Of a stretch of 64,000 nt of DNA, positions 1 to 64,000 are shown one piece after another (the stretch's first letter is position 1; each line of letters begins with the position of its first letter). The stretch lies in assembly GCF_002929555.1 (NCBI RefSeq), contig NZ_PJJP01000039.1, forward strand, positions 496,001-560,000, given 5' to 3'. Made by a program: the position numbers and the translations under genes. Under the pieces are notes generated by a model. It saw nothing but the letters and a program-made list of their open reading frames with translations, was not told the DNA's origin and ran no database searches. The stretch is from Cryobacterium sp. N22. GTDB taxonomy: Bacteria; Actinomycetota; Actinomycetes; Actinomycetales; Microbacteriaceae.

Positions 1-1448
1 GAGCCAAGAATCGCTCCTCCTGCGCTGTATCCCAACCCGACCACGGTGGCGGTGTTCGCAAGTTCTATTCCTTGACCGAACTGAGCCAGCCGTTGCCCGA
101 GCTTTTCAGTCATTCCTCCGGAGATGGCCTCACCTCCTTGCGGAAACGCCCCACCCTTCCAAGTGATCATGGCGATGCTGCCGTCATTCGCTGCGTGTCC
201 GACGAACCATTCGCTCCGTTGGACCTGACCATCGAAGTTCCCGAGCGTCGTATTGGTGCCGGGCACGTAGATTCCGAGACTGCGCACTGCAGCGGGCACA
301 TTGCCGGTGACCGGGTCGAGCAAGCCCGAATACTCGGCGATCGCATCCTGGGCATGGTCGAAGACGAGGATGTTGTGGCCGGTCACGGTCACCGGCAGCC
401 CCGTCGCGGGGTCCGGGAATGTGGTCTTTTCGTCGCGGAGCTTGCTGTAGTAGCTGATCTGGTCCCGCAGGGCATCGATCTTCTCCTGCGCTTCCCGTCG
501 GGCGGCGCCGCTCCCCCCGCCCCGGGTGCCGCTGCCGTCCTTGTTGGCCTCGACGATTTTCTTCAGATCGACGATCTCCTTCTCCAGAGTCGCGATTCCC
601 GCGCTGATGTTGTGCTTGTTCGCCTGCACCCGGCTGGCGTACGGCACCCCCTCGAGGTTGCCGATCACGATGGGCAACGCCGCGATCAGCGCCGCCTGGG
701 AGACTCCGCCGAGGCCGAACCACCAGGCCTCAACCCCAGCGGCATCCGGCGGGCTGGTCCGGAACTTTTCGGCCAGACCTGGATTGTTCTGCAGCAGAAT
801 GGTGATCTCCGTGGCGCTGAGACCATCGAGTTTCTGGAGCAGCCCTATCGTGCTCAAGTAGCTCAGCTGTTGGGTCCCGAGCCCGGCCAGGTTTCCCCGC
901 GAACCTACCGAGGCCAGCGTCGCTACACAGGCGTCGTCCGCGGCCCGGCGCTGGAGCGCGAGTTCGTCCCAGCGCACCTCCACCTGGGTGAGCGTCGAGC
1001 GGGTTACCCTCAGGGCCTCCAGCACCCGTGCTCGCTCCAGGGCGTTGGGGTCCGGTTCCGACCAGGGGCTCGTCGTCTCGGCGGTGTCACCGAAGGACGT
1101 GAACAGCAGTCGGGCCAGGTCGCGTTGGGCGTCGTCTTGCTGACGTTGGACCGCGCGGGCCTGGTCTTGGATTTGCTCGACCATGGCCGCGTACTGATTG
1201 AGGGCGCCGGCATCCGTCTCGAGCCCGGTGATGATCACCTGCACGTCGGGAATCAGGCCTTCCGCGCTGGCGGCGAAGGCCGTCGCCGCTTGCGCGGTCC
1301 ACGTTGCCGATGCGGCGTCGGTGACGGCGGTCTGCAGGTTGGTGAGCGTTGTCGTGCGTATGTTGTCGGCACCGGTCTGGCGAATGCTGGCCTGGCTTCG
1401 GATGCCCCATGGGTCACCGGCACCCGGATTGGTTCTGGTCCAGCTCAC
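1..1448 (-). CDS. DUF1023-like alpha/beta hydrolase, T7SS-associated (partial at left edge)
   Basis: The frame is open off the left edge, so 482 codons are visible and the C-terminus is missing. The GTG start at 1448 overlaps the stop of the upstream gene by 4 bp (GTGA), which fixes the start. The first ~200 residues are Ala-rich and helical, as in ESX-type N-terminal domains. A charged coiled-coil stretch lies at about 270-300. A hydrolase-like part follows, with RSLGIYVPGTNT and a nucleophile elbow GYSAGG (Ser475) at the very edge. An ESX-like helical domain followed by an alpha/beta hydrolase is the layout known for DUF1023 proteins. Its place as last visible gene of a type VII locus suggests an exported esterase/lipase-like effector; substrate unknown. 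The family name is an inference from layout and motif. Confidence 0.72.
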   Translation of the reverse strand, partial: MSWTRTNPGAGDPWGIRSQASIRQTGADNIRTTTLTNLQTAVTDAASATWTAQAATAFAASAEGLIPDVQVIITGLETDAGALNQYAAMVEQIQDQARAVQRQQDDAQRDLARLLFTSFGDTAETTSPWSEPDPNALERARVLEALRVTRSTLTQVEVRWDELALQRRAADDACVATLASVGSRGNLAGLGTQQLSYLSTIGLLQKLDGLSATEITILLQNNPGLAEKFRTSPPDAAGVEAWWFGLGGVSQAALIAALPIVIGNLEGVPYASRVQANKHNISAGIATLEKEIVDLKKIVEANKDGSGTRGGGSGAARREAQEKIDALRDQISYYSKLRDEKTTFPDPATGLPVTVTGHNILVFDHAQDAIAEYSGLLDPVTGNVPAAVRSLGIYVPGTNTTLGNFDGQVQRSEWFVGHAANDGSIAMITWKGGAFPQGGEAISGGMTEKLGQRLAQFGQGIELANTATVVGLGYSAGGAILG

Positions 1449-1744
1449 AGTGGCCTCCGACCGTTCTCCAGTTGAGTGACGAGCTTGGTATCCGCGGCGA
1501 GGATCTCGTTGACGTAGTCGGTGGCCCGGCGGCCCAGGTCCGCGATCGTCTCGCCGGCCAGCACAGCGCGGGATGCGCGCTGGGTCGTCGACTCGTCGAG
1601 CGTGCTTGCCACGGGCCCAGACCCCAGCGCGGCGCTGCCCGCGCCACGGGTGAGGTCGCCGCCGAGCTTCAATGGCGCGCTGGCGCGATCCATCGATGAG
1701 GCGATGCCCTTCACAAAGGCGGCATCGACGTTCAGGTCAACCAC
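1445..1744 (-). CDS. Small WXG100-like / T7SS-associated protein
   Basis: A 99-aa protein with a GTG start at 1744, between a WXG100-like gene and the DUF1023-like hydrolase gene that it overlaps by 4 bp. It is predicted to be mostly helical with no signal peptide or membrane segment. The size (~100 aa) and genetic place match small ESX partner proteins, but no W-x-G motif is visible. A role as helper or partner of the downstream hydrolase in type VII export is inferred from context only. Confidence 0.6.
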   Translation of the reverse strand: MVDLNVDAAFVKGIASSMDRASAPLKLGGDLTRGAGSAALGSGPVASTLDESTTQRASRAVLAGETIADLGRRATDYVNEILAADTKLVTQLENGRRPL

Positions 1745-1796
1745 GCGTCACCGCAGCGCAGCGTCGCATCGCCGCCGCGCTGCAGAACGCGTGCTG

Positions 1797-2093
1797 TTAG
1801 CGGGAGAGACGGGCAGCTAGCTGCGCGTCGACCTCGCCGAGGGTTTGCGCCGTGGTGCGCAGGAACAGCGACAGGTCGTCGAGTCCGCCGATGGTGTTCT
1901 GAGCTCCGGTGGTGAAGCGGTTGTAGGCATCCGAGAACGCGCCGGAGGACTTGTCCGTTGAGAAGCCGGAGCTGATCAGTGCGGCGATCTGCGACTGGAG
2001 CTTGCCCAGCGTCGCGTTGATCTCGTCGCGGCCGGCCACAAGGCGGTCGGCATTGGAATTGATTTCCTGGTACGAAACATTGATATTCGCCAT
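1797..2093 (-). CDS. WXG100-family-like (ESAT-6-like) protein
   Basis: A 98-aa protein starting MANINVSYQEI, the typical length of WXG100 proteins, which are small helical-hairpin substrates of type VII secretion systems. The start at 2093 has a strong ribosome binding site (GGGGGAG, about 6 nt upstream); the frame is open further upstream but without such a site. In the turn region, where the family has W-x-G, this protein has F-S-T within SSGFSTDKSSGAF, so the signature is degenerate. The alternating helix pattern before and after the turn is kept. It is followed by the 99-aa gene and the partial hydrolase gene. Confidence 0.78.
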   Translation of the reverse strand: MANINVSYQEINSNADRLVAGRDEINATLGKLQSQIAALISSGFSTDKSSGAFSDAYNRFTTGAQNTIGGLDDLSLFLRTTAQTLGEVDAQLAARLSR

Positions 2094-2305
2094 GGCGAAC
2101 TCCCCCAAAAGATAAACATGCAATGATGCGGCGAGATGCCGCACCCCCCGTGCAAGCCGCCAGCTTAGGCTGATTTCAGGCAAAATGTCCTGTTTACCTG
2201 GATATATGGTCGAAATCAGGCCGAATGCCACCCGAGTGGGGGTCGTTTGGCGGTGTGAAACGCGCTCGCGAGGAAAGTCCACGACATGCGGTGCTCATAC
2301 GCGGG

Positions 2306-2860
2306 TCACGGCGTGGGCTCCGGCGTCGGGCCGACGATGAGTCCATCCGGCAACGCAGGCACCTCGCCGGGCCAGTCCCCAAAGCGGTCCTTAACTTCGT
2401 CAGCGCTGACCGACGCCTGCCTCGCGCGCTGCGGGTTGCCTGACTTTCTCGTCCATTCTCCCGCGTCTAGGGCGTCGAGGACGGAGATCTGCGGGTGACC
2501 ACTCACTATCACCACAATGCTCGAATTTGCCTCCTTCGTCTCGGTCGACCACGCAGCCGCCACCAGGTAGTTCACAAGCACGTCCGGGCGTGGCACTTCG
2601 AACCCGGTTTGGAGGCTGATCTTCACGGTCGTAGTGGTCTCCATCTGAAAGCCACTTCGGATGCTCCTCGTGTTGACGGACGCCTCGCTCACACCAGGAA
2701 TGGCCGACAAAGCAGCATCTACCGATTCCTTCGACTGCCCATCCGAGCCGATGAGCGCACATCCCATCAACGTCGTCAACAGGGCCGCAACACCTATCGA
2801 TACACCAACTAGCCGGCCCGGCCATGGCTTGGCGCTGGGGCAGGTAGCACATTGAGTCAT
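2306..2860 (-). CDS. Putative lipoprotein in T7SS locus
   Basis: A 184-aa protein with a lipoprotein signal: positively charged N-terminus, hydrophobic stretch at about 17-31 and lipobox LMGC with the acceptor Cys34. The mature part has no family I recognise. It contains a repeated-strand-like region and ends in a Pro/Thr-rich tail. It starts 7 bp downstream of the stop of the 695-aa hydrolase gene, so the two are probably co-transcribed. It is likely anchored on the outer face of the membrane and may assist the exported hydrolase; that role is inferred from context. Confidence 0.7.
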   Translation of the reverse strand: MTQCATCPSAKPWPGRLVGVSIGVAALLTTLMGCALIGSDGQSKESVDAALSAIPGVSEASVNTRSIRSGFQMETTTTVKISLQTGFEVPRPDVLVNYLVAAAWSTETKEANSSIVVIVSGHPQISVLDALDAGEWTRKSGNPQRARQASVSADEVKDRFGDWPGEVPALPDGLIVGPTPEPTP

Positions 2861-2867
2861 CAGATGG

Positions 2868-4955
2868 TCACTTTCGCGTTGCGTAGTAGTCGGTCGCGGT
2901 CACTTCACCGGAGAAGAAACGGGCGATCTGTGGATCCGTATTGATCTCGGCGTGTTCGGCTGCCATTACGGCATACCGGTTCGCGTCGTGAACGTTTCCT
3001 GGGTAAATGATTGTTGAGTCGGATTCTCCCGCAAGAAGGGATCCAGGTCCGCCCACAGTCGTCCAACTCTCTGGATTTCTCCCGCCCGCCGCGACCGGGA
3101 CAAGGTCCTCATCGGCCTCGAGGGCAGTAACACGCACATCGTCCGGGATCGCCATGCCCGAGATGGAAGACCCTGCTGTGACAACCTGCTCGATGTTGTA
3201 ACCGCGGGGGTCGGCAGCCATCGCCGCCGCTGTGATTCCTCCCAAGCTGAAGCCGGTGGTCATCACGGGCGGGGCATTGGGACCGGTGGGGATCCCATAC
3301 TCTTCCATGGCGTCGAAGACCGCGTTCATCAACGCCGTTTGATCGCCGTGCACCGCAAGAAGATCGGCCGTCAAGTCGTTCGGGACCGCCCCCGCGTACG
3401 GATTCCACACCAGCGTGCTCGGAATCTGCACCGTATAAGCATGCTGTTCGACCAGTTCGTGCTGTGCATCTTCTACCATCGTCACGCTCTCGAAAATGCG
3501 AATCTCAGCGAAGTCCTGCCCACCGGTGGCGTCAATTTGTTTGGCACTGGCTAAGAGGGATGAAACGTCACCTGGGATTATGCGACCAGACAGATCCTCT
3601 TCGAACGAACCCTCAGTCCCGGCTATCTCAGTCCAACTCCTATCGGCAGCTGCCCCTGCCCTCTCCTCGAGCGCTTCGGCGCTCAGCCCGGAAATCCCGA
3701 GTTCGGCCTCTCCATCGTTGGCCATCCCGAGGGTCTGCGCGTCATGGATGAGCATGCCCAGAATGTCATCGAAGTACGGACCGGTTGCGTCCAGAAGACT
3801 TCCGATGCTCGAGACGCCGTTGGCCGAAACGTCGCTCAAGGAGAAGTTCTCGAAGACCGATTGGCCCACACCGACGGCGAGCGGGAATACACGAGTCCAA
3901 CCGGCGTCGGAAGAGTTCTCCTGATATTCGTCCGCAGCGGCCATCAGGGCGACGGCCAACGTTTCACCGGTCTCCTGGAGAATGCCCATTTTGATCGATG
4001 CGGCCACCGCACTGGCCAGGCCCACCACCACTCCAGTAGCTGTCACCATCGTCACGGCGAGGTCGGCCTGGGCGGCGGCAACTCCCCCGACACCGGAGGC
4101 CGCGGCGCCGGCGAGATTTCCCGCGCCGGCAACGGCCACGCCGGCAATACTTCCTGCACCTGAGACGGCCGCACCGGCAAAGCCTCCGACGCCGGTGACG
4201 GCGGCGCCAGCCACATCCCAGGCACCGGTTACGGTCGCGCCGACCACGTCACCGGCGCCGTGGATGCTCGTTCCAGCCAGGGTGACCGCACCGCCGACGA
4301 CGGACCCGCCGACGGACACTCCGCCGCCCAGCGCCGCCGCCGAGACCTGCAGCGCGCTGTCGGCGAGCTGGTAGGTCGTGACCACGGAGGCTGTGACCAG
4401 GGCAAGACTCTCGGTCACCACGAGCTGCGTGGTCAGGCGTGTGGCCGCCCGCAGGGCAGCCGCCTCGGCGTTGGCACCGGTCAGCGGGGAGAGCACGAGA
4501 GATTCCAGCAGGTCGGGGTCCACGGCCAGGGCCGCGACTGTGCCGATCATGGGTGCCACCAGCCGGTTCAACGACTGGATGGATGTCGTCATCGCCTCGA
4601 CATCGGCGAAGGTGACCGCGACAGCGGCCCCGCCCGATGTCACGGCCCGGCTCGTTGAGGCCGCGGCGCGGCCCACTGAGCCGAGTACAGCGGCGGTGGC
4701 GGCGGTCTGCGCATCCTGTGTGTTGTGCGCGGCGACAGCCTGGGTATCCTGCACGTCGTGCACAGCGGTGGACTGCGCATCCTGCAGATCATGCGCGGCA
4801 GCAGCCTGCGCATCCTGCACGTCGCCCGCGGCGGTCGCCTGCGCATCCTGCAGATTGTGTGTGGCGGTGGCGCCGGCAGCGGCGGTATCTCCGATTCCAT
4901 CACGGTACGCGTCGACGATGGTCGGGGCCGGTGGGGCCTTGTCTTCAGCGGGCAT
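2868..4955 (-). CDS. Large repeat-containing alpha/beta hydrolase, candidate T7SS effector
   Basis: A 695-aa protein with an unusual build. Residues 29-83 are five 11-residue repeats of the type A-x-A-A-H-D-x-Q-D-A-Q. Residues about 229-294 are six further 11-residue Gly/Ala/Val repeats of the type A-G-A-A-V-x-G-A-G-x-x, followed by a hydrophobic helix. The C-terminal ~250 residues resemble an alpha/beta hydrolase with nucleophile elbow GFSLGG (Ser570), and a later Asp- and His-containing stretch could complete the triad. There is no Sec signal peptide. It overlaps the upstream 319-aa gene by 11 bp. The Gly-zipper-like central repeats suggest membrane insertion or oligomerisation, and the enzyme domain suggests lipid or ester hydrolysis. 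Export by the type VII system is an inference from the locus. Confidence 0.75.
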   Translation of the reverse strand: MPAEDKAPPAPTIVDAYRDGIGDTAAAGATATHNLQDAQATAAGDVQDAQAAAAHDLQDAQSTAVHDVQDTQAVAAHNTQDAQTAATAAVLGSVGRAAASTSRAVTSGGAAVAVTFADVEAMTTSIQSLNRLVAPMIGTVAALAVDPDLLESLVLSPLTGANAEAAALRAATRLTTQLVVTESLALVTASVVTTYQLADSALQVSAAALGGGVSVGGSVVGGAVTLAGTSIHGAGDVVGATVTGAWDVAGAAVTGVGGFAGAAVSGAGSIAGVAVAGAGNLAGAAASGVGGVAAAQADLAVTMVTATGVVVGLASAVAASIKMGILQETGETLAVALMAAADEYQENSSDAGWTRVFPLAVGVGQSVFENFSLSDVSANGVSSIGSLLDATGPYFDDILGMLIHDAQTLGMANDGEAELGISGLSAEALEERAGAAADRSWTEIAGTEGSFEEDLSGRIIPGDVSSLLASAKQIDATGGQDFAEIRIFESVTMVEDAQHELVEQHAYTVQIPSTLVWNPYAGAVPNDLTADLLAVHGDQTALMNAVFDAMEEYGIPTGPNAPPVMTTGFSLGGITAAAMAADPRGYNIEQVVTAGSSISGMAIPDDVRVTALEADEDLVPVAAGGRNPESWTTVGGPGSLLAGESDSTIIYPGNVHDANRYAVMAAEHAEINTDPQIARFFSGEVTATDYYATRK
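4074..4271 (-). repeat. Six in-frame 33-bp repeats coding Gly/Ala/Val 11-residue units
   Basis: This is a second repeat block of the same period in the same gene (residues about 229-294). The units carry regularly spaced Gly and small residues, like Gly-zipper membrane helices. Sequence and composition differ from the first block, though both have the 11-residue period. Confidence 0.8.
4707..4871 (-). repeat. Five in-frame 33-bp repeats coding 11-residue units
   Basis: These repeats lie inside the 695-aa hydrolase gene. Each 33-bp unit codes a variant of an 11-residue D-x-Q-D-A-Q containing motif. The units are imperfect but keep the frame. An 11-residue (hendecad) period is typical of right-handed or straight coiled coils. 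Confidence 0.85.
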
Positions 4956-5904
4956 CGGTTGCTCCGGTCAGGTCGTTGGATGACAGGAGGGTTTCGGCAA
5001 CCAGCCCGAGCAGGTCCTGGCGGATACCGGCCAAGGCGGTGCGCCGGATCGTCACCCGCCCCTGGTCGGTGATGGCCTGCGCGGCGTCAGCACCCGCGGC
5101 GGGCCGGGGCAGGGCCACAGACATCTTCAGCCAGCCCCGCGGTCCCCTGAACCAGTCCCGGGCGAACAGAGCCCCACCTGCCGTGTCTCCAACCACACCG
5201 AAGGCTTTGATCCGGTACCCCGTGCCCATCGCCCCGCTGAGATCCTGCAGCACCTCACGGGCGTCTGCGGCGTGGAGTTCGGCGGTGAGGTTCGCCACAA
5301 CCCTGTGGTCGTCGCCGCGGATCGCGGCGATCAACGCACGCGACTCCACGATCCCCAGCGACACGGCCCTGCCCGACCCATCGCTGACCGGCGGGCCGGC
5401 CACGAGTGAATCGGCTGGCAGCAGCCGGGCCAGCGACGGGTACAACCCCGCCAAGGGCGCCATGGTGACCTCCACCTGCGGCTCATCCTCGGTTTTCGCG
5501 GTGGAGCGCACGGTCAAGCCCGCGCAGACGGTCCCGGTCACGGTTGTGGAGTGCACAGTGGTCGAGCGCCCGGCCCCTTCGGCGGCGCTCCAGGCCACGA
5601 CCTGGACGACCAGTCGACCCGACATCTGCAGGGTCAGCGCCAGCAGCAGGGTCGACGGGATCTGTGTCGACCAGTCGGGATCGTCCAGGCCGACTTCGTT
5701 GCTGACGAGCTGCCGCGCCTTCAGTCCTGTCAGCACGCCGGCCGACTGGGTTGTCTCATCGGCAGCGCCTGTCGACTCGGCAGCGGGGATAAACGCCGGC
5801 AGGATCAGGCCAGGCAGGTGGTCCCGGAGCAGGCGCACCTCCGGCAGGGTCAACGAGAACAGGGTCTCCGAGGCGCGGGCCGTGGCGCCGGTCGCGCCGC
5901 TCAC
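4945..5904 (-). CDS. T7SS-locus protein of unknown family (possibly EspG-like)
   Basis: A 319-aa soluble protein without signal peptide or membrane segments. Its start overlaps the stop of the 187-aa gene by 4 bp (ATGA), and its end overlaps the start of the hydrolase gene by 11 bp, so it sits tightly inside the operon. The N-terminal part (SLTLPEVRLLRDHLPG) and the overall alpha/beta pattern recall cytosolic EspG-type chaperones of ESX systems, which are of similar length and bind specific substrates. I see no diagnostic motif, so EspG-like is only a suggestion. A chaperone dedicated to the neighbouring large hydrolase would fit the context. Confidence 0.6.
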   Translation of the reverse strand: MSGATGATARASETLFSLTLPEVRLLRDHLPGLILPAFIPAAESTGAADETTQSAGVLTGLKARQLVSNEVGLDDPDWSTQIPSTLLLALTLQMSGRLVVQVVAWSAAEGAGRSTTVHSTTVTGTVCAGLTVRSTAKTEDEPQVEVTMAPLAGLYPSLARLLPADSLVAGPPVSDGSGRAVSLGIVESRALIAAIRGDDHRVVANLTAELHAADAREVLQDLSGAMGTGYRIKAFGVVGDTAGGALFARDWFRGPRGWLKMSVALPRPAAGADAAQAITDQGRVTIRRTALAGIRQDLLGLVAETLLSSNDLTGATDAR

Positions 5905-6464
5905 TTCCAGCCCTGCGTGGAGAAGGTGCCGTCCAGGTCAAGCCAATCCCGGGAGCCCGCCGGTGGCAAGGCCGGCACGGCGCGCACCACACTCCGGGCC
6001 AGCTCGACCGTTGACTCTGGCACGAGTTCGTCCGCCATGGTGAACATCGTCACGCGCACCTCGTCCGCGGCGCCGCTCAGGGCGCTGCCGATGGTGTTCA
6101 TGGCGCTGCTGACCGAAGCCACCGCGATGTCTGTGGTCGTTTCGATGACGTTGCCGACCACGTTCACGGACCTGTCCCAGGCCACCTGCACTGCTGCCTG
6201 GGCTGCTGCGATGGCCGCTTTCGCTTCATCGACGGCGCGGGCGTGGGCCTCCAGTTGCAAGGCTGCGTCGTCGAGCAACTGGGCTTCGCTACCCAGACCC
6301 AGGGCTACAGTGCGAATACGCGCGCGCAGCGTGTCCCCCGCGCTCGACGACCAGGCCATTCCTTCAACCTGGGTCAGCAGCCCACTGGCGCGGCTGCGTA
6401 GCTGGGTGGCGTTGTCGCGCGTGGTCGACGCCTGCGTGCGCATCCGGCTGGTGTCTCCGTACAT
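5901..6464 (-). CDS. ESX/WXG100-like protein with C-terminal extension
   Basis: A 187-aa protein starting 1 nt after the stop of the FHA-FtsK ATPase gene. The N-terminal ~95 residues form a helical hairpin with the turn GMAWSSSAGDTLRAR, where a W-S-S element stands at the W-x-G place of WXG100 proteins. Two more helical regions follow, ending in a Pro-rich tail. It is longer than the usual 100 aa, like LXG- or PE/PPE-type partners or extended WXG proteins. It is probably a substrate or structural partner of the type VII machine next to it. Confidence 0.68.
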   Translation of the reverse strand: MYGDTSRMRTQASTTRDNATQLRSRASGLLTQVEGMAWSSSAGDTLRARIRTVALGLGSEAQLLDDAALQLEAHARAVDEAKAAIAAAQAAVQVAWDRSVNVVGNVIETTTDIAVASVSSAMNTIGSALSGAADEVRVTMFTMADELVPESTVELARSVVRAVPALPPAGSRDWLDLDGTFSTQGWK

Positions 6465-6465
6465 G

Positions 6466-9400
6466 TCAGCTCCGGGTCTCTATGGGGATCGGGCGCGGGA
6501 AGGCCACCTGCACCTGGATGGCCCGGCCGGCGTCGACGAGCAGGCCACGGCCGGGTGGGAAGTCGCTGCGGGTGACCCGCGGGAAGGGGGTGCGGAACAG
6601 GCTGAGGCCATCCGTCTCTTCGGGTTGCAGCACGATGCCGGCCCTGGCGGTCTTCAGCTCGCTGTAGATCTGCCAGGCGCTGGCGGCGGTGACGGTGTCG
6701 GTTTCGGCGATCACCGGCACACCGGCGCGGCGGGCCGCCTTGATCAGCCGGGCCACGGCGCCCTCGGCGGGCAGCCCCTCGAAGTCGCCCACGTTTTCGA
6801 CCACGATCAGGAGGTCGGTGCCGCCGGCCGTGGCCGGTTGCTCCAGCACGGTCGCGAGGCGCACCGCCAACGCTTCGGCTTCGTCCGCGTCGGTCGAGAG
6901 TTCCGCCCAGTCGGTGACGTCGGCGAGGGCGCTGCGCCGGCCCACGAGCAGGCACGGCCGCAGCTCGGGCCGGGTCGCGCGCACAGATTGCAGGATGGTG
7001 GTCATCGTCGTCGTACGGCCAGAGCCGAACGGCCCGGTGACCACGAAGAGGCCGTCCAGGGGCACGCCCACCGGCTCGAGGCTTTCGTCGCTGACGCCGA
7101 GGGTGGGCCGGCCGGCCACCTGCGCGGGCAGGTCGGCGAGCGGGATGTGCACGGCCAGACGCTCGACCCCGGTCGCGGCGTCGACGCCGGCGGCGCGCAG
7201 CCGAGCGGCGAGCGTCTCCACCCAGGTGGACTGCACGGTGAGGTCGGCCGTGCCGCCCGGCACCGCCAGCTGAACCTCGTGGCCGTCGACCAGGCCGCGG
7301 CCGGGCACGGCGTCGGTGAGCACGTCGGGGCGCACCCCGGCGGCCGAGTACTCGCTCTCACCGGCCAGGCGCAGCACGAGTCGCTGCCCCACGTTGGCCA
7401 GCAGCTGTGTCGGCAGCGCCCCCGAGCGGTCGGCGGTGAGCACAAAGTGCACGCCCACCTGCCGGCCGGTGGCGGCGAGCTTGAGGAACCTGTCGAACAG
7501 TTCGCCGGCGCCGCGGAATTCGTAGTCGGCGCGGAACGCCGCCATCCCGTCCATGAGAACGAGCACGCGCGGTTCCGCGACGGCGGTGATGCGCCGGTAG
7601 TCGCCGAGCGAGCCGGCCCTGGCCAGCGCGAACCGGGCGGCCCGGTCGTCCACCAGCTGGGCGAGGTCCTTGAACAGGCGGGCGGCCCGTTCGGTGTCGT
7701 CGCCGGCGATCACCGCGCCCACGGTGGGTAGCGACTCGAGCATGCTCAGGCCGCCGCCGGCGAAGTCGAGTCCGTAGACGGCGACCGGATGCGTCTCGGC
7801 CGCCGCCGAGGCGGCCACCGCGATCGTGCGGAGCGCCGCGGTTTTGCCCGCCCCGCCGGTGCCGAGGATGACCAGGTTGCCGATGGTGTCGAGGTCCAGG
7901 ACGAACGGGGACTGGCGTTGTTCCTCGGGTTCGTCGAGCATCCCCACCGGCAGCAGCCCCTCGCCGGCGACGGGCAGCCCGGCCAAGTCGAACAGGGCCG
8001 GCAGCTGGTCGAGCCAGGGCTTGCGGGGCAGGGCCAGGTCGCGGCTGTCCGCGGCGCCGGCGATGGTGCGGGCCAGGCGTTCGATGTCGCGGGCTCCGCC
8101 GGCACTGCGGGGGCGGGCGACGTTGCTGGCCCAGGTGGCCCCGGGGCCGAAGGACAGGTCGGCGACCTCCACATCCGGTGCCGGCACCGAGGCCGACGCG
8201 GGCGGGGTCAGGCCGCCGAGGTAGGCGGTTTGGAAGTCGAGCACCCGGCCGGGGCCGAGCTTGGCCGCGGCCCGACCGGGGGTTCCCGGGTCGAAGCCCG
8301 CGGCATCTGCCACGCCGAGCACGTCCTGGCTGTCGGCCTCGTCGGCCACCCGCAGCGCCACCCGCAGGTTGGTGTTGGCGCGCAGGCTGTCTTTGATCAC
8401 GCCGGCGGGCCGCTGGGTGGCCATCACCAGGTGCAGGCCGAGCGACCGGCCGCGCTGGGCCACGTCGATGACGCCGTCGACGAACTCCGGCACCTCGGAG
8501 GCGAGGGCGGCGAATTCGTCGATCATCAGGATCAGCGCCGGCGGGGCATCCGGGTCGGAACGCTTCTCCAGCGTCTCGAGGTCTTTGGCGCCCTTACTGT
8601 TCAGCAGGTGCTCACGGAACCTCAGCTCGGCGCGCAGCGACGTGAGCGCCCGGCGCACGAGGTGCGGGTTAAGGTCGGTGACCAGGCCCACGGTGTGCGG
8701 CAGGTCGACGCACTCGGCGAATGCGGCGCCGCCCTTGTAGTCCACGAGCAGGAAGGTCACCCGGTCCGGCGCGTATTCCGCGGCGATGCCCATGATCCAG
8801 GTCTGCAGGAATTCGCTCTTGCCCGACCCGGTCGTGCCGCCGACGAGGGCGTGCGGGCCGTGCGTGCGCAGGTCGAGGTAGAACGGTTCACTGGCGCCCT
8901 GCCCGACGAGGGCACGGATGCCGCCGGCCTCACGCGAGGTGCCGGGCACCCAGCTCGAACTGAGGCTGTCGTTCTTCACCCAACGCTGCAGGACCGCCGC
9001 GGTGTCGTCGGCCACGTCACCGTCGTAGAGGTCGAGGAAGTTGACGCTGTGCGGCAGGTCGGTTTCGTCGAGCACCCGGGCGCCGATGTCTTCGACCGGA
9101 GCCAGCGCCCTGGCGGCGGTCGCGGCACCGGCCGGGTCCACGGTTTCCAGGGTCGCCAGGGCCACCGTGCGCCCGACACGCACGAACCCGACGTTCGTGC
9201 CGGCGGGCTGCACGTCGAGGTAGGTGCGGCAGACCACGGGCAGCGCCGCCACGGAGGGTGCCAGCCAGACCAGGAAAACGCCGTGGTCGGCGCCCTCTTC
9301 GCTGAGCGCGACCAGGCGGGACCGGTCGGCGGGCGCTTCGTTGGTGACCAGCACGATGATCGCCGGTCGGGCCGGGAGCCGGTCCACCGCGGCGGCCAGG

Positions 9401-10962
9401 TCGTCGGTGGCCGTGCGCGATTCGGTCAACCGCGACCGCACCTGCTCGGCGCCGGATCCGGCCGTGCGACGGGCCGCGATCAGGCCCTCCAGGGCGGCCA
9501 ACAGGGCCGTCGCGGCAGGGAAGTCCGCGGCGAGGCCGTTGACCCGCAGCGGACTGTGCGGGGAGTTCACGTGCGGCAGCCATTTCAGCCAGGCCCAGTC
9601 TGCGGTGGCGTCGCCGCCGGCGAACGCCATGACGACGAGGTCGGCCGGGGAATGCAGGCCGACCAATTGGGTGATCACGGCGCGGGCCGCATCCGCCGCC
9701 TGGGTCGACGAGCCGGCGATGCCGAGAGCACCGCAGCGGGCGAGGTTTTCCGAGACGGGCACGCCGTCCACCTGGGCGTATTCGTCGATGATGGCGTTCA
9801 CCCGGTGCCACTCGTCCACGGTGCCGGTGTGCTTGGACGGCAGGGCGATGGTGCTGCGGCTGCGCTGTGCGCCCAGGCCCAGGCGCACCTCGAGAAAGCT
9901 GGCGTGTTCGGGTTTGCGGGTCCACAGCAACGCGGAGTGCTCCTGCATTGCGGTGGCGATGGCGGCGGCGGACGGCGATTCGGCCAGCCGGGCGTCGATC
10001 TGGCTTTCGCGTTCCTCCGCCAGGCTGTCTTCGAGGTCGACGACGGCGGCGTCGAAGCGTGCGTTCTCGGCGCGACCCTTACGGCGACCCTGGATGCGGT
10101 TGTCGATCCAGGTGCCGAGCAGGATGATCGGGGCCATGGCGATGAACAGGAGCGTGTACACCTGCCGGGTGGCCAGGAACAGCACCGCGCCCATGACCAC
10201 TGGGGCGATCAGGGCCAGGGTCGGGAAGCGCTGCTTCTCCGGCGGGTTGGGCAGCTCGGGTGCGGTGAAGGTGCGGCCGAGATAGACCGGCTCAACGCGC
10301 GGTGAGCGGGAGAAGTCCGCGGCGGCCGGTTCCGCCGACGCCCCGGCGGGCACCGGCAGCGGGATGACCATGAGCACGGATGCGCCCAGCTGCAGCCGGG
10401 ACGAGGCCGAGAGCAGCGAGCGGTGGCAGAGGGCGCCGTCGACGGTGAGGCCGTTGGCCGAGTTCAGGTCGGTGACGCTGATGGTGTCGCCCACCGTGAT
10501 GGAGGCGTGGCGGCGCGACACATTCGGGTCGGTCAGCGGCACCTGCGAGTCGGGGGCGCCGCCGACGTAGTTGACGCCGGTGGCGATGGTGAACTCGTTC
10601 CCGGCATCCGGGCCTTCGAGCACCCGCACGATCGCGGCGGCGGTGCCGAAGAGGTCGTCGCCGTCTCGGCGCTCCAGGCTGGAGACCACTTCGACGGTGC
10701 AGCCGGAGCGCAGATTCGACTCGTGGATGGTGGCCGACGGGTTGAGCAGCCGGGCCTGGACCCGGCCGGGGTATTCCGCTCGCAGGGTGAGGTCCGGGGC
10801 CGGCCCTGCGCCTGCCGTCTCTGGCGAAAGCACCGGCGTTCCCCGAACCGTTCGGCTCGAGAGGTGTCTGGCGATATCACTGACCGTCGCGGTGACATCC
10901 GCCGTCACGACGACATCGCCCACCAACCCGGACGAATCTTTTACGGCAAGTCGAAGCTTCAT
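6466..10962 (-). CDS. FHA-domain FtsK/SpoIIIE-type ATPase of type VII secretion (EssC/EccC-like)
   Basis: A membrane-bound motor ATPase of a type VII secretion system, 1498 aa. ATG at 10962 is preferred because GGGGGA lies 7 nt upstream; the frame opens 8 codons earlier. Order of parts: N-terminal ubiquitin-like region (1-95), FHA domain (about 110-195, with VSRRHAS and NSANG), two membrane helices (about 247-285), then three FtsK-type ATPase domains. The first has Walker A GTTGSGKS (about 707-714) and Walker B LILMIDEF (about 809-816). The second has GTGGAGKT (about 1033). The third has GPFGSGRT (about 1307), with Arg in place of the P-loop Lys, so it is probably inactive. An FHA N-terminus resembles EssC more than mycobacterial EccC. 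EccB, EccD, EccE and MycP genes are not in the visible part. Confidence 0.92.
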   Translation of the reverse strand: MKLRLAVKDSSGLVGDVVVTADVTATVSDIARHLSSRTVRGTPVLSPETAGAGPAPDLTLRAEYPGRVQARLLNPSATIHESNLRSGCTVEVVSSLERRDGDDLFGTAAAIVRVLEGPDAGNEFTIATGVNYVGGAPDSQVPLTDPNVSRRHASITVGDTISVTDLNSANGLTVDGALCHRSLLSASSRLQLGASVLMVIPLPVPAGASAEPAAADFSRSPRVEPVYLGRTFTAPELPNPPEKQRFPTLALIAPVVMGAVLFLATRQVYTLLFIAMAPIILLGTWIDNRIQGRRKGRAENARFDAAVVDLEDSLAEERESQIDARLAESPSAAAIATAMQEHSALLWTRKPEHASFLEVRLGLGAQRSRSTIALPSKHTGTVDEWHRVNAIIDEYAQVDGVPVSENLARCGALGIAGSSTQAADAARAVITQLVGLHSPADLVVMAFAGGDATADWAWLKWLPHVNSPHSPLRVNGLAADFPAATALLAALEGLIAARRTAGSGAEQVRSRLTESRTATDDLAAAVDRLPARPAIIVLVTNEAPADRSRLVALSEEGADHGVFLVWLAPSVAALPVVCRTYLDVQPAGTNVGFVRVGRTVALATLETVDPAGAATAARALAPVEDIGARVLDETDLPHSVNFLDLYDGDVADDTAAVLQRWVKNDSLSSSWVPGTSREAGGIRALVGQGASEPFYLDLRTHGPHALVGGTTGSGKSEFLQTWIMGIAAEYAPDRVTFLLVDYKGGAAFAECVDLPHTVGLVTDLNPHLVRRALTSLRAELRFREHLLNSKGAKDLETLEKRSDPDAPPALILMIDEFAALASEVPEFVDGVIDVAQRGRSLGLHLVMATQRPAGVIKDSLRANTNLRVALRVADEADSQDVLGVADAAGFDPGTPGRAAAKLGPGRVLDFQTAYLGGLTPPASASVPAPDVEVADLSFGPGATWASNVARPRSAGGARDIERLARTIAGAADSRDLALPRKPWLDQLPALFDLAGLPVAGEGLLPVGMLDEPEEQRQSPFVLDLDTIGNLVILGTGGAGKTAALRTIAVAASAAAETHPVAVYGLDFAGGGLSMLESLPTVGAVIAGDDTERAARLFKDLAQLVDDRAARFALARAGSLGDYRRITAVAEPRVLVLMDGMAAFRADYEFRGAGELFDRFLKLAATGRQVGVHFVLTADRSGALPTQLLANVGQRLVLRLAGESEYSAAGVRPDVLTDAVPGRGLVDGHEVQLAVPGGTADLTVQSTWVETLAARLRAAGVDAATGVERLAVHIPLADLPAQVAGRPTLGVSDESLEPVGVPLDGLFVVTGPFGSGRTTTMTTILQSVRATRPELRPCLLVGRRSALADVTDWAELSTDADEAEALAVRLATVLEQPATAGGTDLLIVVENVGDFEGLPAEGAVARLIKAARRAGVPVIAETDTVTAASAWQIYSELKTARAGIVLQPEETDGLSLFRTPFPRVTRSDFPPGRGLLVDAGRAIQVQVAFPRPIPIETRS

Positions 10963-11043
10963 CGTTGTTCCCCCAGGGGCGACCATACGGCATCGGGCCC
11001 CCTGGGCGGTGCTTTTTGCCTCTGATCGGGCAACTTCGAGCAG

Positions 11044-12378
11044 CTAGGCGGGCGCCCCGGTGCTCGCCGGCAACAGGTGGCGGGCGAACCAGTCGGCGGC
11101 CAGCTCGGCAACGGCGCCCAGGGCACCCGGTTCCTCGAACAGGTGGGTGGCCCCGGGCACCACGGCCAGACTGTTTTCGCAGCGCAGGTGTTTCTGCGCC
11201 TCGCGGTTGACCTCCAGCACGGTGATATCGGCACCGCCGACGATGAGCAGGGTGGGGGCGGTCACCAGCGGCAGTCTGGTGCCGGCCAGATCCGGTCGGC
11301 CGCCACGGGAGACGACGGCGGCGATGTGTGTGCCCGGCTCGCCGGCCGCCCAGAGCGCCGCGGCGGCTCCGGTGCTGGCGCCGAAGTAGCCGATGCGGCA
11401 TCCGGCGGTCTCGGGCCTCTCGGTCAGCCAGTGCGTGACGGCGGCCAATCGCCGGCCCAGCAGCTCGATGTCGAAGACGTTGCCACGGTCCAGCTCCTCC
11501 TCCGGCGTGAGCAGGTCGAACAAAAGGATGCCCAGCCCTGCCTCGAACAGCACATCGGCCACGTACTGGTTGCGGGGGCTGTGCCGGCTGCTGCCGCTGC
11601 CGTGGGCGAAGAGCACCACTCCGGTCGGCGACACGGGCAGGTGCAGGTGCCCGTTCAGGGTCACGACGTCGACGGGAATCTCGACCTCGTCGTCGACGCC
11701 CGCCTCGGGGCTCGGAGTCGTGGTGCCCGACGGTCCGGTGAGCCGGCGGGCCGCCTCGTCGAGCAGCCGGGCGACCTCGTCGTCGGTGGTGGCCGAGAAG
11801 TCGGTGTAAAACTGGCCCACCGCCCAGAAGGTCTCCGGTGCCGCCAGGTAGACGATGTCGTCGGCGCCGGTCATCTCCGCCAGGGTCGAGGCGGCAATTA
11901 CGGGCACCGCGAGGATCACGTTCTCGGCGCCGAACCGGCGGGCCACGTCGCAGGCCACCCGTGCGGTCGCCCCGGTGGCCACCCCATCATCGACGATCAC
12001 GACGGTACGGCCATCGAGCGGGATCCGGCTGCGTCCCGGCCGAAGCCGCGCCACCCGCGCGTCAAGGTTCACCCGCTCGCGGGCTTCGACCGCGCTCACC
12101 TCGGCGTCGGTCACCCCGGTCAAGGCCACGGTCGATTCGTCGATGAGTTGCTCCCCGCCCTCGCCGATGGCGCCCATCGCGAATTCGGGCTGGAAGGGCA
12201 CACCGAGCTTGCGCACGACGATGACGTCGAGCGGCACGTCGAGCGCTGCGGCGACCTCGAACGCCACCGGCACTCCCCCACGGGGTATACCGAGCACAAC
12301 GATGTCCTGCCCACGCAGGTAGTCGAGCTGCAGGGCCAGCCGGCGGCCGGCCTCGACGCGATCAGTGAAGAGCACCAT
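11044..12378 (-). CDS. Phosphoribosyltransferase / dienelactone-hydrolase-type fusion protein
   Basis: A 444-aa two-domain protein. Residues 1-215 are a type I phosphoribosyltransferase: the PRPP-binding loop is VVIVDDGVATGATA and an N-terminal GIPRGGVPVA loop is present. Residues about 235-440 are an alpha/beta hydrolase of the dienelactone hydrolase type, with oxyanion region FAHGSGSSRHSPRN, nucleophile elbow GYFGASTGAA, Asp in IVGGADITV and His in GATHLF. The same fusion is known in mycobacteria (Rv0571c, a member of the hypoxia-responsive DosR regulon) and in many Actinobacteria. The reaction is unknown. It reads away from the T7SS locus with a short gap and is not clearly part of it. Confidence 0.88.
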   Translation of the reverse strand: MVLFTDRVEAGRRLALQLDYLRGQDIVVLGIPRGGVPVAFEVAAALDVPLDVIVVRKLGVPFQPEFAMGAIGEGGEQLIDESTVALTGVTDAEVSAVEARERVNLDARVARLRPGRSRIPLDGRTVVIVDDGVATGATARVACDVARRFGAENVILAVPVIAASTLAEMTGADDIVYLAAPETFWAVGQFYTDFSATTDDEVARLLDEAARRLTGPSGTTTPSPEAGVDDEVEIPVDVVTLNGHLHLPVSPTGVVLFAHGSGSSRHSPRNQYVADVLFEAGLGILLFDLLTPEEELDRGNVFDIELLGRRLAAVTHWLTERPETAGCRIGYFGASTGAAAALWAAGEPGTHIAAVVSRGGRPDLAGTRLPLVTAPTLLIVGGADITVLEVNREAQKHLRCENSLAVVPGATHLFEEPGALGAVAELAADWFARHLLPASTGAPA

Positions 12379-12430
12379 CGGCCCATGATCGTCCCCGAGT
12401 CAGCCGGGCGCTAGTCACCGGGGCTGCGTC

Positions 12431-12450
12431 GGTCTCAGCTGTTTGAGACC
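12431..12450 (-). terminator. Hairpin just after the tehA-like gene
   Basis: Inverted repeat GGTCTCA-6 nt-TGAGACC directly beyond the stop of the TehA-like gene. There is no clear T-run, so it may be a weak terminator or an RNA-processing hairpin. Confidence 0.45.
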
Positions 12451-12451
12451 C

Positions 12452-13432
12452 TCACGCCGCCGACGCTGTCGAACGAAGGCTGTGCCTGCTCAGCAGGGCC
12501 ACGGATCGCACGGCGATGCTCCCGATCAGCACCGTGGCGAGCCCAATGGCCAGCCACGCCCACACCGCGTGACCAGGGCCGCCCCAGAGCGCCAGCCAAT
12601 GTGCCGCATACGTTCCGCTGGAGGCGGCGGTGAAGGTGAAGGCCCAGAACCCCAGCGTGAAGGGCAGCCGCCAGTAGGCGCCCAGCATCATCAGCTGCAC
12701 CAGGATCAGCACGACGAACGTGCCGAGCAACATGGTCTCGATCAGGTCGATGCGGCCGCCGTTGACGGCGAACCAGGCGTTTCCCGCCACGGCCGGGGGC
12801 GCGGACCAGATCGCGAAGGTCGGTAGGAGAGCGGCGGGCGGGGTGGGGCGGAACGCCATCCGCGCCAGGATGATCGTGCCCAGAATCAGCCAGAAGAGGA
12901 TCCCGACGGCGATGGCCGCTTCGCCCAGCAGCGTCCAGCCGAAGGTGCCTGCGCCCTGCCCGACGATGAACGCGGCGGCGACCGTGGGCAACAGGTAGCC
13001 GGCGTGGACGGTGTCGATGCTGCGCTCCCGGAGCGCGAGCTGAGCGAGAAACCAAGCGCCGAAAAGCAGGCCGATGATCATGAAGACTCCCGTGGCGATG
13101 CGGCCGGCGAGCGGGAGATACTGCGCGTAGTGCGTGCAGACGAGCATCGCCGACGTCGGTGCGAGCGAGGCGAAGGCGCCCTGCACAGGGTCGCGCAGGT
13201 CTTCGCGGATGCTTCCGCCTCGATTACGGGATCGCCACAGGTAGTTCGTGACGACGACGATCCAGGCGGCTGCGGCGAGCATCCACAGCCCCTCGGCGAT
13301 GATGGGCGGCGCGAGGGAAGTGTGGGCGGCCATGGTCCAGGTGCCGGCAAGGCCGGAGAGCCCGAACGGGATGCCGAGGCTGCTGAGCGGGGCCCGGCCG
13401 GTGCGGGCGCGCGACAACGGGGCGGTTCTCAT
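12452..13432 (-). CDS. TehA/SLAC1-family transporter
   Basis: A 326-aa integral membrane protein with about ten hydrophobic segments. Its length and the alternation of short loops match the voltage-dependent anion channel / tellurite-resistance TehA family, also annotated as C4-dicarboxylate or malic acid transporters. Pore-type Phe and small residues occur in repeated F-x-x-P and G-x-G contexts. It probably moves small organic anions, sulfite or related anions across the membrane. It is monocistronic, with a 7-bp tandem repeat upstream and a hairpin downstream. The substrate cannot be told from sequence. Confidence 0.75.
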   Translation of the reverse strand: MRTAPLSRARTGRAPLSSLGIPFGLSGLAGTWTMAAHTSLAPPIIAEGLWMLAAAAWIVVVTNYLWRSRNRGGSIREDLRDPVQGAFASLAPTSAMLVCTHYAQYLPLAGRIATGVFMIIGLLFGAWFLAQLALRERSIDTVHAGYLLPTVAAAFIVGQGAGTFGWTLLGEAAIAVGILFWLILGTIILARMAFRPTPPAALLPTFAIWSAPPAVAGNAWFAVNGGRIDLIETMLLGTFVVLILVQLMMLGAYWRLPFTLGFWAFTFTAASSGTYAAHWLALWGGPGHAVWAWLAIGLATVLIGSIAVRSVALLSRHSLRSTASAA

Positions 13433-13461
13433 GCGATGGTCTCCTCGCGGACGGACGTGAA

Positions 13462-13496
13462 CGGTGAGCGGTGAGCGGTGAGCGGTGAGCGGTGAG
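13462..13496. repeat. Tandem repeat (CGGTGAG)x5
   Basis: Five perfect head-to-tail copies of the 7-mer CGGTGAG in the intergenic region upstream of the TehA-like gene, ending about 30 bp from its start codon. Copy number could vary between strains and change promoter spacing. It is non-coding. Confidence 0.95.
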
Positions 13497-13528
13497 CGTC
13501 GTGCCCATCACATCGTCCAGCATCCCGA

Positions 13529-13564
13529 TCCCGCCCGGTCCACGCTACGCGGGGTCGGGCGGGA
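13529..13564 (-). terminator. GC-rich hairpin downstream of membrane protein gene
   Basis: A 9-bp perfect stem (TCCCGCCCG with CGGGCGGGA) around an 18-nt loop, just beyond the stop at 13571 of the minus-strand membrane protein gene. It has no T-run. Plausible as a terminator for that gene. Confidence 0.4.
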
Positions 13565-13570
13565 CCTTCG

Positions 13571-14230
13571 TCACAGTGAGTCCCCATGTATGGGTCCAGG
13601 AATCCTGTTTGCAGCCGGCTCGGAGAGCGCTCGCGCCCGCAGGACGCTGATACCGAACAGGACCCAGCAGATGCCCGCCCCGAGATGCGCGACAACGCCG
13701 TAGATTCGGTAGCCGCCGATCGGGTCCGTCAGCGTACTCGGCAGCAAGGCCCAGGCGAAGGCACTCGCGAGGAGTACTCCAATCAGCAGCAACAGAAGGC
13801 GGCTCGGCCTGCTGACTCGTGGGTTGCGCCGCGTACCCACAGCGAGCAGGGCCAGGCCGATTGCGGCGACAGGTAGCAAGAAGGGTGCCCCCAAGGCCTG
13901 GATGCTCAGATCGACGAGCGCCGGAACGATGAGCCCGATCAGTAGCAGCACGTAGCCGACCCGTGCAACGCGGCCCGGAGTCGGCACCAGACGCGACGCG
14001 AGAAGGACCAGCCCCGTTGCAATCAGCAGATTCGGAATACCACCGAGCAACATGCCCCAGAACAGCATCGAGCCGCCCAGAACAGCGCGGTCTTCGTTGA
14101 ACGACGTCGGGCCATGCACCGTGGTGAAGACGAGCCAGAGCGCGGCCGAAAGCAGTCCGCCCAACACCATCATGGCGCTCGCCCATCCAACTCGAGCGGG
14201 TGTATCGTCCGGGCTCATGCCGCCAACCAT
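13571..14230 (-). CDS. Integral membrane protein of unknown function
   Basis: A 219-aa protein with six to seven predicted membrane helices and short loops. I do not recognise the family. Two starts are possible, 14230 and the ATG at 14218 (MSPDD). It reads alone, with a GC-rich hairpin after the stop. The next gene upstream (14269-15411) is on the same strand 38 bp away, so they may be co-transcribed. Confidence 0.65.
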   Translation of the reverse strand: MVGGMSPDDTPARVGWASAMMVLGGLLSAALWLVFTTVHGPTSFNEDRAVLGGSMLFWGMLLGGIPNLLIATGLVLLASRLVPTPGRVARVGYVLLLIGLIVPALVDLSIQALGAPFLLPVAAIGLALLAVGTRRNPRVSRPSRLLLLLIGVLLASAFAWALLPSTLTDPIGGYRIYGVVAHLGAGICWVLFGISVLRARALSEPAANRIPGPIHGDSL

Positions 14231-14268
14231 AGACCCGACGGTTCGCTGTGACGCCGGTCGTCGCGCGC

Positions 14269-15411
14269 CTACCGGCCGTCAATGATGGACATCAGCCCCG
14301 CAAAGGCGAAGATCCCGGGCACCACGTAGAGCAAGGTGAGAAAAACGAACCAGCCAAGCCCGCCGAGCATCGACCAGAAGCCGTTGGTGCGGTCCCGGAA
14401 GTTGAGGCGGCGTCCGTCTGGCCCGATACGGGGGCGCGGCGCAACCCACACCACGTCGGGATTCTTGAGCGCGGCGTTGATTGCCGAGATCACGAGTGGG
14501 ATCTCTTGCCCGGGTACGCGTTCATCGCGATATCGTCGGGCGCTGGCTGCGATTCGTGAAGCGACGTCGGCGAGGATTGCGTGGACGGCCTGCCAAGGCT
14601 CTGGCGTGCCGAAGTCGACAGCTGACGAGGTGAAGAAGACCAGGGTGTCGTCGACGATTTCTATGTTGTAGTCGCTTGCGGTGTCGATGAGCGCCGCCAT
14701 CACGTCGGGCGTGAGCAGATACAGCGCGTCCGACCGGTATGTCATCGGCGCGTACAGGTGGAACCATCGGTCGAAGTTTCCCTCGAGAGACAATCGCTGG
14801 GCGCGGTCGATTCCTCCGGGCAGGTCGCTGCCGAGCCGGTTGTTCGAGGTCGCGTCAAGGATCAGGTGCGGCAGCGGCGCGGGCAGCCTGACGGCGAGAT
14901 AGTGCCAGGTACCCGACCGGCCGGCCCGGCGCACCAGATTGCCGAACTCGACACCGGGCGCGACGAAACGTGGATGCTCACTCACTCCGCGGCTGGGAGT
15001 GGTGATCAGCGACGAAAACGTCGCGACCGAACTCGGCCGGTATTCGAAACCGTTCGCTAGGGCGGTCAGGGTCTGCCGCCATTCTTTCAGCCGGGTGCGC
15101 GGCGACGGCGGCCTGGCCGCCCAGCGATGTAGCCAGTAAGTCCCGAAGAGCCAGCCGGCGAGAATCGTCATGGTCACCGTGAGACCGCCGATGTCGGACG
15201 CGTCTGCCTGGCCGTCGTGATACACGTCGACGCGCACACCGAATGTCATGAAGACGATGAAGAGGTACCACAGGATCAGGCAGTTGTTCACATGCACGAG
15301 CACCTGCCGCCGCGTCGGCACCCACTTCGGCCGGGAGTCACGGCGCACGGACGCCATCGCCGCAGCGACCTCGTCAGCCGGCGCGGTCAACCAGCGTAGT
15401 TCCATGGTCAT
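14269..15411 (-). CDS. Membrane-anchored protein of unknown function
   Basis: A protein of about 380 aa. The ATG at 15411 is preferred because GGGGGA lies 5 nt upstream (MTMELRW...). Two membrane helices near residues 35-95 are followed by a large soluble domain (about 110-330) and two more helices at the C-terminus, a layout seen in DUF3137-like proteins. The soluble part has no catalytic motif that I recognise. It is divergent from the GAP-family gene at 15543. Confidence 0.65.
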   Translation of the reverse strand: MTMELRWLTAPADEVAAAMASVRRDSRPKWVPTRRQVLVHVNNCLILWYLFIVFMTFGVRVDVYHDGQADASDIGGLTVTMTILAGWLFGTYWLHRWAARPPSPRTRLKEWRQTLTALANGFEYRPSSVATFSSLITTPSRGVSEHPRFVAPGVEFGNLVRRAGRSGTWHYLAVRLPAPLPHLILDATSNNRLGSDLPGGIDRAQRLSLEGNFDRWFHLYAPMTYRSDALYLLTPDVMAALIDTASDYNIEIVDDTLVFFTSSAVDFGTPEPWQAVHAILADVASRIAASARRYRDERVPGQEIPLVISAINAALKNPDVVWVAPRPRIGPDGRRLNFRDRTNGFWSMLGGLGWFVFLTLLYVVPGIFAFAGLMSIIDGR

Positions 15412-15542
15412 CGATCCCCCGACACTCACGTTAGTGCGCGCGCGAACGCGATCGCGCCCAACCGTTTCGTCGCACGCCTCTTTCGCCCGGCCGGGGGGCC
15501 GGTGATACTGACCGCACGCGGACTGCCTCGGAGGAGGACACC

Positions 15543-16214
15543 ATGAATTCCGTCATCGGCGAGATCCTCCCGCTCGCGCTCGGCATCGCCATCAGTCCCA
15601 TCCCCATCATCGCCGCCATCCTGATGCTCCTCTCGCCGAAGGCCCGCGGCACGAGCGTGGGCTTCCTGATCGGCTGGGTGCTCGGGGTGGTGGTGGTCGT
15701 CACGGCATTCACGCTCCTCTCATCGCTCCTCCCCGAGCCCGGCGACGACGGCTCGCAGCCGGTCGCCGGCGTCGTCAAGCTGGTGCTCGGAGCGGCACTG
15801 CTGTTCCTGGCCGCGAGACAGTGGCGGTCGCGACCCGCGGGCGACGCAGACCCGCCGCTGCCGAAGTGGATGGCCGCCATCGATTCCATGACCGCCGGAC
15901 GCGGCCTCGTGCTCGGCATCGCGCTCTCGGGACTCAACCCGAAGAACCTGCTCCTCGGCGCCGCCGCCGGGGTATCGATCGGCTCCGCCGGGCTCAGCGT
16001 GGGCTCCACAACCGTCGCAATCGTCGTGTTCACCGTGATCGCCGCGTCGACGGTTGCCCTGCCCGTCATCGCCTACCTCGCAGCATCGAACCGGATGGCC
16101 GGCCCCCTTGAGGCGCTCCGCGGGTGGTTGGTGCACAACAACGCCACGGTGATGGCCGTGCTGCTGCTCGTGATCGGCGTCGTCCTCATCGGCAAGGGCA
16201 TCGGATCGTTCTGA
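15543..16214 (+). CDS. GAP-family (Sap-like) membrane protein
   Basis: A 223-aa protein with six membrane helices. The N-terminus has a prolines-and-serines motif (AISPIPIIAAILML), and NPKNLLLG follows at mid-protein. This pattern is known for the GAP family (mycobacterial Sap / GPL-addressing proteins), a LysE-like fold thought to export lipids or small molecules. The ribosome binding site GGAGGAGG lies 6 nt before the ATG. An intrinsic terminator directly follows. The cargo is unknown. Confidence 0.82.
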   Translation: MNSVIGEILPLALGIAISPIPIIAAILMLLSPKARGTSVGFLIGWVLGVVVVVTAFTLLSSLLPEPGDDGSQPVAGVVKLVLGAALLFLAARQWRSRPAGDADPPLPKWMAAIDSMTAGRGLVLGIALSGLNPKNLLLGAAAGVSIGSAGLSVGSTTVAIVVFTVIAASTVALPVIAYLAASNRMAGPLEALRGWLVHNNATVMAVLLLVIGVVLIGKGIGSF

Positions 16215-16240
16215 CCGGAAGAACTTCTGGTCCCCTTTTG
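16213..16240 (+). terminator. Intrinsic terminator of the GAP-family gene
   Basis: Stem GACCGGAAG / CTTCTGGTC (one G-U pair) starting inside the stop region and followed by CCCCTTTT. It fits a rho-independent terminator for the 15543-16214 gene. Confidence 0.65.
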
Positions 16241-16380
16241 CGCCGACTGCGGTCAACGACCTTCCACTGGTACCTTGACGCATCGACAGTCGGTCCCCGG
16301 GAGAGGAATCGCATCCGTTCATGACGGCTGCCGTCTCTCTCGGCGGGTTTGCGTCGACAAGGCAGGGAATCGGTAGGTCC

Positions 16381-16725
16381 ATGAAGAGAGTCTCGTATTG
16401 CGGAGAATCGTTCCTGACCACAGATGGGGCCGCGGATGCGCTTCTGGAGTTGGTCGTCGCGTTTCCGGGGGGCCACGACTCCGAGTTGTTCCAACTACCC
16501 GCGGTCAACAGCGACGGCGATGAGATGGTCGTGCAGGTGGTCGTCGGGCCAGGCAGCGAGCTCATCAGCGTTCCGGAAAAATCCACGGCGGGAGAACCGG
16601 ACACCCTCGAGACGGTTGCCTACCTTCGCGATCGGATGCGCACACTCACGTTCCCCATCGAGCTGACCTACTCAGAGGCGTTGTTCTTCGCCGAGTACGG
16701 ATGGGACACGCGTTACGTGCTCTAG
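16381..16725 (+). CDS. Small conserved-type protein of unknown function
   Basis: A 114-aa soluble protein starting MKRVSYCGESFLTTD. The frame is open 20 codons further upstream, but ATG 16381 has GGTAGG just upstream and gives a protein beginning at the ordered part. It is acidic, alpha/beta, and without signal peptide. The N-terminal part looks like a compact beta-rich domain ending in RYVL. I cannot assign a function. It is convergent with the VanY-type gene. Confidence 0.6.
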   Translation: MKRVSYCGESFLTTDGAADALLELVVAFPGGHDSELFQLPAVNSDGDEMVVQVVVGPGSELISVPEKSTAGEPDTLETVAYLRDRMRTLTFPIELTYSEALFFAEYGWDTRYVL

Positions 16726-16778
16726 GCACCTGAGCTGCCCGTGACAATCGGCGACCACCAAAGCCCCGACCGGCGAAT

Positions 16779-17357
16779 CTAGCCACCGGCGTTCATGAGC
16801 TGCGTCGGGCACTCTCCGTCTGGGCTTGTCGCGAGTTCGAAGTGCCACATCTCGTTGGCGTAGATCTGGCAGAGCCCATAGTCGGCTCCATGCTGGCTGA
16901 GCCAGCTGTCCGCATCGGTTCGCCCGATGTCCACGGCCTCGCCGGTGACGTGTTTGGACTGCTCCGGCGAGAGCACGAACTCCCCCGCAACCTCCGCGCT
17001 GCCGTACTCGATCACCGCGGCGTCGAGCAGCGACTGCTGGTAAGCGGCACTTCGCCATCCGCTCGTCACGACGAAGTCGATGCCGTCGGCAATGGCGTCG
17101 CGCGCGGCGTCCTGCATGGCCGAGCGCAGCCCGGGCTCGAGCTTCGCGATGGCCGGCAGGTCGTCAGCGAAGGGAGAGACCGCCTCGCCTTCCTCGATCG
17201 CGCCGTCCTCAACGCCCACAGCGGGGCCGGCGGGCCAGAGCCCGCCAGCGACGGCAGCGTCGTCGCGGGACGGTCCGGTCAGGGCGATCAGGCCGACAGC
17301 CAACCCGCCGAGCAGCAACAGGCCGAGCATGGCGGCGGCGCTTCTCTTCTTCAACAC
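16779..17357 (-). CDS. D-alanyl-D-alanine carboxypeptidase, VanY/M15B family
   Basis: A 192-aa protein with an N-terminal membrane anchor or signal (residues 5-27) and an extracytoplasmic M15B peptidase domain. The metal site is complete: SGWRSAAYQ (99-107), SKHVTGEAVD (134-143, His136 and Asp143) and EMWHFE (169-174, Glu169 and His172). The enzyme trims the terminal D-Ala from peptidoglycan stem peptides and works outside the membrane. It is followed upstream by a two-component system on the same strand (17453-19242), which may or may not control it. Confidence 0.9.
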   Translation of the reverse strand: MLKKRSAAAMLGLLLLGGLAVGLIALTGPSRDDAAVAGGLWPAGPAVGVEDGAIEEGEAVSPFADDLPAIAKLEPGLRSAMQDAARDAIADGIDFVVTSGWRSAAYQQSLLDAAVIEYGSAEVAGEFVLSPEQSKHVTGEAVDIGRTDADSWLSQHGADYGLCQIYANEMWHFELATSPDGECPTQLMNAGG

Positions 17358-17452
17358 TGGTGCGTCTCCTTAATTCGTGGAGACTTCAGTCCATCAGGGG
17401 CGCCGTTGCGGGAGCGTTTCGGAATTTGGATATGTTTCCGATACGCCCCAGG

Positions 17453-18559
17453 TCACCGCCGGGAGGTGGCGGAACCCGGGCCGGGGAACCGCACCGTCAC
17501 GTCGAGCCCGCCGGCCGAGCGCGCTGTGATGTCAAGCACCGCGTCGTGCACGTCGACCACTCGGGCCACAAGAGCGAGACCCAGTCCGCTGCCCACCGGC
17601 CCCGTGCCCGGGCCTGCTGATCGGCTGCCGACGCGGCCGGCTCCGCGGATGAAGGGCTCCGTCAGCGTGCCCAGCACGGCGGGGGCCACGACCGGCCCCG
17701 AGTTGCTGACGGTGAGCTCCACGCCACCGTCGGCCACGGTCTCGGTGCGCACCGTGACCCAGCCGTCCGATGTCGTGTTGTGGCGGATGCCGTTGAGGAT
17801 GAGGTTGGCGGCGACCTGCCGCACCAGCGTGCTGCTGCCATCGATGTCGCCCTCACCAAGCACGCTGGAGATGGTGACCCCGGCCTCGTCGGCGAGCGGG
17901 CGGAGTTCACGGATGACGTCGCCGACGGTTTCGGCCACGTCGATCGGGGCGTGTTCGATGGGGTGACCGGCGTCAATGGTCGCCAGGGCGAGGAGTGCCT
18001 CGACCACCTCGATGCCACGCCGGTTCGTCTCGTCCAGCCGACTGAGCAACCTCCCCAGATCCTGTGCGGCGGGATCGGCCAGCGCGACATCCAGCATCGA
18101 TCGTTCGATGGCGTACGGGGTCCGCAATTCGTGCGCGGCGTTCGCGGCGAACCGGCGTTGTTCCTCAAACGAACCCTGCAGCCGGTCGAGCATCGAATCG
18201 AAGGTCTCGGCAAGCTCGCGGAACTCGTCGTGCGGGCCGCGGAGGTGCACGCGATGATCGAGCGACCCGGCGGCGACGCGGCGGGCGACCCCGTTGATCT
18301 GCTCCAACGGGCGCAGCATCCGGCCCGCCAGGAACCAGCCGCCGCCGAACCCGATCGCCAGGAGCACGAGGAGCACCTGCCAGGTGCGGGGCCAGAGCAC
18401 GGCGAGCAGGTCGCTGCGATTCGGCATGAACGGGCCGCCGTTGTCCAAGTTCCCGTCGGGCACGAATCGGAGGATGTAGAACACGAGGGCCATGAGCGCG
18501 ATGCCGGCCACGAGGAGGAAGCCCGCGTAGCTGAGGGTCAGCCGGAGTCGGGCGCTCAT
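17453..18559 (-). CDS. Two-component sensor histidine kinase
   Basis: A 368-aa membrane sensor kinase. Two membrane helices (about 8-30 and 58-80) flank a short extracytoplasmic loop, so it probably senses at or in the membrane. HAMP (about 80-135), HisKA with the phospho-acceptor His in ANAAHELRTP, and HATPase with N-box LILNGIRHN and G-box GSGLGLALV follow in order. It overlaps the response regulator gene by 4 bp, so the two are a cognate pair. The signal is unknown. Confidence 0.93.
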   Translation of the reverse strand: MSARLRLTLSYAGFLLVAGIALMALVFYILRFVPDGNLDNGGPFMPNRSDLLAVLWPRTWQVLLVLLAIGFGGGWFLAGRMLRPLEQINGVARRVAAGSLDHRVHLRGPHDEFRELAETFDSMLDRLQGSFEEQRRFAANAAHELRTPYAIERSMLDVALADPAAQDLGRLLSRLDETNRRGIEVVEALLALATIDAGHPIEHAPIDVAETVGDVIRELRPLADEAGVTISSVLGEGDIDGSSTLVRQVAANLILNGIRHNTTSDGWVTVRTETVADGGVELTVSNSGPVVAPAVLGTLTEPFIRGAGRVGSRSAGPGTGPVGSGLGLALVARVVDVHDAVLDITARSAGGLDVTVRFPGPGSATSRR

Positions 18560-19242
18560 GAGCGGCCCGTGACGCTGGTCTCCGCGACATCCAACCGGTA
18601 GCCGACGCCGGCGACGGTGTGGATGAGCCAGGGGTCGCCGAGCCGTTTGCGTAGCGACGAGATGGTGATGCGCACGGCGTTGGTGAACGGGTCCGCGTTC
18701 TCGTCCCAGGCCCGCTCCAGCAAGGTTTCGGCGCTGACCACGCCGCCGCGGGCCGCGAGCAGCACCTCGAGCACGGCGAATTGCTTGCGGGTGAGCGCGA
18801 CATAGCGCCCGTCGCGGTATACCTCCCGCCGAAAGGTGTCGAGCTTCAGGCCGGCGTGCTCCTGCACCGGCGGAGCGCCCTCGGCCGGGCGGCGACCAAG
18901 GGCACGCAGCCGCATCACGAGCTCGCGCAGTTCGAAGGGTTTGGTGACATAGTCGTCAGCGCCGATCTCGAAGCCGCGCACCTTCTCGTCAAGCAGGTCG
19001 GCAGCGGTCAGCATCAGAATCCGGCACGGCAAGCCGGCCGCGACAATCCACCGGGCGACGTCGTCACCGTGAGTACCCGGAATGTCACGATCGAGGATGA
19101 CCGCGTCATACTCGTTCACCGCGAGGATCTCGAGCGCGGTGTCGCCATCGCCGACGATGTCCGAAGCGATGGCGGCGAGCCGGAGACCGTCGCGGATCGC
19201 TTCGGCAAGGTAGAGCTCGTCTTCGACGATAAGTACGCGCAT
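18556..19242 (-). CDS. OmpR/PhoB-family response regulator
   Basis: A 228-aa protein starting MRVLIVEDELYLAEA at 19242; the longer open frame upstream is antisense to the next gene and not used. Receiver domain: acidic pocket VEDE, phospho-acceptor Asp in VILDRDIPG, conserved Thr and Lys in MLTAAD and TKPF. The C-terminal winged helix (about 125-220) ends in RLGDPWLIHTVAGVGYRL, typical of OmpR/PhoB DNA binders. Partner of the kinase encoded next to it. Confidence 0.95.
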   Translation of the reverse strand: MRVLIVEDELYLAEAIRDGLRLAAIASDIVGDGDTALEILAVNEYDAVILDRDIPGTHGDDVARWIVAAGLPCRILMLTAADLLDEKVRGFEIGADDYVTKPFELRELVMRLRALGRRPAEGAPPVQEHAGLKLDTFRREVYRDGRYVALTRKQFAVLEVLLAARGGVVSAETLLERAWDENADPFTNAVRITISSLRKRLGDPWLIHTVAGVGYRLDVAETSVTGRS

Positions 19243-19297
19243 TCCACCATCGTATGCAGGGGTGCATATCGCCAGCGTATGAGGACCCGGCGCCCAG

Positions 19298-20122
19298 CTA
19301 GCCTTCCGGCGCGCTCGGCTCTGCTGCCCGCAGATACTCGTAGACAACGACGTGGTCACTCTTGAGCACGAAGCGGGTGAGGCTGCCGGTCGTTTGCATG
19401 AGGTCAGCGATGGTATCGAGGTCATCGGCGGAACACGCTTCGGCGCCGATTCCCTCGTTGAGCCCTTGAACGGGGTGGGCCACGAGCAGGCAGGTTGTGC
19501 CGTAGCGAGACTCCCCGCTCCAGACGCTGAGGTAGCCGTAGTCTTCGTAACGCCGCATCTCATCGGCATCGAGACCCAGCCGGTCGAGAGTGCCGTGCGG
19601 GTCTTTCGGTTCGTCGGCGTCGACACTGTCCGACTTCAGTGCGAGCACGAAGTCCGGTGGAAACGCGTAGTCCGGTGTGAGCACGTATTCCGGTGCGCGT
19701 GGCGACATCCACGCGACAAGGGCCGCGATCACGGCAAGGGCCGCGATGGCGCCGCCGAGGATCGCGAACCAGCGGCGGCCGCGCCACCACGGAGCCGCGG
19801 GGGCTCCGTCGATGGTTTTCGAACCGGCAGACTCATGCTCGGCGGACGCCCCGTCCTCAGGTTGAGGGCTCGATGCCGAATCAGAGCGCGACCCATGGCC
19901 GGACCCAAGGACCGGGACGCGTTCTGGGATCGGATCGGGAGCCGATGCAGCCGCTTCGCCAATGGGAGCCGGCTGCCTGCGTTGGGCGGCCTCCAGTTCG
20001 GCGAGCCGAGCCTGAGCCGCCGCATCCCCCGCGATGTCGGCGCCCGGTCCGTACGCACGTCGTCGCAGGCGGTCCAACTCGTTGGATTCGTCGAACTCGC
20101 CCGAACCCGGCGGCACGTCCAT
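19298..20122 (-). CDS. Single-pass membrane protein of unknown function
   Basis: A 274-aa protein. The N-terminal ~115 residues are disordered, charged and Pro/Ala-rich (cytoplasmic), with a predicted helix in the Ala-rich 30-50 region. One membrane helix lies at about 118-140. An outer domain of ~130 residues follows, with two Cys (CLLVAHP and EACSADD) that could form a disulfide. This layout is common in Actinobacteria proteins of unknown role. It lies upstream of the two-component genes on the same strand, with a short gap. Confidence 0.65.
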   Translation of the reverse strand: MDVPPGSGEFDESNELDRLRRRAYGPGADIAGDAAAQARLAELEAAQRRQPAPIGEAAASAPDPIPERVPVLGSGHGSRSDSASSPQPEDGASAEHESAGSKTIDGAPAAPWWRGRRWFAILGGAIAALAVIAALVAWMSPRAPEYVLTPDYAFPPDFVLALKSDSVDADEPKDPHGTLDRLGLDADEMRRYEDYGYLSVWSGESRYGTTCLLVAHPVQGLNEGIGAEACSADDLDTIADLMQTTGSLTRFVLKSDHVVVYEYLRAAEPSAPEG

Positions 20123-20180
20123 GTCCTCATTATCCGCGCGGGCACGACACGAGGAAAGGGGGCACGCGCCGAGCCGTCCG

Positions 20181-20618
20181 TCAGGTCTTCTTCAGTTCCT
20201 CGGCGAGCATGACGATGATGCCGCTGGGGCCGCGAAGGTACGTGAGTTTGTAGATGTCCTCGTAGGTCGCCACGCCGCGTAGCGGCCGGCAGCCGTGCCT
20301 CGCGGCGATCTCAAGGGCCTTGTCGATATCGTCGACGGAGAAGGCCACACGATGCATGCCGATTTCGTTGGGCCGAGTGGGGTTCGACTCGATTGCATCC
20401 GGATGGATGTACTCGAAGAGCTCAAGGCGACCGTGACCGTCTGGTGTTTGGAGCATTGCAATTTTGGCGTGGTTGCCGTCGAGGCCGACGGCAGTGTCGG
20501 TCCACTCGCCACTGACAGTGTCACGCCCGACGACTGTGAGACCGAGGTCAGTGAAAAAAGCAATCGTCGCTTCGAGGTCCCGAACGGCAATGCCGACGTT
20601 CTCCAGTTTGATGGCCAT
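20181..20618 (-). CDS. VOC-family (glyoxalase/dioxygenase superfamily) protein
   Basis: A 145-aa protein starting MAIKLENVGIAVRD at 20618. Two paired beta-alpha-beta-beta-beta modules typical of the vicinal oxygen chelate fold are visible. Candidate metal ligands are Glu in GRLELFEYI and His in IGMHRVAFSVDD. Members act as glyoxalases, epimerases, dioxygenases or drug-binding resistance proteins; the sequence alone does not say which. Confidence 0.8.
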   Translation of the reverse strand: MAIKLENVGIAVRDLEATIAFFTDLGLTVVGRDTVSGEWTDTAVGLDGNHAKIAMLQTPDGHGRLELFEYIHPDAIESNPTRPNEIGMHRVAFSVDDIDKALEIAARHGCRPLRGVATYEDIYKLTYLRGPSGIIVMLAEELKKT

Positions 20619-20690
20619 GTAATGCACGATACCGAGAAGGGCCGAGTGGCTCCACCTGAAAGCCGGGACTCAATGGAGCGCTGATCCTCG

Positions 20691-21101
20691 TCAGTTGATG
20701 ATTTCGCCCCGCTTTTCCGCGCGGAGTGCTGCCAGGCGCACTTTCCACGCCTGTAGCGCCTCGGGCGTCTGCCGTTCCCAATCGGTCACTTCGCCGATGA
20801 CCCGCAGCGGAGCACTGCTGCGATACGACCGGGTGGGGTTGCCGGGAAACTTCTTGTCGGTCACATTCGGGTCGTCCTCGAATGCCCCGGTCGGCTCGAC
20901 GGCGTATACCCGCGGGGCGCCGTCACCCGCCGCGAGTTCCGCAGCGAGTCCAGCTCCGTTCGGAAGAGCGGTGAAGTAGATGTGATTCATCACGACCTCG
21001 GGACGGTAGTTCGACCGGAAGCCCGCCCTGAGAAGATCACCATCCCGGAGATCGGCTTTCGTGCCGTGAAAGAACGGACCCTCGTCTCGTGGTTGGCTCA
21101 C
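20691..21101 (-). CDS. arr: Rifampin ADP-ribosyltransferase Arr
   Basis: A 136-aa enzyme that transfers ADP-ribose from NAD to the C23 hydroxyl of rifamycins and so inactivates them. Family landmarks are all present: GPFFHGTKADL (His12), HIYFTAL, VYAVEPTGAFEDDPNVTDKKFPGNPTRSYR, and RVIGEV near the end. The GTG start at 21101 is supported by a 4-bp GTGA overlap with the stop of the serine hydrolase gene; the open frame runs further but would lie inside that gene. Length fits the ~140 aa of known Arr proteins. It is the second gene of an operon controlled by a putative HTH operator. Confidence 0.93.
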   Translation of the reverse strand: MSQPRDEGPFFHGTKADLRDGDLLRAGFRSNYRPEVVMNHIYFTALPNGAGLAAELAAGDGAPRVYAVEPTGAFEDDPNVTDKKFPGNPTRSYRSSAPLRVIGEVTDWERQTPEALQAWKVRLAALRAEKRGEIIN

Positions 21102-22114
21102 TGCAACAGCCCACGTTGATCGCGCTGCGGACCCACCGATGGTGCCACCATCCCGGGTGCGGCGAATTCCGTGAGGACACGAAATCCCTGTCTGTCGACA
21201 GGCCCATGACCAGCCGCGAGCACCACAGCTCCGACTCCAGCCTCCCGGTCGAGGCCGATCCAGCTGCTGAACCCCCCGGTACGGCCGTTGTGCCAGGTGA
21301 TCGTGCGGCCCCGGAACTTGAGTGTGATCCACCCCGCGCCGATACCAACCCGGGGAGTGAATTGTGAGACCGGCTCGAGTGCGGACAGACCCTGAGCTGT
21401 GCCGTCGAGGACCGAGCGGAGGAAGCCGCGCATTGTGCCTATGGTCGCTCGCACGCCTCCTGCGGGGGCAAGCCCTTCACCCACCCAAGCGGCCAGAGGG
21501 CGTCCGAATCGGCTGAATCCGGTCAGATCATCCGGGCCAAGTTCCTCCGCCCGCGCGGGAGTTGAGAACCCGGCTCCCAGGACGTCGTGCAGGAGTCGTC
21601 CGTAGCCACTCCCGGCCGCCCTCGCCACGGCGTGCCCGAGGAGTTGAAAACCCAGATTCGAGTACCTGGGTCGAGGGGCGCCAATCCGCACATTACGGGT
21701 CTGGTTGAGGAGGTCGGCGAGCGAATCACCGTAAGGGTTCTCACCTCGGATCCAGAAATCAAAGTTACGGCGCAGTGGATGCATCCCTGGCGGCAGGCCT
21801 GGAAGACCAGAGCGGTGAATGGCCAGGGAACCCAGGCTCACAGAACCAACCTCTCCGTGGCCCTCGAGCGGGAGTAATTCGCGAAGGACGGTTGCCTGCG
21901 AGACGAGACCGCGCTCCATCGCGTCCCGATACAACATGCCCGTGAGCACCTTCGAAATCGACCCGATCTCGAAGGTGGAGTCGCGATCAGTGCCCATCGT
22001 CGCGGTCAATTCGCCCTGAGGGGTGATCACCGCCACCGCTGCCGCCCCAGTTGACCGGAACGCGTGGTCCACCGCGCGAACGAGCTCAGTGTCCCCGGTC
22101 CATTCAGTCTTCAC
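21098..22114 (-). CDS. Serine hydrolase of the beta-lactamase class C / penicillin-binding type
   Basis: A 338-aa protein of the class C beta-lactamase-related fold: SxxK motif S52-I-S-K55, YxN motif Y151-S-N153, and H274-N-G276 in place of K-T-G. No signal peptide is seen, so it may be cytoplasmic, unlike secreted beta-lactamases; esterase or peptidase activity is more likely. It forms an operon with arr (4-bp overlap). A promoter and two GTCAA-N6-TTGAC operators lie upstream, shared with the HTH gene at 22238-22453. Confidence 0.85.
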   Translation of the reverse strand: MKTEWTGDTELVRAVDHAFRSTGAAAVAVITPQGELTATMGTDRDSTFEIGSISKVLTGMLYRDAMERGLVSQATVLRELLPLEGHGEVGSVSLGSLAIHRSGLPGLPPGMHPLRRNFDFWIRGENPYGDSLADLLNQTRNVRIGAPRPRYSNLGFQLLGHAVARAAGSGYGRLLHDVLGAGFSTPARAEELGPDDLTGFSRFGRPLAAWVGEGLAPAGGVRATIGTMRGFLRSVLDGTAQGLSALEPVSQFTPRVGIGAGWITLKFRGRTITWHNGRTGGFSSWIGLDREAGVGAVVLAAGHGPVDRQGFRVLTEFAAPGMVAPSVGPQRDQRGLLQ

Positions 22115-22164
22115 AAGAAAACTTCCTCTCCTGGAGTTCTCGCGACGATCAGCAACGCCGACGC

Positions 22165-22180
22165 GTCAACCATCATTGAC
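22165..22180. promoter_or_regulatory. Operator GTCAA-N6-TTGAC, copy 1
   Basis: Inverted repeat GTCAA-6 nt-TTGAC, 51 bp upstream of the serine hydrolase start. It lies downstream of the predicted -10 of that operon, where a bound repressor would block transcription. Confidence 0.7.
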
Positions 22181-22195
22181 GAATCGATTGATCAA

Positions 22196-22225
22196 ACCAT
22201 AGTCGACCCAGTCGTCGAAAGTCAA
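22196..22225 (-). promoter_or_regulatory. Promoter of serine hydrolase-arr operon
   Basis: Minus-strand -35 TTGACT (22220-22225), 18-bp spacer, -10 TATGGT (22196-22201). The -35 is formed by one arm of operator copy 2, so regulator binding would compete with RNA polymerase. Confidence 0.55.
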
Positions 22226-22236
22226 CAATGGTTGAC
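22221..22236. promoter_or_regulatory. Operator GTCAA-N6-TTGAC, copy 2
   Basis: GTCAACAATGGTTGAC, a perfect inverted repeat extending to six bases per arm. It overlaps the -35 of the serine hydrolase-arr promoter and ends 2 bp from the stop of the HTH gene. Confidence 0.75.
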
Positions 22237-22237
22237 G

Positions 22238-22453
22238 CTAGCGCTTGCCGTACTTCCGGTGGACTGCCTGCTTGCTCACACCGAGGCACTGGGCAATGGC
22301 TTCCCACGACAGCCCGGCCTGACGGGCATTGCGAACGAGGCCTGCCTCACTACGCGCTATCTCCCGATGAAGCTCAGCAACGATCTGCAACGCTTCCGCT
22401 GGCCCCTTGCTGCCCATCGATTCGACGAGGGTCTTCAGCTTGTTCGACTCCAT
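22238..22453 (-). CDS. Small helix-turn-helix regulator
   Basis: A 71-aa DNA-binding protein. The N-terminal half is a charged amphipathic helix (likely dimerisation). The C-terminal part LSWEAIAQCLGVSKQAVHRKY (about 48-68) is a clear helix-turn-helix of the sigma-70 region 4 / resolvase-like kind. It lies directly upstream of the serine hydrolase-arr operon on the same strand. Operator copies flank it on both sides, and one overlaps its own -10 element, so it most likely represses itself and the resistance operon. The transcript appears leaderless: TAGAAT lies 6 nt before the ATG. Confidence 0.85.
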   Translation of the reverse strand: MESNKLKTLVESMGSKGPAEALQIVAELHREIARSEAGLVRNARQAGLSWEAIAQCLGVSKQAVHRKYGKR

Positions 22454-22455
22454 TC

Positions 22456-22471
22456 GTCAATTCTAGTTGAC
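22456..22471. promoter_or_regulatory. Operator GTCAA-N6-TTGAC, copy 3, on the leaderless promoter of the HTH gene
   Basis: The arms extend to TTCGTCAA and TTGACGAA (22453-22474), 8 bp perfect with a 6-nt spacer. The central part contains the minus-strand -10 TAGAAT (22460-22465), 6 nt before the start codon. A bound regulator would cover the -10 and start. Confidence 0.8.
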
Positions 22472-22591
22472 GAAGGAACAGACAACCCGCACAATCCATG
22501 ACACCCGAATGGGGATCCGCACCGATGTCACTCCCAATCGGTGCGCTCAGCTGAGTCGCAATACCTGTCACGGAGCGGCGAAGAACCCGAT

Positions 22592-23416
22592 CTACTTCTT
22601 TTTCAGGGTTTTGGCATGATCGATGACGTAGTTCGTTCGTTCTCGAGGGGGCCGGTCGTAATCGTTCGCGTCTGGACGTGCGGGTATTGCCACTTTTTCG
22701 GGTTCCCGGTGCTCATACGGAATTTGTGTCAGAAGATGATTGATCGAGTTGATCCGGGACGCGCGCTTGTCATCGCTCTCGATGGTCCACCACGGGGCGT
22801 AGGAAAGGTCCGTCGCCGCGAACATGGCGTCCTTGGCACGGGAATAGTCCTCCCAACGAGTGATCGAGAAGAGGTCCGTGTCGGAGAGCTTCCACCGGCG
22901 CATCGGATCTTCCAGCCGGGAGCGAAACCGTTCTTCCTGGACTTCGTCGGAAACGGAGAACCAGAACTTGACCAGGATAATCCCGTCATCAACCAGCATC
23001 CGTTCTACCAGGGGCACTTGCTCGAGAAACAGGTGGTACTGCTCATCAGTGCAATACCCCATCACTCGTTCGACGCCACCACGGTTGTACCAGGACCGGT
23101 CCATCAGGACGATCTCCCCAGCGGTGGGTAACCGTTCGATATATCGCTGAAAATACCACTGCCCTTGCTCCCGCTCGCTCGGAGCGGGAAGTGCGACGAC
23201 TCGAGCGGAACGCGGATTGAGGTACTGGACGATCCGCTTGATTGCCCCGCCCTTACCGGCAGCGTCCCGGCCTTCAAAGATGACCAGCACCTTTGCCCCG
23301 GTTTCGATGACCCATTGCTGCATACCAACGAGCTCGGCTTGCAACCGTTCCAACTCTTGCTCGTACTTCTGCTTGGGAACACGTTTGGCGGCGCCAGACT
23401 TTTTCGACTTCGACAC
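22592..23416 (-). CDS. ppk2: Polyphosphate kinase 2
   Basis: A 274-aa class I PPK2, which transfers phosphate between polyphosphate and nucleoside diphosphates (usually GDP or ADP). Walker A is FEGRDAAGKGG (47-57), the second conserved block DRSWYNRGG (106-114), and a lid-region R-x-x-x-P-x-x-x-W-K (MRRWKLSDTDL) is present. Size and motifs match single-domain enzymes. It is cytosolic. It reads alone; the HTH gene downstream has its own promoter. Confidence 0.95.
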   Translation of the reverse strand: MSKSKKSGAAKRVPKQKYEQELERLQAELVGMQQWVIETGAKVLVIFEGRDAAGKGGAIKRIVQYLNPRSARVVALPAPSEREQGQWYFQRYIERLPTAGEIVLMDRSWYNRGGVERVMGYCTDEQYHLFLEQVPLVERMLVDDGIILVKFWFSVSDEVQEERFRSRLEDPMRRWKLSDTDLFSITRWEDYSRAKDAMFAATDLSYAPWWTIESDDKRASRINSINHLLTQIPYEHREPEKVAIPARPDANDYDRPPRERTNYVIDHAKTLKKK

Positions 23417-23617
23417 GGTGAACCCTTCAGCGATCGGCGGCGGTGGCCCAAGATCTGGCCGGGATGATCATAGATGCCGCGTGGCGGAAAGTAGAGGGGC
23501 AGCGCGTAATTTTTCCGTTCGATGGACTGGGAAACAGCCTCCGACGTGATTTACACCGTCTGCATGGATCTAGGCAGACCACACACGCTCGTTGTGACTA
23601 TTCCGGGGTGATCTAGC
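23417..23617. other. Intergenic stretch between ppk2 and the first GAF-ANTAR gene
   Basis: Divergent upstream region of ppk2 and the GAF-ANTAR pair. Apart from the ANTAR promoter described next I see no gene or clear structure here. Confidence 0.5.
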
Positions 23618-23646
23618 GTTGAATGCGCCCGTTCGAAGTCCTAAAA
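23618..23646 (+). promoter_or_regulatory. Promoter of GAF-ANTAR pair 1
   Basis: -35 TTGAAT (23618-23623), 17-bp spacer, -10 TAAAAT (23641-23646), about 67 bp before the start codon. The same -35 hexamer and adjoining bases occur in the same place before GAF-ANTAR pair 2 (50261-50289). Confidence 0.65.
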
Positions 23647-23713
23647 TTGACGCATACGGTGTCGCCCGTGATCTGGATGCCGTTCGAGCGATTAATGACC
23701 TTGGCACGCTGAT

Positions 23714-24370
23714 ATGAGTGAAGTCTCGCAAATTATCGGAAGCAAATTGACTTCCCCGTTCTTGGAGCTTCTGCCGATCACCGGTGTGGCCATTTCGGTA
23801 TTCGACCAAAATCGACGGCCCGCGATGCTTCATTCCACTGACCTCACCGCCGCGCACCTGGAAGAGCTGCATTTCGACCTGGGCGAAGGTCCTCTATTCG
23901 ACGCCTTCGCCAGCGGCTCCCTGGTTTCCATTCCTGATCTTGCCACGACCGAACGGTGGCCGGTGTTTCTTCACAATGCAGCCGAGCTCGAGGTCGGCGC
24001 CATCTTCGTTTTCCCCCTCATGTTGGGTGCAGTGTGTTCAGGGGCTGTGCTCTGTTACCGAAAGGCAACCGGACCGCTCGCCGACAGCGCCGCCGCAATC
24101 GGTACATCACTCAGCCGCGCGATTGCCGGACCGGCCTTCCGTGAAGCCATCCAACTCGCGGTCGACGAACCACCCGATGAGCTAGCCCCGATTGAGTGGC
24201 GAAGACAGGTTCACCAGGCCACCGGGATGGTGATTGCTCAACTGAATATCACCGCGACGGATGCATTCTCCCGGATACGGGCATACGCTTTTTCTAGCGG
24301 ACACACAGTTCAGGAGGTTGCTACCGAGGTAGTCACCCGGCGCCTCAATCTCGCAGAATTCCCCGAGTAG
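23714..24370 (+). CDS. GAF-ANTAR domain regulator, pair 1 gene A
   Basis: A 218-aa cytoplasmic regulator. A GAF sensor domain occupies about 15-150, and an ANTAR RNA-binding domain about 160-212 (RRQVHQATGMVIAQL ... TVQEVATEVV). ANTAR proteins bind paired hairpins in leader RNAs and prevent termination. The gene is followed after 6 bp by a second GAF-ANTAR gene. A closely similar gene of identical length lies at 50365-51021 next to narG. The ligand of the GAF domain is unknown; no heme- or metal-binding motif stands out. Confidence 0.9.
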   Translation: MSEVSQIIGSKLTSPFLELLPITGVAISVFDQNRRPAMLHSTDLTAAHLEELHFDLGEGPLFDAFASGSLVSIPDLATTERWPVFLHNAAELEVGAIFVFPLMLGAVCSGAVLCYRKATGPLADSAAAIGTSLSRAIAGPAFREAIQLAVDEPPDELAPIEWRRQVHQATGMVIAQLNITATDAFSRIRAYAFSSGHTVQEVATEVVTRRLNLAEFPE

Positions 24371-24376
24371 GCCGAA

Positions 24377-25132
24377 ATGGACATCAACGAACCGGCGCAC
24401 GACATCACCAGGGAGGCGAGAATCAACGACGCGTTTGTGCGGGTGGCCGGCACTCTGATCGAGAGCTACGACGTAGTGGAGCTCCTGTCTACGCTGTTGG
24501 ACACCTGCACCGACCTGCTGGATGTGCAGGCGGGCGGTATCTTGCTGGCCGACATCACTGGCGCGCTCGAACTAGTCGCCTCGACCAGCGAAGAAGCCGA
24601 AATCGTCGAGATCATGACCGTCGCCGCGGGAGCAGGGCCGTGCATCGAGTCCTACGACACCGGCACTGTGGTCAGCGTGCCCGACATCGATGCGAACGCC
24701 CCGACGTGGCCGCGTTTTCGCAAGACAGCGCTGGAACAGGGTTTCCGGTCTGCCCACGCCACGCCGCTGCGATTGCACGGCCATGTCATCGGGGTAATGA
24801 ACCTTTTAGGAACAAAGCCGGGAGCGCTGAGCGAACGAGACGCCCAACTCGCCCAGGCCTTGACGGATGTCGCCACCATCGGCATTCTGCACGAACGCAC
24901 GTTCCGTCAACCAGAAGTTGTCGCCGCGCAGCTCCACCTTGCGTTGGACACGAGGATCCTGGTGGAACAGGCAAAAGGCGTTCTTGCCCAATCGCATACC
25001 CTCACCATGACCGAGGCCTTCACCGCTCTCCGTGAACACGCCCACAAGCAAGGGGTCACCTTGCGAGCCGCAGCCGAAGGGGTCATAGGCCGCACCACCT
25101 CCATCGAATCGATGGCGACGCCAACCACGTAA
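24377..25132 (+). CDS. GAF-ANTAR domain regulator, pair 1 gene B
   Basis: A 251-aa protein: GAF domain at about 25-165 (with GPCIESYDTG and the GFRSAHATPLRLHG core) and a C-terminal ANTAR domain (DTRILVEQAKGVLAQ ... TLRAAAEGVIGR). It is different in sequence from gene A but organised alike, and co-transcribed with it. The two may form a hetero-complex. A near-copy lies at 51030-51788. It is convergent with the next gene. Confidence 0.9.
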   Translation: MDINEPAHDITREARINDAFVRVAGTLIESYDVVELLSTLLDTCTDLLDVQAGGILLADITGALELVASTSEEAEIVEIMTVAAGAGPCIESYDTGTVVSVPDIDANAPTWPRFRKTALEQGFRSAHATPLRLHGHVIGVMNLLGTKPGALSERDAQLAQALTDVATIGILHERTFRQPEVVAAQLHLALDTRILVEQAKGVLAQSHTLTMTEAFTALREHAHKQGVTLRAAAEGVIGRTTSIESMATPTT

Positions 25133-25168
25133 CGCAACACGTGCCGGCGCTGGTCCCCCTCGATCGAA

Positions 25169-25552
25169 CTATGCGCTGTGCAGCGCTTTCGCCTTGAGTG
25201 CGTCGTATTCGGATTGGGTGACTGCTCCGGAATCGAGGAGCCGCTTGGCTGATTCGATCTGAGCCGCCGGCGAGTCTGTAGCTGCGACCGAGCGAATGTA
25301 GTCGTCGGTTTGGGATGTAGCGGCGCGCGATGCGGCAGCGCTTCGCTCAGCCATGCTGCGGCCTCGTGCGATCAGGTAGATGAAGACCGCAAGGAACGGG
25401 AGGAAAACGAGGAAAAGGGTCCATAGTGCCTTGGCCCAGCCGTTCAGCGTCGGGTCTCGGAACACATCGATGATGACCGTGATGAATATCCACAGGCACG
25501 AGATTGCGATGTAGAACCAAAAGAACCAGACGAAGAAATCCCAGATGCTCAT
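25169..25552 (-). CDS. PLDc_N / SHOCT-type membrane protein
   Basis: A 127-aa protein. Two membrane helices (about 5-30 and 40-62) with the W-A-K-A-L-W-T-x-F/L-V-F-L-P-F-L-x-x-x-I-Y-L-I-A-R-G pattern match the N-terminal domain of cardiolipin synthases (PLDc_N). The C-terminal ~30 residues (ESAKRLLDSGAVTQSEYDALKAKAL) are a SHOCT short-helix motif. Such two-part proteins are common in Actinobacteria and of unknown exact role, likely in the membrane. It is probably monocistronic. Confidence 0.82.
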   Translation of the reverse strand: MSIWDFFVWFFWFYIAISCLWIFITVIIDVFRDPTLNGWAKALWTLFLVFLPFLAVFIYLIARGRSMAERSAAASRAATSQTDDYIRSVAATDSPAAQIESAKRLLDSGAVTQSEYDALKAKALHSA

Positions 25553-25693
25553 GACTGTTCCGTTTCCCTCGCGAACGTGCCAATCACGCTCGAATGCTCA
25601 GATGATAGGAGGGCCGCGGTGCGGGCGCAACACTATGGTCAACCGGCCGCCCAGCCCGCCGGCCGCAATGACTATCCCACGCGCCGTGACGGG

Positions 25694-27187
25694 TCAGTCC
25701 GAGCTCGAATTCAGGACGCGCGCCCGCGCCGAATCCTGGGCGGCCACTCGGGAGCTGACGATGGCATCCGCCGTTCGCTCGGCGTCGGCGATGCAGCTGG
25801 CCAGCCCCACTCCCCGATAGGAGGATCCGGTCAGATACAGGTCGGGCAGCTCGGTCAGCGCCGCGGCCATGTCGTCGAGCCTGGCCTGGTGACCCACCAG
25901 GTACTGGGGCATCCCCTGCGGCCAACGCTGCACGAACTGCTCGAGCGGCTCGCTGGCCAACCCCATCGCCTCGCCCAGTTCGGCGCGCACCCGCAACACG
26001 AGGGTTGCCTCGTCCACGCTGAGCCAGCGATCATCATCGTGCCGGCCGACCATGCAGCGCACCAGCACCACGTCGCCATCGGCCAGGTGTGGCCACTTCA
26101 GGCTGGACCAGGTGCAGCCGACGATCAGCCGGCCTTCCTCAGGTGGCACCAGAAACCCGGTCCCGGTGAGGCCTACCGGGAATGCCGCCCGCGGGTAGGC
26201 CAGGCAGATCGTGGCCACGTTGGCGTATTCGATTGCGCCGAGCAGAGCGGCGAGCTGTGGTGCGGCCGCAGCGACGATCCCGGCCGACTCGAAGGCCGGC
26301 GTGGCCAGCACCACCACGTCCGCGCCGATGACGCTCCCGTCGTCGAGGTCGACCCTGTAGGCGTTGACCGGCGGCTCCCCCGTGGGCATGAGTTCGGGCG
26401 GAAGCTGGGGGGTGACCGTGGCGACCGAGCTCCCTCGCCGGATCGTGGTATCCGTCAACGTGGCGCTGAGGGCGTTGATGAGTCCCTCGAGCCCGGTGCT
26501 CAGGGTCACGAGTGAGGGTCCGGTGCCACCACCGCCGGGGGCAGGCGCGGGCCGCCGCCGCATACCGAGGTAGAGGCTGCGGTGGGTACCGGCGAGGGCG
26601 GCGATGCCGGGAGCGGTGCTCTGGGCGCTGAGCGTGTCGGCGCGGCCGGCGTGGATGCCGCCAAGCAGCGGGTCCACCATGCGGTTGAAAACCTGGGCGC
26701 CCATCCGGGCGCGAACGAGTTCCCCGACCGACGGATCGGCCGAGGCCGGCCGGCGGCGCGGCAGCACCAGGTCACCGGCGGCACGGGCCAGTCCAAGCGG
26801 CGAGAGCAGCCGAGATCGTAGGAGCGGCAGCAGTCCCCCTGGCACGCCGAACATGGTGCCTGCCGGCAGCGAACGCAGGCGATTGCGGCTCCAGATGCGC
26901 GCGCCGCCGCCGTTCGGGGTGACCACAAGGTCGGCCAGGCCGAGGTCTTCGATCAGGTGCGCCGCTACGGGCGCGCGCACCATGAGGGCGTCGGGACCGG
27001 TATCAAGCGGATGCCCCGCCACGGTTCGCGTGGCAATCTTGCCGCCCAGCCGATCAGTTCCCTCGACCATCGTGATCTGCAGCTCTTCACCGAGCCGTCG
27101 GTGCAGAAAGTAGGCGGTCGTGAGGCCGCTGATGCCGGCGCCGACGATGGTGACGCGGGTCGGTGCGGGCCGGGGGTGTTCTGACAC
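25694..27187 (-). CDS. hemY: Coproporphyrinogen III / protoporphyrinogen oxidase (HemY type)
   Basis: A 497-aa FAD enzyme of late heme synthesis. In Actinobacteria this family converts coproporphyrinogen III to coproporphyrin III. The N-terminal dinucleotide site is TIVGAGISGLTTAYFL with the acidic E in MVEGTDRLGGK. The C-terminal FAD-contact block is LYLTGSSYRGVGLASCIADAERTADAI. Length fits the family (~470 aa). The radical SAM gene upstream on the same strand ends about 48 bp before its start, so the two are likely one unit, although a normal hem cluster is not seen here. Confidence 0.88.
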   Translation of the reverse strand: MSEHPRPAPTRVTIVGAGISGLTTAYFLHRRLGEELQITMVEGTDRLGGKIATRTVAGHPLDTGPDALMVRAPVAAHLIEDLGLADLVVTPNGGGARIWSRNRLRSLPAGTMFGVPGGLLPLLRSRLLSPLGLARAAGDLVLPRRRPASADPSVGELVRARMGAQVFNRMVDPLLGGIHAGRADTLSAQSTAPGIAALAGTHRSLYLGMRRRPAPAPGGGGTGPSLVTLSTGLEGLINALSATLTDTTIRRGSSVATVTPQLPPELMPTGEPPVNAYRVDLDDGSVIGADVVVLATPAFESAGIVAAAAPQLAALLGAIEYANVATICLAYPRAAFPVGLTGTGFLVPPEEGRLIVGCTWSSLKWPHLADGDVVLVRCMVGRHDDDRWLSVDEATLVLRVRAELGEAMGLASEPLEQFVQRWPQGMPQYLVGHQARLDDMAAALTELPDLYLTGSSYRGVGLASCIADAERTADAIVSSRVAAQDSARARVLNSSSD

Positions 27188-27235
27188 TGTTCTTCTTCCG
27201 TGATCGGACTTTGGTTTGAGCCAGCGGGTGAGCGG

Positions 27236-28390
27236 TTACTGGAGCGCCGGTTCGTAGACGCAGCTGGGGTCGGCGGCGAGCGGATCACCGGTGACCGCGT
27301 AGGCGTGCGAACGCGATCCGCCGCAGACCGCGCGGAACTCGCAGCGGCCACAGCGGCCACCGAAGTTGTCGGGGGAACGCAGATCCTGCAGCAGGTCGGC
27401 GTCCCGGTAGATCTCCGGGAACGGCTGGTCGCGCACGCAGCCGACCGCGACCGGGAGGAACCCGCTCGGGTAGACCATGCCGACGTGGTCGACGAAGGCG
27501 AAACCACGGCCTGAGTTGACATCGATCGGCGGTCGGGCCGCGCGCCGTTTCGGTTCGTCACCGGTAAGCAGCTCGGCGGTGTTCCGGCGCAGCTCGGCCC
27601 GCAGGGGGCCGACCGGAAACGCCGTATCAAGGTCTGTCACGCCGGCGCGCTGGATGGCGATGCGACGGTAGTGCGGCGCCTCGGTCGCCTTGATGGCCAC
27701 CAGCTCCGAAACGTCGTGCATCCAGTGCAGCACCTCTTCCTCCTGCTCGGCGGAGAGGGCCTGGAGCAGTTTGCCGCGCCCGGTTGGGATGAGGAAGAAC
27801 ACACTCCAGAGCGTGGTGCCCAGCTCGAGCACGGTTTTCAGGATGGCCGGCAGCTCGTGCACGTTGTCGGCGGTGACCGTCGTGTTGATCTGCAGGCGGT
27901 AGCCGACCTCGCGCACCAGGCGGGCCGCGGTCATGGTGTTGTCAAAGACGTCGTCCACGCCGCGGAAGGCGTCGTGGGTGGCGGCGGATGCCCCGTCCAG
28001 AGATAACGAGATGGCTTTCGCTCCCGCGTCGTGCAATTCCACGAGTACCTCGCGGGTGAGTTTCGGGGTCACCGAGGGCGAGAGGGCCATGCTCAGGCCG
28101 AGCGCGGTGCCGTGGGCGACCAGTTCGGGCAGGTCCGGCCGTTCGAAGGGGTCGCCGCCGGTGAGCACGACGAGCGGTCGGGGCGTGCCGAATGCGGCCA
28201 GGTCATCGAGCAGGGTTTTGCCCTGCGCGGTGTTGAGTTCCAACGGGTTGCGGGTGCGGATGGCGTCGGCCCGACAATGGGTGCAGACCAGTTGGCAGGC
28301 CCGGGTCACCTCCCAGATAACGATGAAGGGCCGCTCGGCGGCGTCATGGTGCAGCAGGCGCACCGGGCGTTTGGGCGGAGTTTCGGTCAT
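27236..28390 (-). CDS. Radical SAM/SPASM protein (NirJ/AhbD-like relative)
   Basis: A 384-aa iron-sulfur protein. The [4Fe-4S]-SAM site is CQLVCTHC (Cys-x3-Cys-x2-Cys), followed by the GGDPFERPD block and a SAM domain to about residue 230. The C-terminal SPASM-like domain carries Cys in VAVGCVRDQPFPEI, CGRCEFRAVCGG and a last one in DPSCVY. The family resembles heme-modifying radical SAM enzymes such as NirJ and AhbD (decarboxylation or d1 heme steps) and peptide-modifying SPASM proteins. Its pairing with a HemY-type oxidase suggests a heme-related step. The exact reaction cannot be told. Confidence 0.85.
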   Translation of the reverse strand: MTETPPKRPVRLLHHDAAERPFIVIWEVTRACQLVCTHCRADAIRTRNPLELNTAQGKTLLDDLAAFGTPRPLVVLTGGDPFERPDLPELVAHGTALGLSMALSPSVTPKLTREVLVELHDAGAKAISLSLDGASAATHDAFRGVDDVFDNTMTAARLVREVGYRLQINTTVTADNVHELPAILKTVLELGTTLWSVFFLIPTGRGKLLQALSAEQEEEVLHWMHDVSELVAIKATEAPHYRRIAIQRAGVTDLDTAFPVGPLRAELRRNTAELLTGDEPKRRAARPPIDVNSGRGFAFVDHVGMVYPSGFLPVAVGCVRDQPFPEIYRDADLLQDLRSPDNFGGRCGRCEFRAVCGGSRSHAYAVTGDPLAADPSCVYEPALQ

Positions 28391-28661
28391 GCGGTGGTCC
28401 TCACCCAGGCGGATGCGCCCGGGTAGTCGACCGGCACGGCAGCGCCCTCAGTTTCGAGCTGCTCCGGGGTTTCCGCGGAACCTCTGCTCGAGGCCTTTTC
28501 CGGCCTGCCTAATTGTTAGCACGATCATCATTTTTATCCCGGGCGAAGTTCCGGTTTTAATGCGCCCTCCCGAATCCGCACGTCATGGTGAAGGTTCACG
28601 AGAGCATCAGAGGAAGCTCGCCATTCACCTCATGTCGCGCCATCATGAGCTTGGAGGATCA

Positions 28662-29282
28662 ATGACCGCTTCAGAAGCAGCGCAGCCGGTCTCCGCCCAC
28701 CCCCCAACGTGGAAGTTCGACTACCCGATCATTCACGCCGAGACCCGGGAACAGTGGCGGGCCTGGCTGACGCACAACCTCACGTCGGCCCGAGGTGTGT
28801 GGTTGTGCTCCTGGCGCAACACCACCGGGCGACCACGCTGCCCGTATCCCGAGGCGGTCGAGGAAGCCATCTGCTTTGGTTGGATCGACTCCACCAACAC
28901 AATCCTCGACGACGAGCGCAGCTTGCAGCTCTTCACGCCGCGCAGACCCAAAAGCTCCTGGACCCGGCTCAACCGCGAACGTGCAGCGGATATGGAGGCG
29001 CGAGGCCTCATGACCGACGCTGGGCGCCGCGCCATTGCTGCCGCGCAAGCCAACGGCTGGTGGACCATTGCCGACCAAGTGGAAGACCTCGCGGAACCGC
29101 CGGATTTGAAAGCGGCGCTGGACCGCGACCCGCAGGCTCGAAGCAACTGGAACGGATTTCCGCCCAGTGCCCGGAAACAGATGCTGTGGTGGATCGTGAG
29201 CGCAGCTCGGGACTCAACCCGGGCAGGTCGAATCGCCCAGATAGTCTCAGAAGCGGTCAACGGACGACGCGCCCAAGGCTGA
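28662..29282 (+). CDS. YdeI/OmpD-associated family protein
   Basis: A 206-aa protein with the YdeI/OmpD-associated domain: VWLCSWRNTTGR, EEAICFGWIDSTNTILDDE, RPKSSWTRLNRERAADM and a C-terminal NGFPPSARKQMLWWI block. ATG 28662 has TTGGAGGAT just upstream; the longer frame is antisense to the radical SAM gene. E. coli YdeI is linked with bacteriocin and polymyxin tolerance, but biochemical function is open. It is convergent with the next gene. Confidence 0.85.
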   Translation: MTASEAAQPVSAHPPTWKFDYPIIHAETREQWRAWLTHNLTSARGVWLCSWRNTTGRPRCPYPEAVEEAICFGWIDSTNTILDDERSLQLFTPRRPKSSWTRLNRERAADMEARGLMTDAGRRAIAAAQANGWWTIADQVEDLAEPPDLKAALDRDPQARSNWNGFPPSARKQMLWWIVSAARDSTRAGRIAQIVSEAVNGRRAQG

Positions 29283-29338
29283 GTGTCATTCCGAGCGCCA
29301 CGGGACGTCGCCCTGCTGCAACCGCACTCGGAGAAGTT

Positions 29339-29755
29339 CTAGCTGCGCCGCACGGCGATCGAGTTCGCAATGCCCCACACGATGCACAGCACAAACACTT
29401 GTGCACAGGCCAGCGCAACCAGCTGGTTGAAGACTATGGCCAGCACAACCTCGATGATGGAGAGGATCAGGGCTGCGGCGCCGACAGCTGCGAAGCCTTC
29501 CTTGGCCAGGACGCGGTCTCGTTCGTCTCGGTACTCGATGGCGTTGAGGCGGGTGATGTCGCGAGAGTCTGGGCGACGCGCATACAGCGCAGCACCGAGG
29601 CCGGCAGCACCGCCGGCGACGAAGAGGAACGCGCCGAACCAGTTTTGTGTGAGCGCGGTCACGATCGCTCCCGCGAAGAGCGTGCCGGCCAAGGCGATAT
29701 TGACGGTCGAGATGGGCGAGCGCTTAGTTGTCTTCAAAGTGAAACACTTCCTCAA
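29339..29755 (-). CDS. Membrane protein of unknown function (DUF2178-like layout)
   Basis: A 138-aa protein with four predicted membrane helices (about 17-35, 40-58, 85-105, 112-132), separated by a charged loop containing SRDITRLNAIEYRDERDR. It follows and overlaps (by 32 bp) the end of an XRE regulator gene of the same strand. XRE-plus-small-membrane-protein pairs of this kind are frequent in Gram-positives. The start shown (29755) is the furthest; a later start is possible. Confidence 0.7.
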   Translation of the reverse strand: MRKCFTLKTTKRSPISTVNIALAGTLFAGAIVTALTQNWFGAFLFVAGGAAGLGAALYARRPDSRDITRLNAIEYRDERDRVLAKEGFAAVGAAALILSIIEVVLAIVFNQLVALACAQVFVLCIVWGIANSIAVRRS

Positions 29756-29921
29756 CGGTGGACTCGAAGAATCGAGCTAGGCGAACGGCAAGAATTAGCG
29801 ACGGATCGTAACGCCCTGTCTCGATGGCGTTGATGGTCTGGCGAGAAACGCCTAAGGCCTCGCCAAGAGCGGCCTGGGAGAGGCCCGCGGCTTGACGCCT
29901 CACTCTTACCTGGGATTCCAT
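29724..29921 (-). CDS. XRE-family transcriptional regulator
   Basis: A 65-aa protein that is nearly all HTH: VRVRRQAAGLSQAALGEALGVSRQTINAIETGRYDPSL. The short form (like YozG/YgzD regulators) acts as a dimeric repressor. The ATG at 29921 is at the transcription start predicted by a consensus promoter, so the mRNA is leaderless. Two GACAAGC-type palindromes cover the -10 and -35, so it very probably represses itself and the membrane protein gene behind it. Confidence 0.92.
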   Translation of the reverse strand: MESQVRVRRQAAGLSQAALGEALGVSRQTINAIETGRYDPSLILAVRLARFFESTVEEVFHFEDN

Positions 29922-29923
29922 AT

Positions 29924-29939
29924 GACAAGCATGCTTGTC
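29924..29939. promoter_or_regulatory. Operator 1 of XRE regulator: GACAAGCATGCTTGTC
   Basis: Perfect 16-bp palindrome that includes the minus-strand -10 CATGCT (29928-29933), with 6 nt from there to the start codon. Confidence 0.8.
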
Positions 29940-29950
29940 TATGACGGTCG

Positions 29951-29967
29951 TGTCAAGCTGGCTTGTC
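29951..29967. promoter_or_regulatory. Operator 2 and -35 of XRE regulator
   Basis: GTCAAGCTGGCTTGTC (29952-29967), a near copy of operator 1 centred 28 bp away. It includes the consensus minus-strand -35 TTGACA (29951-29956), which is 17 bp from the -10 CATGCT. Confidence 0.75.
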
Positions 29968-30070
29968 ACTCGGCTTGGTGCCGGCTCGGGAGGGTGGATC
30001 CTTTTGGGGCGCTGAAAGGCACTGTCACGCGGTACTGGCGCCGCGCTGCGGGGCCTTTTATCTTGCTCTC

Positions 30071-30300
30071 TACATGTTCTTTGTGACCTCGTACGCGTTC
30101 CAAACGGCTTACATGATGCTCGACACCTGTTCGGCGTCGCCGATGAGGTGCAGTTCGGGCACCGAGAACTGGATCTCCTCGCCGAGGGACGGTGTTGTAC
30201 TTGCCGGCGCGGATCTTGTTGGGGATGTCGGGGTCGGCCAAAAGCGGCTGAGCCAGCCAAGGGGCGTCATATCGGAAAGCGCTGAGAGGACCATGGGCGA
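30071..30300 (-). pseudogene. Remnant of an FMN/FAD-dependent oxidoreductase gene
   Basis: Two out-of-frame pieces. PLLADPDIPNKIRAGKYNT resembles the end of the FMN domain of Old Yellow Enzyme / 2,4-dienoyl-CoA reductase-type proteins. PELHLIGDAEQ, in another frame, resembles the C-terminal FAD-domain end of the same proteins, followed by a stop and AVWNAYEV. Internal deletion and frameshift; not functional. Confidence 0.5.
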
Positions 30301-30393
30301 AGCATGCGCGGCTTGGCGGAATATGCACGCGACCAGAACCTCACGCTCACCACCATGGCCACCGCAGTTATCAACCGCAACATCGATTTGTAA
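30292..30393 (+). pseudogene. C-terminal fragment of an ANTAR-domain gene
   Basis: About 30 codons ending in TAA at 30393 read LAEYARDQNLTLTTMATAV, the last part of an ANTAR domain. It is similar in register to the ANTAR ends at 24370 and 51021. There is no upstream part or start. It is a leftover of a third ANTAR gene, not a copy of the two pairs. Confidence 0.5.
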
Positions 30394-30546
30394 AAGCCGC
30401 GGCGGGGCACAAGGCGAAGCCGTAAGGCCGAAATGGATACGTCACTGATGACGGCAGAATTGACCCACAGCCAGCTCCGCCGTAGGGTCTGAGTGTTGCC
30501 CCAGACCCCGGCAGCGGATTTATCCGCAACGATCGGGGGAGCCTAA

Positions 30547-30975
30547 ATGCTTGACAGTCGGCTTTGGCCAGGCGCCGGTGGCGCATCCAGGAACACGACT
30601 TCTGTAGGTACAACCGAAGACGCGACTAGTTCTGTGACTGATGCCGCTAACTTCGCTTCCAAGCTCTCCTCAGAATTGGAATCGGTGGTGCTAGCCGTTC
30701 CTGGGGTGGACACCCTGTATCCGACCAAGCCCGTCGTCGCGACGATTGTCGGTGCCATTGTCGATGCGCTTTCGCAGAGAGACAGGACGTCCAACCTAGT
30801 GACCGTCACCATGGGGGAAGCCGGGATAAACGTGTCCGTGGCTTTTCGCGTCCTCAACCCAGAGCCCGCCGCCGAAGTGTGCCGGCTCGTATTTGACTCG
30901 ATAGCCACGGTCCTCGATGCCCGTTCGATCACGCCAATCGATGGCATCCACGTGACGGTCGCCAGCATCGGCTAA
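30547..30975 (+). CDS. Asp23/Gls24-like small protein (tentative)
   Basis: A 142-aa soluble protein; the ATG has GGGGGAG upstream. Residues about 40-140 show VPGVDTLYPTKP, then alternating beta strands (LVTVTMGEAGINVSVAFRVL) and helices with PAAEVCRLVF. This is like the alpha/beta Asp23/Gls24 envelope-stress fold seen in Actinobacteria. The N-terminal 30 residues are Ser/Thr-rich and probably disordered. Family assignment is by pattern only. An antisense frame of similar length is not used. Confidence 0.55.
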   Translation: MLDSRLWPGAGGASRNTTSVGTTEDATSSVTDAANFASKLSSELESVVLAVPGVDTLYPTKPVVATIVGAIVDALSQRDRTSNLVTVTMGEAGINVSVAFRVLNPEPAAEVCRLVFDSIATVLDARSITPIDGIHVTVASIG

Positions 30976-31176
30976 TTTGCTGCCATATTCTGGCCGCGCG
31001 TCAGGATCCGGTCAGCAGCGAATAAGGCGATGAAACGGCTTGTCGCATCACCGGTCGAACGTGCTGCTCACCACAAGTCCGAATTGGTATCTGGCGTCAC
31101 GATAGTGAAATTCAGTGACTGAGCCTGATAGTTGATTCGGCCTTTTCGTCCACCCGCAAGCGAGGCATAATTCCGC
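30976..31176. other. Intergenic stretch upstream of the first direct repeat
   Basis: I see no coding frame or structure here beyond the direct repeat that begins at 31177. Confidence 0.5.
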
Positions 31177-31220
31177 GGATTTCCGCGGTTTTCATGGGTC
31201 AAGTGTACGCGCTGGCACGG
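31177..31220 (+). repeat. Direct repeat, copy 1 (short)
   Basis: 44 bp containing GCGGTTTTCATGGGTC and GTGTACGCGCTGGCACGG. It also occurs, nearly unchanged, at 37948 and 40760, always in the same orientation. Here it codes the last seven residues and stop of the GNAT gene on the other strand. Confidence 0.85.
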
Positions 31221-31738
31221 AGCAGTGCGCTTGCGGAACTATCGGGGCTGAGCTTGCGAACCATGACGAGCTCGCGCTGGCCGCCTGGCGCCGCATCGCG
31301 GAGTTCCTCGGACACAGTGAAACCGTTTGTTTCGTAGGTGCGTCGGGCTGCGACATTGTCCGGCATCACGGACAGGGCGAGGGAAGCCGCTCCGGTACTC
31401 TCCGCCCAGCTCGCGATTGCAGTGATGAGCGCGGTTGCGACACCACGACCGCGAACGGCGGGGTCGACCCACATAGAGATGAGCTCGGCGCGGCCTTCCC
31501 GTTCCTGGGGTGGGGTGCCAGTGGCCATGCCGACAGGGGCGTTCCCGTCGGCGTCGACGGCCAGCAGATCGATCGCTCCGGCGATCGACAGGCGGTCACG
31601 CCAGCGGCCATCCGGTGCGTCCGCCCAGTCGCGCAAACGTGAGCCGAAGGCACCAGGCGAGTCGGTCAGCGCCGCGAGCCACACCGACCGCCAGGCCCGC
31701 CAGTCGTCGGCGGATACGGCGCGCAGCTCGATAGACAT
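31199..31738 (-). CDS. GNAT-family N-acetyltransferase
   Basis: A 179-aa protein starting MSIELRAVSADDW at 31738. The acetyl-CoA site is VDPAVRGRGVATALITA (R-G-x-G-x-A), followed by LSVMPDNVAARRTYETNGF, the classical N-A-A-R-R-x-Y-E-x-x-G-F block. The enzyme acetylates amino groups of an unknown substrate. The 3' end runs into a repeat unit found elsewhere, so the C-terminal LRASAYT may not be native. Confidence 0.87.
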   Translation of the reverse strand: MSIELRAVSADDWRAWRSVWLAALTDSPGAFGSRLRDWADAPDGRWRDRLSIAGAIDLLAVDADGNAPVGMATGTPPQEREGRAELISMWVDPAVRGRGVATALITAIASWAESTGAASLALSVMPDNVAARRTYETNGFTVSEELRDAAPGGQRELVMVRKLSPDSSASALLRASAYT

Positions 31739-31756
31739 GCCACGACCATACCGAGT

Positions 31757-31782
31757 GTCTAGCAATCCCACGGATACGCGAC
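31757..31782. repeat. Diverged copy of the GTCTCG-type palindromic repeat
   Basis: 26 bp starting GTCTAGCAATCCCACGG, just upstream of the GNAT start. It matches most positions of the dispersed repeat at 54066, 54775 and elsewhere near the serine recombinase. Confidence 0.45.
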
Positions 31783-31850
31783 GTCTCGCGTGCATGGCTG
31801 TTATGACAATCGCCGAGTGCTCCGACGAACGAGGTTATCTTTCCCCTCGG

Positions 31851-32174
31851 TTACGAGGCCATCGACACGAGAATTACGAATCCGAGACCCGCGAAAGCCA
31901 CTCCGGTCACGAGTGCGACAACCGCCCGTACTCCACGCTTGGGCGACCAGGGCACGAGGAAAATGGGGAGTCCGATGAGAAACGGAATTGGTGCAAGGTT
32001 GCCGATCGTGCCGCCGATATCCCGACTGATTCCGAATCCGCCACCTGTACATCCGTTGATACCGCAGAAATCCCAAAGCGCGCTGATCAGCAGGACCCAA
32101 CTCACGACCACTGGAATCGGAAGAGCCCAGAGCAGGTGGAGCCAGGTGCGCTCTTTAGTTACAGTTTCGGACAC
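31851..32174 (-). CDS. Small membrane protein of unknown function
   Basis: A 107-aa protein with three predicted membrane helices (about 13-33, 58-75, 82-104) and an outside loop with two Cys (DFCGINGCTGGG) that could form a disulfide. I do not recognise it. It is monocistronic by spacing. Confidence 0.6.
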   Translation of the reverse strand: MSETVTKERTWLHLLWALPIPVVVSWVLLISALWDFCGINGCTGGGFGISRDIGGTIGNLAPIPFLIGLPIFLVPWSPKRGVRAVVALVTGVAFAGLGFVILVSMAS

Positions 32175-32274
32175 CTGGATCCGTTCCCTTTCATCAGCGC
32201 ATTCATAGCGATGCCACCAGCCCTAGTGTGACTACGGCAGCTGGCCACACGCTACGGTCCTGCTGTACGTACCG

Positions 32275-32940
32275 TCAGCCCCCAGAGTGGGGCGAGGGAC
32301 AATCGGACATGGCCCGCTCGGTCGATTTGGGGCGCGGCTGTGGGTCGTGATGGTGATGCGGATCTGCGATGAAAGCTTCTTCGTAGATGTCGTATACCGC
32401 GGCCGCTTTCAAGTCGTTGTACCGCGCGGCACCGACAGCTTCGGAAGCCGCGGCCTTGGCGGCGTTGTATCGTCGCCGGTCACGTCGACTCGTGATGAGC
32501 CAGTCTGTGAACACTGCGTGCCGCTGCGGTTCTACAGCGCCCGGACTCCAGACGTGAAGGTTGGTGTTGGGGCCCGCCAGCGTCAGCTGGCGATGTGGAT
32601 CGCCGCCCATAACGTCGCGGAAGATGAGGCGGAACCCGACGGCCTCCAATCGAGGCAGGTAGCTGAGTTCATCCTCAACATCCGGCACGGTCAGATCTAC
32701 GTCGATGATTGGCTTGGCCGCGACGCCTGGTATGGATGTTGAGCCGACATGGCGAACCGATAGGGCAAGCTCGCCGATCCCTTCAGTGACGACACGCTCC
32801 ACCTCCGCGAACTGGCTTTCCCAGCTGGAGTCGTGCTCCTGCACTGCCCCGGGTTCCGTCTGTCGAAATGCGACCCGCTCTCCCTGGCGGGCAGCGTTCG
32901 CGAGAGGGTTGAAGGGCCGCCAGAGGGGGTGAGTGGTCAT
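32275..32940 (-). CDS. GrpB family protein
   Basis: A 221-aa protein starting MTTHPLWRPFNP at 32940; the longer frame has no supporting start. The GrpB nucleotidyltransferase-like core is SVRHVGSTSIPGVAAKPIIDVDL (G-S-T-S plus D-x-D), followed by a second block with NLHVWSPGAVEPQRH. GrpB proteins have a dephospho-CoA kinase-linked or nucleotidyltransferase fold of uncertain function. The C-terminus is His-rich (DPHHHHDP). Confidence 0.85.
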   Translation of the reverse strand: MTTHPLWRPFNPLANAARQGERVAFRQTEPGAVQEHDSSWESQFAEVERVVTEGIGELALSVRHVGSTSIPGVAAKPIIDVDLTVPDVEDELSYLPRLEAVGFRLIFRDVMGGDPHRQLTLAGPNTNLHVWSPGAVEPQRHAVFTDWLITSRRDRRRYNAAKAAASEAVGAARYNDLKAAAVYDIYEEAFIADPHHHHDPQPRPKSTERAMSDCPSPHSGG

Positions 32941-33060
32941 ACGCCAACCATTGCAGAGGAAGTGCGCGTCGTAGGCGGATGGGACGCCTGTCCCGCTGAC
33001 ATTCCCTCGCGGACCCAATCCCAGAACAGATCCGTGAGCCTCACGGTCACGCCGGTCAGA

Positions 33061-33097
33061 GTGCAACGCAATGCACGAAAAGTGCATCTGATAGCCT
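33061..33097 (+). promoter_or_regulatory. Leaderless promoter and operator of the phzF operon
   Basis: -10 TAGCCT (33092-33097) lies 6 nt before the ATG of the PhzF gene, so the mRNA is probably leaderless. Just upstream is the inverted repeat ATGCAC-GAAAA-GTGCAT (33071-33087), overlapped by GTGCA-6 nt-TGCAC (33061-33076). This is a good operator candidate for the XRE-cupin regulator encoded by the second gene of the operon. Confidence 0.65.
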
Positions 33098-33103
33098 TTC
33101 GGC

Positions 33104-33946
33104 ATGAGTCGAGTCTTTAGCCAGGTTGATGTGTTCGGCGACGGTGTCTGTACGGGAAACCCGGTTGCGGTGATCCTTGATGCAGAGGGCCTCGACGATG
33201 AGGTCTTGCGAGCATTTTCGAGGTGGTCAAACCTCTCCGAATGCACGTTCGTTCTACCTGCCACCGTGCCCGGAGCGGACTATCGAGTTCGTATTTTCAG
33301 TCTCAGTACCGAGATACCGTTCGCTGGGCATCCGACGCTGGGTACGGCACGTGCGTGGCTGGAAGCCGGTGGCGTACCGTCGACTCCGGGCATAGTGGTG
33401 CAGGAATGCGGTGCTGGGCTGGTGCCCATCCGCATTGAAGAGAATCAACTCGCTTTCGCGGCGCCGCCGCTCCGGCGCTCGGGTCACGTCGACCCTGAGA
33501 TGGTCGCTGAAGTAGTCGACATTCTCGGCATCGACCCCGAACACGTCCTCGATGCTGCGTGGCTGGACAATGGCCCCGGGTGGATGGGATTGTTCCTCGA
33601 CAGCGCCCGCACCGTACTGTCACTTCGTCCTGATGCCTCAGCATATGCAGGCCGATGGGACATCGGTGTGATCGGTGCCCACGACCCTGGTTCTGAGACG
33701 GCGTTCGAACTGCGTGCATTCTTCACCGACGGGCACGAGCCGTTGCGTGAAGATCCCGTCACGGGAAGCCTGAATGCCGCCGCCGCCGAATGGCTCATTG
33801 CCACCGGTCGCGCCCAGGCCCCGTTTCGGGCTTCCCAAGGCACGGCGATGGGGCGGCATGGCCGTATCCACATCACCAGCGATGAAGGCAAGCTGTGGGT
33901 GGGCGGACGGGCCGAAGTGGTCCTGTCCGGGACTGCTGCACTATGA
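33104..33946 (+). CDS. PhzF-family isomerase
   Basis: A 280-aa two-lobed protein of the PhzF / diaminopimelate epimerase-like fold. Landmarks: FGDGVCTGNPVAVIL, catalytic Glu in SNLSECTFVLP, and EIPFAGHPTLGTARAWL. The C-terminal block has DPVTGSLNAAAAEWL. Family members isomerise or epimerise small acids, such as the dihydrohydroxyanthranilate step of phenazine synthesis. No phenazine genes are nearby, so the substrate here is unknown. It is the first gene of a five-gene operon with an amino-acid and tRNA-quality flavour. Confidence 0.9.
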   Translation: MSRVFSQVDVFGDGVCTGNPVAVILDAEGLDDEVLRAFSRWSNLSECTFVLPATVPGADYRVRIFSLSTEIPFAGHPTLGTARAWLEAGGVPSTPGIVVQECGAGLVPIRIEENQLAFAAPPLRRSGHVDPEMVAEVVDILGIDPEHVLDAAWLDNGPGWMGLFLDSARTVLSLRPDASAYAGRWDIGVIGAHDPGSETAFELRAFFTDGHEPLREDPVTGSLNAAAAEWLIATGRAQAPFRASQGTAMGRHGRIHITSDEGKLWVGGRAEVVLSGTAAL

Positions 33947-34572
33947 GCGGGCGGTCGGACGCACCCGGGGACGGGGGTACCGGGACGCTCGCGGCAACGA
34001 TAGGCGTGCGCATCCGTCGAGAAAGGCTGGCGCGAGAGTGGACACTAGATCGCCTCTCCGAGGCAGCCAGCGTCAGTCGTCGCCAATTGGTCAATCTCGA
34101 GCAAGGCGCCGCCAACCCGAGCATCGGGACGTTGTTGAGCCTGAGCGACGCTCTCGGGATCACCCTGTCGGCACTCGTGGAGCCATCATCATCCCGCCTG
34201 GTAAAAGTCACTCGTGCAGGCGAGGGCGCAGAATTATGGTCGGGCGAATTCGGGGGGCGCGGCGTGCTTCTCGTCAGCACGCAGCCGCCCGACGTCGTGG
34301 AGCTGTGGGACTGGCAGATGAACCCCAGCGACCGTCACGAAAGCAACCCGCACCTTCAGGGCACCAGAGAGCTGCTGCGTGTTCACGCAGGCGTTGTGAC
34401 ACTCGATGTCGGAGACGACCGTCACGAGCTCGCTGCCGGCGACGCGATCATGTTCTACGGTGACGTGAGCCACGCCTACAGCAACCACGGCGCCGAGCCG
34501 GCGCATTTCACATTGACCGTCTACGAGCCGCAGAAAGGCTCGACCGGCGAACGGAAGGGCACCAATGCCTGA
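33943..34572 (+). CDS. XRE-family regulator with C-terminal cupin domain
   Basis: A 209-aa protein starting at the ATG 33943 that overlaps the PhzF stop by 4 bp (ATGA). The N-terminal XRE helix-turn-helix is RLSEAASVSRRQLVNLEQG, residues about 18-75. The C-terminal single cupin barrel (about 110-200) carries a HExNPH-like and later DVSHAYSNHG His pattern. Regulators of this class bind a small ligand, often an amino acid or a polyamine. It probably controls its own operon through the palindrome at 33071. Confidence 0.93.
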   Translation: MSGRSDAPGDGGTGTLAATIGVRIRRERLAREWTLDRLSEAASVSRRQLVNLEQGAANPSIGTLLSLSDALGITLSALVEPSSSRLVKVTRAGEGAELWSGEFGGRGVLLVSTQPPDVVELWDWQMNPSDRHESNPHLQGTRELLRVHAGVVTLDVGDDRHELAAGDAIMFYGDVSHAYSNHGAEPAHFTLTVYEPQKGSTGERKGTNA

Positions 34573-35317
34573 TCAGCAGGGCTTGCAAGCCTTCGTCGAC
34601 AGCGCCGTCGCTGAGGAGGCCGTGTTCGCGCTGCGGCCCGATTATCGCGCGGTACTACTCGTCGTCGACGGGTTGGCCGGCGGCCCCTCGGACGAGGCCA
34701 GCGAGGCACTCTTGGTGACAGCTGAAACGTCGGCTCGCGCCGCTCTCCACGACCACCCCGTAGAGGAACTGCCCCACGTCGCCGCCTGGCGGGACGCCTA
34801 TCGTGCATTCGGCGCGAAGCCGCAGCGCACCCGCAACAGCTTGGAAGCCTTGATGCGCCGCGCTGAGGGCGGTCTGCCCCGAGTGAACCGACTGACTGAC
34901 ACCTACAACGCAATCTCAGTGCTGCACCAGGTGCCGCTCGGCGGCGAGGACTTGACACGCTACGTGGGCGTTCCCAGGCTTGTCCGTGCGACCGGAGAAG
35001 AACGGTTCGACACCGCAACCGGCGGGGCCGCCGTGATAGAACACCCCGAGCCCGGCGAGGTGGTGTGGCGCGATGACGAGGGCGTGACCTGTCGCCGCTG
35101 GAACTGGCGTCAAGCACGGCGTACGCAGCTCACGAACTCGACCACCGCGGCGTTCTTCATCCTCGATGCCCTCTCCCCGCTCGATGACGCCGCACTTGGA
35201 ACTGCCACCGAGGAGCTGGAAGAGCACCTCCGTCGGCTCGGGCCGAATGTCACGATCGCGCGCCGACACATCGCAGCAGCCGCGGCTCCTACTTCTAAAC
35301 CACTCTCGAACCGATGA
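34565..35317 (+). CDS. B3/B4 domain protein (PheRS editing-domain-like)
   Basis: A 250-aa protein overlapping the regulator gene by 8 bp. The central part (about 70-215) matches the B3/B4 domain of the phenylalanyl-tRNA synthetase beta chain: FGAKPQRTRNSLEALMRRAEGG, PRVNRLTDTYNAISVLHQVPLGGEDL, then GEVVWRDDEGVTCRRWNWRQ and a C-terminal strand-helix block. In PheRS this module edits mischarged tRNA. Free-standing versions are widespread and of unknown function, often next to XRE-cupin regulators. Role here unknown. Confidence 0.88.
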   Translation: MPDQQGLQAFVDSAVAEEAVFALRPDYRAVLLVVDGLAGGPSDEASEALLVTAETSARAALHDHPVEELPHVAAWRDAYRAFGAKPQRTRNSLEALMRRAEGGLPRVNRLTDTYNAISVLHQVPLGGEDLTRYVGVPRLVRATGEERFDTATGGAAVIEHPEPGEVVWRDDEGVTCRRWNWRQARRTQLTNSTTAAFFILDALSPLDDAALGTATEELEEHLRRLGPNVTIARRHIAAAAAPTSKPLSNR

Positions 35318-35328
35318 TTGGAGAGTCG

Positions 35329-36222
35329 ATGTTCACCGGCCTCAGTGCTTTCCCACACACGCCGCTCAGGGACGACGCCTTCGACGAGGCAGCCTATGCG
35401 CGCCTGCTCGAACGGCTGGTCACAGCCGGAGTCGACTCCATCACCGCTCTCGGGTCAACAGGCTCCTGCATGTACCTGGACCGTGACGAGCGGCGCCGCG
35501 TCGCCGACGCCGCAGTGCAGCACGCCGGCCCAGTGCCGGTCATCGTAGGCATCAGCGCGCTACGCACCTCTCAGGTGCAGATGTTTGCGGACGACGCGCA
35601 AGGGGCCGGCGCGAGTGCGGTCCTACTCGCCCCGGTCACCTATCAGGCGCTCGGCCACGACGAAGTGTTCAACCTGTTCGAAGATGTCGCCCGCGGCCTT
35701 TCCGTGCCGCTCGTGGTTTACGACAACCCGGGCACCACTCACTTCAACTTCACCGATGACCTCTACGCGCGGATCGCGACTCTTCCGAACGTGGCATCAA
35801 TCAAGATTCCCGGCGTCCCCGCCAATCCCGCCGAGGCGGCCGCGCGCGTGCAGACGATCCGTGACCACATTCCCCGCGGCGTAACCGTGGGCGTGTCTGG
35901 CGACACCTCCGCAGCGACCGGCCTCAACGCCGGTTGTGATGCCTGGTACTCCGTGATCGGCGGCACGCTCCCCCTCCCCGCGCTGACGATCACCCGTGCC
36001 GCGCTGGCCGGCGACCACGCCACGGCCTCGGCTGAATCCGCCAGGCTGCAACCGCTGTGGGCGCTCTTCGAAGCACACGGCAGCTACCGGGTCACGGCGG
36101 CAATAGCAGAGCATCTGGGACTCGTCGCAGTCGACTGCCTGCCGCGGCCGATCCAGGGCCTCGGGACGGCCGCCCGAGAGCGCGTTGCACAGGTCGTCGA
36201 AGAACTGCACCTCGCCAACTAG
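35329..36222 (+). CDS. DapA-family (dihydrodipicolinate synthase/N-acetylneuraminate lyase) aldolase
   Basis: A protein of about 297 aa starting MFTGLSAFPHTPL at 35329 with GGAGAG just upstream (an ATG at 35314 overlapping the previous stop is also possible). TIM-barrel Schiff-base aldolase: GSTGSCMYLD pocket, Tyr in VVYDNPGTTHF, and catalytic Lys in VASIKIPGVP. The enzyme condenses pyruvate or cleaves such products; the substrate pocket differs from true DapA. It is the fourth gene of the operon. No other lysine or sialic acid genes are close. Confidence 0.9.
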   Translation: MFTGLSAFPHTPLRDDAFDEAAYARLLERLVTAGVDSITALGSTGSCMYLDRDERRRVADAAVQHAGPVPVIVGISALRTSQVQMFADDAQGAGASAVLLAPVTYQALGHDEVFNLFEDVARGLSVPLVVYDNPGTTHFNFTDDLYARIATLPNVASIKIPGVPANPAEAAARVQTIRDHIPRGVTVGVSGDTSAATGLNAGCDAWYSVIGGTLPLPALTITRAALAGDHATASAESARLQPLWALFEAHGSYRVTAAIAEHLGLVAVDCLPRPIQGLGTAARERVAQVVEELHLAN

Positions 36223-36367
36223 AACTGTCAGTACCGCGATCACGGCTGTTTGCATTGGGCGCGTCGTCGCTGGTGCCCGGGTGAGCGAACCCAACCCGCA
36301 CAAGCTCACCGATGACGACAAGCTCGAAACTACTCATCGACCGCAGCTCGAACGAACGGACTAACAA
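36223..36367 (+). other. Short gap with a possible gene tail
   Basis: One frame reads TVSTAITAVCIGRVVAGARV and on to a charged end with a stop at about 36364, like the last helix and tail of a membrane transporter. It has no start and no upstream part, so it is probably a leftover or chance. Otherwise nothing is seen. Confidence 0.3.
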
Positions 36368-37237
36368 ATGACCCTTCCCACATCCGACACGATTGTCACC
36401 TACCCGGACGGCGCAACGACCTCCACCGGATCAGTTCTCCACATAGAACCGCTCCAAGACGGACGATCAGCGATCATCCTTGACACAACGGCATTCCACC
36501 CAGTCGACGCCGCATGGCCCGACCAACCCGCCGACCGCGGCGTCATCACCACCAATCACGGCTCACAGCCGATCCTGGGCGCCGTCACCGGCGGCATTCA
36601 CGACGGAGAGCTTCGCCTCGGTGAGGACCTGCCCGTCCGCACCGGAACTGACGGGTGGATCTTTGTTGTCGCTCACATCGTTGAGGGCGCCCCACCAGCG
36701 ATCGGTGAGTCCGTACAGATCGACGTCGACAAGGAATACCGTGCCGCTCTCTCCGCAGCACACACTGCCTGCCACCTCGCCGCTCTCGCACTCGATGCGA
36801 CACTGTCAGCGGCGTGGAGCAAGCCCGTGCCAACGGATGCGCTGGGTAACCCAGCTTTTGACGCGCTAGCCATCCAGCACTCACGCATTCACCCACATCG
36901 TTCAACGGACATCTACCGCATTGGCAAGTCCCTGCGCCGCAAAGGTTTCGCGCCCACTGCCCTCGCTGATCCCTCAGCGGTCGCAGGCCGCATCAACACT
37001 CAACTCGCGCAATGGATCGCAGCGGGAGGCGCAGCGCGAATCGAACGCAACGATGACACGCTCTCTGCCCGTCGCACCTGGGTCTGCGAACTCCCAGCCG
37101 GACGCACCGACATTCCCTGTGGCGGCACCCACATCCACAACCTCACCGAGCTCTCAGCTGTCACCGCGTCGCTCACTATTCGCGAAATTGAGGGCGGACT
37201 CGAATTGACCATGGAAACGAGTTCGACCGCGACCTAG
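36368..37237 (+). CDS. AlaX-like alanyl-tRNA-editing / AlaRS-editing domain protein
   Basis: A 289-aa protein with the zinc-type editing site of the AlaX / ThrRS-AlaRS second additional domain: HTACH (His-x3-His) at about 134 and CGGTHI at about 253. The N-terminal barrel part (1-100) resembles AlaRS editing-linked domains. These proteins hydrolyse mischarged tRNA, such as Ser- or Gly-tRNA(Ala), or related D-amino or N-modified substrates. It is the last gene after phzF, regulator, B3/B4 and dapA-like genes, so two editing-type domains share one operon. Confidence 0.88.
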   Translation: MTLPTSDTIVTYPDGATTSTGSVLHIEPLQDGRSAIILDTTAFHPVDAAWPDQPADRGVITTNHGSQPILGAVTGGIHDGELRLGEDLPVRTGTDGWIFVVAHIVEGAPPAIGESVQIDVDKEYRAALSAAHTACHLAALALDATLSAAWSKPVPTDALGNPAFDALAIQHSRIHPHRSTDIYRIGKSLRRKGFAPTALADPSAVAGRINTQLAQWIAAGGAARIERNDDTLSARRTWVCELPAGRTDIPCGGTHIHNLTELSAVTASLTIREIEGGLELTMETSSTAT

Positions 37238-37489
37238 GAGGCGAGGGGGCGCTACTTATGTCGCCGTTGGCGATGGAAGAGTGGAGACGCCTCAGCTTCT
37301 GGAAGGTCAGCGGCGGCGAGCAGAGGTGGGGCCAAGAGCACCGACCAGACGCATCGGGGTAGCCTCGGCGCACTCGGGTTGGGCTCGGCAAGCGCCAGCC
37401 GTCGGCGCACCGCCGCCGCTGCCATCGATGGCAACGCGATGCTGCGGCGCTGTCGGGAGTGCGTGGGCGAGTCCTTCCGGTGGATCCCT
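37238..37489. other. Stretch without a convincing gene after the AlaX-like gene
   Basis: Only low-quality Arg-rich frames occur on both strands. I see no motif or repeat. Probably intergenic or decayed. Confidence 0.4.
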
Positions 37490-37670
37490 TATGCCTTGGT
37501 GCTCACAATCGTGCCGTTGACGACGAGGGCCGGTGGCAGGGTCGTCATGTCCACGTCACAGCGGCGCAGGGCGAGGCATTCCAGTGCTCCATGGTGCGCT
37601 CAGGCAGGCGCAATAGGTCGGCCAGTTCTTGCTGAGTGAGAAACGTCGAATCTGAACCATGGCGTCCATA
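37490..37670 (-). pseudogene. Excisionase/HTH_17-like fragment
   Basis: A short minus-strand frame reads FLTQQELADLLRLPERTMEHW, the winged-helix start of the excisionase (Xis, HTH_17) family of DNA-binding proteins. It then loses the expected wing (ASPCAAVTWTTL) and ends early. No recombinase is next to it. It is most likely debris of an integrated element. Confidence 0.5.
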
Positions 37671-37754
37671 GCCAGTAGGTGCGCGCACGAAGCCAGTAGC
37701 AGCCCGTCTGGCTCGGGACGGATCCGTATCAGCCGGGCAGCACAACACCAAAGC

Positions 37755-37773
37755 AACCCCACAGGGGGTTTTT
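37755..37773 (+). terminator. Hairpin AACCCC/GGGGTT with T-run
   Basis: Stem AACCCC-ACAG-GGGGTT followed by TTT on the + strand. It looks like an intrinsic terminator but no + strand gene is near, so it may belong to a lost element. Confidence 0.4.
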
Positions 37774-37863
37774 GGGCCGTTTCTGGTCACAGAGGCTGTA
37801 ATAGGCCTGGAAGGGAGGAGGGGCGATGGGTGATTTCGCCTCGCGAATCCTGCGCCTGTTACT

Positions 37864-37894
37864 GCTGGGGTACCTGGACTCGAACCAAGAACAA
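37864..37894 (-). tRNA. tRNA-Gln 3' end fragment (attachment-site candidate)
   Basis: The minus strand carries a T-arm (5-bp stem CTTGG/CCAGG around TTCGAGT) and the 3' acceptor strand TACCCCA followed by GCA, as expected for actinobacterial tRNA-Gln. The anticodon arm and 5' half are not present: upstream DNA gives only a loose D-arm-like hairpin. Such partial tRNA 3' ends are typical att sites left by integration into a tRNA gene. The intact tRNA-Gln is not in this window. Confidence 0.55.
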
Positions 37895-37947
37895 ATGATA
37901 GCCATCTGGGCTACGCCACTCCCCTGCAGCTGGGGCGGAATCCCGCG

Positions 37948-38046
37948 GACTTCTGCGGTTTTCATGGGTCTAGTGTACGCGCTGACACGGACGAGTACGG
38001 GCTCATTCTGGTCACACAGCGAGGTACCTGGTTCGTTTCTGGTCAC
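37948..38046 (+). repeat. Direct repeat, copy 2 (long)
   Basis: About 99 bp matching copy 3 (40760-40860) with a few differences and containing the 44-bp part of copy 1 (31177). It includes two further sub-repeats ending TCTGGTCAC. A third TTTCTGGTCAC lies outside at about 37783. Confidence 0.85.
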
Positions 38047-38188
38047 GGCATTGAGCTCATCCGGTGCACCAACTCCGCCCCTCCATCGTGGCTGTCGCCT
38101 TCGCATTTCATCATGAGGCGGGCTGCACCCGCCGCAGGCTGGCACGGTTCTACGCCTGGGTTGTCCGCCTCCTCGCTAGCGTCGACGA

Positions 38189-38218
38189 GTGACGCAGTGA
38201 CGCAGTGACGCAGTGACG
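38189..38218. repeat. Tandem repeat (GTGACGCA)x3.6
   Basis: Three perfect 8-bp units plus a partial one, 22 bp beyond the stop of the nucleotidyltransferase gene (38240). Non-coding. Confidence 0.9.
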
Positions 38219-38239
38219 GGCACCGAACATTGACACGGA

Positions 38240-38824
38240 TCAGATATTGATCGGACCGGGCGAATCCGGCGGTGCCGTGGGTTCACCGTCGAGAATGGCG
38301 TTCACGATTTTCTCCGCACGTGGCGTGAGGATATCGCCGGGGTAGAACTGCTCGTAGAGTTGGCCCGCGTCCTCTAGCGTGTGGACGTCACACAGAGCAA
38401 GGAGGAGTCTGATATCGCGGGTGTCACGCCCCGGTCGGTTTGCTCGGAGTTTCATCACCAGCATCGCCTCTTTGGACGCCACTTCGATGACAATGCCAGC
38501 CTCGTCGTGGATGGTCTCCCACTCAACGGCGCGGCCGAGAGTGGGGATGGCGTCGGCCTTCGTGACCTCGAAGTTCAGCCACTTCGCGTCCCACCCACGC
38601 CTATAGGCGACCCTCTCGGCAGCGGCAGCGACGGACTCGTCTGAGCCGGGATTGACGTGAAGGACATCTAGGTCTTGCGTCGTCCCCCGGTCGAAGTAGC
38701 GCAGGGCGAGTGCCGCGCCGCCCACGAGCCGGATGCCAGCAACCTCGCCCGCATCGCGAAGCTCGGCGACTAGATCTCGCAGGCCGATGGTGATCGCGCC
38801 ACGATCGAGCGCAGTCGCTGACAT
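38240..38824 (-). CDS. AbiEii-like nucleotidyltransferase toxin
   Basis: A 194-aa protein starting at 38824; the ATG overlaps the antitoxin stop (TGATG). The nucleotidyltransferase core is RLVGGAALALRYFDRGTTQDLDVL (GGxA...DxDxL), followed by a conserved KEAMLVMKLRANRPGRDTRDIRLLL helix block. These are seen in AbiEii/DUF6036 toxins that modify tRNA or other targets with nucleotides. Together with the gene upstream it forms a type IV-like AbiE-type toxin-antitoxin pair. Confidence 0.87.
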   Translation of the reverse strand: MSATALDRGAITIGLRDLVAELRDAGEVAGIRLVGGAALALRYFDRGTTQDLDVLHVNPGSDESVAAAAERVAYRRGWDAKWLNFEVTKADAIPTLGRAVEWETIHDEAGIVIEVASKEAMLVMKLRANRPGRDTRDIRLLLALCDVHTLEDAGQLYEQFYPGDILTPRAEKIVNAILDGEPTAPPDSPGPINI

Positions 38825-39399
38825 CAAACGCTCGCGAAGGTATCTGCCCAAGCGAGGACGCCGCGTTCGGCGAACTCGTCCGGCACGTCTTCACGCTCGG
38901 GCGCCGGGTCGGCCGGGTCGACCCGGAAGACGACAGGTACCGTCAGTGCGCGATCGAGGTTGTTGACCCATCCAGGGAGCGGGATGTCTTCCTGATTGAG
39001 TCTCCATGCCACAAGAGCCGCAATCGCCGCATCCCACAAACGATCCCCGGTGCGTTCCGGCTCCGTCAGCCCCAGGATTCCTCGGACGAGTCCGTGTTCG
39101 GCTGTGAGGTTGTCATTCAACTGGAGGAGCGCCCTGAGGGCTCGGTCTGTGTCATGAGCGCGTAGATGTTCACGAATCGCCTCTGCGGAGCTGGCAGCGT
39201 CGTCCCGTCGTGTGGGAGCGGCGTACAGTCGATGTCCGGTGCCAGCGAGCAGCCGATCAACTGTGCTGTAGGCGGCGTCTCTGCCCCGTTCATGATGAGA
39301 GACGCTGGCCTGATCGATACCGGTCAACTCTGAAAGTTTCGCCTGGGTGATATTTTGGCTCCGGCGGGCGGCCCGAACCAGGGTCGATGACGCTGCCAT
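38824..39399 (-). CDS. XRE-type antitoxin partner of AbiEii-like toxin
   Basis: A 191-aa protein. ATG 39399 has GGTGAGGTG about 6 nt before it; the frame opens 3 codons earlier with GTG. An N-terminal XRE helix-turn-helix (ITQAKLSELTGIDQASVSHHERG) is followed by a helical and then beta-rich domain of ~110 residues, similar in role to AbiEi antitoxins, which both regulate and neutralise. It is transcribed first, with the toxin gene 1 nt overlapped. An inverted repeat at 39421 is a likely self-operator. Confidence 0.87.
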   Translation of the reverse strand: MAASSTLVRAARRSQNITQAKLSELTGIDQASVSHHERGRDAAYSTVDRLLAGTGHRLYAAPTRRDDAASSAEAIREHLRAHDTDRALRALLQLNDNLTAEHGLVRGILGLTEPERTGDRLWDAAIAALVAWRLNQEDIPLPGWVNNLDRALTVPVVFRVDPADPAPEREDVPDEFAERGVLAWADTFASV

Positions 39400-39420
39400 G
39401 AGAATCACCTCACCTTCATA

Positions 39421-39445
39421 AATATGACTCCTAAACCATATTGTA
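39421..39445 (-). promoter_or_regulatory. Promoter and operator of the toxin-antitoxin pair
   Basis: Inverted repeat AATATG-10 nt-CATATT (39421-39442) lies between the start at 39399 and a minus-strand -10 TACAAT (39440-39445), overlapping it. Good candidate for autorepression by the antitoxin. Confidence 0.6.
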
Positions 39446-39925
39446 GATGCCCTTCGCGTATTTAAGAAGGTTGGTCGGCCTCGGAAACCCGCTTCGTGCG
39501 CTGTGAAGCACCAGCGTCATCGGCTAGACCCAGGGCTGCGCAGGCACGGCATGCTTTCGAGATCGGCTCAATCACCCAGAGCTCTTGAAGGATGCGAGCA
39601 CAGCGTCCGACGGTGAGCCGGGCAAGCCGCACTCCCCCACACTGCGGCCATTTTCACCAGGCGTGCGGTCGTCTCATATGGTTCGTAGTTCGCGGATGTG
39701 AGGCTACCGGTCTCGGCGCGACGTAGTTGCACGACGCCCGAGGATCTGCGATTGGAGAGGGTGCTTCTAAAAACCCAGATCGCGCCGATGAGCCATCTCC
39801 TATTCCTAGGGATACGTCTCGGAGCAGCTTCTACGCGCATTTCTCGCGCATGTGCGGGGCATCGCCCGCGGAATACCGGTCGCTGCACCGCTGACGCCAG
39901 CGCCGGGTCGGGCCGTCGACGCGTT
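39446..39925. other. Long intergenic region with nothing recognised
   Basis: No ORF with convincing coding character, RNA gene or repeat was found in these ~480 bp. A minus-strand frame at 39568-39888 has no recognisable domain. Confidence 0.4.
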
Positions 39926-40579
39926 TCAGTCGCGGTTGATCTCCAGCCCTGGCCGGCGGGTGTACTTGTCCCGCAGGAAGGTGCCGTGGGCTTCGACCGA
40001 CCGCAGGTCGGTCGAATACAGGGTCTTCTGGATGCGCAGGGCCTCCGCGTCGAGGATGCGCACCTGTTCGCCGAGTGCGTCCCAGGCCCGTACCTGCTCT
40101 GGCAACCAGGTCTTACGGAATTTGTGGCCCGGGAGGTTTCGATAGGCCTCCAGAAGGCCGGGAATGTAGTCGGTGATCATCGCCTCGACGGTGAACCTGT
40201 CGTCGATCGTCGTCATCAGCTGTGCCCATTTGGAGAGGATGTCATCGATCTTGGCGACGACCTCGGCCATCTCGGTCGAAACGCGGCGACCGAGGTGCCG
40301 CCGTAGGGAGGCGACCTGACGTCGGTCCTTCGCCAGCTCTTTGTGCACGGCGACGCGATACTTCTCGGTGCGCGGATCGCCCTCGATCGCGCGCACGGTG
40401 CGCCGCGACGACATGATCTCGAATCGGCTGGTGCGCGCCGTGCGACCGCCGACGATGTAGCCGCCGACCAGCAGGATCGACCACCCGCCCCAGGGCCCAA
40501 ACAGGGCGTCCCCCGCGACGGCCACGGCCCCAACGGCCGCGAGTCCGAGGGCCGAGAGGATCGTGCGGGTGCGAGACAT
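39926..40579 (-). CDS. Membrane-anchored helical protein of unknown function
   Basis: A 217-aa protein with two membrane helices near the N-terminus (about 5-25 and 30-48) and then a charged, helical soluble part (about 60-215) with coiled-coil character. The layout resembles XpaC-type proteins, but I cannot support a family. It lies between the toxin-antitoxin pair and repeat copy 3. Confidence 0.6.
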   Translation of the reverse strand: MSRTRTILSALGLAAVGAVAVAGDALFGPWGGWSILLVGGYIVGGRTARTSRFEIMSSRRTVRAIEGDPRTEKYRVAVHKELAKDRRQVASLRRHLGRRVSTEMAEVVAKIDDILSKWAQLMTTIDDRFTVEAMITDYIPGLLEAYRNLPGHKFRKTWLPEQVRAWDALGEQVRILDAEALRIQKTLYSTDLRSVEAHGTFLRDKYTRRPGLEINRD

Positions 40580-40759
40580 GTCGGTGCGCCAATCCTTGTG
40601 GGTGCGTGGCTGCGTCTGGTTTCCCTCATTCTCTTATCGCAGCCGTGGAACGGCGACGCAGGCCGCCCGACACAGGCCGACAGGGCGTTCAGACCGTGAT
40701 CGGTCCTGGAGCGCGGCGAAGGTCTTGTCGCCGATTCCGGTGACATTGCGGAGATCCTC

Positions 40760-40860
40760 GGATTTCCGCGGTTTTCATGGGGTCCAGTGTACGCGCTGGC
40801 ACGGACGAATACGGGCTCATTCTGGTCACGCAGCGAGGTATCTGGTTCGTTTCTGGTCAC
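40760..40860 (+). repeat. Direct repeat, copy 3 (long)
   Basis: About 101 bp, near-identical to copy 2 (37948), same orientation. It contains the 44-bp part shared with copy 1. Copies 2 and 3 bound a 2.7-kb segment with the toxin-antitoxin pair and the 39926 gene. Confidence 0.85.
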
Positions 40861-40953
40861 ACCGCCGATTGGTTCTGGGACTGCCGGTCCACTAAAGTTC
40901 GAGCCGGTGATCGCTAAGCGCACGCGCTGCCCTCGGCAAAGCGCGACCTGGGG

Positions 40954-41112
40954 TCAGAGTGAGGTGGTGTCCGTTGCCGGCGGATTCTCGTTGGGAGTAT
41001 CGCTGTCGGTGTACTCGCCCTCTGCCTGCGTCTCGTTGGCGTCAATTTCCGGCGCGCCGGCCGCTCCCTCGGAATCGGTGTATTCACCATCAGTGTCATC
41101 GTTGATTTTCAT
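40954..41112 (-). CDS. Small acidic protein with GEYTDS repeats
   Basis: A 52-aa protein, strongly acidic and without hydrophobic segment. The motif GEYTDS occurs twice (about residues 9-14 and 32-37) in Glu/Asp/Pro-rich surroundings, indicating an unfolded tail-like protein. GAGAGGGAG lies 5 nt before the ATG at 41112. It is divergent from the truncated sigma factor copy. Role unknown. Confidence 0.55.
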   Translation of the reverse strand: MKINDDTDGEYTDSEGAAGAPEIDANETQAEGEYTDSDTPNENPPATDTTSL

Positions 41113-41194
41113 GGTTCTCCCTCTCGAACGGACGATCAGTCTATGTCGCTGGACTGGCCAAGGACAGGCGTACCTGATGTGCCGTGTCCCCTGT

Positions 41195-41483
41195 CCGCCT
41201 GCGGACGACCCAACGGGATCCGGGAACGCTGCCCTTCGACACCCCGGCAACAGTCGAAAGTAGTCCCTTAGACGAAGTGCAGCTTCTACTTCAAAACGAC
41301 GCACTGTCTCTGGCGTTGGCTAACCTCCCCCTGGATCAAAAGCGGGCCTGGCTCATGCGTGAGTTCTCCGGCTGCAGCTACGCAGTTATCGCGACCCAAC
41401 TCGTCGTTCCAGAGTCGACCGTGCGCGGATTACTCGCCCGATCGCGTCACACCCTCGCCCACGATCTGGCCGCCTGGCACTAG
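41195..41483 (+). pseudogene. Truncated ECF sigma factor (region 4 only)
   Basis: This duplicated piece codes SPLDEVQLLLQNDALSLALA through the region 4 helix-turn-helix (YAVIATQLVVPESTVRGLLAR) to the stop, but lacks region 2. A short frame with a start at 41184 could give a 99-aa protein holding only region 4, which cannot bind core RNA polymerase or the -10 in the normal way. Probably a pseudogene; a free region 4 acting as a competitor is not excluded. Confidence 0.8.
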
Positions 41484-41510
41484 CCAATCGCCCACGCCCG
41501 GCCGATGGAC
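41195..41510 (+). repeat. 316-bp duplicate of the 3' part of the ECF sigma factor gene
   Basis: Nearly identical to 52509-52824, with only three or so mismatches visible and no length change. It begins inside the linker before sigma region 4 and ends 26 bp after the stop codon. The sharp borders and near identity show a recent duplication. Confidence 0.95.
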
Positions 41511-41590
41511 TCCCGCTTTATTGACCGCGGAGAAAATGCGGCGGTCAGTGCGCGCAGCTCCGTCCTCGACGCCCTCCGGCAGGAAGCGCG

Positions 41591-41905
41591 TTAGCCGTCT
41601 GTGTCCGTGGCCCGAGCCGAATAGGTGCTAGTCCTGCTAAAGCACTCGTCGTTAGAATCATCGACGCCTATAACGGGACCGCGCCAAAGGAGTTCGTTTG
41701 CTCGCGCATGCACCCGGGCGCTATCAAAGCCGAGCCCACCAGCTGGATGACCTACGACCGTCAATTCGATCTGGTCTGCCGATTCGAGTTTGCCGGAGAA
41801 CGCGTGCGCCAACTGCTGCGCCAAAGCCTCTTCGGCCTGCTCAGTTGAGGCCTTTAGAAGATCGTCTCCGAGTTCGCCCAAGTTTGAAAAACTTGAATTC
41901 GGCAC
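41591..41905 (-). CDS. Small protein of unknown function
   Basis: A 104-aa frame with GTG start at 41905 and GGGAAGTG upstream. The first 35 residues look helical and acidic, and the middle has IELTVVGHPAGGLG. No family recognised. It could be a real small gene or a chance frame. Confidence 0.45.
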   Translation of the reverse strand: MPNSSFSNLGELGDDLLKASTEQAEEALAQQLAHAFSGKLESADQIELTVVGHPAGGLGFDSARVHARANELLWRGPVIGVDDSNDECFSRTSTYSARATDTDG

Positions 41906-42045
41906 AGATCACTTCCCGTCATCCGAACGATCGTGGTTGGTCGCTAGATCCCACTGTACGCGCGCCTCCCCCATCTCTATCTATGCGCCGCGACCGTCCG
42001 ATTATGGCTGAGTCGGGCGTCGTCTCGTTCATGACGACGCAGGCG

Positions 42046-43278
42046 TCACTGATTCGTGGTGACAGGTGTCTTGTCTTTCACAAAAAGGATCGTGAAAACC
42101 AGGGCGATCAGAGCGGTGCCGGCTAGGAGGAGCAGTCCGATCGCGTAGCTGTTTTCCGCGGCGTTGTAGGTGGCCCCCATCACCAATGGTGGGAAGTAGC
42201 CGCCCAGCCCGCCGGCCGCGCTGACGATGCCACTCACGGCGCCCACGTTGGCGGGTGGGGCGTTTCGTCCGATCCAGGCGAACACTCCCCCGGCACCGAG
42301 TCCCAGTGCCGATGCCATCGCGACGAAGGTGAGGCCGGCTGGGATCTCACCGTCGGGACGGAGGTTCACCACCCAGGCGAGAACTGTGACAGCCGCGAGC
42401 GAGCCGATCACCACCGGTTTCGGGCCGATGCGGTCGGCGAGTATCCCTCCAACGGGGCGGAGAATCACGGCGGCAACCGCAAACCCTGCCGTTCGGGTTC
42501 CGGCGGCGGTGAGGTCGAAGTCGTAGATTTGCCGAAGGTAGGTGGGCAGGTAGGTGGAAAAGGCGACGAATCCGCCGAAGACCAGCGCGTAGAGAAAGCT
42601 CATCTGCCAGGTCACGCTGAGCCGCGCCGCAGCGGCGAGCTTGGGAAGGAAGGGATCGGTGCTGGCCGTGAACCCAGGGGCCTCGGCCATGAAGAGCCAC
42701 ACCACGACCGCAACGACGATGAGGAGCCCCGCGAGGATGAGGTGCGTTGGAACGTAACCGAACCATTCCACCAGGCGAGGCGTGAAGAATGCCGACAACG
42801 CGGTACCACCCATCCCAGCCCCGAACACCCCGGTAGCGAAGCCCCGACGGCTCGGCGGATACCAGTGACTCACGAACGGGATCCCCACGGCAAAAACCGT
42901 TCCGGCTACGCCGAGCAGCAGCGCTGCGGCCACCAGGAAGACGTATGCGTTAAGGGTTCCTGCAATCGCCACGAGCGCGAGAGCAGGGACGGATGCAAGT
43001 AGCACCAGGGTGAACAGGATGCGGCCGCCGAAGCGGTCGGTGAGCACGCCCACGGGGATTCGACCGATCGATCCGACGAGTACTGGCATCGCCACGAGCA
43101 CTGATGTCTGGGCTGGCGAGAGTCCCATCGACTCGGTGTAGCGAATGCCCAGCGGCGAAACACTGGTCCATGCCCAGAAGCACACGACGGATGCGAGTGT
43201 CGCGAGGGTGAGGTTCATCCCTTTGCTGTGGTGCGCTCGCTGCCGTGCAGTGTTACTCGAGCCCATCGCTGTGTCCAT
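42046..43278 (-). CDS. narK: Nitrate/nitrite transporter NarK
   Basis: A 410-aa major facilitator protein with twelve membrane helices. NarK-specific blocks are visible: the first helix with conserved FWAWTSVSPLG, LTDRFGGR after helix 2-3, the nitrate signature GxxGxxxGxxxG pattern in GVFGAGMGGTALSAFF and the second one in GIVSAAGGLGGYFPP. It starts 14 bp after the narI stop and closes the narGHJIK operon. It takes up nitrate and/or exports nitrite. Confidence 0.95.
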   Translation of the reverse strand: MDTAMGSSNTARQRAHHSKGMNLTLATLASVVCFWAWTSVSPLGIRYTESMGLSPAQTSVLVAMPVLVGSIGRIPVGVLTDRFGGRILFTLVLLASVPALALVAIAGTLNAYVFLVAAALLLGVAGTVFAVGIPFVSHWYPPSRRGFATGVFGAGMGGTALSAFFTPRLVEWFGYVPTHLILAGLLIVVAVVVWLFMAEAPGFTASTDPFLPKLAAAARLSVTWQMSFLYALVFGGFVAFSTYLPTYLRQIYDFDLTAAGTRTAGFAVAAVILRPVGGILADRIGPKPVVIGSLAAVTVLAWVVNLRPDGEIPAGLTFVAMASALGLGAGGVFAWIGRNAPPANVGAVSGIVSAAGGLGGYFPPLVMGATYNAAENSYAIGLLLLAGTALIALVFTILFVKDKTPVTTNQ

Positions 43279-43292
43279 CGCCGCTGCTCCGA

Positions 43293-44051
43293 TCAGCGCT
43301 TGTCAGGGGTGCGATCCTTGGTACCGATGGGCGCCCACCCGCGCCGCGCCGGCCGCACCTGCCCGGGTTCTTGATCCCTGGACCGGTAGACGATATAGGG
43401 CCGGAACAAGTAGTGCAGAGGCGCGGTGAACGCGTGCACCAGTCGGGTGAAGGGCCAGATGGTGAACAACAACATGCCAACGAGGGTGTGGATATGGAAG
43501 GAGAACGGAGCGGCGGCCATTGCCGCGACATCGGGTTGCAGGATGAACAGTGATCGGAACCAGGGCGACACTGTTTCACGGTAGTTGTGGCCGTGTTCGC
43601 CGCTGAAAACGCTGGCGAGAGTGGTCCAGAGACCCAGGACAATCGCGGCGGTCAACACGACGTACATGATTTTGTCGTTGCTGGTCGTGGCCATGAAAAC
43701 CGGCCCGGTTTTGCGTCGTCGATAGATGAGGATCACGATGCCCCCGAGGGTGCAGACCCCTGCGACGCCGCCGACCAGTAGGGCATTGAGATGATAGAAA
43801 TCCTGGCTCATCCCGAAAAAGAGTGTCCAGGACATGGGTATCACCAGGCCGAAGAAGTGGCCGGCGATGACCGCGAGAAGCCCGAAGTGAAATATTGGTG
43901 ATCCGATGCGCAGGAGGCGGGATTCGTAGAGTTGGGATGAACGGGTGGTCCATCCGAATTGGTCGTACCGGTAGCGCCAGATGGTCCCACCGATCAGGAC
44001 CGCAAGCATCACGTAGGGAAGAATGCCCCAGAGTAGTACGTCCCACATCAT
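43293..44051 (-). CDS. narI: Respiratory nitrate reductase gamma subunit, cytochrome b
   Basis: A 252-aa membrane protein with five helices. Heme-ligand His residues lie in SPIFHFGLLAVIAGHFFG and in FHIHTLVGMLLFTIWPFTRLVHAF. It takes electrons from menaquinol and passes them to NarH. The start overlaps the narJ stop by 4 bp. The C-terminal tail is Arg- and Pro-rich. Confidence 0.95.
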   Translation of the reverse strand: MMWDVLLWGILPYVMLAVLIGGTIWRYRYDQFGWTTRSSQLYESRLLRIGSPIFHFGLLAVIAGHFFGLVIPMSWTLFFGMSQDFYHLNALLVGGVAGVCTLGGIVILIYRRRKTGPVFMATTSNDKIMYVVLTAAIVLGLWTTLASVFSGEHGHNYRETVSPWFRSLFILQPDVAAMAAAPFSFHIHTLVGMLLFTIWPFTRLVHAFTAPLHYLFRPYIVYRSRDQEPGQVRPARRGWAPIGTKDRTPDKR

Positions 44052-44695
44052 GAGCCGGCGTTCAGGGGAAGCAGGCGCGGGTCGAAGGGTTCAAGGCCGA
44101 CGCTCTCGGCGGGCGGGCCGACGCCGGCCATGGATTGCACGGCCTGTCTGTCTGCGGGTGATGGGCCGGGAAGTGTGGCGCAGATGCCTTCAATCACCGT
44201 GGAATACGGTGACCCGTGCTCGGTGAGCGCGAGCCGGAGCATTTCGATGCTGGGCCGGTACTGGATGAGCAGGTCGCGTCCCGCGACCGGGCCGGCCACG
44301 GCTGCGAACTCGAGAACCAGCGGCAAGAAGTCGGGCAACTCACCGTGGGTGTTGGTCAGGTAGTCACTCCCCCGATACACCTTCTTGAACTCAGCCAGCA
44401 CGTCACCCCGGCGACGGGTGTCGCCGTCGGTCCAATACGAGAGATAGAGCGGATGATGCTTGCTGAGGTCGAACGTCTCCACATAGGAGCGCTCCAGGGT
44501 TCCCAACGCGGTGTTCTCGAGGTACCCGAGGAACGCGGTGAGATCCGGCGCAGCCGGGCCGTGTTCGGCCAGTGCGGACCGCATCAACGTGCACCGTTCC
44601 AGGAGTTGGGCATCCGGGTAGGACAAACACCAGGACGCGGCCTGATAGAACACGCGCTGGGCCAGGCTGTGAGCGGCCGCTCGATTGCGCCTCAT
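44048..44695 (-). CDS. narJ: Nitrate reductase assembly chaperone
   Basis: A 215-aa TorD-family chaperone that inserts the molybdenum cofactor into NarG. The characteristic segment is YVETFDLSKHHPLYLSYWTDGDTRRRGDVL, and SELPDFLPLVLEF-like helices follow (GELPDFLPLVLEFAAV). It overlaps narH by 4 bp and narI by 4 bp. Confidence 0.95.
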   Translation of the reverse strand: MRRNRAAAHSLAQRVFYQAASWCLSYPDAQLLERCTLMRSALAEHGPAAPDLTAFLGYLENTALGTLERSYVETFDLSKHHPLYLSYWTDGDTRRRGDVLAEFKKVYRGSDYLTNTHGELPDFLPLVLEFAAVAGPVAGRDLLIQYRPSIEMLRLALTEHGSPYSTVIEGICATLPGPSPADRQAVQSMAGVGPPAESVGLEPFDPRLLPLNAGS

Positions 44696-46413
44696 GACGA
44701 GCCGCCCTCCGTGGGCGGGCGCAGGTCGGCCGGCGACGGGGCCGCAGCGCTTGGTCGGTCACGTTTCTCGGGAAAGAGGCCGGTGGGGCTGCCGTTGCCG
44801 TCCCAGTTGAGCAGGTTGACGCGGCCTCGAAGGGCCTGCTCGCCGGCAGGAGTGTCGGACGTCTGCCGGTCTTTCAGCGCATAGAAGTTCTCCACGGCGA
44901 CGGGTGTGGGCCGGCCGCTCGCCTCCCCGAACGGCGAGTCTTCATACATGCCCGGACCGCCCTCGAAATCGACCGAGCAGCCCATCTCCTCCAGGTCGTG
45001 CGCCTGCTCGACGTGTGCCTTGGGAATAACGTAGCGCTCGTCGTACTTCGCGATCGCCATCAGCCTGTACATCTCGTACATAGAGCCCGGCGACATCCCC
45101 ACGGCTGCCGGAATCGACGGGTCGGGTTCCTGTTCCATTGTGATCGCCCGCATGTAGGCACGCATCGCCGCAAGCTTGCGCAACACCTCGGTGATTTTGT
45201 CGGTGTCGCCGGCGGTGAACAGCTCGGCGAGGTACTCGACGGGGATGCGGAGCGCGTCGATGGCTCCGAAGAGATTGCCGCTGTCTTCGGCATCGTGGCC
45301 CTGCTCGCTCAGCAGGTCGACGATGGGAGACAGCGGCGGCACGTACCAGACCATCGGCATGGTGCGATACTCCGGGTGCAACGGCAGCGCGACTTTGTAC
45401 ACCTTCGCGAGCGCATACACCGGCGACTTCCGTGCCGCGTCCAGCCAGTCGGCCGGGATTCCCTGGTCGAGGGCGGCTGCGGCCACCTCGGGGTCGTTGG
45501 GATCCAGGAGCACGTCCATCTGCGATTCGTACAGGTCAGTCACGTCCGTCACCGCGGCGGCGTCGGTCACCCGGTCGGCGTCGTAGAGGAACAGACCGAG
45601 GTAGCGGAGGCGGCCGACACAGGTTTCGGAGCACACGGTGGGAAGACCGACTTCCACCCGCGGATAGCAGAAGGTGCACTTCTCGGCCTTACCGGTCTTG
45701 TGGTTGAAGTAGATCTTCTTGTACGGGCAGCCGGTGATGCACTGGCGCCAGCCTCGGCACTTGTCCTGGTCCACGAGCACGATGCCGTCTTCGACGCGCT
45801 TGTAGATGGCACCGGACGGGCACGACGCCATGCAGGAGGGGTTGAGGCAGTGCTCACAGATTCGCGGAAGGTAGAACATGAAGGTCTGTTCGAAGGCGAA
45901 CTTGATTTTGTCTTCCGACTCCCGCCGCACTTTTTCGACGATGGGGTCGAGGTGTCCCATCTCCGGGGCCCCGCCGAGGTCGTCGTCCCAGTTGGCCGAC
46001 CAACTGATTTTGGTGTCCTTGCCCGTGATCAACGACTTCGGGCGGGCCACCGGGAAGTCGTCTCCGAGCGGCGCGTCGATCAGGGTCTTGTAGTCGTAGG
46101 TCCAGGGCTCGTAGTAGTCCTTTAGCTCGGGCTGCACGGGGCTCGCGAACAGTCCGAAAAGCTTCTTCAGCCGTCCACCGCCCTTGAGTACGAGTCGGCC
46201 CTTCTTGTTGAGCTGCCAGCCGCCCTTCCACTGTTCCTGGTCTTCGTAGCGGCGCGGATACCCTTGTCCCGGCCGGGTTTCGACGTTGTTGAACCAGACG
46301 TATTCGGTGCCGGCGCGGTTGGTCCACGCCTGTTTGCAGGTCACCGAGCAGGTGTGGCAGCCAATGCACTTATCGAGATTCATCACCATGCCCATTTGAG
46401 CCATCACGCGCAT
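44692..46413 (-). CDS. narH: Respiratory nitrate reductase beta subunit, iron-sulfur
   Basis: A 573-aa protein carrying four iron-sulfur clusters. Cys groups are CIGCHTCSVTCKQAW, CEHCLNPSCMASCP, CRGWRQCITGCPYKK (the Trp marks the [3Fe-4S] cluster as in E. coli NarH) and CTFCYPRVEVGLPTVCSETC. It relays electrons from NarI to NarG on the cytoplasmic side. It overlaps narG by 1 nt (TGATG). Confidence 0.97.
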   Translation of the reverse strand: MRVMAQMGMVMNLDKCIGCHTCSVTCKQAWTNRAGTEYVWFNNVETRPGQGYPRRYEDQEQWKGGWQLNKKGRLVLKGGGRLKKLFGLFASPVQPELKDYYEPWTYDYKTLIDAPLGDDFPVARPKSLITGKDTKISWSANWDDDLGGAPEMGHLDPIVEKVRRESEDKIKFAFEQTFMFYLPRICEHCLNPSCMASCPSGAIYKRVEDGIVLVDQDKCRGWRQCITGCPYKKIYFNHKTGKAEKCTFCYPRVEVGLPTVCSETCVGRLRYLGLFLYDADRVTDAAAVTDVTDLYESQMDVLLDPNDPEVAAAALDQGIPADWLDAARKSPVYALAKVYKVALPLHPEYRTMPMVWYVPPLSPIVDLLSEQGHDAEDSGNLFGAIDALRIPVEYLAELFTAGDTDKITEVLRKLAAMRAYMRAITMEQEPDPSIPAAVGMSPGSMYEMYRLMAIAKYDERYVIPKAHVEQAHDLEEMGCSVDFEGGPGMYEDSPFGEASGRPTPVAVENFYALKDRQTSDTPAGEQALRGRVNLLNWDGNGSPTGLFPEKRDRPSAAAPSPADLRPPTEGGSS

Positions 46414-49400
46414 CAGTACCGCACCTCCTGGGAACGCTTTCGGATTGTGGTGACCATGTCACGCTGGTTGCCGGTGGGTCCTAGGTAGTTGAACGCGTAC
46501 GACAGCTGCGCATACCCGCCGATGAGGTGGGTGGGTTTGACGAGCAGCCGGGTGGCCGAGTTGTGGATACCACCCCGGCGGCCCGTCGCCTCGGACTTCG
46601 GCACATCGATCGTGCGCTCCTGCGCGTGGTAGACGTAAACCACACCCGCTGGCATCCGATGGCTGACAATGGCTCGGCACACGTACACCCCGTTGGTGTT
46701 GACGCACTCGATCCAGTCGTTGTCGGAAACCGAGATCGCCGCCGCATCCGTGGGGCTGATCCACGCTGTCGGCCCTCCCCTGGACAGCGACAGCATGAAG
46801 AGGTTGTCCTGATACTCCGAGTGGATGGACCACTTCGAGTGCGGGGTGAGGTAGCGCACGGTGATCTCGGTTGTTCCGTTCGGCCCGAATCGCGGTTCAC
46901 CGAACAGGCGCTGCATATCCAGCGGTGGTCGGTAGATCGGTAGGGCCTCGCCGAGGTCGCGCATCCAGTCGTGGTCGAGGAAGAAGTGCATCCGTCCGGT
47001 GAGGGTGTGCCAGGGTTTTAGCCGCTCCACGTTGATGGTGAATGGCGAGTACCGACGCCCGCCGGTCTCCGACCCTGACCACTCGGGCGAGGTGATCACC
47101 GGGACCGGCGCCGCCTGCGTCTGCGCAAAGGTCACCCGTTTTTCTTCGGAACCTTCAGCGAGGTCGGCGAGCTTCATGCCGGTCTGCTCTTCCAGTTCTC
47201 GAAACCCCTGCACGGCCAGTTCTCCGTTGGTGGTGCCTGAGAAGCTCAGGATGGCCTGGGCAAATTTCGCGTCGGTATCGATAGCCGGGCGGCCGTTACC
47301 CGCCCCGCCGAGCATCAACCCATTGCTGCGGGCGAGCCGCTCGATTTCGTGCCCCATCCGGTAGGTGATGTTCTTGACGGTGAAGCCGCGTTCCTCCGCG
47401 AGCGGTCCGACTGTGGCAAGCTTCTCCGCGATCGCGGTGTAGTCGCGTTCAACGATCGAGAAAACCGGCATGTTCTGTCCGGGCACCGCCGGGATATCGG
47501 TGTCCCGCCAGTCCCGCACAACTCCACCAGGCTGGGCGATTTCCCCCGGCGTATCGTGTTGCAGCGGCACACTGACCAGGTCCCGCCGGGTGCCGAGATG
47601 CGTTTTGGCCTGGCGGGAGAATTCCTCTGCGAGTAGACGGAAGGTGTCGAAGTCGGTCTTGGCCTCCCACGGCGGGTCGATGGCGGGACTGAAGGCGTGC
47701 ACAAAGGGGTGCATGTCGGTGGAGGAGAGGTCGTGTTTTTCATACCATGTGGCGGCAGGGAACACGATGTCTGACAACAGCGTGGTCGACGTCATCCGGA
47801 AATCAGCGGAGACGAGGAGGTCGAGTTTTCCCTCCGGCGCCTCGTCACGCCACTTCACATCCCGGGGTCGGGCGGCGTTCACGTGGTCGGCGCCCATCAC
47901 GTTGTTGTGGGTGCCGAGGAGGTTGCGCAGAAAGTACTCGTTGCCCTTGGCCGACGAGCCGAACAGGTTCGAACGCCAGAGCACCAGTGTGCGCGGCCAA
48001 TTCTCGGGAGCGTCGACATCGTCGATGGCCGGGTTCAGCCGCCGGTTCTTGAGAGCGTCTGCGATCCAGGACGGGGCATCAGGCGCCTCCCCCGCATCCA
48101 CTGCGGCTTGCGCCTCATCGGCGAGATCAAGCGGGTTGCGGTCGAACTGCGGGTAGAACGGCATCCAGCCGAGCCGGTTCGACTGAGCGAGGGTGTCCAC
48201 GGTGTGCATTCCATCAAAATGTCCCTCGGCGAGGGGGGACTTCAGGGAGTCGGCCGAGTACCCGTCCGAGCGCCATTGATCGGTGTGCATGTACCAATAC
48301 CCGGTACCGATCATGGTGCGCGGGGGCCGGCTCCAGTCCAGAGCGTTTGCGAGGGAGATCCATCCGGTGATCGGGCGGGTTTTCTCCTGGCCCACGTAGT
48401 GGGCCCAACCGCCACCGTTTCGCCCCATGCAGCCGGTGAGCATCACCAGCGAGAGCACCGCACGGTAGGTGGCGTCACCGTGAAACCACTGGCAGATTCC
48501 GGCACCCATGATGATCATGGACCGCCCCTTAGATTCCTCGGCATTGCGGGCGAACTCGCGAGCGACCCGGATGCAGGCGGCCGCCGGCACGCTCGTGATC
48601 TCCTCCTGCCAGGCGGGCGTATACGGGGTCGACGCATCGTCGTAGTCGGTGGCCCAATCGCCGGGCAGACCCGGACGGCCCACCCCGTACTGGGCGAGCA
48701 TCAGGTCGAAGACTGTGGTGACCAGGTGCCCGGCCACGCGCCTGACCGGCACACCCCGGGTCACCACCGACCCCTCGCCGGAGGGCGCCTCGAAGCAGGG
48801 CATCCGAATCTCGGCGGTTTCGGCGGATGCGCCGGCGCCGGCCTCGTCGAGAAGGCTCAGGACCGGGTCGACACCCTCCAGGTCAAGGTTCCACTTGCCC
48901 TTGCCCGCCTCCCCGTACCGGTAACCGATGGACCCGTTGGGCACCACGGGAGCGCCGGTGGCCGAGTCGAGCAGAACCGTCTTGAAGGCTGCATCCGGAG
49001 TGTTCGCCTGGTCGGGCAAGTCGGCCGCCATCAGGAATTTCGTCGGCACGAGGCCGCCGTCCGCGTGCTCCTCAATGCGAACAAGGAAGGGCAGATCGGT
49101 GTAGCGGCGTACATAGCCGCTGAAATACGGCACCTGTCGGTCGACGAAGAATTCTTTGAGCATCACGTGCCCCATCGCCATCGCGAGGGCAGCGTCGGTG
49201 CCAGCCTGTGCGGGCAACCACTCATCGGCGAACTTCGTATTGTCGGCATAGTCAGGGCTGATCGCGACCACCTTCGTGCCGCGGTATCGCACCTCGGTCA
49301 TGAAGTGTGCGTCGGGGGTGCGCGTCACCGGAACGTTCGAGCCCCACATCATCAGGTAGGTGGAATCCCACCAGTCCCCGGATTCGGGCACGTCGGTCTG

Positions 49401-50141
49401 GTCGCCAAATACCTGCGGTGAGGCCACGGGGAGGTCGGCGTACCAGTCGTAGAAAGAGGTCATCACCCCACCGATGAGCTGGATGAACCGGTTCCCCGCG
49501 GCATGCGACACCATCGACATGGCCGGAATCGGGGAGAAACCGGCACACCGGTCCGGGCCGTACTTCTTGATCGTGTGCACGTGGGCGGCGGCGGCGATCT
49601 CAACGGCCTCCTGCCACGGGATCCGGATGAGCCCGCCTTTGCCTCGCGCCTGCTGGTAACGGCGCCGGCGTTCAGGGTCGTCGACAACGTCGGCCCAGGC
49701 GAGCACGGGATCCTTCAGCCGGGCTTTGGCCTCCCGGTACATCTCGACGAGGACGCCGCGGGCGTACGGGTAGCGCACTCGTGTCGGCGAGTAGGTGTAC
49801 CAACTGAACGCGGCTCCGCGGGGGCACCCGCGCGGCTCGTATTCCGGACTGTCGGGGCCGACCGACGGGTAATCGGTCTGTTGCGACTCCCAGGTGATGA
49901 TGCCATCCCGAACGTAGACCTTCCACGAACACGACCCCGTGCAGTTCACCCCATGGGTGGAACGGACCACCTTGTCATGGCTCCACCGGTCGCGGTAGAA
50001 CACATCGCCCTTGCGCCCGCCCTCACGGAACACTGCGCGTCCATCATCTGTTTGGTCCCACCGCGTAAAAAAACGGCCTAGCGCCAACATGGTGTCCGAC
50101 GCTTTTCCGTCCAAACCGGCAGGCACTGAAGCAGCTGCCAT
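46413..50141 (-). CDS. narG: Respiratory nitrate reductase alpha subunit
   Basis: A 1242-aa molybdenum enzyme reducing nitrate to nitrite on the cytoplasmic side of the membrane. The FS0 cluster is HGVNCTGSC with the Cys-x3-Cys type spacing, and the Mo-ligand Asp lies in FYDWYADLPVASPQ, followed by the family block DWWDSTYLMMWGSNVPVTRTPDAHF. ATG 50141 is chosen because TAGTGT lies 6 nt before it (leaderless start); GTG 50147 gives two more residues. First gene of narGHJIK, divergent from GAF-ANTAR pair 2. Confidence 0.97.
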   Translation of the reverse strand: MAAASVPAGLDGKASDTMLALGRFFTRWDQTDDGRAVFREGGRKGDVFYRDRWSHDKVVRSTHGVNCTGSCSWKVYVRDGIITWESQQTDYPSVGPDSPEYEPRGCPRGAAFSWYTYSPTRVRYPYARGVLVEMYREAKARLKDPVLAWADVVDDPERRRRYQQARGKGGLIRIPWQEAVEIAAAAHVHTIKKYGPDRCAGFSPIPAMSMVSHAAGNRFIQLIGGVMTSFYDWYADLPVASPQVFGDQTDVPESGDWWDSTYLMMWGSNVPVTRTPDAHFMTEVRYRGTKVVAISPDYADNTKFADEWLPAQAGTDAALAMAMGHVMLKEFFVDRQVPYFSGYVRRYTDLPFLVRIEEHADGGLVPTKFLMAADLPDQANTPDAAFKTVLLDSATGAPVVPNGSIGYRYGEAGKGKWNLDLEGVDPVLSLLDEAGAGASAETAEIRMPCFEAPSGEGSVVTRGVPVRRVAGHLVTTVFDLMLAQYGVGRPGLPGDWATDYDDASTPYTPAWQEEITSVPAAACIRVAREFARNAEESKGRSMIIMGAGICQWFHGDATYRAVLSLVMLTGCMGRNGGGWAHYVGQEKTRPITGWISLANALDWSRPPRTMIGTGYWYMHTDQWRSDGYSADSLKSPLAEGHFDGMHTVDTLAQSNRLGWMPFYPQFDRNPLDLADEAQAAVDAGEAPDAPSWIADALKNRRLNPAIDDVDAPENWPRTLVLWRSNLFGSSAKGNEYFLRNLLGTHNNVMGADHVNAARPRDVKWRDEAPEGKLDLLVSADFRMTSTTLLSDIVFPAATWYEKHDLSSTDMHPFVHAFSPAIDPPWEAKTDFDTFRLLAEEFSRQAKTHLGTRRDLVSVPLQHDTPGEIAQPGGVVRDWRDTDIPAVPGQNMPVFSIVERDYTAIAEKLATVGPLAEERGFTVKNITYRMGHEIERLARSNGLMLGGAGNGRPAIDTDAKFAQAILSFSGTTNGELAVQGFRELEEQTGMKLADLAEGSEEKRVTFAQTQAAPVPVITSPEWSGSETGGRRYSPFTINVERLKPWHTLTGRMHFFLDHDWMRDLGEALPIYRPPLDMQRLFGEPRFGPNGTTEITVRYLTPHSKWSIHSEYQDNLFMLSLSRGGPTAWISPTDAAAISVSDNDWIECVNTNGVYVCRAIVSHRMPAGVVYVYHAQERTIDVPKSEATGRRGGIHNSATRLLVKPTHLIGGYAQLSYAFNYLGPTGNQRDMVTTIRKRSQEVRY

Positions 50142-50147
50142 GGGCAC

Positions 50148-50153
50148 ACACTA
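50148..50153 (-). promoter_or_regulatory. -10 of leaderless narG promoter
   Basis: TAGTGT 6 nt before the ATG of narG. The -35 region is poor, and the shared 21-bp motif (50168-50188) is centred about 38 bp upstream of the start, the place of a class II activator. Confidence 0.55.
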
Positions 50154-50167
50154 CAGTTGGCTCCCCC

Positions 50168-50188
50168 GCGACGCCAGTGAAACTGAGT
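50168..50188. promoter_or_regulatory. 21-bp motif shared by narG and norB regions, copy 1
   Basis: Core CAGTGAAACTG (inverted repeat CAGT-3 nt-ACTG) inside a 21-bp stretch identical to 58124-58144. It lies between narG and GAF-ANTAR pair 2. Confidence 0.7.
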
Positions 50189-50260
50189 TCTTTTCATCCT
50201 GTCAATTTTGGACGTTTTATCGTCGAGCTGGTGAGTCTCTTCTTGGCACCGCGGGAACTG

Positions 50261-50289
50261 TTGAATCCGTCCGTAGCAAGGTTTAGTCT
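50261..50289 (+). promoter_or_regulatory. Promoter of GAF-ANTAR pair 2
   Basis: -35 TTGAAT (50261-50266), 17-bp spacer, -10 TAGTCT (50284-50289). ACCGCGGGAA lies just upstream, as at norB (58159). In the leader an inverted repeat CAATT-5 nt-AATTG (50308-50322) follows. Confidence 0.6.
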
Positions 50290-50364
50290 TATGTCACTCG
50301 TGGTGTTCAATTGGTCGAATTGGGTGCTGCCTAGGCGATACAGAAAATATCTGGTGGCGCTGAA

Positions 50365-51021
50365 ATGAACGATGTCTCGCGAACCGTCGGAAGAAGGCTT
50401 ACGTCGCCGTTTCTGGAGCTGCTACCGATAGAGGGTGTGGCGATTTCGGTTTTCGATCAAAATCGTCGCTCGGCGATGCTCTATTCCACGGATATCACCG
50501 CGGCGCGACTGGAGGAGCTGCACTTCGATTTGGGCGAAGGGCCCCTATTCGATGCGTTCACCAGCGGGTCTTTGGTATCGGTGCCGGACCTGGCCAGGAC
50601 CGAACGGTGGCCCGCATTTCTTCGCAGCGCCTCCGACCTCGCCGCGCGCGCCATCTTCGTGTTCCCGCTGATGCTGGGTGCAGTGTCCATAGGGGCTGTG
50701 ATCTGCTACCGAAAGACACCAGGGCCCCTTTCGGACGGGGCCGCTGAAACTGGCACATCGCTCAGCCGCGCCATTGCAGGACCGGCCTTCCGCGAAGCCA
50801 TTCAGATTGCCCTCGAGGAGCCCCTCGATCGGCGGGCTCCGATCGAGGGGCGCAGACAGGTCCACCAGGCTACGGGGATGGTGCTCGCCCAGCTGGATGT
50901 CAGCGCAACCGATGCGTTCTCCAGGATACGGGGATACGCTTTTTCTAGCGAAAATACCGTCCAAGAGGTCGCAAACGCCGTCGTCAACCGGCGCCTCAAT
51001 TTCGCAGAAATCCGTGAGTAG
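50365..51021 (+). CDS. GAF-ANTAR domain regulator, pair 2 gene A
   Basis: 218 aa, the same length and largely the same sequence as gene A of pair 1 (23714-24370): FLELLPIEGVAISVFDQNRR GAF part and the C-terminal ANTAR with RRQVHQATGMVLAQL. It is divergent from narG with a ~220-bp gap. Placed next to nitrate reductase, it is a candidate RNA-binding regulator of respiration, as ANTAR protein NasR is for assimilatory nitrate genes in Klebsiella. That link is by analogy. Confidence 0.9.
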   Translation: MNDVSRTVGRRLTSPFLELLPIEGVAISVFDQNRRSAMLYSTDITAARLEELHFDLGEGPLFDAFTSGSLVSVPDLARTERWPAFLRSASDLAARAIFVFPLMLGAVSIGAVICYRKTPGPLSDGAAETGTSLSRAIAGPAFREAIQIALEEPLDRRAPIEGRRQVHQATGMVLAQLDVSATDAFSRIRGYAFSSENTVQEVANAVVNRRLNFAEIRE

Positions 51022-51029
51022 GTTCCGAC

Positions 51030-51788
51030 ATGGAGAATAACGCACAGGCGGATGACATCACCCGCGAAGCAGCAATCAACGACGCCTTTGTGCGGGTGGC
51101 CGGCACGCTTGTTGAGAGCTATGACGTCGTCGAACTGCTCTCCACGCTCGTGAATACCTGCACCCAGCTGTTAGACGTGCAGTCGGGCGGCATCGTCTTG
51201 GCCGACATCACAGGTTCGCTCGAATTGGTCGCCTCGACTAGCGAAGAAGTAGAAGTCGTTGAAATTATGACCATCGCCGCGGGGGCCGGTCCCTGCATCG
51301 AGTCCTATGAAACCGGGACGGTCACAAGCGTTCCCGACATCGAGGTGAACGCCCGAGCGTGGCCGCGATTTCGCGAAACTGCACTGGAGCAGGGCTTCCG
51401 GGCCGCCCATGCTACGCCGCTCCGACTTCACGGAAGCACCATCGGCGCCATGAACCTCCTCCGCACAACGCCGGGAGCGCTGAGCGAACGGGACGCCCGA
51501 CTAGCTCAAGCTCTGACGGACGTAGCCACCGTCGGGATTATTCACGAGCACGCCTTCCGCCAGCCTGAGATTGTGGCGGCGCAACTTCACCTCGCACTGG
51601 ATACGCGAATCCTGGTGGAACAGGCAAAGGGCGTGCTCGCCCAGGTGCGCAACTTCACGATGACCGAAGCGTTCACCGCACTTCGCGGGTACGCGCGCGA
51701 CGAAGGAATTACCTTGCGAGCCGCGGCCCAGGACGTGATCAATCGCACGTCCAACATCGAATCAGTATCGCCGCAGACTGCCCGGTAA
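51030..51788 (+). CDS. GAF-ANTAR domain regulator, pair 2 gene B
   Basis: 252 aa, close copy of gene B of pair 1 (24377-25132), with GPCIESYETGTVTSVPDIEV in the GAF domain and DTRILVEQAKGVLAQ in the ANTAR domain. It follows gene A after 8 bp. Two such pairs in one 64-kb window point to duplication followed by divergence. Confidence 0.9.
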   Translation: MENNAQADDITREAAINDAFVRVAGTLVESYDVVELLSTLVNTCTQLLDVQSGGIVLADITGSLELVASTSEEVEVVEIMTIAAGAGPCIESYETGTVTSVPDIEVNARAWPRFRETALEQGFRAAHATPLRLHGSTIGAMNLLRTTPGALSERDARLAQALTDVATVGIIHEHAFRQPEIVAAQLHLALDTRILVEQAKGVLAQVRNFTMTEAFTALRGYARDEGITLRAAAQDVINRTSNIESVSPQTAR

Positions 51789-52227
51789 ACCCGAAGGACG
51801 CTCAGGTCAGGAATTGGATGACGTCGAGCAAACGACGACAGTGTCACGTTCAATTGGCCGACGACGCAACGGTAAACCCCACTCGCGTCGGCTGCGACAG
51901 CTGCCGCATCCTCGCACTCGTCCAGCTAAACCGCCACGTACCTCAAGGTCGCCGCCCGCATGCTTGAGGTTCAGCCGTTGCCAGACCGGAATCACCGAAC
52001 TGGAGATCGAAAAGGCTCCCTCGAGGATACCGATGAGCGGCTTCGCGCCGACCAGGACCAGCCGCGACCCGTTCCAATCGGAGGCGAGGAGGCTAGGAGT
52101 TTGCGCCTTTCGAACCGGCCACAGTCGCTACATAATGTTGACGATTCACCAAAGTTCACGTCAAAGGGCGCTGCGGTTTGTGGCTTAGTGAAGCCATCCG
52201 TTGCGTCTGCCCGACGCGGGAGGCTGC
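51789..52227. other. Region before the ECF sigma gene
   Basis: No convincing gene in ~440 bp. A frame at 51814-52188 lacks a recognisable domain and is rich in Arg, Ser and Pro like an antisense frame. TACATAATG at about 52131 could be part of a sigma promoter for the sigma gene. Confidence 0.45.
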
Positions 52228-52797
52228 GTGGTTCAGCGAGAAGTCGGCCATTTGCTGCTAGAAAACGAGACGGACAGTGTGCTCGTTGGCTTGGCTGCTG
52301 CCGGAGACCAGGCCGCATTTGCTGTGTTGGTCAACCGCTACCGAGCAGTCATGGGCGCGTACGCGCAAAGCACGCTGGGCTCTGGCGCTGAAGCCGACGA
52401 TGTGGTGCAAGACGTCTTCATCAACGCCTGGGCGAAGCTCTCAACGGTATACGACGGAGAGCACGTGAAGGCCTGGCTGATGCGGGCCGTACGGAACAGA
52501 AGCATCGACCGCCTGCGGACGACCCAACGGGATCCGGGAACGCTGCCCTTCGACACCCCGGCAACAGTCGAAAGTAGTCCCTTAGACGTAGTGCAGCTTC
52601 TACTTCAAAACGACGCACTGTCTCTGGCGTTGGCTAACCTCCCCCTGGATCAAAAGCGGGCCTGGCTCATGCGTGAGTTCTCCGGCTGCAGCTACGCAGT
52701 TATCGCGACCCAACTCGTCGTTCCAGAGTCGACCGTGCGCGGATTACTCGCCCGATCGCGTCACACCCTCGCCCACGATCTGGCCGCCTGGCGCTAG
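52228..52797 (+). CDS. ECF-type RNA polymerase sigma factor
   Basis: A 189-aa sigma-70 family factor. GTG 52228 has GGGAGG 4 nt upstream; the frame is open 9 codons further. Region 2 includes FAVLVNRYRAVMGAYAQS and DDVVQDVFINAWAKL with the -10 recognition helix. Region 4 is LPLDQKRAWLMREFSGCSYAVIATQL with the helix-turn-helix for the -35. No anti-sigma factor with a membrane helix follows; a small acidic protein gene is next. Its last 289 bp and the following bases are duplicated at 41195. Confidence 0.92.
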   Translation: MVQREVGHLLLENETDSVLVGLAAAGDQAAFAVLVNRYRAVMGAYAQSTLGSGAEADDVVQDVFINAWAKLSTVYDGEHVKAWLMRAVRNRSIDRLRTTQRDPGTLPFDTPATVESSPLDVVQLLLQNDALSLALANLPLDQKRAWLMREFSGCSYAVIATQLVVPESTVRGLLARSRHTLAHDLAAWR

Positions 52798-52824
52798 CCA
52801 ATGGCCCACGCCCGGCCGATGGAC
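52509..52824 (+). repeat. Parent copy of the 316-bp duplication
   Basis: This is the 3' part of the intact ECF sigma gene plus 27 bp downstream. It is the presumed source of the truncated copy at 41195-41510. Confidence 0.9.
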
Positions 52825-52906
52825 AGCCACTTCCACAACGAGCATTGTGAACACGATTCGGACCGAAATATAGTGCCGCTGAGAGCCCAACAGGGAGGGA
52901 GAGAGC

Positions 52907-53131
52907 ATGACAAGCTCCACGGCGCACGACCGGACCCTCGACCAACCGCGGAACGGCAATTCGGCTCAGTCAGACGATGACAAACCCGACAACCCACCAA
53001 TCGAACGGCCAGACCTTGAGGATCCACCGGCAGGCCCCGCCGACGGACTGGACGATGACTTCGATCCTACGGCGGCCTCGGCCAATCCTGACCTCGTCGG
53101 TCAGGCGCCTGACGAACTGCCTTATCCGTGA
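52907..53131 (+). CDS. Small acidic protein
   Basis: A 74-aa strongly acidic, Pro-rich protein without helices, membrane segments or Cys. GGAGGGAGAG lies 4 nt before the ATG. It follows the ECF sigma gene by 109 bp. It recalls the acidic protein beside the truncated sigma copy (40954-41112) in size and composition but not in sequence. Role unknown. Confidence 0.65.
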   Translation: MTSSTAHDRTLDQPRNGNSAQSDDDKPDNPPIERPDLEDPPAGPADGLDDDFDPTAASANPDLVGQAPDELPYP

Positions 53132-53150
53132 CGACTCTGAAGGGCGCGAC

Positions 53151-53446
53151 ATGCCTGGCACCAGAAATAACAGTCTGAAGAATCTATACGAAGAACTCCG
53201 CAAAGACGGCAACTCGAAGCAGAAGGCAGCACGATCTCCAATGCTGCCGCCCAACAGGGAGCCACAGAAGTCGCAAAGAAGGGCGGCGAGTCCGGCTCGT
53301 ACGATGACTGGACCGTTTCCGAGCTCAAGAAGCGCGCCAAGGAGTTAGGACTCACGGGCTATTCGGCAAGAACCAAACCCCAACTCATCTCCCCATTCCG
53401 AAGTCACGCGCCACCTGCGCTGTCGGTTCTCCACCTTCGATGAGTC
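53151..53446 (+). pseudogene. Frameshifted DUF7218-like / Rho-N-type small protein gene
   Basis: Starts MPGTRNNSLKNLYEELRKDG. A one-base loss near 53234 moves the rest (ISNAAAQQGATEVAKKGGES and SELKKRAKELGLTGYS) into the next frame. The full protein would be a ~85-aa DNA- or RNA-binding-type protein with a Rho-N/SAP-like C-terminus. The end runs on into sequence of the recombinase remnant. Not functional unless the shift is a sequencing error. Confidence 0.75.
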
Positions 53447-53931
53447 GGTTCGCGCTGCGGATCTAACTGTTGGTGAATCCTCCGTGGTCGGCCGCCAAAG
53501 TTCTTGCCGGTCTTTCGCCGTTTGTCGATCGAGTCAAGAACCCACTCTCGCTTGATGTCGTGTTCCATCTGCCCGAGCGCCGCCGTGACAATGAACAGCA
53601 TGGAGCCCGTCGGCGTCAGCGTGTGGACGTCGTCCCCGCCCAGATCGAGGACCCGGAGAGCCACACCCCGGCCCCTGAGGTTTTCGGCGAACACGAGCAC
53701 GTTCTGCGTCGATTGGCCCAGCCGGTCCAAGGTTGTGATCACGAATGTGTCGCCAGGCTCGAGCGCTTTGAGTGCGACATCAAGCTGAGGCCGAGCTTCT
53801 CGAACTCCGGCACTCCCCTGATCGACATACAAGACATCCCGCCGAACGCCTGCCGCCAGGATCTCGACCTGCTGAGCATCCGTAGACTGCTGCCGAGTCG
53901 ATACCCGCGCGTATCCAATGAGCTTTATCAC
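53394..53931 (-). pseudogene. Serine recombinase (resolvase/invertase type), decayed
   Basis: Start GTG 53931 with AAGGAG 4 nt upstream. Catalytic domain: Ser11 in YARVSTRQQS, and DRLGQS at 69-74, where family members have DRLGRS; the Arg-to-Gln change at 73 hits a catalytic Arg. The DNA-binding tail is broken: after FGGRPRR one frame gives nonsense, while the other gives FTNS, a TAG stop, then IRSANRLIEGGEPTAQVARD of the normal helix-turn-helix. So both active site and tail are damaged. Palindromic repeats lie 135 bp upstream. Confidence 0.82.
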
Positions 53932-54065
53932 CGCACTCCTTCGCTGTCTCATAACTAGCGATGCGTACTCAATTTTCGCCAAAAGGTTACGCGACGTAGT
54001 TACAAGATCCATCAGGCCTGCGATTGTGGGAAGACAAGGGAAACTGCAGATCACGCCCGTAGGGC

Positions 54066-54091
54066 GTCTTGTATCCGTAGGGTTACGAGAC
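54066..54091. repeat. Palindromic repeat, copy R1
   Basis: 26 bp with arms GTCTTGTA and TACGAGAC around TCCGTAGGGT. It lies upstream of the recombinase gene, where resolvase sites normally lie. It matches 54775-54800 at 24 of 26 positions. Confidence 0.8.
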
Positions 54092-54109
54092 ACCCGCTAT
54101 GCCCGTGAG

Positions 54110-54510
54110 TCATTTTGATCGATTGACGGCGGCAAACCAGGCGGATAGTGGTCGAGCCGTGATGAGTATCAGGATGCCGAACAGCGTCTGACAGAGTACG
54201 CCAAAGAGTGAAGGCCTCCGATCGTGGCGTAAACCGTGGCATTCACGCCAACGTCGACGACGATGACGACAACACCGAGGACGACGCCAACCTGTTTCTG
54301 GAGCAATATGAGAACGACGACAAGCGGATCTAAAACCGTCAGCAAGACCCAGAACAGGCGAAGAGGATCGGGGAAGGACGAATAGGCGTTTGTGCCACCC
54401 AGCAAGAGATCGACGGTGTGCGTGCTGGTGCCAATCAGGTAGCCAACAATCCAGAGCGCCTGAAAGATGCGGGCCGAACTAGTACATCGGGAAGATTCAG
54501 TGTCGTTCAC
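54110..54510 (-). pseudogene. Frameshifted small membrane protein gene
   Basis: The N-terminal ~95 residues have three membrane helices (FQALWIVGYLIGTSTHTVDL, then two more). Near 54215 a one-base shift takes the main frame to an early stop, while the next frame continues with FGVLCQTLFGILILITARPL (a fourth helix) and a normal charged end to a stop at 54110. Function unknown. Confidence 0.65.
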
Positions 54511-54688
54511 CCGCGCCTGCTCCTCACGACGATGCCTCCACGCGCGCTCATGTCCTCAACTTACCTGCTCCATTGCGCCAGGATCGCTCGGATTTTGCCT
54601 AGGCTGCAGGGTCGAATGCGCCCAGGTCTGGTCAGAGTCTTCCTGCGTCATCGGAGGGCTCTTGAGAGCCCGACGTCGCCTAACCTCC

Positions 54689-54718
54689 GTGTATCGAAAC
54701 ACATGGGATACGAGACAC
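54689..54718. repeat. Palindromic repeat, copy R2
   Basis: 30 bp with arms GTGTATCG and CGAGACAC around AAACACATGGGATA. Same family as R1. Confidence 0.7.
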
Positions 54719-54774
54719 TCCAGATCGCTCCTGTGCACTCCAAGCAGCAGGCGACCTGTCTCGTATCCGGACCT

Positions 54775-54800
54775 GTCTCGCATCCGTAGGGTTACGAGAC
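54775..54800. repeat. Palindromic repeat, copy R3
   Basis: 26 bp with perfect outer arms GTCTCG and CGAGAC around CATCCGTAGGGTTA. Nearly the same as R1. Confidence 0.85.
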
Positions 54801-54842
54801 AGCGCTAGGGATGAGGACGCCGGGCGGGAAAATTCGGCTGCG

Positions 54843-55262
54843 TCAGCCGATGAGTGTCGACCATGCGACATCGATCACGCAGAGACCATCGTCGGTTTCG
54901 CGGTAAAAGACGTCGCCGGGATGCTTGTCACCCGGAGTCGCCCCCTCGGGAAGACCCTCCAGGTTGATGTTCCACTGCGGATCGAGTGGTACTTGTTCAT
55001 CCCAGTAGTCGGCAAAGAACCGTTCCGGCTCGCCTGCGGAGCGGCCTTCCCAATATTTTGCCGTGCCGAGGTCGGCTTCGGCGTCTTCGCAGACGAGATC
55101 GGATGTTCCGCCAGAAGCGAGGTCTTTGATGAGGTTCTCGGTAGCTTGGATAACCTGAGCACCGTCGTTCCCCCAAATTAGCGTGTCTACGGAGCACCCG
55201 CTCAAGACCACTGCGCACATAGCTGCGAATCCGGCAAGAGCGAGGGCGCGGCGAGGCTTCAT
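54843..55262 (-). CDS. Putative lipoprotein
   Basis: A 139-aa protein with signal peptide and lipobox LSGC (Cys23). The mature part is acidic, with two Cys (LVCEDAE and GLCVIDV) and a helix-rich N-terminus, and is about 115 residues long. I do not recognise the family. Likely membrane-anchored outside. Confidence 0.75.
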   Translation of the reverse strand: MKPRRALALAGFAAMCAVVLSGCSVDTLIWGNDGAQVIQATENLIKDLASGGTSDLVCEDAEADLGTAKYWEGRSAGEPERFFADYWDEQVPLDPQWNINLEGLPEGATPGDKHPGDVFYRETDDGLCVIDVAWSTLIG

Positions 55263-55442
55263 GCCTTGAGGCTACAAGATGGCACGTAGTCGCCTCACTT
55301 GGAGCGGAGTTTCCCAGAGCCCGCGTGATCCCTTATATGTGCCCGCTCCGCGTTCCCTTCACGGCATTCGCGGTGTTCCCAACCCGCCATATATAACTGG
55401 GATAGACCGATGCCCAAGCGAACCGCCATGACCGTCCAGCGG

Positions 55443-55485
55443 GTCTCGTAACCCACGTGTGTCGAAACCCATGGGATTTGAAACA
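55443..55485. repeat. Palindromic repeat, compound copy R4
   Basis: GTCTCGTAACCCA joined to GTGTGTCGAAACCCATGG and a weaker right arm: two left-hand half-sites next to a right-hand one. Same order as in R5. Confidence 0.6.
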
Positions 55486-55515
55486 TCGAAATCACTCAGT
55501 AACCGCTCCCGCGTG

Positions 55516-56043
55516 TCATTTGCTATCGAGAGCCGCGGGAAGTCGCGAGGAGTCGAGCGAGGCCAAGTACTCGGCGTTGCCGTGCATAGCGGGCTTGTAC
55601 CGCTCGATCTCTTCGGTGTGCACATGGTCGGCAAGCAGCGCGAGGAGGCTGCCGAGAGCTGCATTGACGTTCCCGGCTGCGTGCAAGGTCAGGGATTCGA
55701 ATGCGCCGAGAGCGACAGAGTCCGGGAACTCCCTCCGCGCCTGGGCGAAGATTGTCGTTGACTCATCGAGACGGCCGAGGTTGCGGAGGGTGCTGCCGAA
55801 TTGCAGGTAGCACCGGCGACGCATGTCCCCTTCCAGCCCTTCGGCCATAGCCCGCTCATAGAACCCCAGCGCAGTGGCTTCCTCGCCGGCGGTGTCATAG
55901 GCTCCCCCTACCTCGTAGAGGACCCGAGGGTCGCGAGGGTGCTGCTCGTAGAGAGGGAGAAGGGCTGCAATGGTCGGGGCCATGTTGTTCCGGTCGCGAG
56001 TTGCGAAAATGCGATCGAGCTCGGCGTGCAGTTCGATACCCAT
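55516..56043 (-). CDS. Tetratricopeptide repeat protein
   Basis: A 175-aa soluble protein with TPR-type helix pairs: HPRDPRVLYEVGGAYDTAGEE and ALGFYERAMAEGLEG, then YLQFGSTLRNLGRLDEST and TIFAQARREFPDSVALGAF. It is a small protein-interaction module, similar in layout to actinobacterial TPR_5 proteins. Partner unknown. Confidence 0.82.
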   Translation of the reverse strand: MGIELHAELDRIFATRDRNNMAPTIAALLPLYEQHPRDPRVLYEVGGAYDTAGEEATALGFYERAMAEGLEGDMRRRCYLQFGSTLRNLGRLDESTTIFAQARREFPDSVALGAFESLTLHAAGNVNAALGSLLALLADHVHTEEIERYKPAMHGNAEYLASLDSSRLPAALDSK

Positions 56044-56194
56044 AGTGTGTGACTCCTAGAAACGATCGGGGCTGCGCAGACGCGCGCAGATCAGGTTAGC
56101 GTCCGGCACTCGTTCGGCGGTCCGTCTGGAGCAGAGCCACAGCCCACACCTATCGTCGAGCGTCGCGCGCTTCCGGTGCGGTGGTCATGGCGAA

Positions 56195-56238
56195 TGTCTC
56201 GCAACTTCGACTGTCTCAGAACCCATGGGATACAAGAC
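56195..56238. repeat. Palindromic repeat, compound copy R5
   Basis: TGTCTCGCAAC ... CTGTCTCAGAACCCATGG ... GATACAAGACA. Same half-site order as R4. Confidence 0.6.
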
Positions 56239-56434
56239 ATGCGCGCGACAATTCCCTTGTTGCGATCAGCACGTGCTCGCCGGCTACATCAATTGGGCGT
56301 CGCGCGGTGTCTCTTCGCCCTGATAACCATTAGTGCAAATGCACACGTGAATACCACCGCAAGCCAAGGAAGTGCTGCCTGGAATCGCCAGTCGCGGTTT
56401 GGTTAGTCACCATCAGGCCCCGATCGGCGGATAA

Positions 56435-56480
56435 GTGTCCCATAACCCAAGTGTCTCACCGCCCATAAGTTTTTCGAGAC
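56435..56480. repeat. Palindromic repeat, compound copy R6
   Basis: GTGTCCCATAACCCA, GTGTCTCACCGCCCATAAG and CGAGAC: the most diverged copy. Confidence 0.5.
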
Positions 56481-56600
56481 CTCAGGGACGACGTCGGCGC
56501 TCGACTAGCGCACGTGGCGACATATCGTTGTGGGGCGCTTGGCAACGCTTGGAAAGGCCTGCACTGCGGTGTCATTCGAGCGGTCTTGTGACCTGCGGAA

Positions 56601-57200
56601 TTAGCTACCGTCTCGAAAATCTGCCGGCACAGTGATGCTGTAAGTGATGTTCTTGAACTCGGCGACGCACTGGTCTCCCATGGGGGCCTGCGCGAGAAAG
56701 CCCACACGCACAGGGCCGTCGTAGGCGAGGCGGAAGACGCGCACGAAATCCCAATTGTGGCCGTCGGCGGACGAGTGAAAGGCCCAACCCGACCCGAAGC
56801 GAACAACCCGGAGGTAGACCGAATCCTCGGAGACAACCGTTGAATTGCAGTCATCCGAGTATTCGTTTGTCACCACAGACACGACCATGGCTTGGCCCTG
56901 GGGTGAGTATTCGAAGCACAGCTTGGCCCAATGGTCGGTGTCGCCCCAAATCGCCAGGACGGCAGCGTCGAAAGTTGTTCGTTCGCTCAGGACCCGAGCG
57001 CGAACTGAGAAGGAAAAGTCTCCTGATGGGACGAATCCGAGCAAGGACGCTGCATGTTGTTGGCGACCGCCGAAGGCATCGTTGGTCCAGTCAGCACCTG
57101 CGGCAGCGGTGACGACGAGGACGCCGGTTGCAGGCGTTTCGGCAAGTGCCTGGCCGTTGACCCATTCGAGAGGAGGAACCCCCGGCACAGCAACGTTCAT
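56601..57200 (-). CDS. DUF1349 (concanavalin-like) domain protein
   Basis: A protein of about 199 aa starting MNVAVPGVPPLEW at 57200 (an upstream ATG exists). The beta-sandwich pattern with TDHWAKLCFEYSP, SEDSVYLRVVRFGSGWAFHSS and GFLAQAPMGD is that of DUF1349, a lectin/glucanase-like fold linked with glycan handling. No signal peptide, so cytosolic. The adjacent LacI-type gene is broken, so any control by it is lost. Confidence 0.85.
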   Translation of the reverse strand: MNVAVPGVPPLEWVNGQALAETPATGVLVVTAAAGADWTNDAFGGRQQHAASLLGFVPSGDFSFSVRARVLSERTTFDAAVLAIWGDTDHWAKLCFEYSPQGQAMVVSVVTNEYSDDCNSTVVSEDSVYLRVVRFGSGWAFHSSADGHNWDFVRVFRLAYDGPVRVGFLAQAPMGDQCVAEFKNITYSITVPADFRDGS

Positions 57201-57289
57201 CGAATTCCTTCTCCCCATCATGGGCGCCGTACACAGCGCCGTCGATAGCGTAAAGGAAGGCCGGTGCTCATCGTGGGTCTGACGACGTG

Positions 57290-58082
57290 TTATCGGTAAC
57301 GGGTTTCTCGAGGTGCGGCACCGGGGGAAGCGGTCGAGGCGCGGCTAACGACCTGGACGTGCAGGTAGTGGGATGGATCGGGCTCAGGAGTGCCCTCGAT
57401 CGCCGAGATCAGGATTCGCGCAGCGAGTTGCCCTACCGCGGCCATACCGTGACGGATGGAGCTCAGCTGCGGATCTAAATGTCAGGCTTCGGGCGCATCA
57501 TCCACTCCCAGCACAGCAAGCTGGTTAGGCACACTGATCGATCGGCCGCGTAGGCCGTGCATCAAACCGATAGCCATCGCGTCATTAGCGACGAAGACCG
57601 CGCTTTACGCGTCCGGGCGAATGGTGCGGGCAAGGCTGTACCCGGACCCTGACGTCCAGTCTCCCGCTTGGCCGATCTCGACAGCCATGCCCAGTTCACT
57701 GGCTCGCGCGACAAACGCGTCTTGTCGATGTATCGCGGAGAGAGCTCCGGGTGGTCCTGGCAGATGCAGCACTCGTTGATGGCCAAGCTCGCACAGGTGC
57801 TCGGCCGCGACTCTCCCTATCAGTTCCTCCGCGCCCGGCTGACTCGGCGTACCCCGGTCGAGAAACCGATCGATATACATGGGCACCGGTGAACGGTAGC
57901 CGAGAAGCGACTCCCGCATCTCTGCCGACTGCGCAAGCGCCAGAATTCCGGTGGTCGATCCTTCGAAGTCACGAAGCGCCTGGGACACGCATGCCGCCAC
58001 GTCGCCGCCTTGCACGGTGGCGAGGTCGAAACGATAGCCGGCAGCTGCAACTCGGCTAGAGCAGCAACCGTATTGCCGCCTG
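57290..58082 (-). pseudogene. LacI-family regulator, N-truncated and with internal stops
   Basis: The ligand-binding half is clear: PVPMYIDRFLDRG, AAEHLCELGHQRVLHLPGPP, then the final third AVFVANDAMAIGLMHGLRG and LAVLGVDDAPEA. In-frame TAA (57605) and TGA/TAG stops cut the frame twice, and the N-terminal helix-turn-helix is missing. Just upstream, DNA resembling the narG promoter region begins, so the 5' end was replaced. Not functional. It lies upstream of DUF1349 on the same strand. Confidence 0.85.
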
Positions 58083-58123
58083 GCCATCATCTGCCTTGGG
58101 CACACTCCACGGTTCGTCCACCG

Positions 58124-58144
58124 GCGACGCCAGTGAAACTGAGT
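58124..58144. promoter_or_regulatory. 21-bp motif shared by narG and norB regions, copy 2
   Basis: Identical to 50168-50188. It is upstream of norB, and in the minus direction the next ~33 bp also resemble the narG start region (24 of 33 positions), ending at the LacI pseudogene. Confidence 0.7.
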
Positions 58145-58172
58145 CCGGTCGGTTTTGAACCGCGGGAATGTG

Positions 58173-58202
58173 TTGCGCTCAGCAGTCGAACGTTACTAAA
58201 AT
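58173..58202 (+). promoter_or_regulatory. norB promoter
   Basis: -35 TTGCGC (58173-58178), 18-bp spacer, -10 TAAAAT (58197-58202). ACCGCGGGAATG lies just upstream, as at GAF-ANTAR pair 2. Confidence 0.6.
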
Positions 58203-58221
58203 CTGAGGAAGTTTCGTTTTA

Positions 58222-58247
58222 GCTGTGAATCAGCCCAGTAATGCTGG
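58222..58247 (+). promoter_or_regulatory. Two adjoining hairpins in the norB leader
   Basis: GCTG-TGAAT-CAGC (58222-58234) directly followed by CCAG-TAATG-CTGG (58235-58247), each with a 4-bp stem and 5-nt loop, starting about 13 nt after the expected transcription start. They recall two-hairpin ANTAR targets, but those have 6-nt loops. Confidence 0.45.
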
Positions 58248-58277
58248 ATCGAAGAACGTGCCGATCACTCCAGTGTC

Positions 58278-60716
58278 ATGGACTCCAGCGTCACCGGAGG
58301 GGGCCTCGTGGTCCAGATATCACCTAAGAACAGCACGGGCAAGAGCCCCCGTTCCGAACTTCTCGTCTCTAAAGTCTGGGTTCAGGGCGTTGCGCTGGTG
58401 CTGATCTTCGGATTCTGCGTGATGGGCATCCTGGCGCTCCGCACATACACGGACTCAATGCCGCAACCGTCACAGACGGTTACCGAAAACGGCGAAGTGA
58501 TTTTCACAGCGGCTGATATCACGGCCGGTCAGCAAATATTCCTGCGCCGCGGATTGCAGCAGTACGGATCCATTGTGGGCCACGGCGGCTACCTCGGTCC
58601 GGACTACACCGCGGACTATCTTCGACGCTCCTCAACCATCGTCCTCGACGACCTTCAGGCCACCGATGTACAGGATCCACGCGGCGAGCTGGTCGAAATG
58701 ATGCGCACCAACAGGTACGACCCGAGCAGTAAGACCCTCACCTACACCGACCTGCAGGCGGGCGCATTCACCGATCTGAAGGCGCACTACGCCGAGTACT
58801 TCGGGGAACCCACGACGAAGTATGGGCTCATTCCCAACATGATCACCGATCCGCAGGAGATCCACCAGCTCACGGCATTTTTCGCCTGGACAGCCTGGGC
58901 CGCCGCCGCCGAACGGCCTGGACACAACTACTCGTACACAAACAATTGGCCGGCCGAACCCCTCGTCGCCAACGGGCCGACCGCCGACATCATCGTCTGG
59001 AGCGGTCTCTCGCTGGTGGCTCTCCTGGTAGGAATCGGGGTCCTGTTCGGGCTGTACAGTCGCTGGAGTCAGAGGATGGGCTGGCATGCCTCTGAGGCCC
59101 CCGCCCTCGCGTTCCGTCAGCCCGGTGAGGTCGCCGTCACCCCCGGGCAGCGAGCCACGGCGTGGTTCTTCTTCGTTGTCGCCCTCCTGTTCCTCGGCCA
59201 GGCCCTACTGGGGGCTGCGCTGGAGCACTATCGTGCCGATCTCTCCAGCTTCTTCGGGATCGACCTGGCGCAATTGCTCCCCTTCAACCTCGCACGCACC
59301 TGGCACGTGCAATTGGCACTGCTGTGGACCGCCGCATCGTTCCTCGCCGCCGGCATCTTCCTTGCCCCGTATATTTCCGGCCGGGAGCCCAAGCGCCAGC
59401 ATTGGCTTGCCTACGGGTTGCTGGGGGCCGTCGCGCTGGTGATCGCGGGCTCATTCACAGGCGAGGCATTGAGTGTGTTCGGGGTGAAATGGGCCAAGGG
59501 TTCGCTGCTCTGGGACCAGCAATGGGAGTACCTCGACCTTCCGAAGGTCTGGCAAGGGCTCTTGGTCGTCGGCCTGTTCCTCTGGATCGCGATCATCTTT
59601 CGCGGCATCCGGGCCCGCCTGAAGACTGAATCACGGTTCAATATGCCGTGGCTGTTCTTCTACGCCGGACTTGCGATCCCCGGCTTCTACGCCGTGGGTC
59701 TGCTCGCGGGCACGGAAACCGTCCTCACTGTCGCTGACTATTGGCGATTCTGGGTCGTTCACCTGTGGGTCGAGGACTTCCTCGAGTTGTTCACCACCGT
59801 GATGGTCGCCTACATCTTCGTGATGCTGGGTGTTGTGCGACGGAAGATCGCGATGCAGCTGATCTTCCTCGACGTGATCCTCTACTCGGTCGGCGGCGTC
59901 ATCGGCACGATGCACCACCTGTACTTCTCCGGCACCCCGGTGGAGCACATGGCCCTGGGCGCTTTCTTCTCCGCACTGGAGATCATCCCGCTGACGTTCC
60001 TGACCATCGAGGCTTGGAGCTTCCTCCAATTGGGATCCCGTCAGGAGTCGCGGAGTTCTGCCCCCTTCCCTCACCGCTGGGCGGTGATGTTCCTCGTCGC
60101 GGTCGGGTTCTGGAACTTCCTCGGTGCCGGCGTGTTCGGGTTCCTCATCAATCTGCCGATCGTCTCGTACTACGAGATCGGCACGGCCCTAACCGCTAAC
60201 CACGCTCACGCATCGATGATGGGCGTGTACGGGATGTTGGGGGTGGGGCTTGGCCTGTTCGTGCTCCGCTACCTCATCCCCGCGGAGCGATGGCCCGACC
60301 GGCTCGCCAAACTATCGTTCTGGTCACTGAACATCGGGCTGGCCTGGATGACGTTTGCGACGCTGCTCCCCCTCGGTGTCATCCAGCTATGGCACTCCAT
60401 CAATGACGGCTATTTCGAAGCCCGCGAGCTGGGCTACATTACGCAACCCGGAAACGCGATCCTCGAGTGGATCCGGATGCCGGGAGACATCATCTTCATA
60501 GTCGGCGGCGTTGTCCCCTTCCTGTGGATCACGTGGCTCGGCGTCCGGTACCGGATCAAGGCCACCACCCACGAGGTTCCCATCGAGACCCTCTTCGTCG
60601 AGGAGACCCCGGCCGACGACGGCTCACCCGCCGGTGCCGCCACGCTGCCGTCATCGCGGTACGGCTCGGACCGTCGCGGCACCAGTGGTGGCGCAGGCAC
60701 AGGCGGGAGCGGCTGA
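58278..60716 (+). CDS. norB: Quinol-dependent nitric oxide reductase
   Basis: An 812-aa membrane enzyme (qNor, also called NorZ) that reduces NO to N2O with electrons from quinol. The N-terminal helix is followed by an outside cytochrome c-like domain without a heme c CxxCH, as in all qNors. Then come about 13 helices of the heme-copper fold with metal-site His in HVQLALLW, LWVEDFLELF, MHHLYFSG and NHAHASMMGVYG. It is transcribed with three downstream genes. It may serve NO detoxification or denitrification; no nir or nos genes are visible. Confidence 0.95.
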   Translation: MDSSVTGGGLVVQISPKNSTGKSPRSELLVSKVWVQGVALVLIFGFCVMGILALRTYTDSMPQPSQTVTENGEVIFTAADITAGQQIFLRRGLQQYGSIVGHGGYLGPDYTADYLRRSSTIVLDDLQATDVQDPRGELVEMMRTNRYDPSSKTLTYTDLQAGAFTDLKAHYAEYFGEPTTKYGLIPNMITDPQEIHQLTAFFAWTAWAAAAERPGHNYSYTNNWPAEPLVANGPTADIIVWSGLSLVALLVGIGVLFGLYSRWSQRMGWHASEAPALAFRQPGEVAVTPGQRATAWFFFVVALLFLGQALLGAALEHYRADLSSFFGIDLAQLLPFNLARTWHVQLALLWTAASFLAAGIFLAPYISGREPKRQHWLAYGLLGAVALVIAGSFTGEALSVFGVKWAKGSLLWDQQWEYLDLPKVWQGLLVVGLFLWIAIIFRGIRARLKTESRFNMPWLFFYAGLAIPGFYAVGLLAGTETVLTVADYWRFWVVHLWVEDFLELFTTVMVAYIFVMLGVVRRKIAMQLIFLDVILYSVGGVIGTMHHLYFSGTPVEHMALGAFFSALEIIPLTFLTIEAWSFLQLGSRQESRSSAPFPHRWAVMFLVAVGFWNFLGAGVFGFLINLPIVSYYEIGTALTANHAHASMMGVYGMLGVGLGLFVLRYLIPAERWPDRLAKLSFWSLNIGLAWMTFATLLPLGVIQLWHSINDGYFEARELGYITQPGNAILEWIRMPGDIIFIVGGVVPFLWITWLGVRYRIKATTHEVPIETLFVEETPADDGSPAGAATLPSSRYGSDRRGTSGGAGTGGSG

Positions 60717-61417
60717 TGGGCTCGGTGGACCCGGCCGTCTGGCTCGGGGCCGGATACGCGGTGTTCCTGCTGGTGGCGGCGCACCTACTCGACCTGACCG
60801 CCCGGCGCATCGCCGTGCAGTCGAGCCGGTGGCACACCGGAGGATTCACCTACCACCCGAGCCACGACGCGTGGGTGTGCCCGGAGGACCAGTGGTTGTG
60901 GCCGACTTCGTTTGACCCCGACAACCGGGTGATGCGGTACCGCGGCACGCCGAGTATCTGCAACGCCTGTCCGCTCAAGTCGGTCTGCACGACATCCGAC
61001 AGCGGCCGCCAGATCAGCCGCAACATCGACCCCTGGCCGAGCTCGGAAGCCGAAAGATTTCATCGCGGTATCGCCTGCTCCGTGGTCGTCCTGGCCGTGC
61101 TCTGGCCCCTCGTCACTATGATCGGCCCCCGCACACCGCTGGAGTTGGTCATCCTCGGTGCGACTGTGCTTCTGGTCGCCCTGGCCAGCTGGCCCCTGTG
61201 GTCACACTTCCGGCGGACCCCCACCGGCTTCCCACTGCACGTCCCCGTTGAGGGCCTCGACGAATCCCTCGCCGGCGCGCAAGCCGGCGGACTGCGGGAA
61301 AGCCGCCGGAAGGCCGTTTACGGCAGTACCCGGCGCGCCGACCCTGTACGCGTCACCATTGGCAAGCCCCCGCCGGAGGTTCGCAAGACTGGCCCTGTCG
61401 AGCACGGAGCACCATGA
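60716..61417 (+). CDS. Cys-rich membrane protein downstream of norB
   Basis: A 233-aa protein whose ATG overlaps the norB stop by 1 nt (TGATG). One N-terminal helix (about 8-28), then a ~70-residue cytoplasmic or loop domain with Cys in AWVCPEDQW and SICNACPLKSVCTTSDSGRQISRNI, then two helices (about 118-165). The Cys/His spacing resembles the zinc-ribbon of IS1182/DUF772 transposases but here lies between membrane helices. It may bind a metal or a cluster and assist NorB. No such role is known to me. Confidence 0.75.
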   Translation: MGSVDPAVWLGAGYAVFLLVAAHLLDLTARRIAVQSSRWHTGGFTYHPSHDAWVCPEDQWLWPTSFDPDNRVMRYRGTPSICNACPLKSVCTTSDSGRQISRNIDPWPSSEAERFHRGIACSVVVLAVLWPLVTMIGPRTPLELVILGATVLLVALASWPLWSHFRRTPTGFPLHVPVEGLDESLAGAQAGGLRESRRKAVYGSTRRADPVRVTIGKPPPEVRKTGPVEHGAP

Positions 61418-62328
61418 CAGCCGCGCTGATAGCCGTCGCCGTCATCGTGGTGCTGGCACTGATCTATGCGTTCGCGTCGGTCAAGGTCCTCCGCGAATAC
61501 GAACGTGGCATAGTGTTCCGGCTCGGTCGCATCGGTGATCTGCGCCAGCCCGGGCCCCGACTCGTTCTTTTCGGAATCGACACACTCGTGAGAGTCGAAC
61601 TGCGCATCGTCACACTCACGATCCCGCCTCAGGATGTAATTACTAAAGACAACGTGCCGGCCCGGGTGAATGCTGTGGTGTTGTTTCAGGTCACCGATCC
61701 GGTGCGCTCGGTCATGGCCGTGGCAAATCATGCGGTCGCCACGTCGCAGATGGCCCAGACAACCCTCCGGTCCGTGGTCGGCCGCGCGGACCTCGACACT
61801 CTCCTGGCGCACCGGGCTGACCTGAATGAGGATCTCGCCCACAGCATCGACGCCCAAACCGAGCCTTGGGGAGTGCATGTAACGGTGGTCGAGATCAAGG
61901 ACGTCGAGATCCCCGAGGCCATGCAGCGCGCCATGGCCCGCGAAGCGGAAGCCGAACGCGAGCGTCGGGCGAAAGTGATCAACGCCCACGGCGAACTCCA
62001 GGCATCCGAAGAACTGCGCTTGGCCGGAGAAACCCTCAGCCGCAATCCGGCCTCGCTGCAACTGAGGTACTTGCAGACCCTCCTCGAGCTTGGTGCGGAC
62101 CAGAACTCCACAGTCGTGTTCCCCTTGCCCATCGACATCATCGGGCCCTTCCTGCAGAAGGTCCCCGACCTCATCGACCGGTTCAGCAGTGCTACCCGGG
62201 ACCAATCCCCCGCCGCCGAGAGTCATACCGGTGCATCGCCGGAGGGCAGCCCTCTGGATGAGAGCGCGCGCTTCGCTGAACACTCCCGCCCACCGTCCGA
62301 CAAAATCGAGAGGTACGACCGTGAGTGA
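61414..62328 (+). CDS. Slipin (SPFH/stomatin family) protein
   Basis: A 304-aa protein: N-terminal membrane helix (1-22), SPFH domain (about 25-200) with RGIVFRLGRIGDLRQPGPRL and VTKDNVPARVNAVVLFQV type blocks, then a coiled coil (AREAEAERERRAKVINA). A disordered tail follows. Slipins build membrane microdomains and are often next to NfeD proteases. Here it overlaps the previous gene by 4 bp, so it is part of the norB operon. Confidence 0.93.
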   Translation: MTAALIAVAVIVVLALIYAFASVKVLREYERGIVFRLGRIGDLRQPGPRLVLFGIDTLVRVELRIVTLTIPPQDVITKDNVPARVNAVVLFQVTDPVRSVMAVANHAVATSQMAQTTLRSVVGRADLDTLLAHRADLNEDLAHSIDAQTEPWGVHVTVVEIKDVEIPEAMQRAMAREAEAERERRAKVINAHGELQASEELRLAGETLSRNPASLQLRYLQTLLELGADQNSTVVFPLPIDIIGPFLQKVPDLIDRFSSATRDQSPAAESHTGASPEGSPLDESARFAEHSRPPSDKIERYDRE

Positions 62329-62656
62329 CCCGCATCTCAATGTTGAACCCTCCGCGACTTCCCAGTCCGACGCAGATGGAGAGACCGTCCAGACCACTCA
62401 GCCACTCAGCACGCGCGGCATCCGTTCTGTCGTCGCCGGAACCCTCGTTGCTGCCTTCGCGCCGTTGGCTGGTTTCCTCGGTGGCACGATTGTCGGCTCG
62501 ACCGGATCGACAACCGAACTCGACCCGTTGTTCGTCTGGTTGTTTCTAGGGCTCATTGTCGGTGGCGCCGGCGCGATTCTAGCCATCACGGGCGCCCTGA
62601 GGTGGGTCAGGGCGAACCACGCACCACAACGGGTCGGTCCGATCTCGAAGCACTAG
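62321..62656 (+). CDS. Small membrane protein, end of the norB operon
   Basis: A 111-aa protein with GTG start 62321, overlapping the slipin stop by 8 bp. Two membrane helices (about 38-58 and 68-92) and a charged end. Too short for a complete NfeD. Possibly a partner of the slipin. The upstream open frame is an antisense-like shadow. Confidence 0.65.
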   Translation: MSDPHLNVEPSATSQSDADGETVQTTQPLSTRGIRSVVAGTLVAAFAPLAGFLGGTIVGSTGSTTELDPLFVWLFLGLIVGGAGAILAITGALRWVRANHAPQRVGPISKH

Positions 62657-62671
62657 GGACGTGCCCAAAGA

Positions 62672-62700
62672 ATCCGGCGCTGCCAGAGGCAGCGCCGGAT
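62672..62700. terminator. Strong bidirectional terminator hairpin
   Basis: 13-bp perfect stem ATCCGGCGCTGCC / GGCAGCGCCGGAT with a 3-nt loop between the convergent norB operon and the acetoin reductase gene. There is no clear T-run, but position and stability fit termination in both directions. Confidence 0.8.
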
Positions 62701-62722
62701 CAGAAGTGTGCGCTGCGCGGGC

Positions 62723-64000
<1,278 letters not shown>

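What the first reader, a model, noticed from the sequence alone, without database searches (positions are those of the whole stretch)
22165..22471. Three GTCAA-N6-TTGAC operators link a 71-aa HTH protein to a serine hydrolase-arr operon
Seen: three inverted repeats with the same arms and spacing, one over the leaderless -10 of the HTH gene, one over the -35 of the serine hydrolase-arr promoter, and one between that promoter and the start. A 71-aa HTH protein is encoded between them. Inference: a compact, self-repressed switch that controls rifamycin inactivation together with a beta-lactamase-fold hydrolase. Arr genes in mycobacteria are usually not known to have a dedicated small repressor beside them.
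Basis: partly seen in the sequence, partly recalled or inferred. Interest (0 to 1): 0.72.

Follow-up and report, generated by a model that had tools for sequence, protein, structure and literature searches.

The report
Small repressor, hydrolase and captured arr
A bacterium of the genus Cryobacterium carries a tiny, probably self-controlling repressor and a serine hydrolase gene, both marked by the same DNA operator, and in this one lineage a rifamycin-inactivating gene has been joined to the end of that unit.

Summary
Three exact GTCAA-N6-TTGAC sites lie at 22165, 22221 and 22456 (0.02 expected per window). The whole genome holds only five exact sites: these three and two before a paralogous HTH gene.

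The host is Cryobacterium, not a mycobacterium. HTH, hydrolase and operators form an older unit: eight genomes of the family were found with the pair; all eight have a site ending 2 nt before the HTH start, seven have two sites 55-57 bp apart before the hydrolase. arr is adjacent only here, and 53 other arr genes lack the operator nearby. arr overlaps the hydrolase stop codon and lacks the -10-like motif found before 28 of 30 relatives. So arr looks captured; this is not a dedicated arr switch.

The HTH resembles the N-terminal domain of ClpC2, a published antibiotic-responsive autorepressor whose operator has the same arms with spacing 5 instead of 4. Short HTHs without a Clp domain carry the operator in 77 of 80 loci. 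Spacing followed the recognition helix in the 19 loci compared. This suggests that the HTH, not the Clp domain, reads the operator. Binding, repression and any inducer are inferred.

The parts
22238..22453 (-). 71-aa HTH protein, a standalone relative of the ClpC2 N-terminal domain; predicted autorepressor
   Evidence: ORF; HTH_23 22.1 bits, below its cut-off of 24.6; profile link to ClpC2-like proteins and RelI; AlphaFold model with four helices, pLDDT 89.6
22456..22471 (.). operator O1, ending 2 nt before the HTH start codon
   Evidence: exact match; kept in 8 of 8 HTH-hydrolase loci found in the family
22460..22465 (-). -10-like TAGAAT of the HTH gene inside O1, six bases before ATG (leaderless)
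   Evidence: sequence; TAGAAT or TAGTAT in the five Cryobacterium orthologues
22221..22236 (.). operator O2, over the -35 of the hydrolase promoter
   Evidence: exact match; an equivalent site in 7 of 8 loci
22220..22225 (-). -35-like TTGACT of the hydrolase promoter
   Evidence: consensus scan
22196..22201 (-). -10-like TATGGT of the hydrolase promoter
   Evidence: consensus scan, spacer 18
22165..22180 (.). operator O3, downstream of the hydrolase -10, 56 bp from O2
   Evidence: exact match; a second site 55-57 bp from the first in 7 of 8 loci, inexact in one arm in two of them
21098..22114 (-). 338-aa serine hydrolase (class C beta-lactamase / S12-like), no clear hydrophobic leader
   Evidence: Pfam Beta-lactamase E 1.5e-28; SxxK, YSN and HNG motifs in 9 of 9 sequences, the window's included
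20691..21101 (-). arr, rifampin ADP-ribosyltransferase; its GTG start overlaps the hydrolase TGA (GTGA)
   Evidence: Arr-ms E 1.3e-47; NCBIfam rifampin_ARR 159.8 bits, cut-off 130; no arr match beside the HTH-hydrolase pair in relatives
20181..20627 (-). glyoxalase/VOC-fold gene after arr; may have come with arr
   Evidence: Pfam Glyoxalase; a degraded stretch of it follows arr in Cryobacterium G030

Best explanation
The 71-aa protein is a standalone member of the DNA-binding family whose known member is the N-terminal domain of ClpC2. As a dimer it reads GTCAAC-N4-GTTGAC. At O1 it blocks its own leaderless promoter (autorepression); at O2 and O3 it blocks the hydrolase promoter at the -35 and as a roadblock just downstream of the start. 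arr was added to the 3' end of the hydrolase gene in this lineage. Relatives of this arr carry a promoter-like motif right before their start; this copy does not, and is now most likely expressed by read-through and translational coupling under the HTH-controlled promoter. Shown: the sites, their conservation, the family-wide tie of operator to HTH, the gene order and the arr junction. Inferred: binding, dimer, repression, coupling, and relief by some toxic compound or by loss of the repressor.
For: Sites and statistics. Five exact sites in 4.06 Mb, all beside HTH genes of this family. HTH-hydrolase pair in 8 genomes of the family with O1 in 8 of 8 and the O2/O3 pair in 7 of 8 at 55-57 bp; in G203 the gene order is reversed and each gene still has a site in front. 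Family-wide: 77 of 80 loci have the site within -140..+20 of the HTH match, 67 have two or more, 65 of those 27-29 bp apart; all 144 sites there have the same spacing, none the other five spacings tried; in 80 of 80 the HTH frame ends within 11 residues of the match, so none is fused to a Clp domain. Kinship to ClpC2: a profile of the short HTHs finds Clp_N-bearing proteins, one of which matches M. tuberculosis ClpC2 1-72 at E 1.7e-33 and has its operator 2 nt before the start. ClpC2 represses itself at CGTCAAC-n5-GTTGACG (PMC10030653, passages). arr capture.
Against: No binding or expression data. The 71-aa protein has no sensor domain, so the trigger is unknown. The direct match of the short-HTH profile to the solved ClpC2 N-terminal domain is weak (8ada, E 0.042), and neither structure comparison showed 8ada among its 50 rows. 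Taylor et al. assign ClpC2's DNA contact to its C-terminal domain (R185/R189). In G010 O2/O3 are missing, and in most of 20 Arthrobacter-type loci I saw no shared target gene beside the HTH. The scan marks one terminator-like hairpin at 21202-21187 on the arr strand, between hydrolase and arr (2 found, 1.9 expected), which would work against read-through. An unmapped promoter inside the hydrolase gene could drive arr.
Confidence: 0.77

Rival explanations
1. A dedicated rifamycin-responsive switch: the HTH evolved to control arr and responds to rifamycin.
For: arr lies in the same gene row, overlapping the hydrolase stop codon.
Against: The HTH-hydrolase-operator unit exists without arr in relatives; none of 53 other arr genes has an exact operator within the flanks held.
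Confidence: 0.05
2. arr only sits there: it is transcribed from its own unrecognised promoter and the HTH switch is irrelevant to it.
For: 28 of 30 relatives have a TANNNT 6-7 nt before the arr start, so this arr subtype is normally leaderless and independent. A terminator-like hairpin is marked at 21202-21187, before arr.
Against: The window lacks that motif at that place; the consensus scan found no promoter on the arr strand between the hydrolase promoter and arr; hairpins of that kind are as frequent in shuffles; start and stop codons overlap.
Confidence: 0.15
3. The operators are read mainly by another protein, for instance the 47%-identical paralogue beside the ABC transporter, so the two loci form one cross-regulated set of five sites.
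For: The paralogue's two sites have the same arms and spacing.
Against: The HTH and its site travel together: five genus genomes have the HTH-hydrolase pair with O1, and in the same search none of these five showed a match of 43-50 percent like the C36 paralogue.
Confidence: 0.08
4. A toxin-antitoxin pair: the HTH works as a RelI-like antitoxin of its neighbour.
For: RelI is the best solved relative of the HTH profile (E 1.4e-8).
Against: The partner is a serine hydrolase with SxxK, YSN and HNG motifs, not a RelE-type toxin; the RelI paper found no inverted repeats upstream of its genes (PMC13284704, passages).
Confidence: 0.03

Closest known systems
ClpC2 (Rv2667) autorepressor, Taylor et al. 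2023, PMC10030653 (passages read)
   Same: About 70-residue N-terminal four-helix domain; operator arms GTCAAC and GTTGAC; site 1-2 nt before the start codon, often doubled over -35 and -10; leaderless transcript inferred
   Different: ClpC2 carries a Clp_N-like C-terminal domain that binds cyclomarin A, and its operator spacing is 5. Here the HTH stands alone, spacing is 4, and a serine hydrolase plus arr lie under the same operators
RelI antitoxin (Rv2664, 9sdc), PMC13284704 (passages read)
   Same: Short HTH protein with partial similarity to ClpC2; matched by the family profile (E 1.4e-8)
   Different: Neutralises the RelS toxin; the authors found no inverted repeats upstream and no evidence yet of DNA binding
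arr / Arr-ms rifampin ADP-ribosyltransferases
   Same: The enzyme passes the NCBIfam rifampin_ARR and Pfam Arr-ms cut-offs
   Different: Sits as a late gene of an operator-bearing HTH-hydrolase unit; 53 others examined do not. The arr survey PMC8492726 (passages) reports no universal context
Rifamycin-associated element of actinomycetes (recalled; one search listed one paper holding the term, not read)
   Same: A cis element tied to rifamycin-inactivating genes (recalled)
   Different: As recalled a different sequence; not tested here

Membership tests
ClpC2-type autorepressor | N-terminal about 70-aa HTH four-helix domain | tested here: met
   Short-HTH profile finds 11 ClpC2-like ORFs at E 6e-8 to 1.4e-11 within the ORFs of 30 loci; the L273 one matches 8ada at E 1.7e-33; the model has four helices. 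The direct profile match to 8ada is weak, E 0.042
ClpC2-type autorepressor | Operator CGTCAAC-n5-GTTGACG | tested here: not met
   Arms largely match but spacing is 4; two of the three sites have one arm changed at the sixth or eleventh base
ClpC2-type autorepressor | Site 1-2 nt before the start codon of a leaderless gene | tested here: met
   O1 ends 2 nt before ATG with a -10-like hexamer inside; leaderless transcript inferred, not mapped
ClpC2-type autorepressor | C-terminal Clp_N-like, cyclomarin-binding domain | tested here: not met
   The protein ends after 71 residues; Pfam finds no Clp_N in the HTH protein, the hydrolase or Arr
ClpC2-type autorepressor | Represses its own gene | not testable with these tools
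   Needs binding and expression experiments
Arr rifampin ADP-ribosyltransferase | Score above curated cut-off | tested here: met
   PF12120 160.4 bits, cut-off 25; NF033144 159.8 bits, cut-off 130
Beta-lactamase-fold (S12-like) serine hydrolase | Pfam Beta-lactamase and SxxK, YxN, HxG-type motifs | tested here: met
   PF00144 100.4 bits, cut-off 27; motifs in 9 of 9 sequences
Class C beta-lactamase (AmpC) | NCBIfam bla_class_C cut-off | tested here: not met
   31.6 bits, cut-off 415
RelS-RelI toxin-antitoxin | Adjacent RelS-type toxin | tested here: not met
   The genes either side are a Beta-lactamase-fold hydrolase and a PPK2 kinase

The most novel reading that the evidence does not exclude
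ClpC2 is one fused member of a modular actinobacterial family of tiny autorepressors. The HTH alone reads the operator, the spacing of 4 or 5 being set by the recognition helix (QAVHKK against QA[A/V]Q), and the same module has been attached to different protective genes: Clp_N sponges, ABC transporters, a serine hydrolase and, here, arr. This would place ClpC2's operator contact in the HTH rather than in the Clp domain.
Probability: 0.6. Interest if true: 0.65.

Novelty: new variant of a known kind. Interest (0 to 1): 0.5.

Why it matters
ClpC2 is studied because it protects mycobacteria from a ClpC1-targeting natural product, and its contact with DNA was assigned to its C-terminal domain. 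Many 70-residue proteins without that domain carry an operator with the same arms, and its spacing follows their recognition helix. That gives a simple test of which part reads DNA, and an operator with which the regulon can be sought in other actinobacteria. The arr locus is a clear example of a resistance gene that has left its usual upstream context and joined an existing, probably regulated, unit.

Tried and rejected

Pfam and NCBIfam gave the HTH only below cut-off. Literature searches by operator letters, by 'Clp N-terminal domain', by RelI, by ClpC2 with repressor terms and by Cryobacterium with rifampicin terms: among the rows listed, no title or abstract start described short standalone HTHs with this operator. 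The lists are capped and the library lacks most subscription papers. ClpC2 with cyclomarin led on. I read passages only of PMC10030653, PMC13284704 and PMC8492726.

Plasmids: 24 records match 20600-22500, none covering 80 percent; the ten listed rows cover only the arr part, and the best one has no annotation. Rfam and tRNA scans of the window found nothing. I considered an activator role and set it aside, because the sites lie over -10 and -35 and downstream of the start.

One search kept only 80 of 556 confirmed relatives, and its search pattern itself demands QAVH. Of 61 other genomes with an arr match, 29 loci were returned and read. One search matched 58 genomes but returned 30 loci; in 11 of these the profile found no HTH. 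By eye four of the 11 (L285, L286, L288, L289) have a site a few bases from an ATG, L269 has a pair, and six look like chance sites. The neighbour grouping uses a simple ORF picker; several of its small groups are probably not genes.

Full report
Observation. The three inverted repeats are real and exact (3 found, 0.02 expected from shuffles, none of 100 shuffles reached 3; a Markov simulation of mine gave a mean of 0.05). The whole genome of 4.06 Mb has five exact sites, against one for the pattern read backwards. Three are here; two lie just upstream of a 47%-identical HTH gene on contig C36. Every exact site in the genome is therefore beside a gene of this HTH family.

Host. Two genus-mates, G007 and G010, have contigs of 365,430 and 184,381 bases, the same lengths as the Cryobacterium breve and C. 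cryoconiti records that carry the same gene at 80 and 79 percent identity. The window is thus from Cryobacterium, an environmental, cold-living genus of Microbacteriaceae (habitat and family recalled).

The older unit. Of 57 genus genomes (the window's own included), 27 have some match to the HTH and five others have a close orthologue of 79-83 percent. All five have the hydrolase next to it at 78-83 percent. Two further genera of the family add G177 and G203. With the window this makes eight HTH-hydrolase loci. O1 is exact in 8 of 8, ending 2 nt before the HTH start. Seven of eight have two sites before the hydrolase, 55, 56 or 57 bp apart; in five both are exact, in G177 and G203 one has a changed left arm. 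G010 lacks them and its hydrolase starts 40 nt after the end of the HTH match. In G203 the order is hydrolase then HTH, and each gene still has a site in front. A Streptomyces sp. SBT349 locus also has the HTH followed directly by a 53-percent hydrolase, with two sites before the HTH. The hydrolase keeps SxxK, YSN and HNG motifs in all nine; the most hydrophobic 19-residue stretch near the N-terminus averages 0.9 in the window and at most 1.5. So it is probably a cytoplasmic S12-type esterase or peptidase rather than a secreted beta-lactamase; this is inference.

Promoter geometry. O1 contains TAGAAT, in the five orthologues TAGAAT or TAGTAT, six bases before ATG. O2 supplies the -35 TTGACT, with TATGGT after a spacer of 18. 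O3 lies just downstream of the expected start of transcription. These positions fit repression at all three sites.

arr is the newcomer. None of the five Cryobacterium genomes with the HTH-hydrolase pair has an arr match (25 of 57 genus genomes do); G177 has a 55-percent arr on another contig. The other Cryobacterium arr genes are at 41-58 percent to the window's, except G030 at 91 percent. In G030 the DNA match to the window starts at window 21108, seven bases before the arr start at 21101, and runs for 431 bases at 85 percent; a degraded stretch of the glyoxalase gene follows arr there too, so the two may have moved together. Hydrolase homology with relatives ends at window 21151-21164, 50-63 bases before the arr start. 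Among 30 relatives of this arr subtype, 28 have TANNNT 6-7 nt before the start, pointing to leaderless independent expression; the window does not. None of 53 other arr genes has an exact operator, the HTH or the hydrolase in the flanks held (about 1.5 kb each side, some cut by contig ends; G011's two pieces counted as one gene; 29 of the 61 other genomes with a match were read). Against simple read-through, the scan marks a terminator-like hairpin at 21202-21187 before arr; such hairpins are about as frequent in shuffles (2 found, 1.9 expected).

The family. Of the best 80 HTH relatives in named genomes, 77 have an exact operator within -140..+20 of the match start; L156, L162 and L174 do not. 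Sixty-seven have two or more, 65 of those 27-29 bp apart; two sites lie elsewhere in 0.9 Mb (both at the hydrolase promoter of L115), and the reversed control matches once. Of six spacings tried between GTCAA and TTGAC, all 144 nearby sites have six. In 80 of 80 the HTH frame stops within 11 residues of the match end, so none is fused to a downstream domain. Neighbours were grouped by sequence for the 95 of 96 loci in which the HTH was found (the 80 and 16 others that I chose): 31 in a cluster of ABC transporters (one member, L053, looks spurious; only L045 was checked by Pfam), 11 Clp_N-type proteins at or overlapping the HTH stop (one checked), three Clp_N/polyketide-cyclase-like proteins (one checked), four hydrolases, the rest mixed or unresolved. 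In 20 Arthrobacter-type loci I saw no target gene shared by most; L117, L126 and L129 have a 207-217-aa ORF starting 26-148 nt after the HTH. The window's genome has two more distant paralogues, on C23 and C28, with related but inexact repeats in front, and a weaker match inside a longer frame on C29.

Link to ClpC2. Taylor et al. (PMC10030653; passages) showed that ClpC2 represses its own gene at CGTCAAC-n5-GTTGACG, one to two nucleotides before the ORF, often repeated over -35 and -10, that residues 4-72 form a dimeric four-helix bundle, and that cyclomarin A relieves repression. They attributed DNA contact to the C-terminal domain, from a double mutant there, and found that dimerisation matters for tight binding. 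I searched 197 genomes of the class for CGTCAAC-N4 or N5-GTTGACG: 58 matched, against four for the reversed control by my count of the table. Of 30 loci returned, 19 have an HTH of this family by profile. In all 14 with spacing 5 the recognition helix reads QA[A/V]Q; 11 of these are ORFs of 224-271 aa of the ClpC2 type (three checked, all Clp_N), two are short proteins (L279, L282), and L264 is doubtful because its sites lie 244 nt or more before the start. In all five with spacing 4 it reads QAVHKK in a short protein. L273 matches M. tuberculosis ClpC2 along both solved domains and its operator ends 2 nt before the start, as here. The loci are related by descent, so 19 of 19 is not 19 independent events. 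Still, short proteins without a Clp domain keep the operator, and spacing follows the helix, also in the two short proteins with spacing 5. The simplest reading is that the HTH reads the DNA and the Clp domain senses the compound. The RelI paper (PMC13284704; passages) already noted HTH similarity between RelI and ClpC2.

Mechanism and limits. I hold it likely that the 71-aa protein is a dimeric repressor of its own gene and of the hydrolase, and that arr now follows the hydrolase. What lifts repression is open: a partner protein that binds a compound (as the Clp_N neighbours suggest), or decay of an unstable repressor when gene expression is blocked, which would make the unit respond to many inhibitors. 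Nothing here shows a response to rifamycin. The paralogue beside the ABC transporter has the same operator, so cross-regulation of transporter and arr is possible.

Noticed in passing
G000:C36, L045 3973-6278: Paralogous HTH with two operators 29 bp apart, followed 29 nt later by an ABC transporter of 670 aa; the same arrangement in five other Cryobacterium genomes, L046-L050.
   Followed up: partly
L057 3870-5211 (own contig C23): HTH paralogue overlapping a protein with Clp_N plus polyketide-cyclase-like domains; related inexact repeats with arm GTTGAC upstream.
   Followed up: partly
L222/L108 (Cryobacterium G030): Degraded stretch of the glyoxalase gene behind arr, suggesting that arr and the glyoxalase moved as a pair.
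   Followed up: partly
window 31125-31229, 37864-38049, 40756-40861: Repeated stretch of about 100-190 bases, also found behind the hydrolase in L044; no tRNA or Rfam match in the window.
   Followed up: partly
L285, L286, L288, L289: Strict operator a few bases from an ATG, with a product that the HTH profile does not recognise: perhaps a further branch.
   Followed up: no
window 22176-22203 and 22467-22495, plus strand: Because the operators are palindromic, promoter-like matches also appear on the other strand; chance or weak divergent transcription.
   Followed up: no
window 22592-25132: A PPK2 polyphosphate kinase and two neighbouring proteins with GAF and ANTAR domains upstream of the unit.
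   Followed up: no
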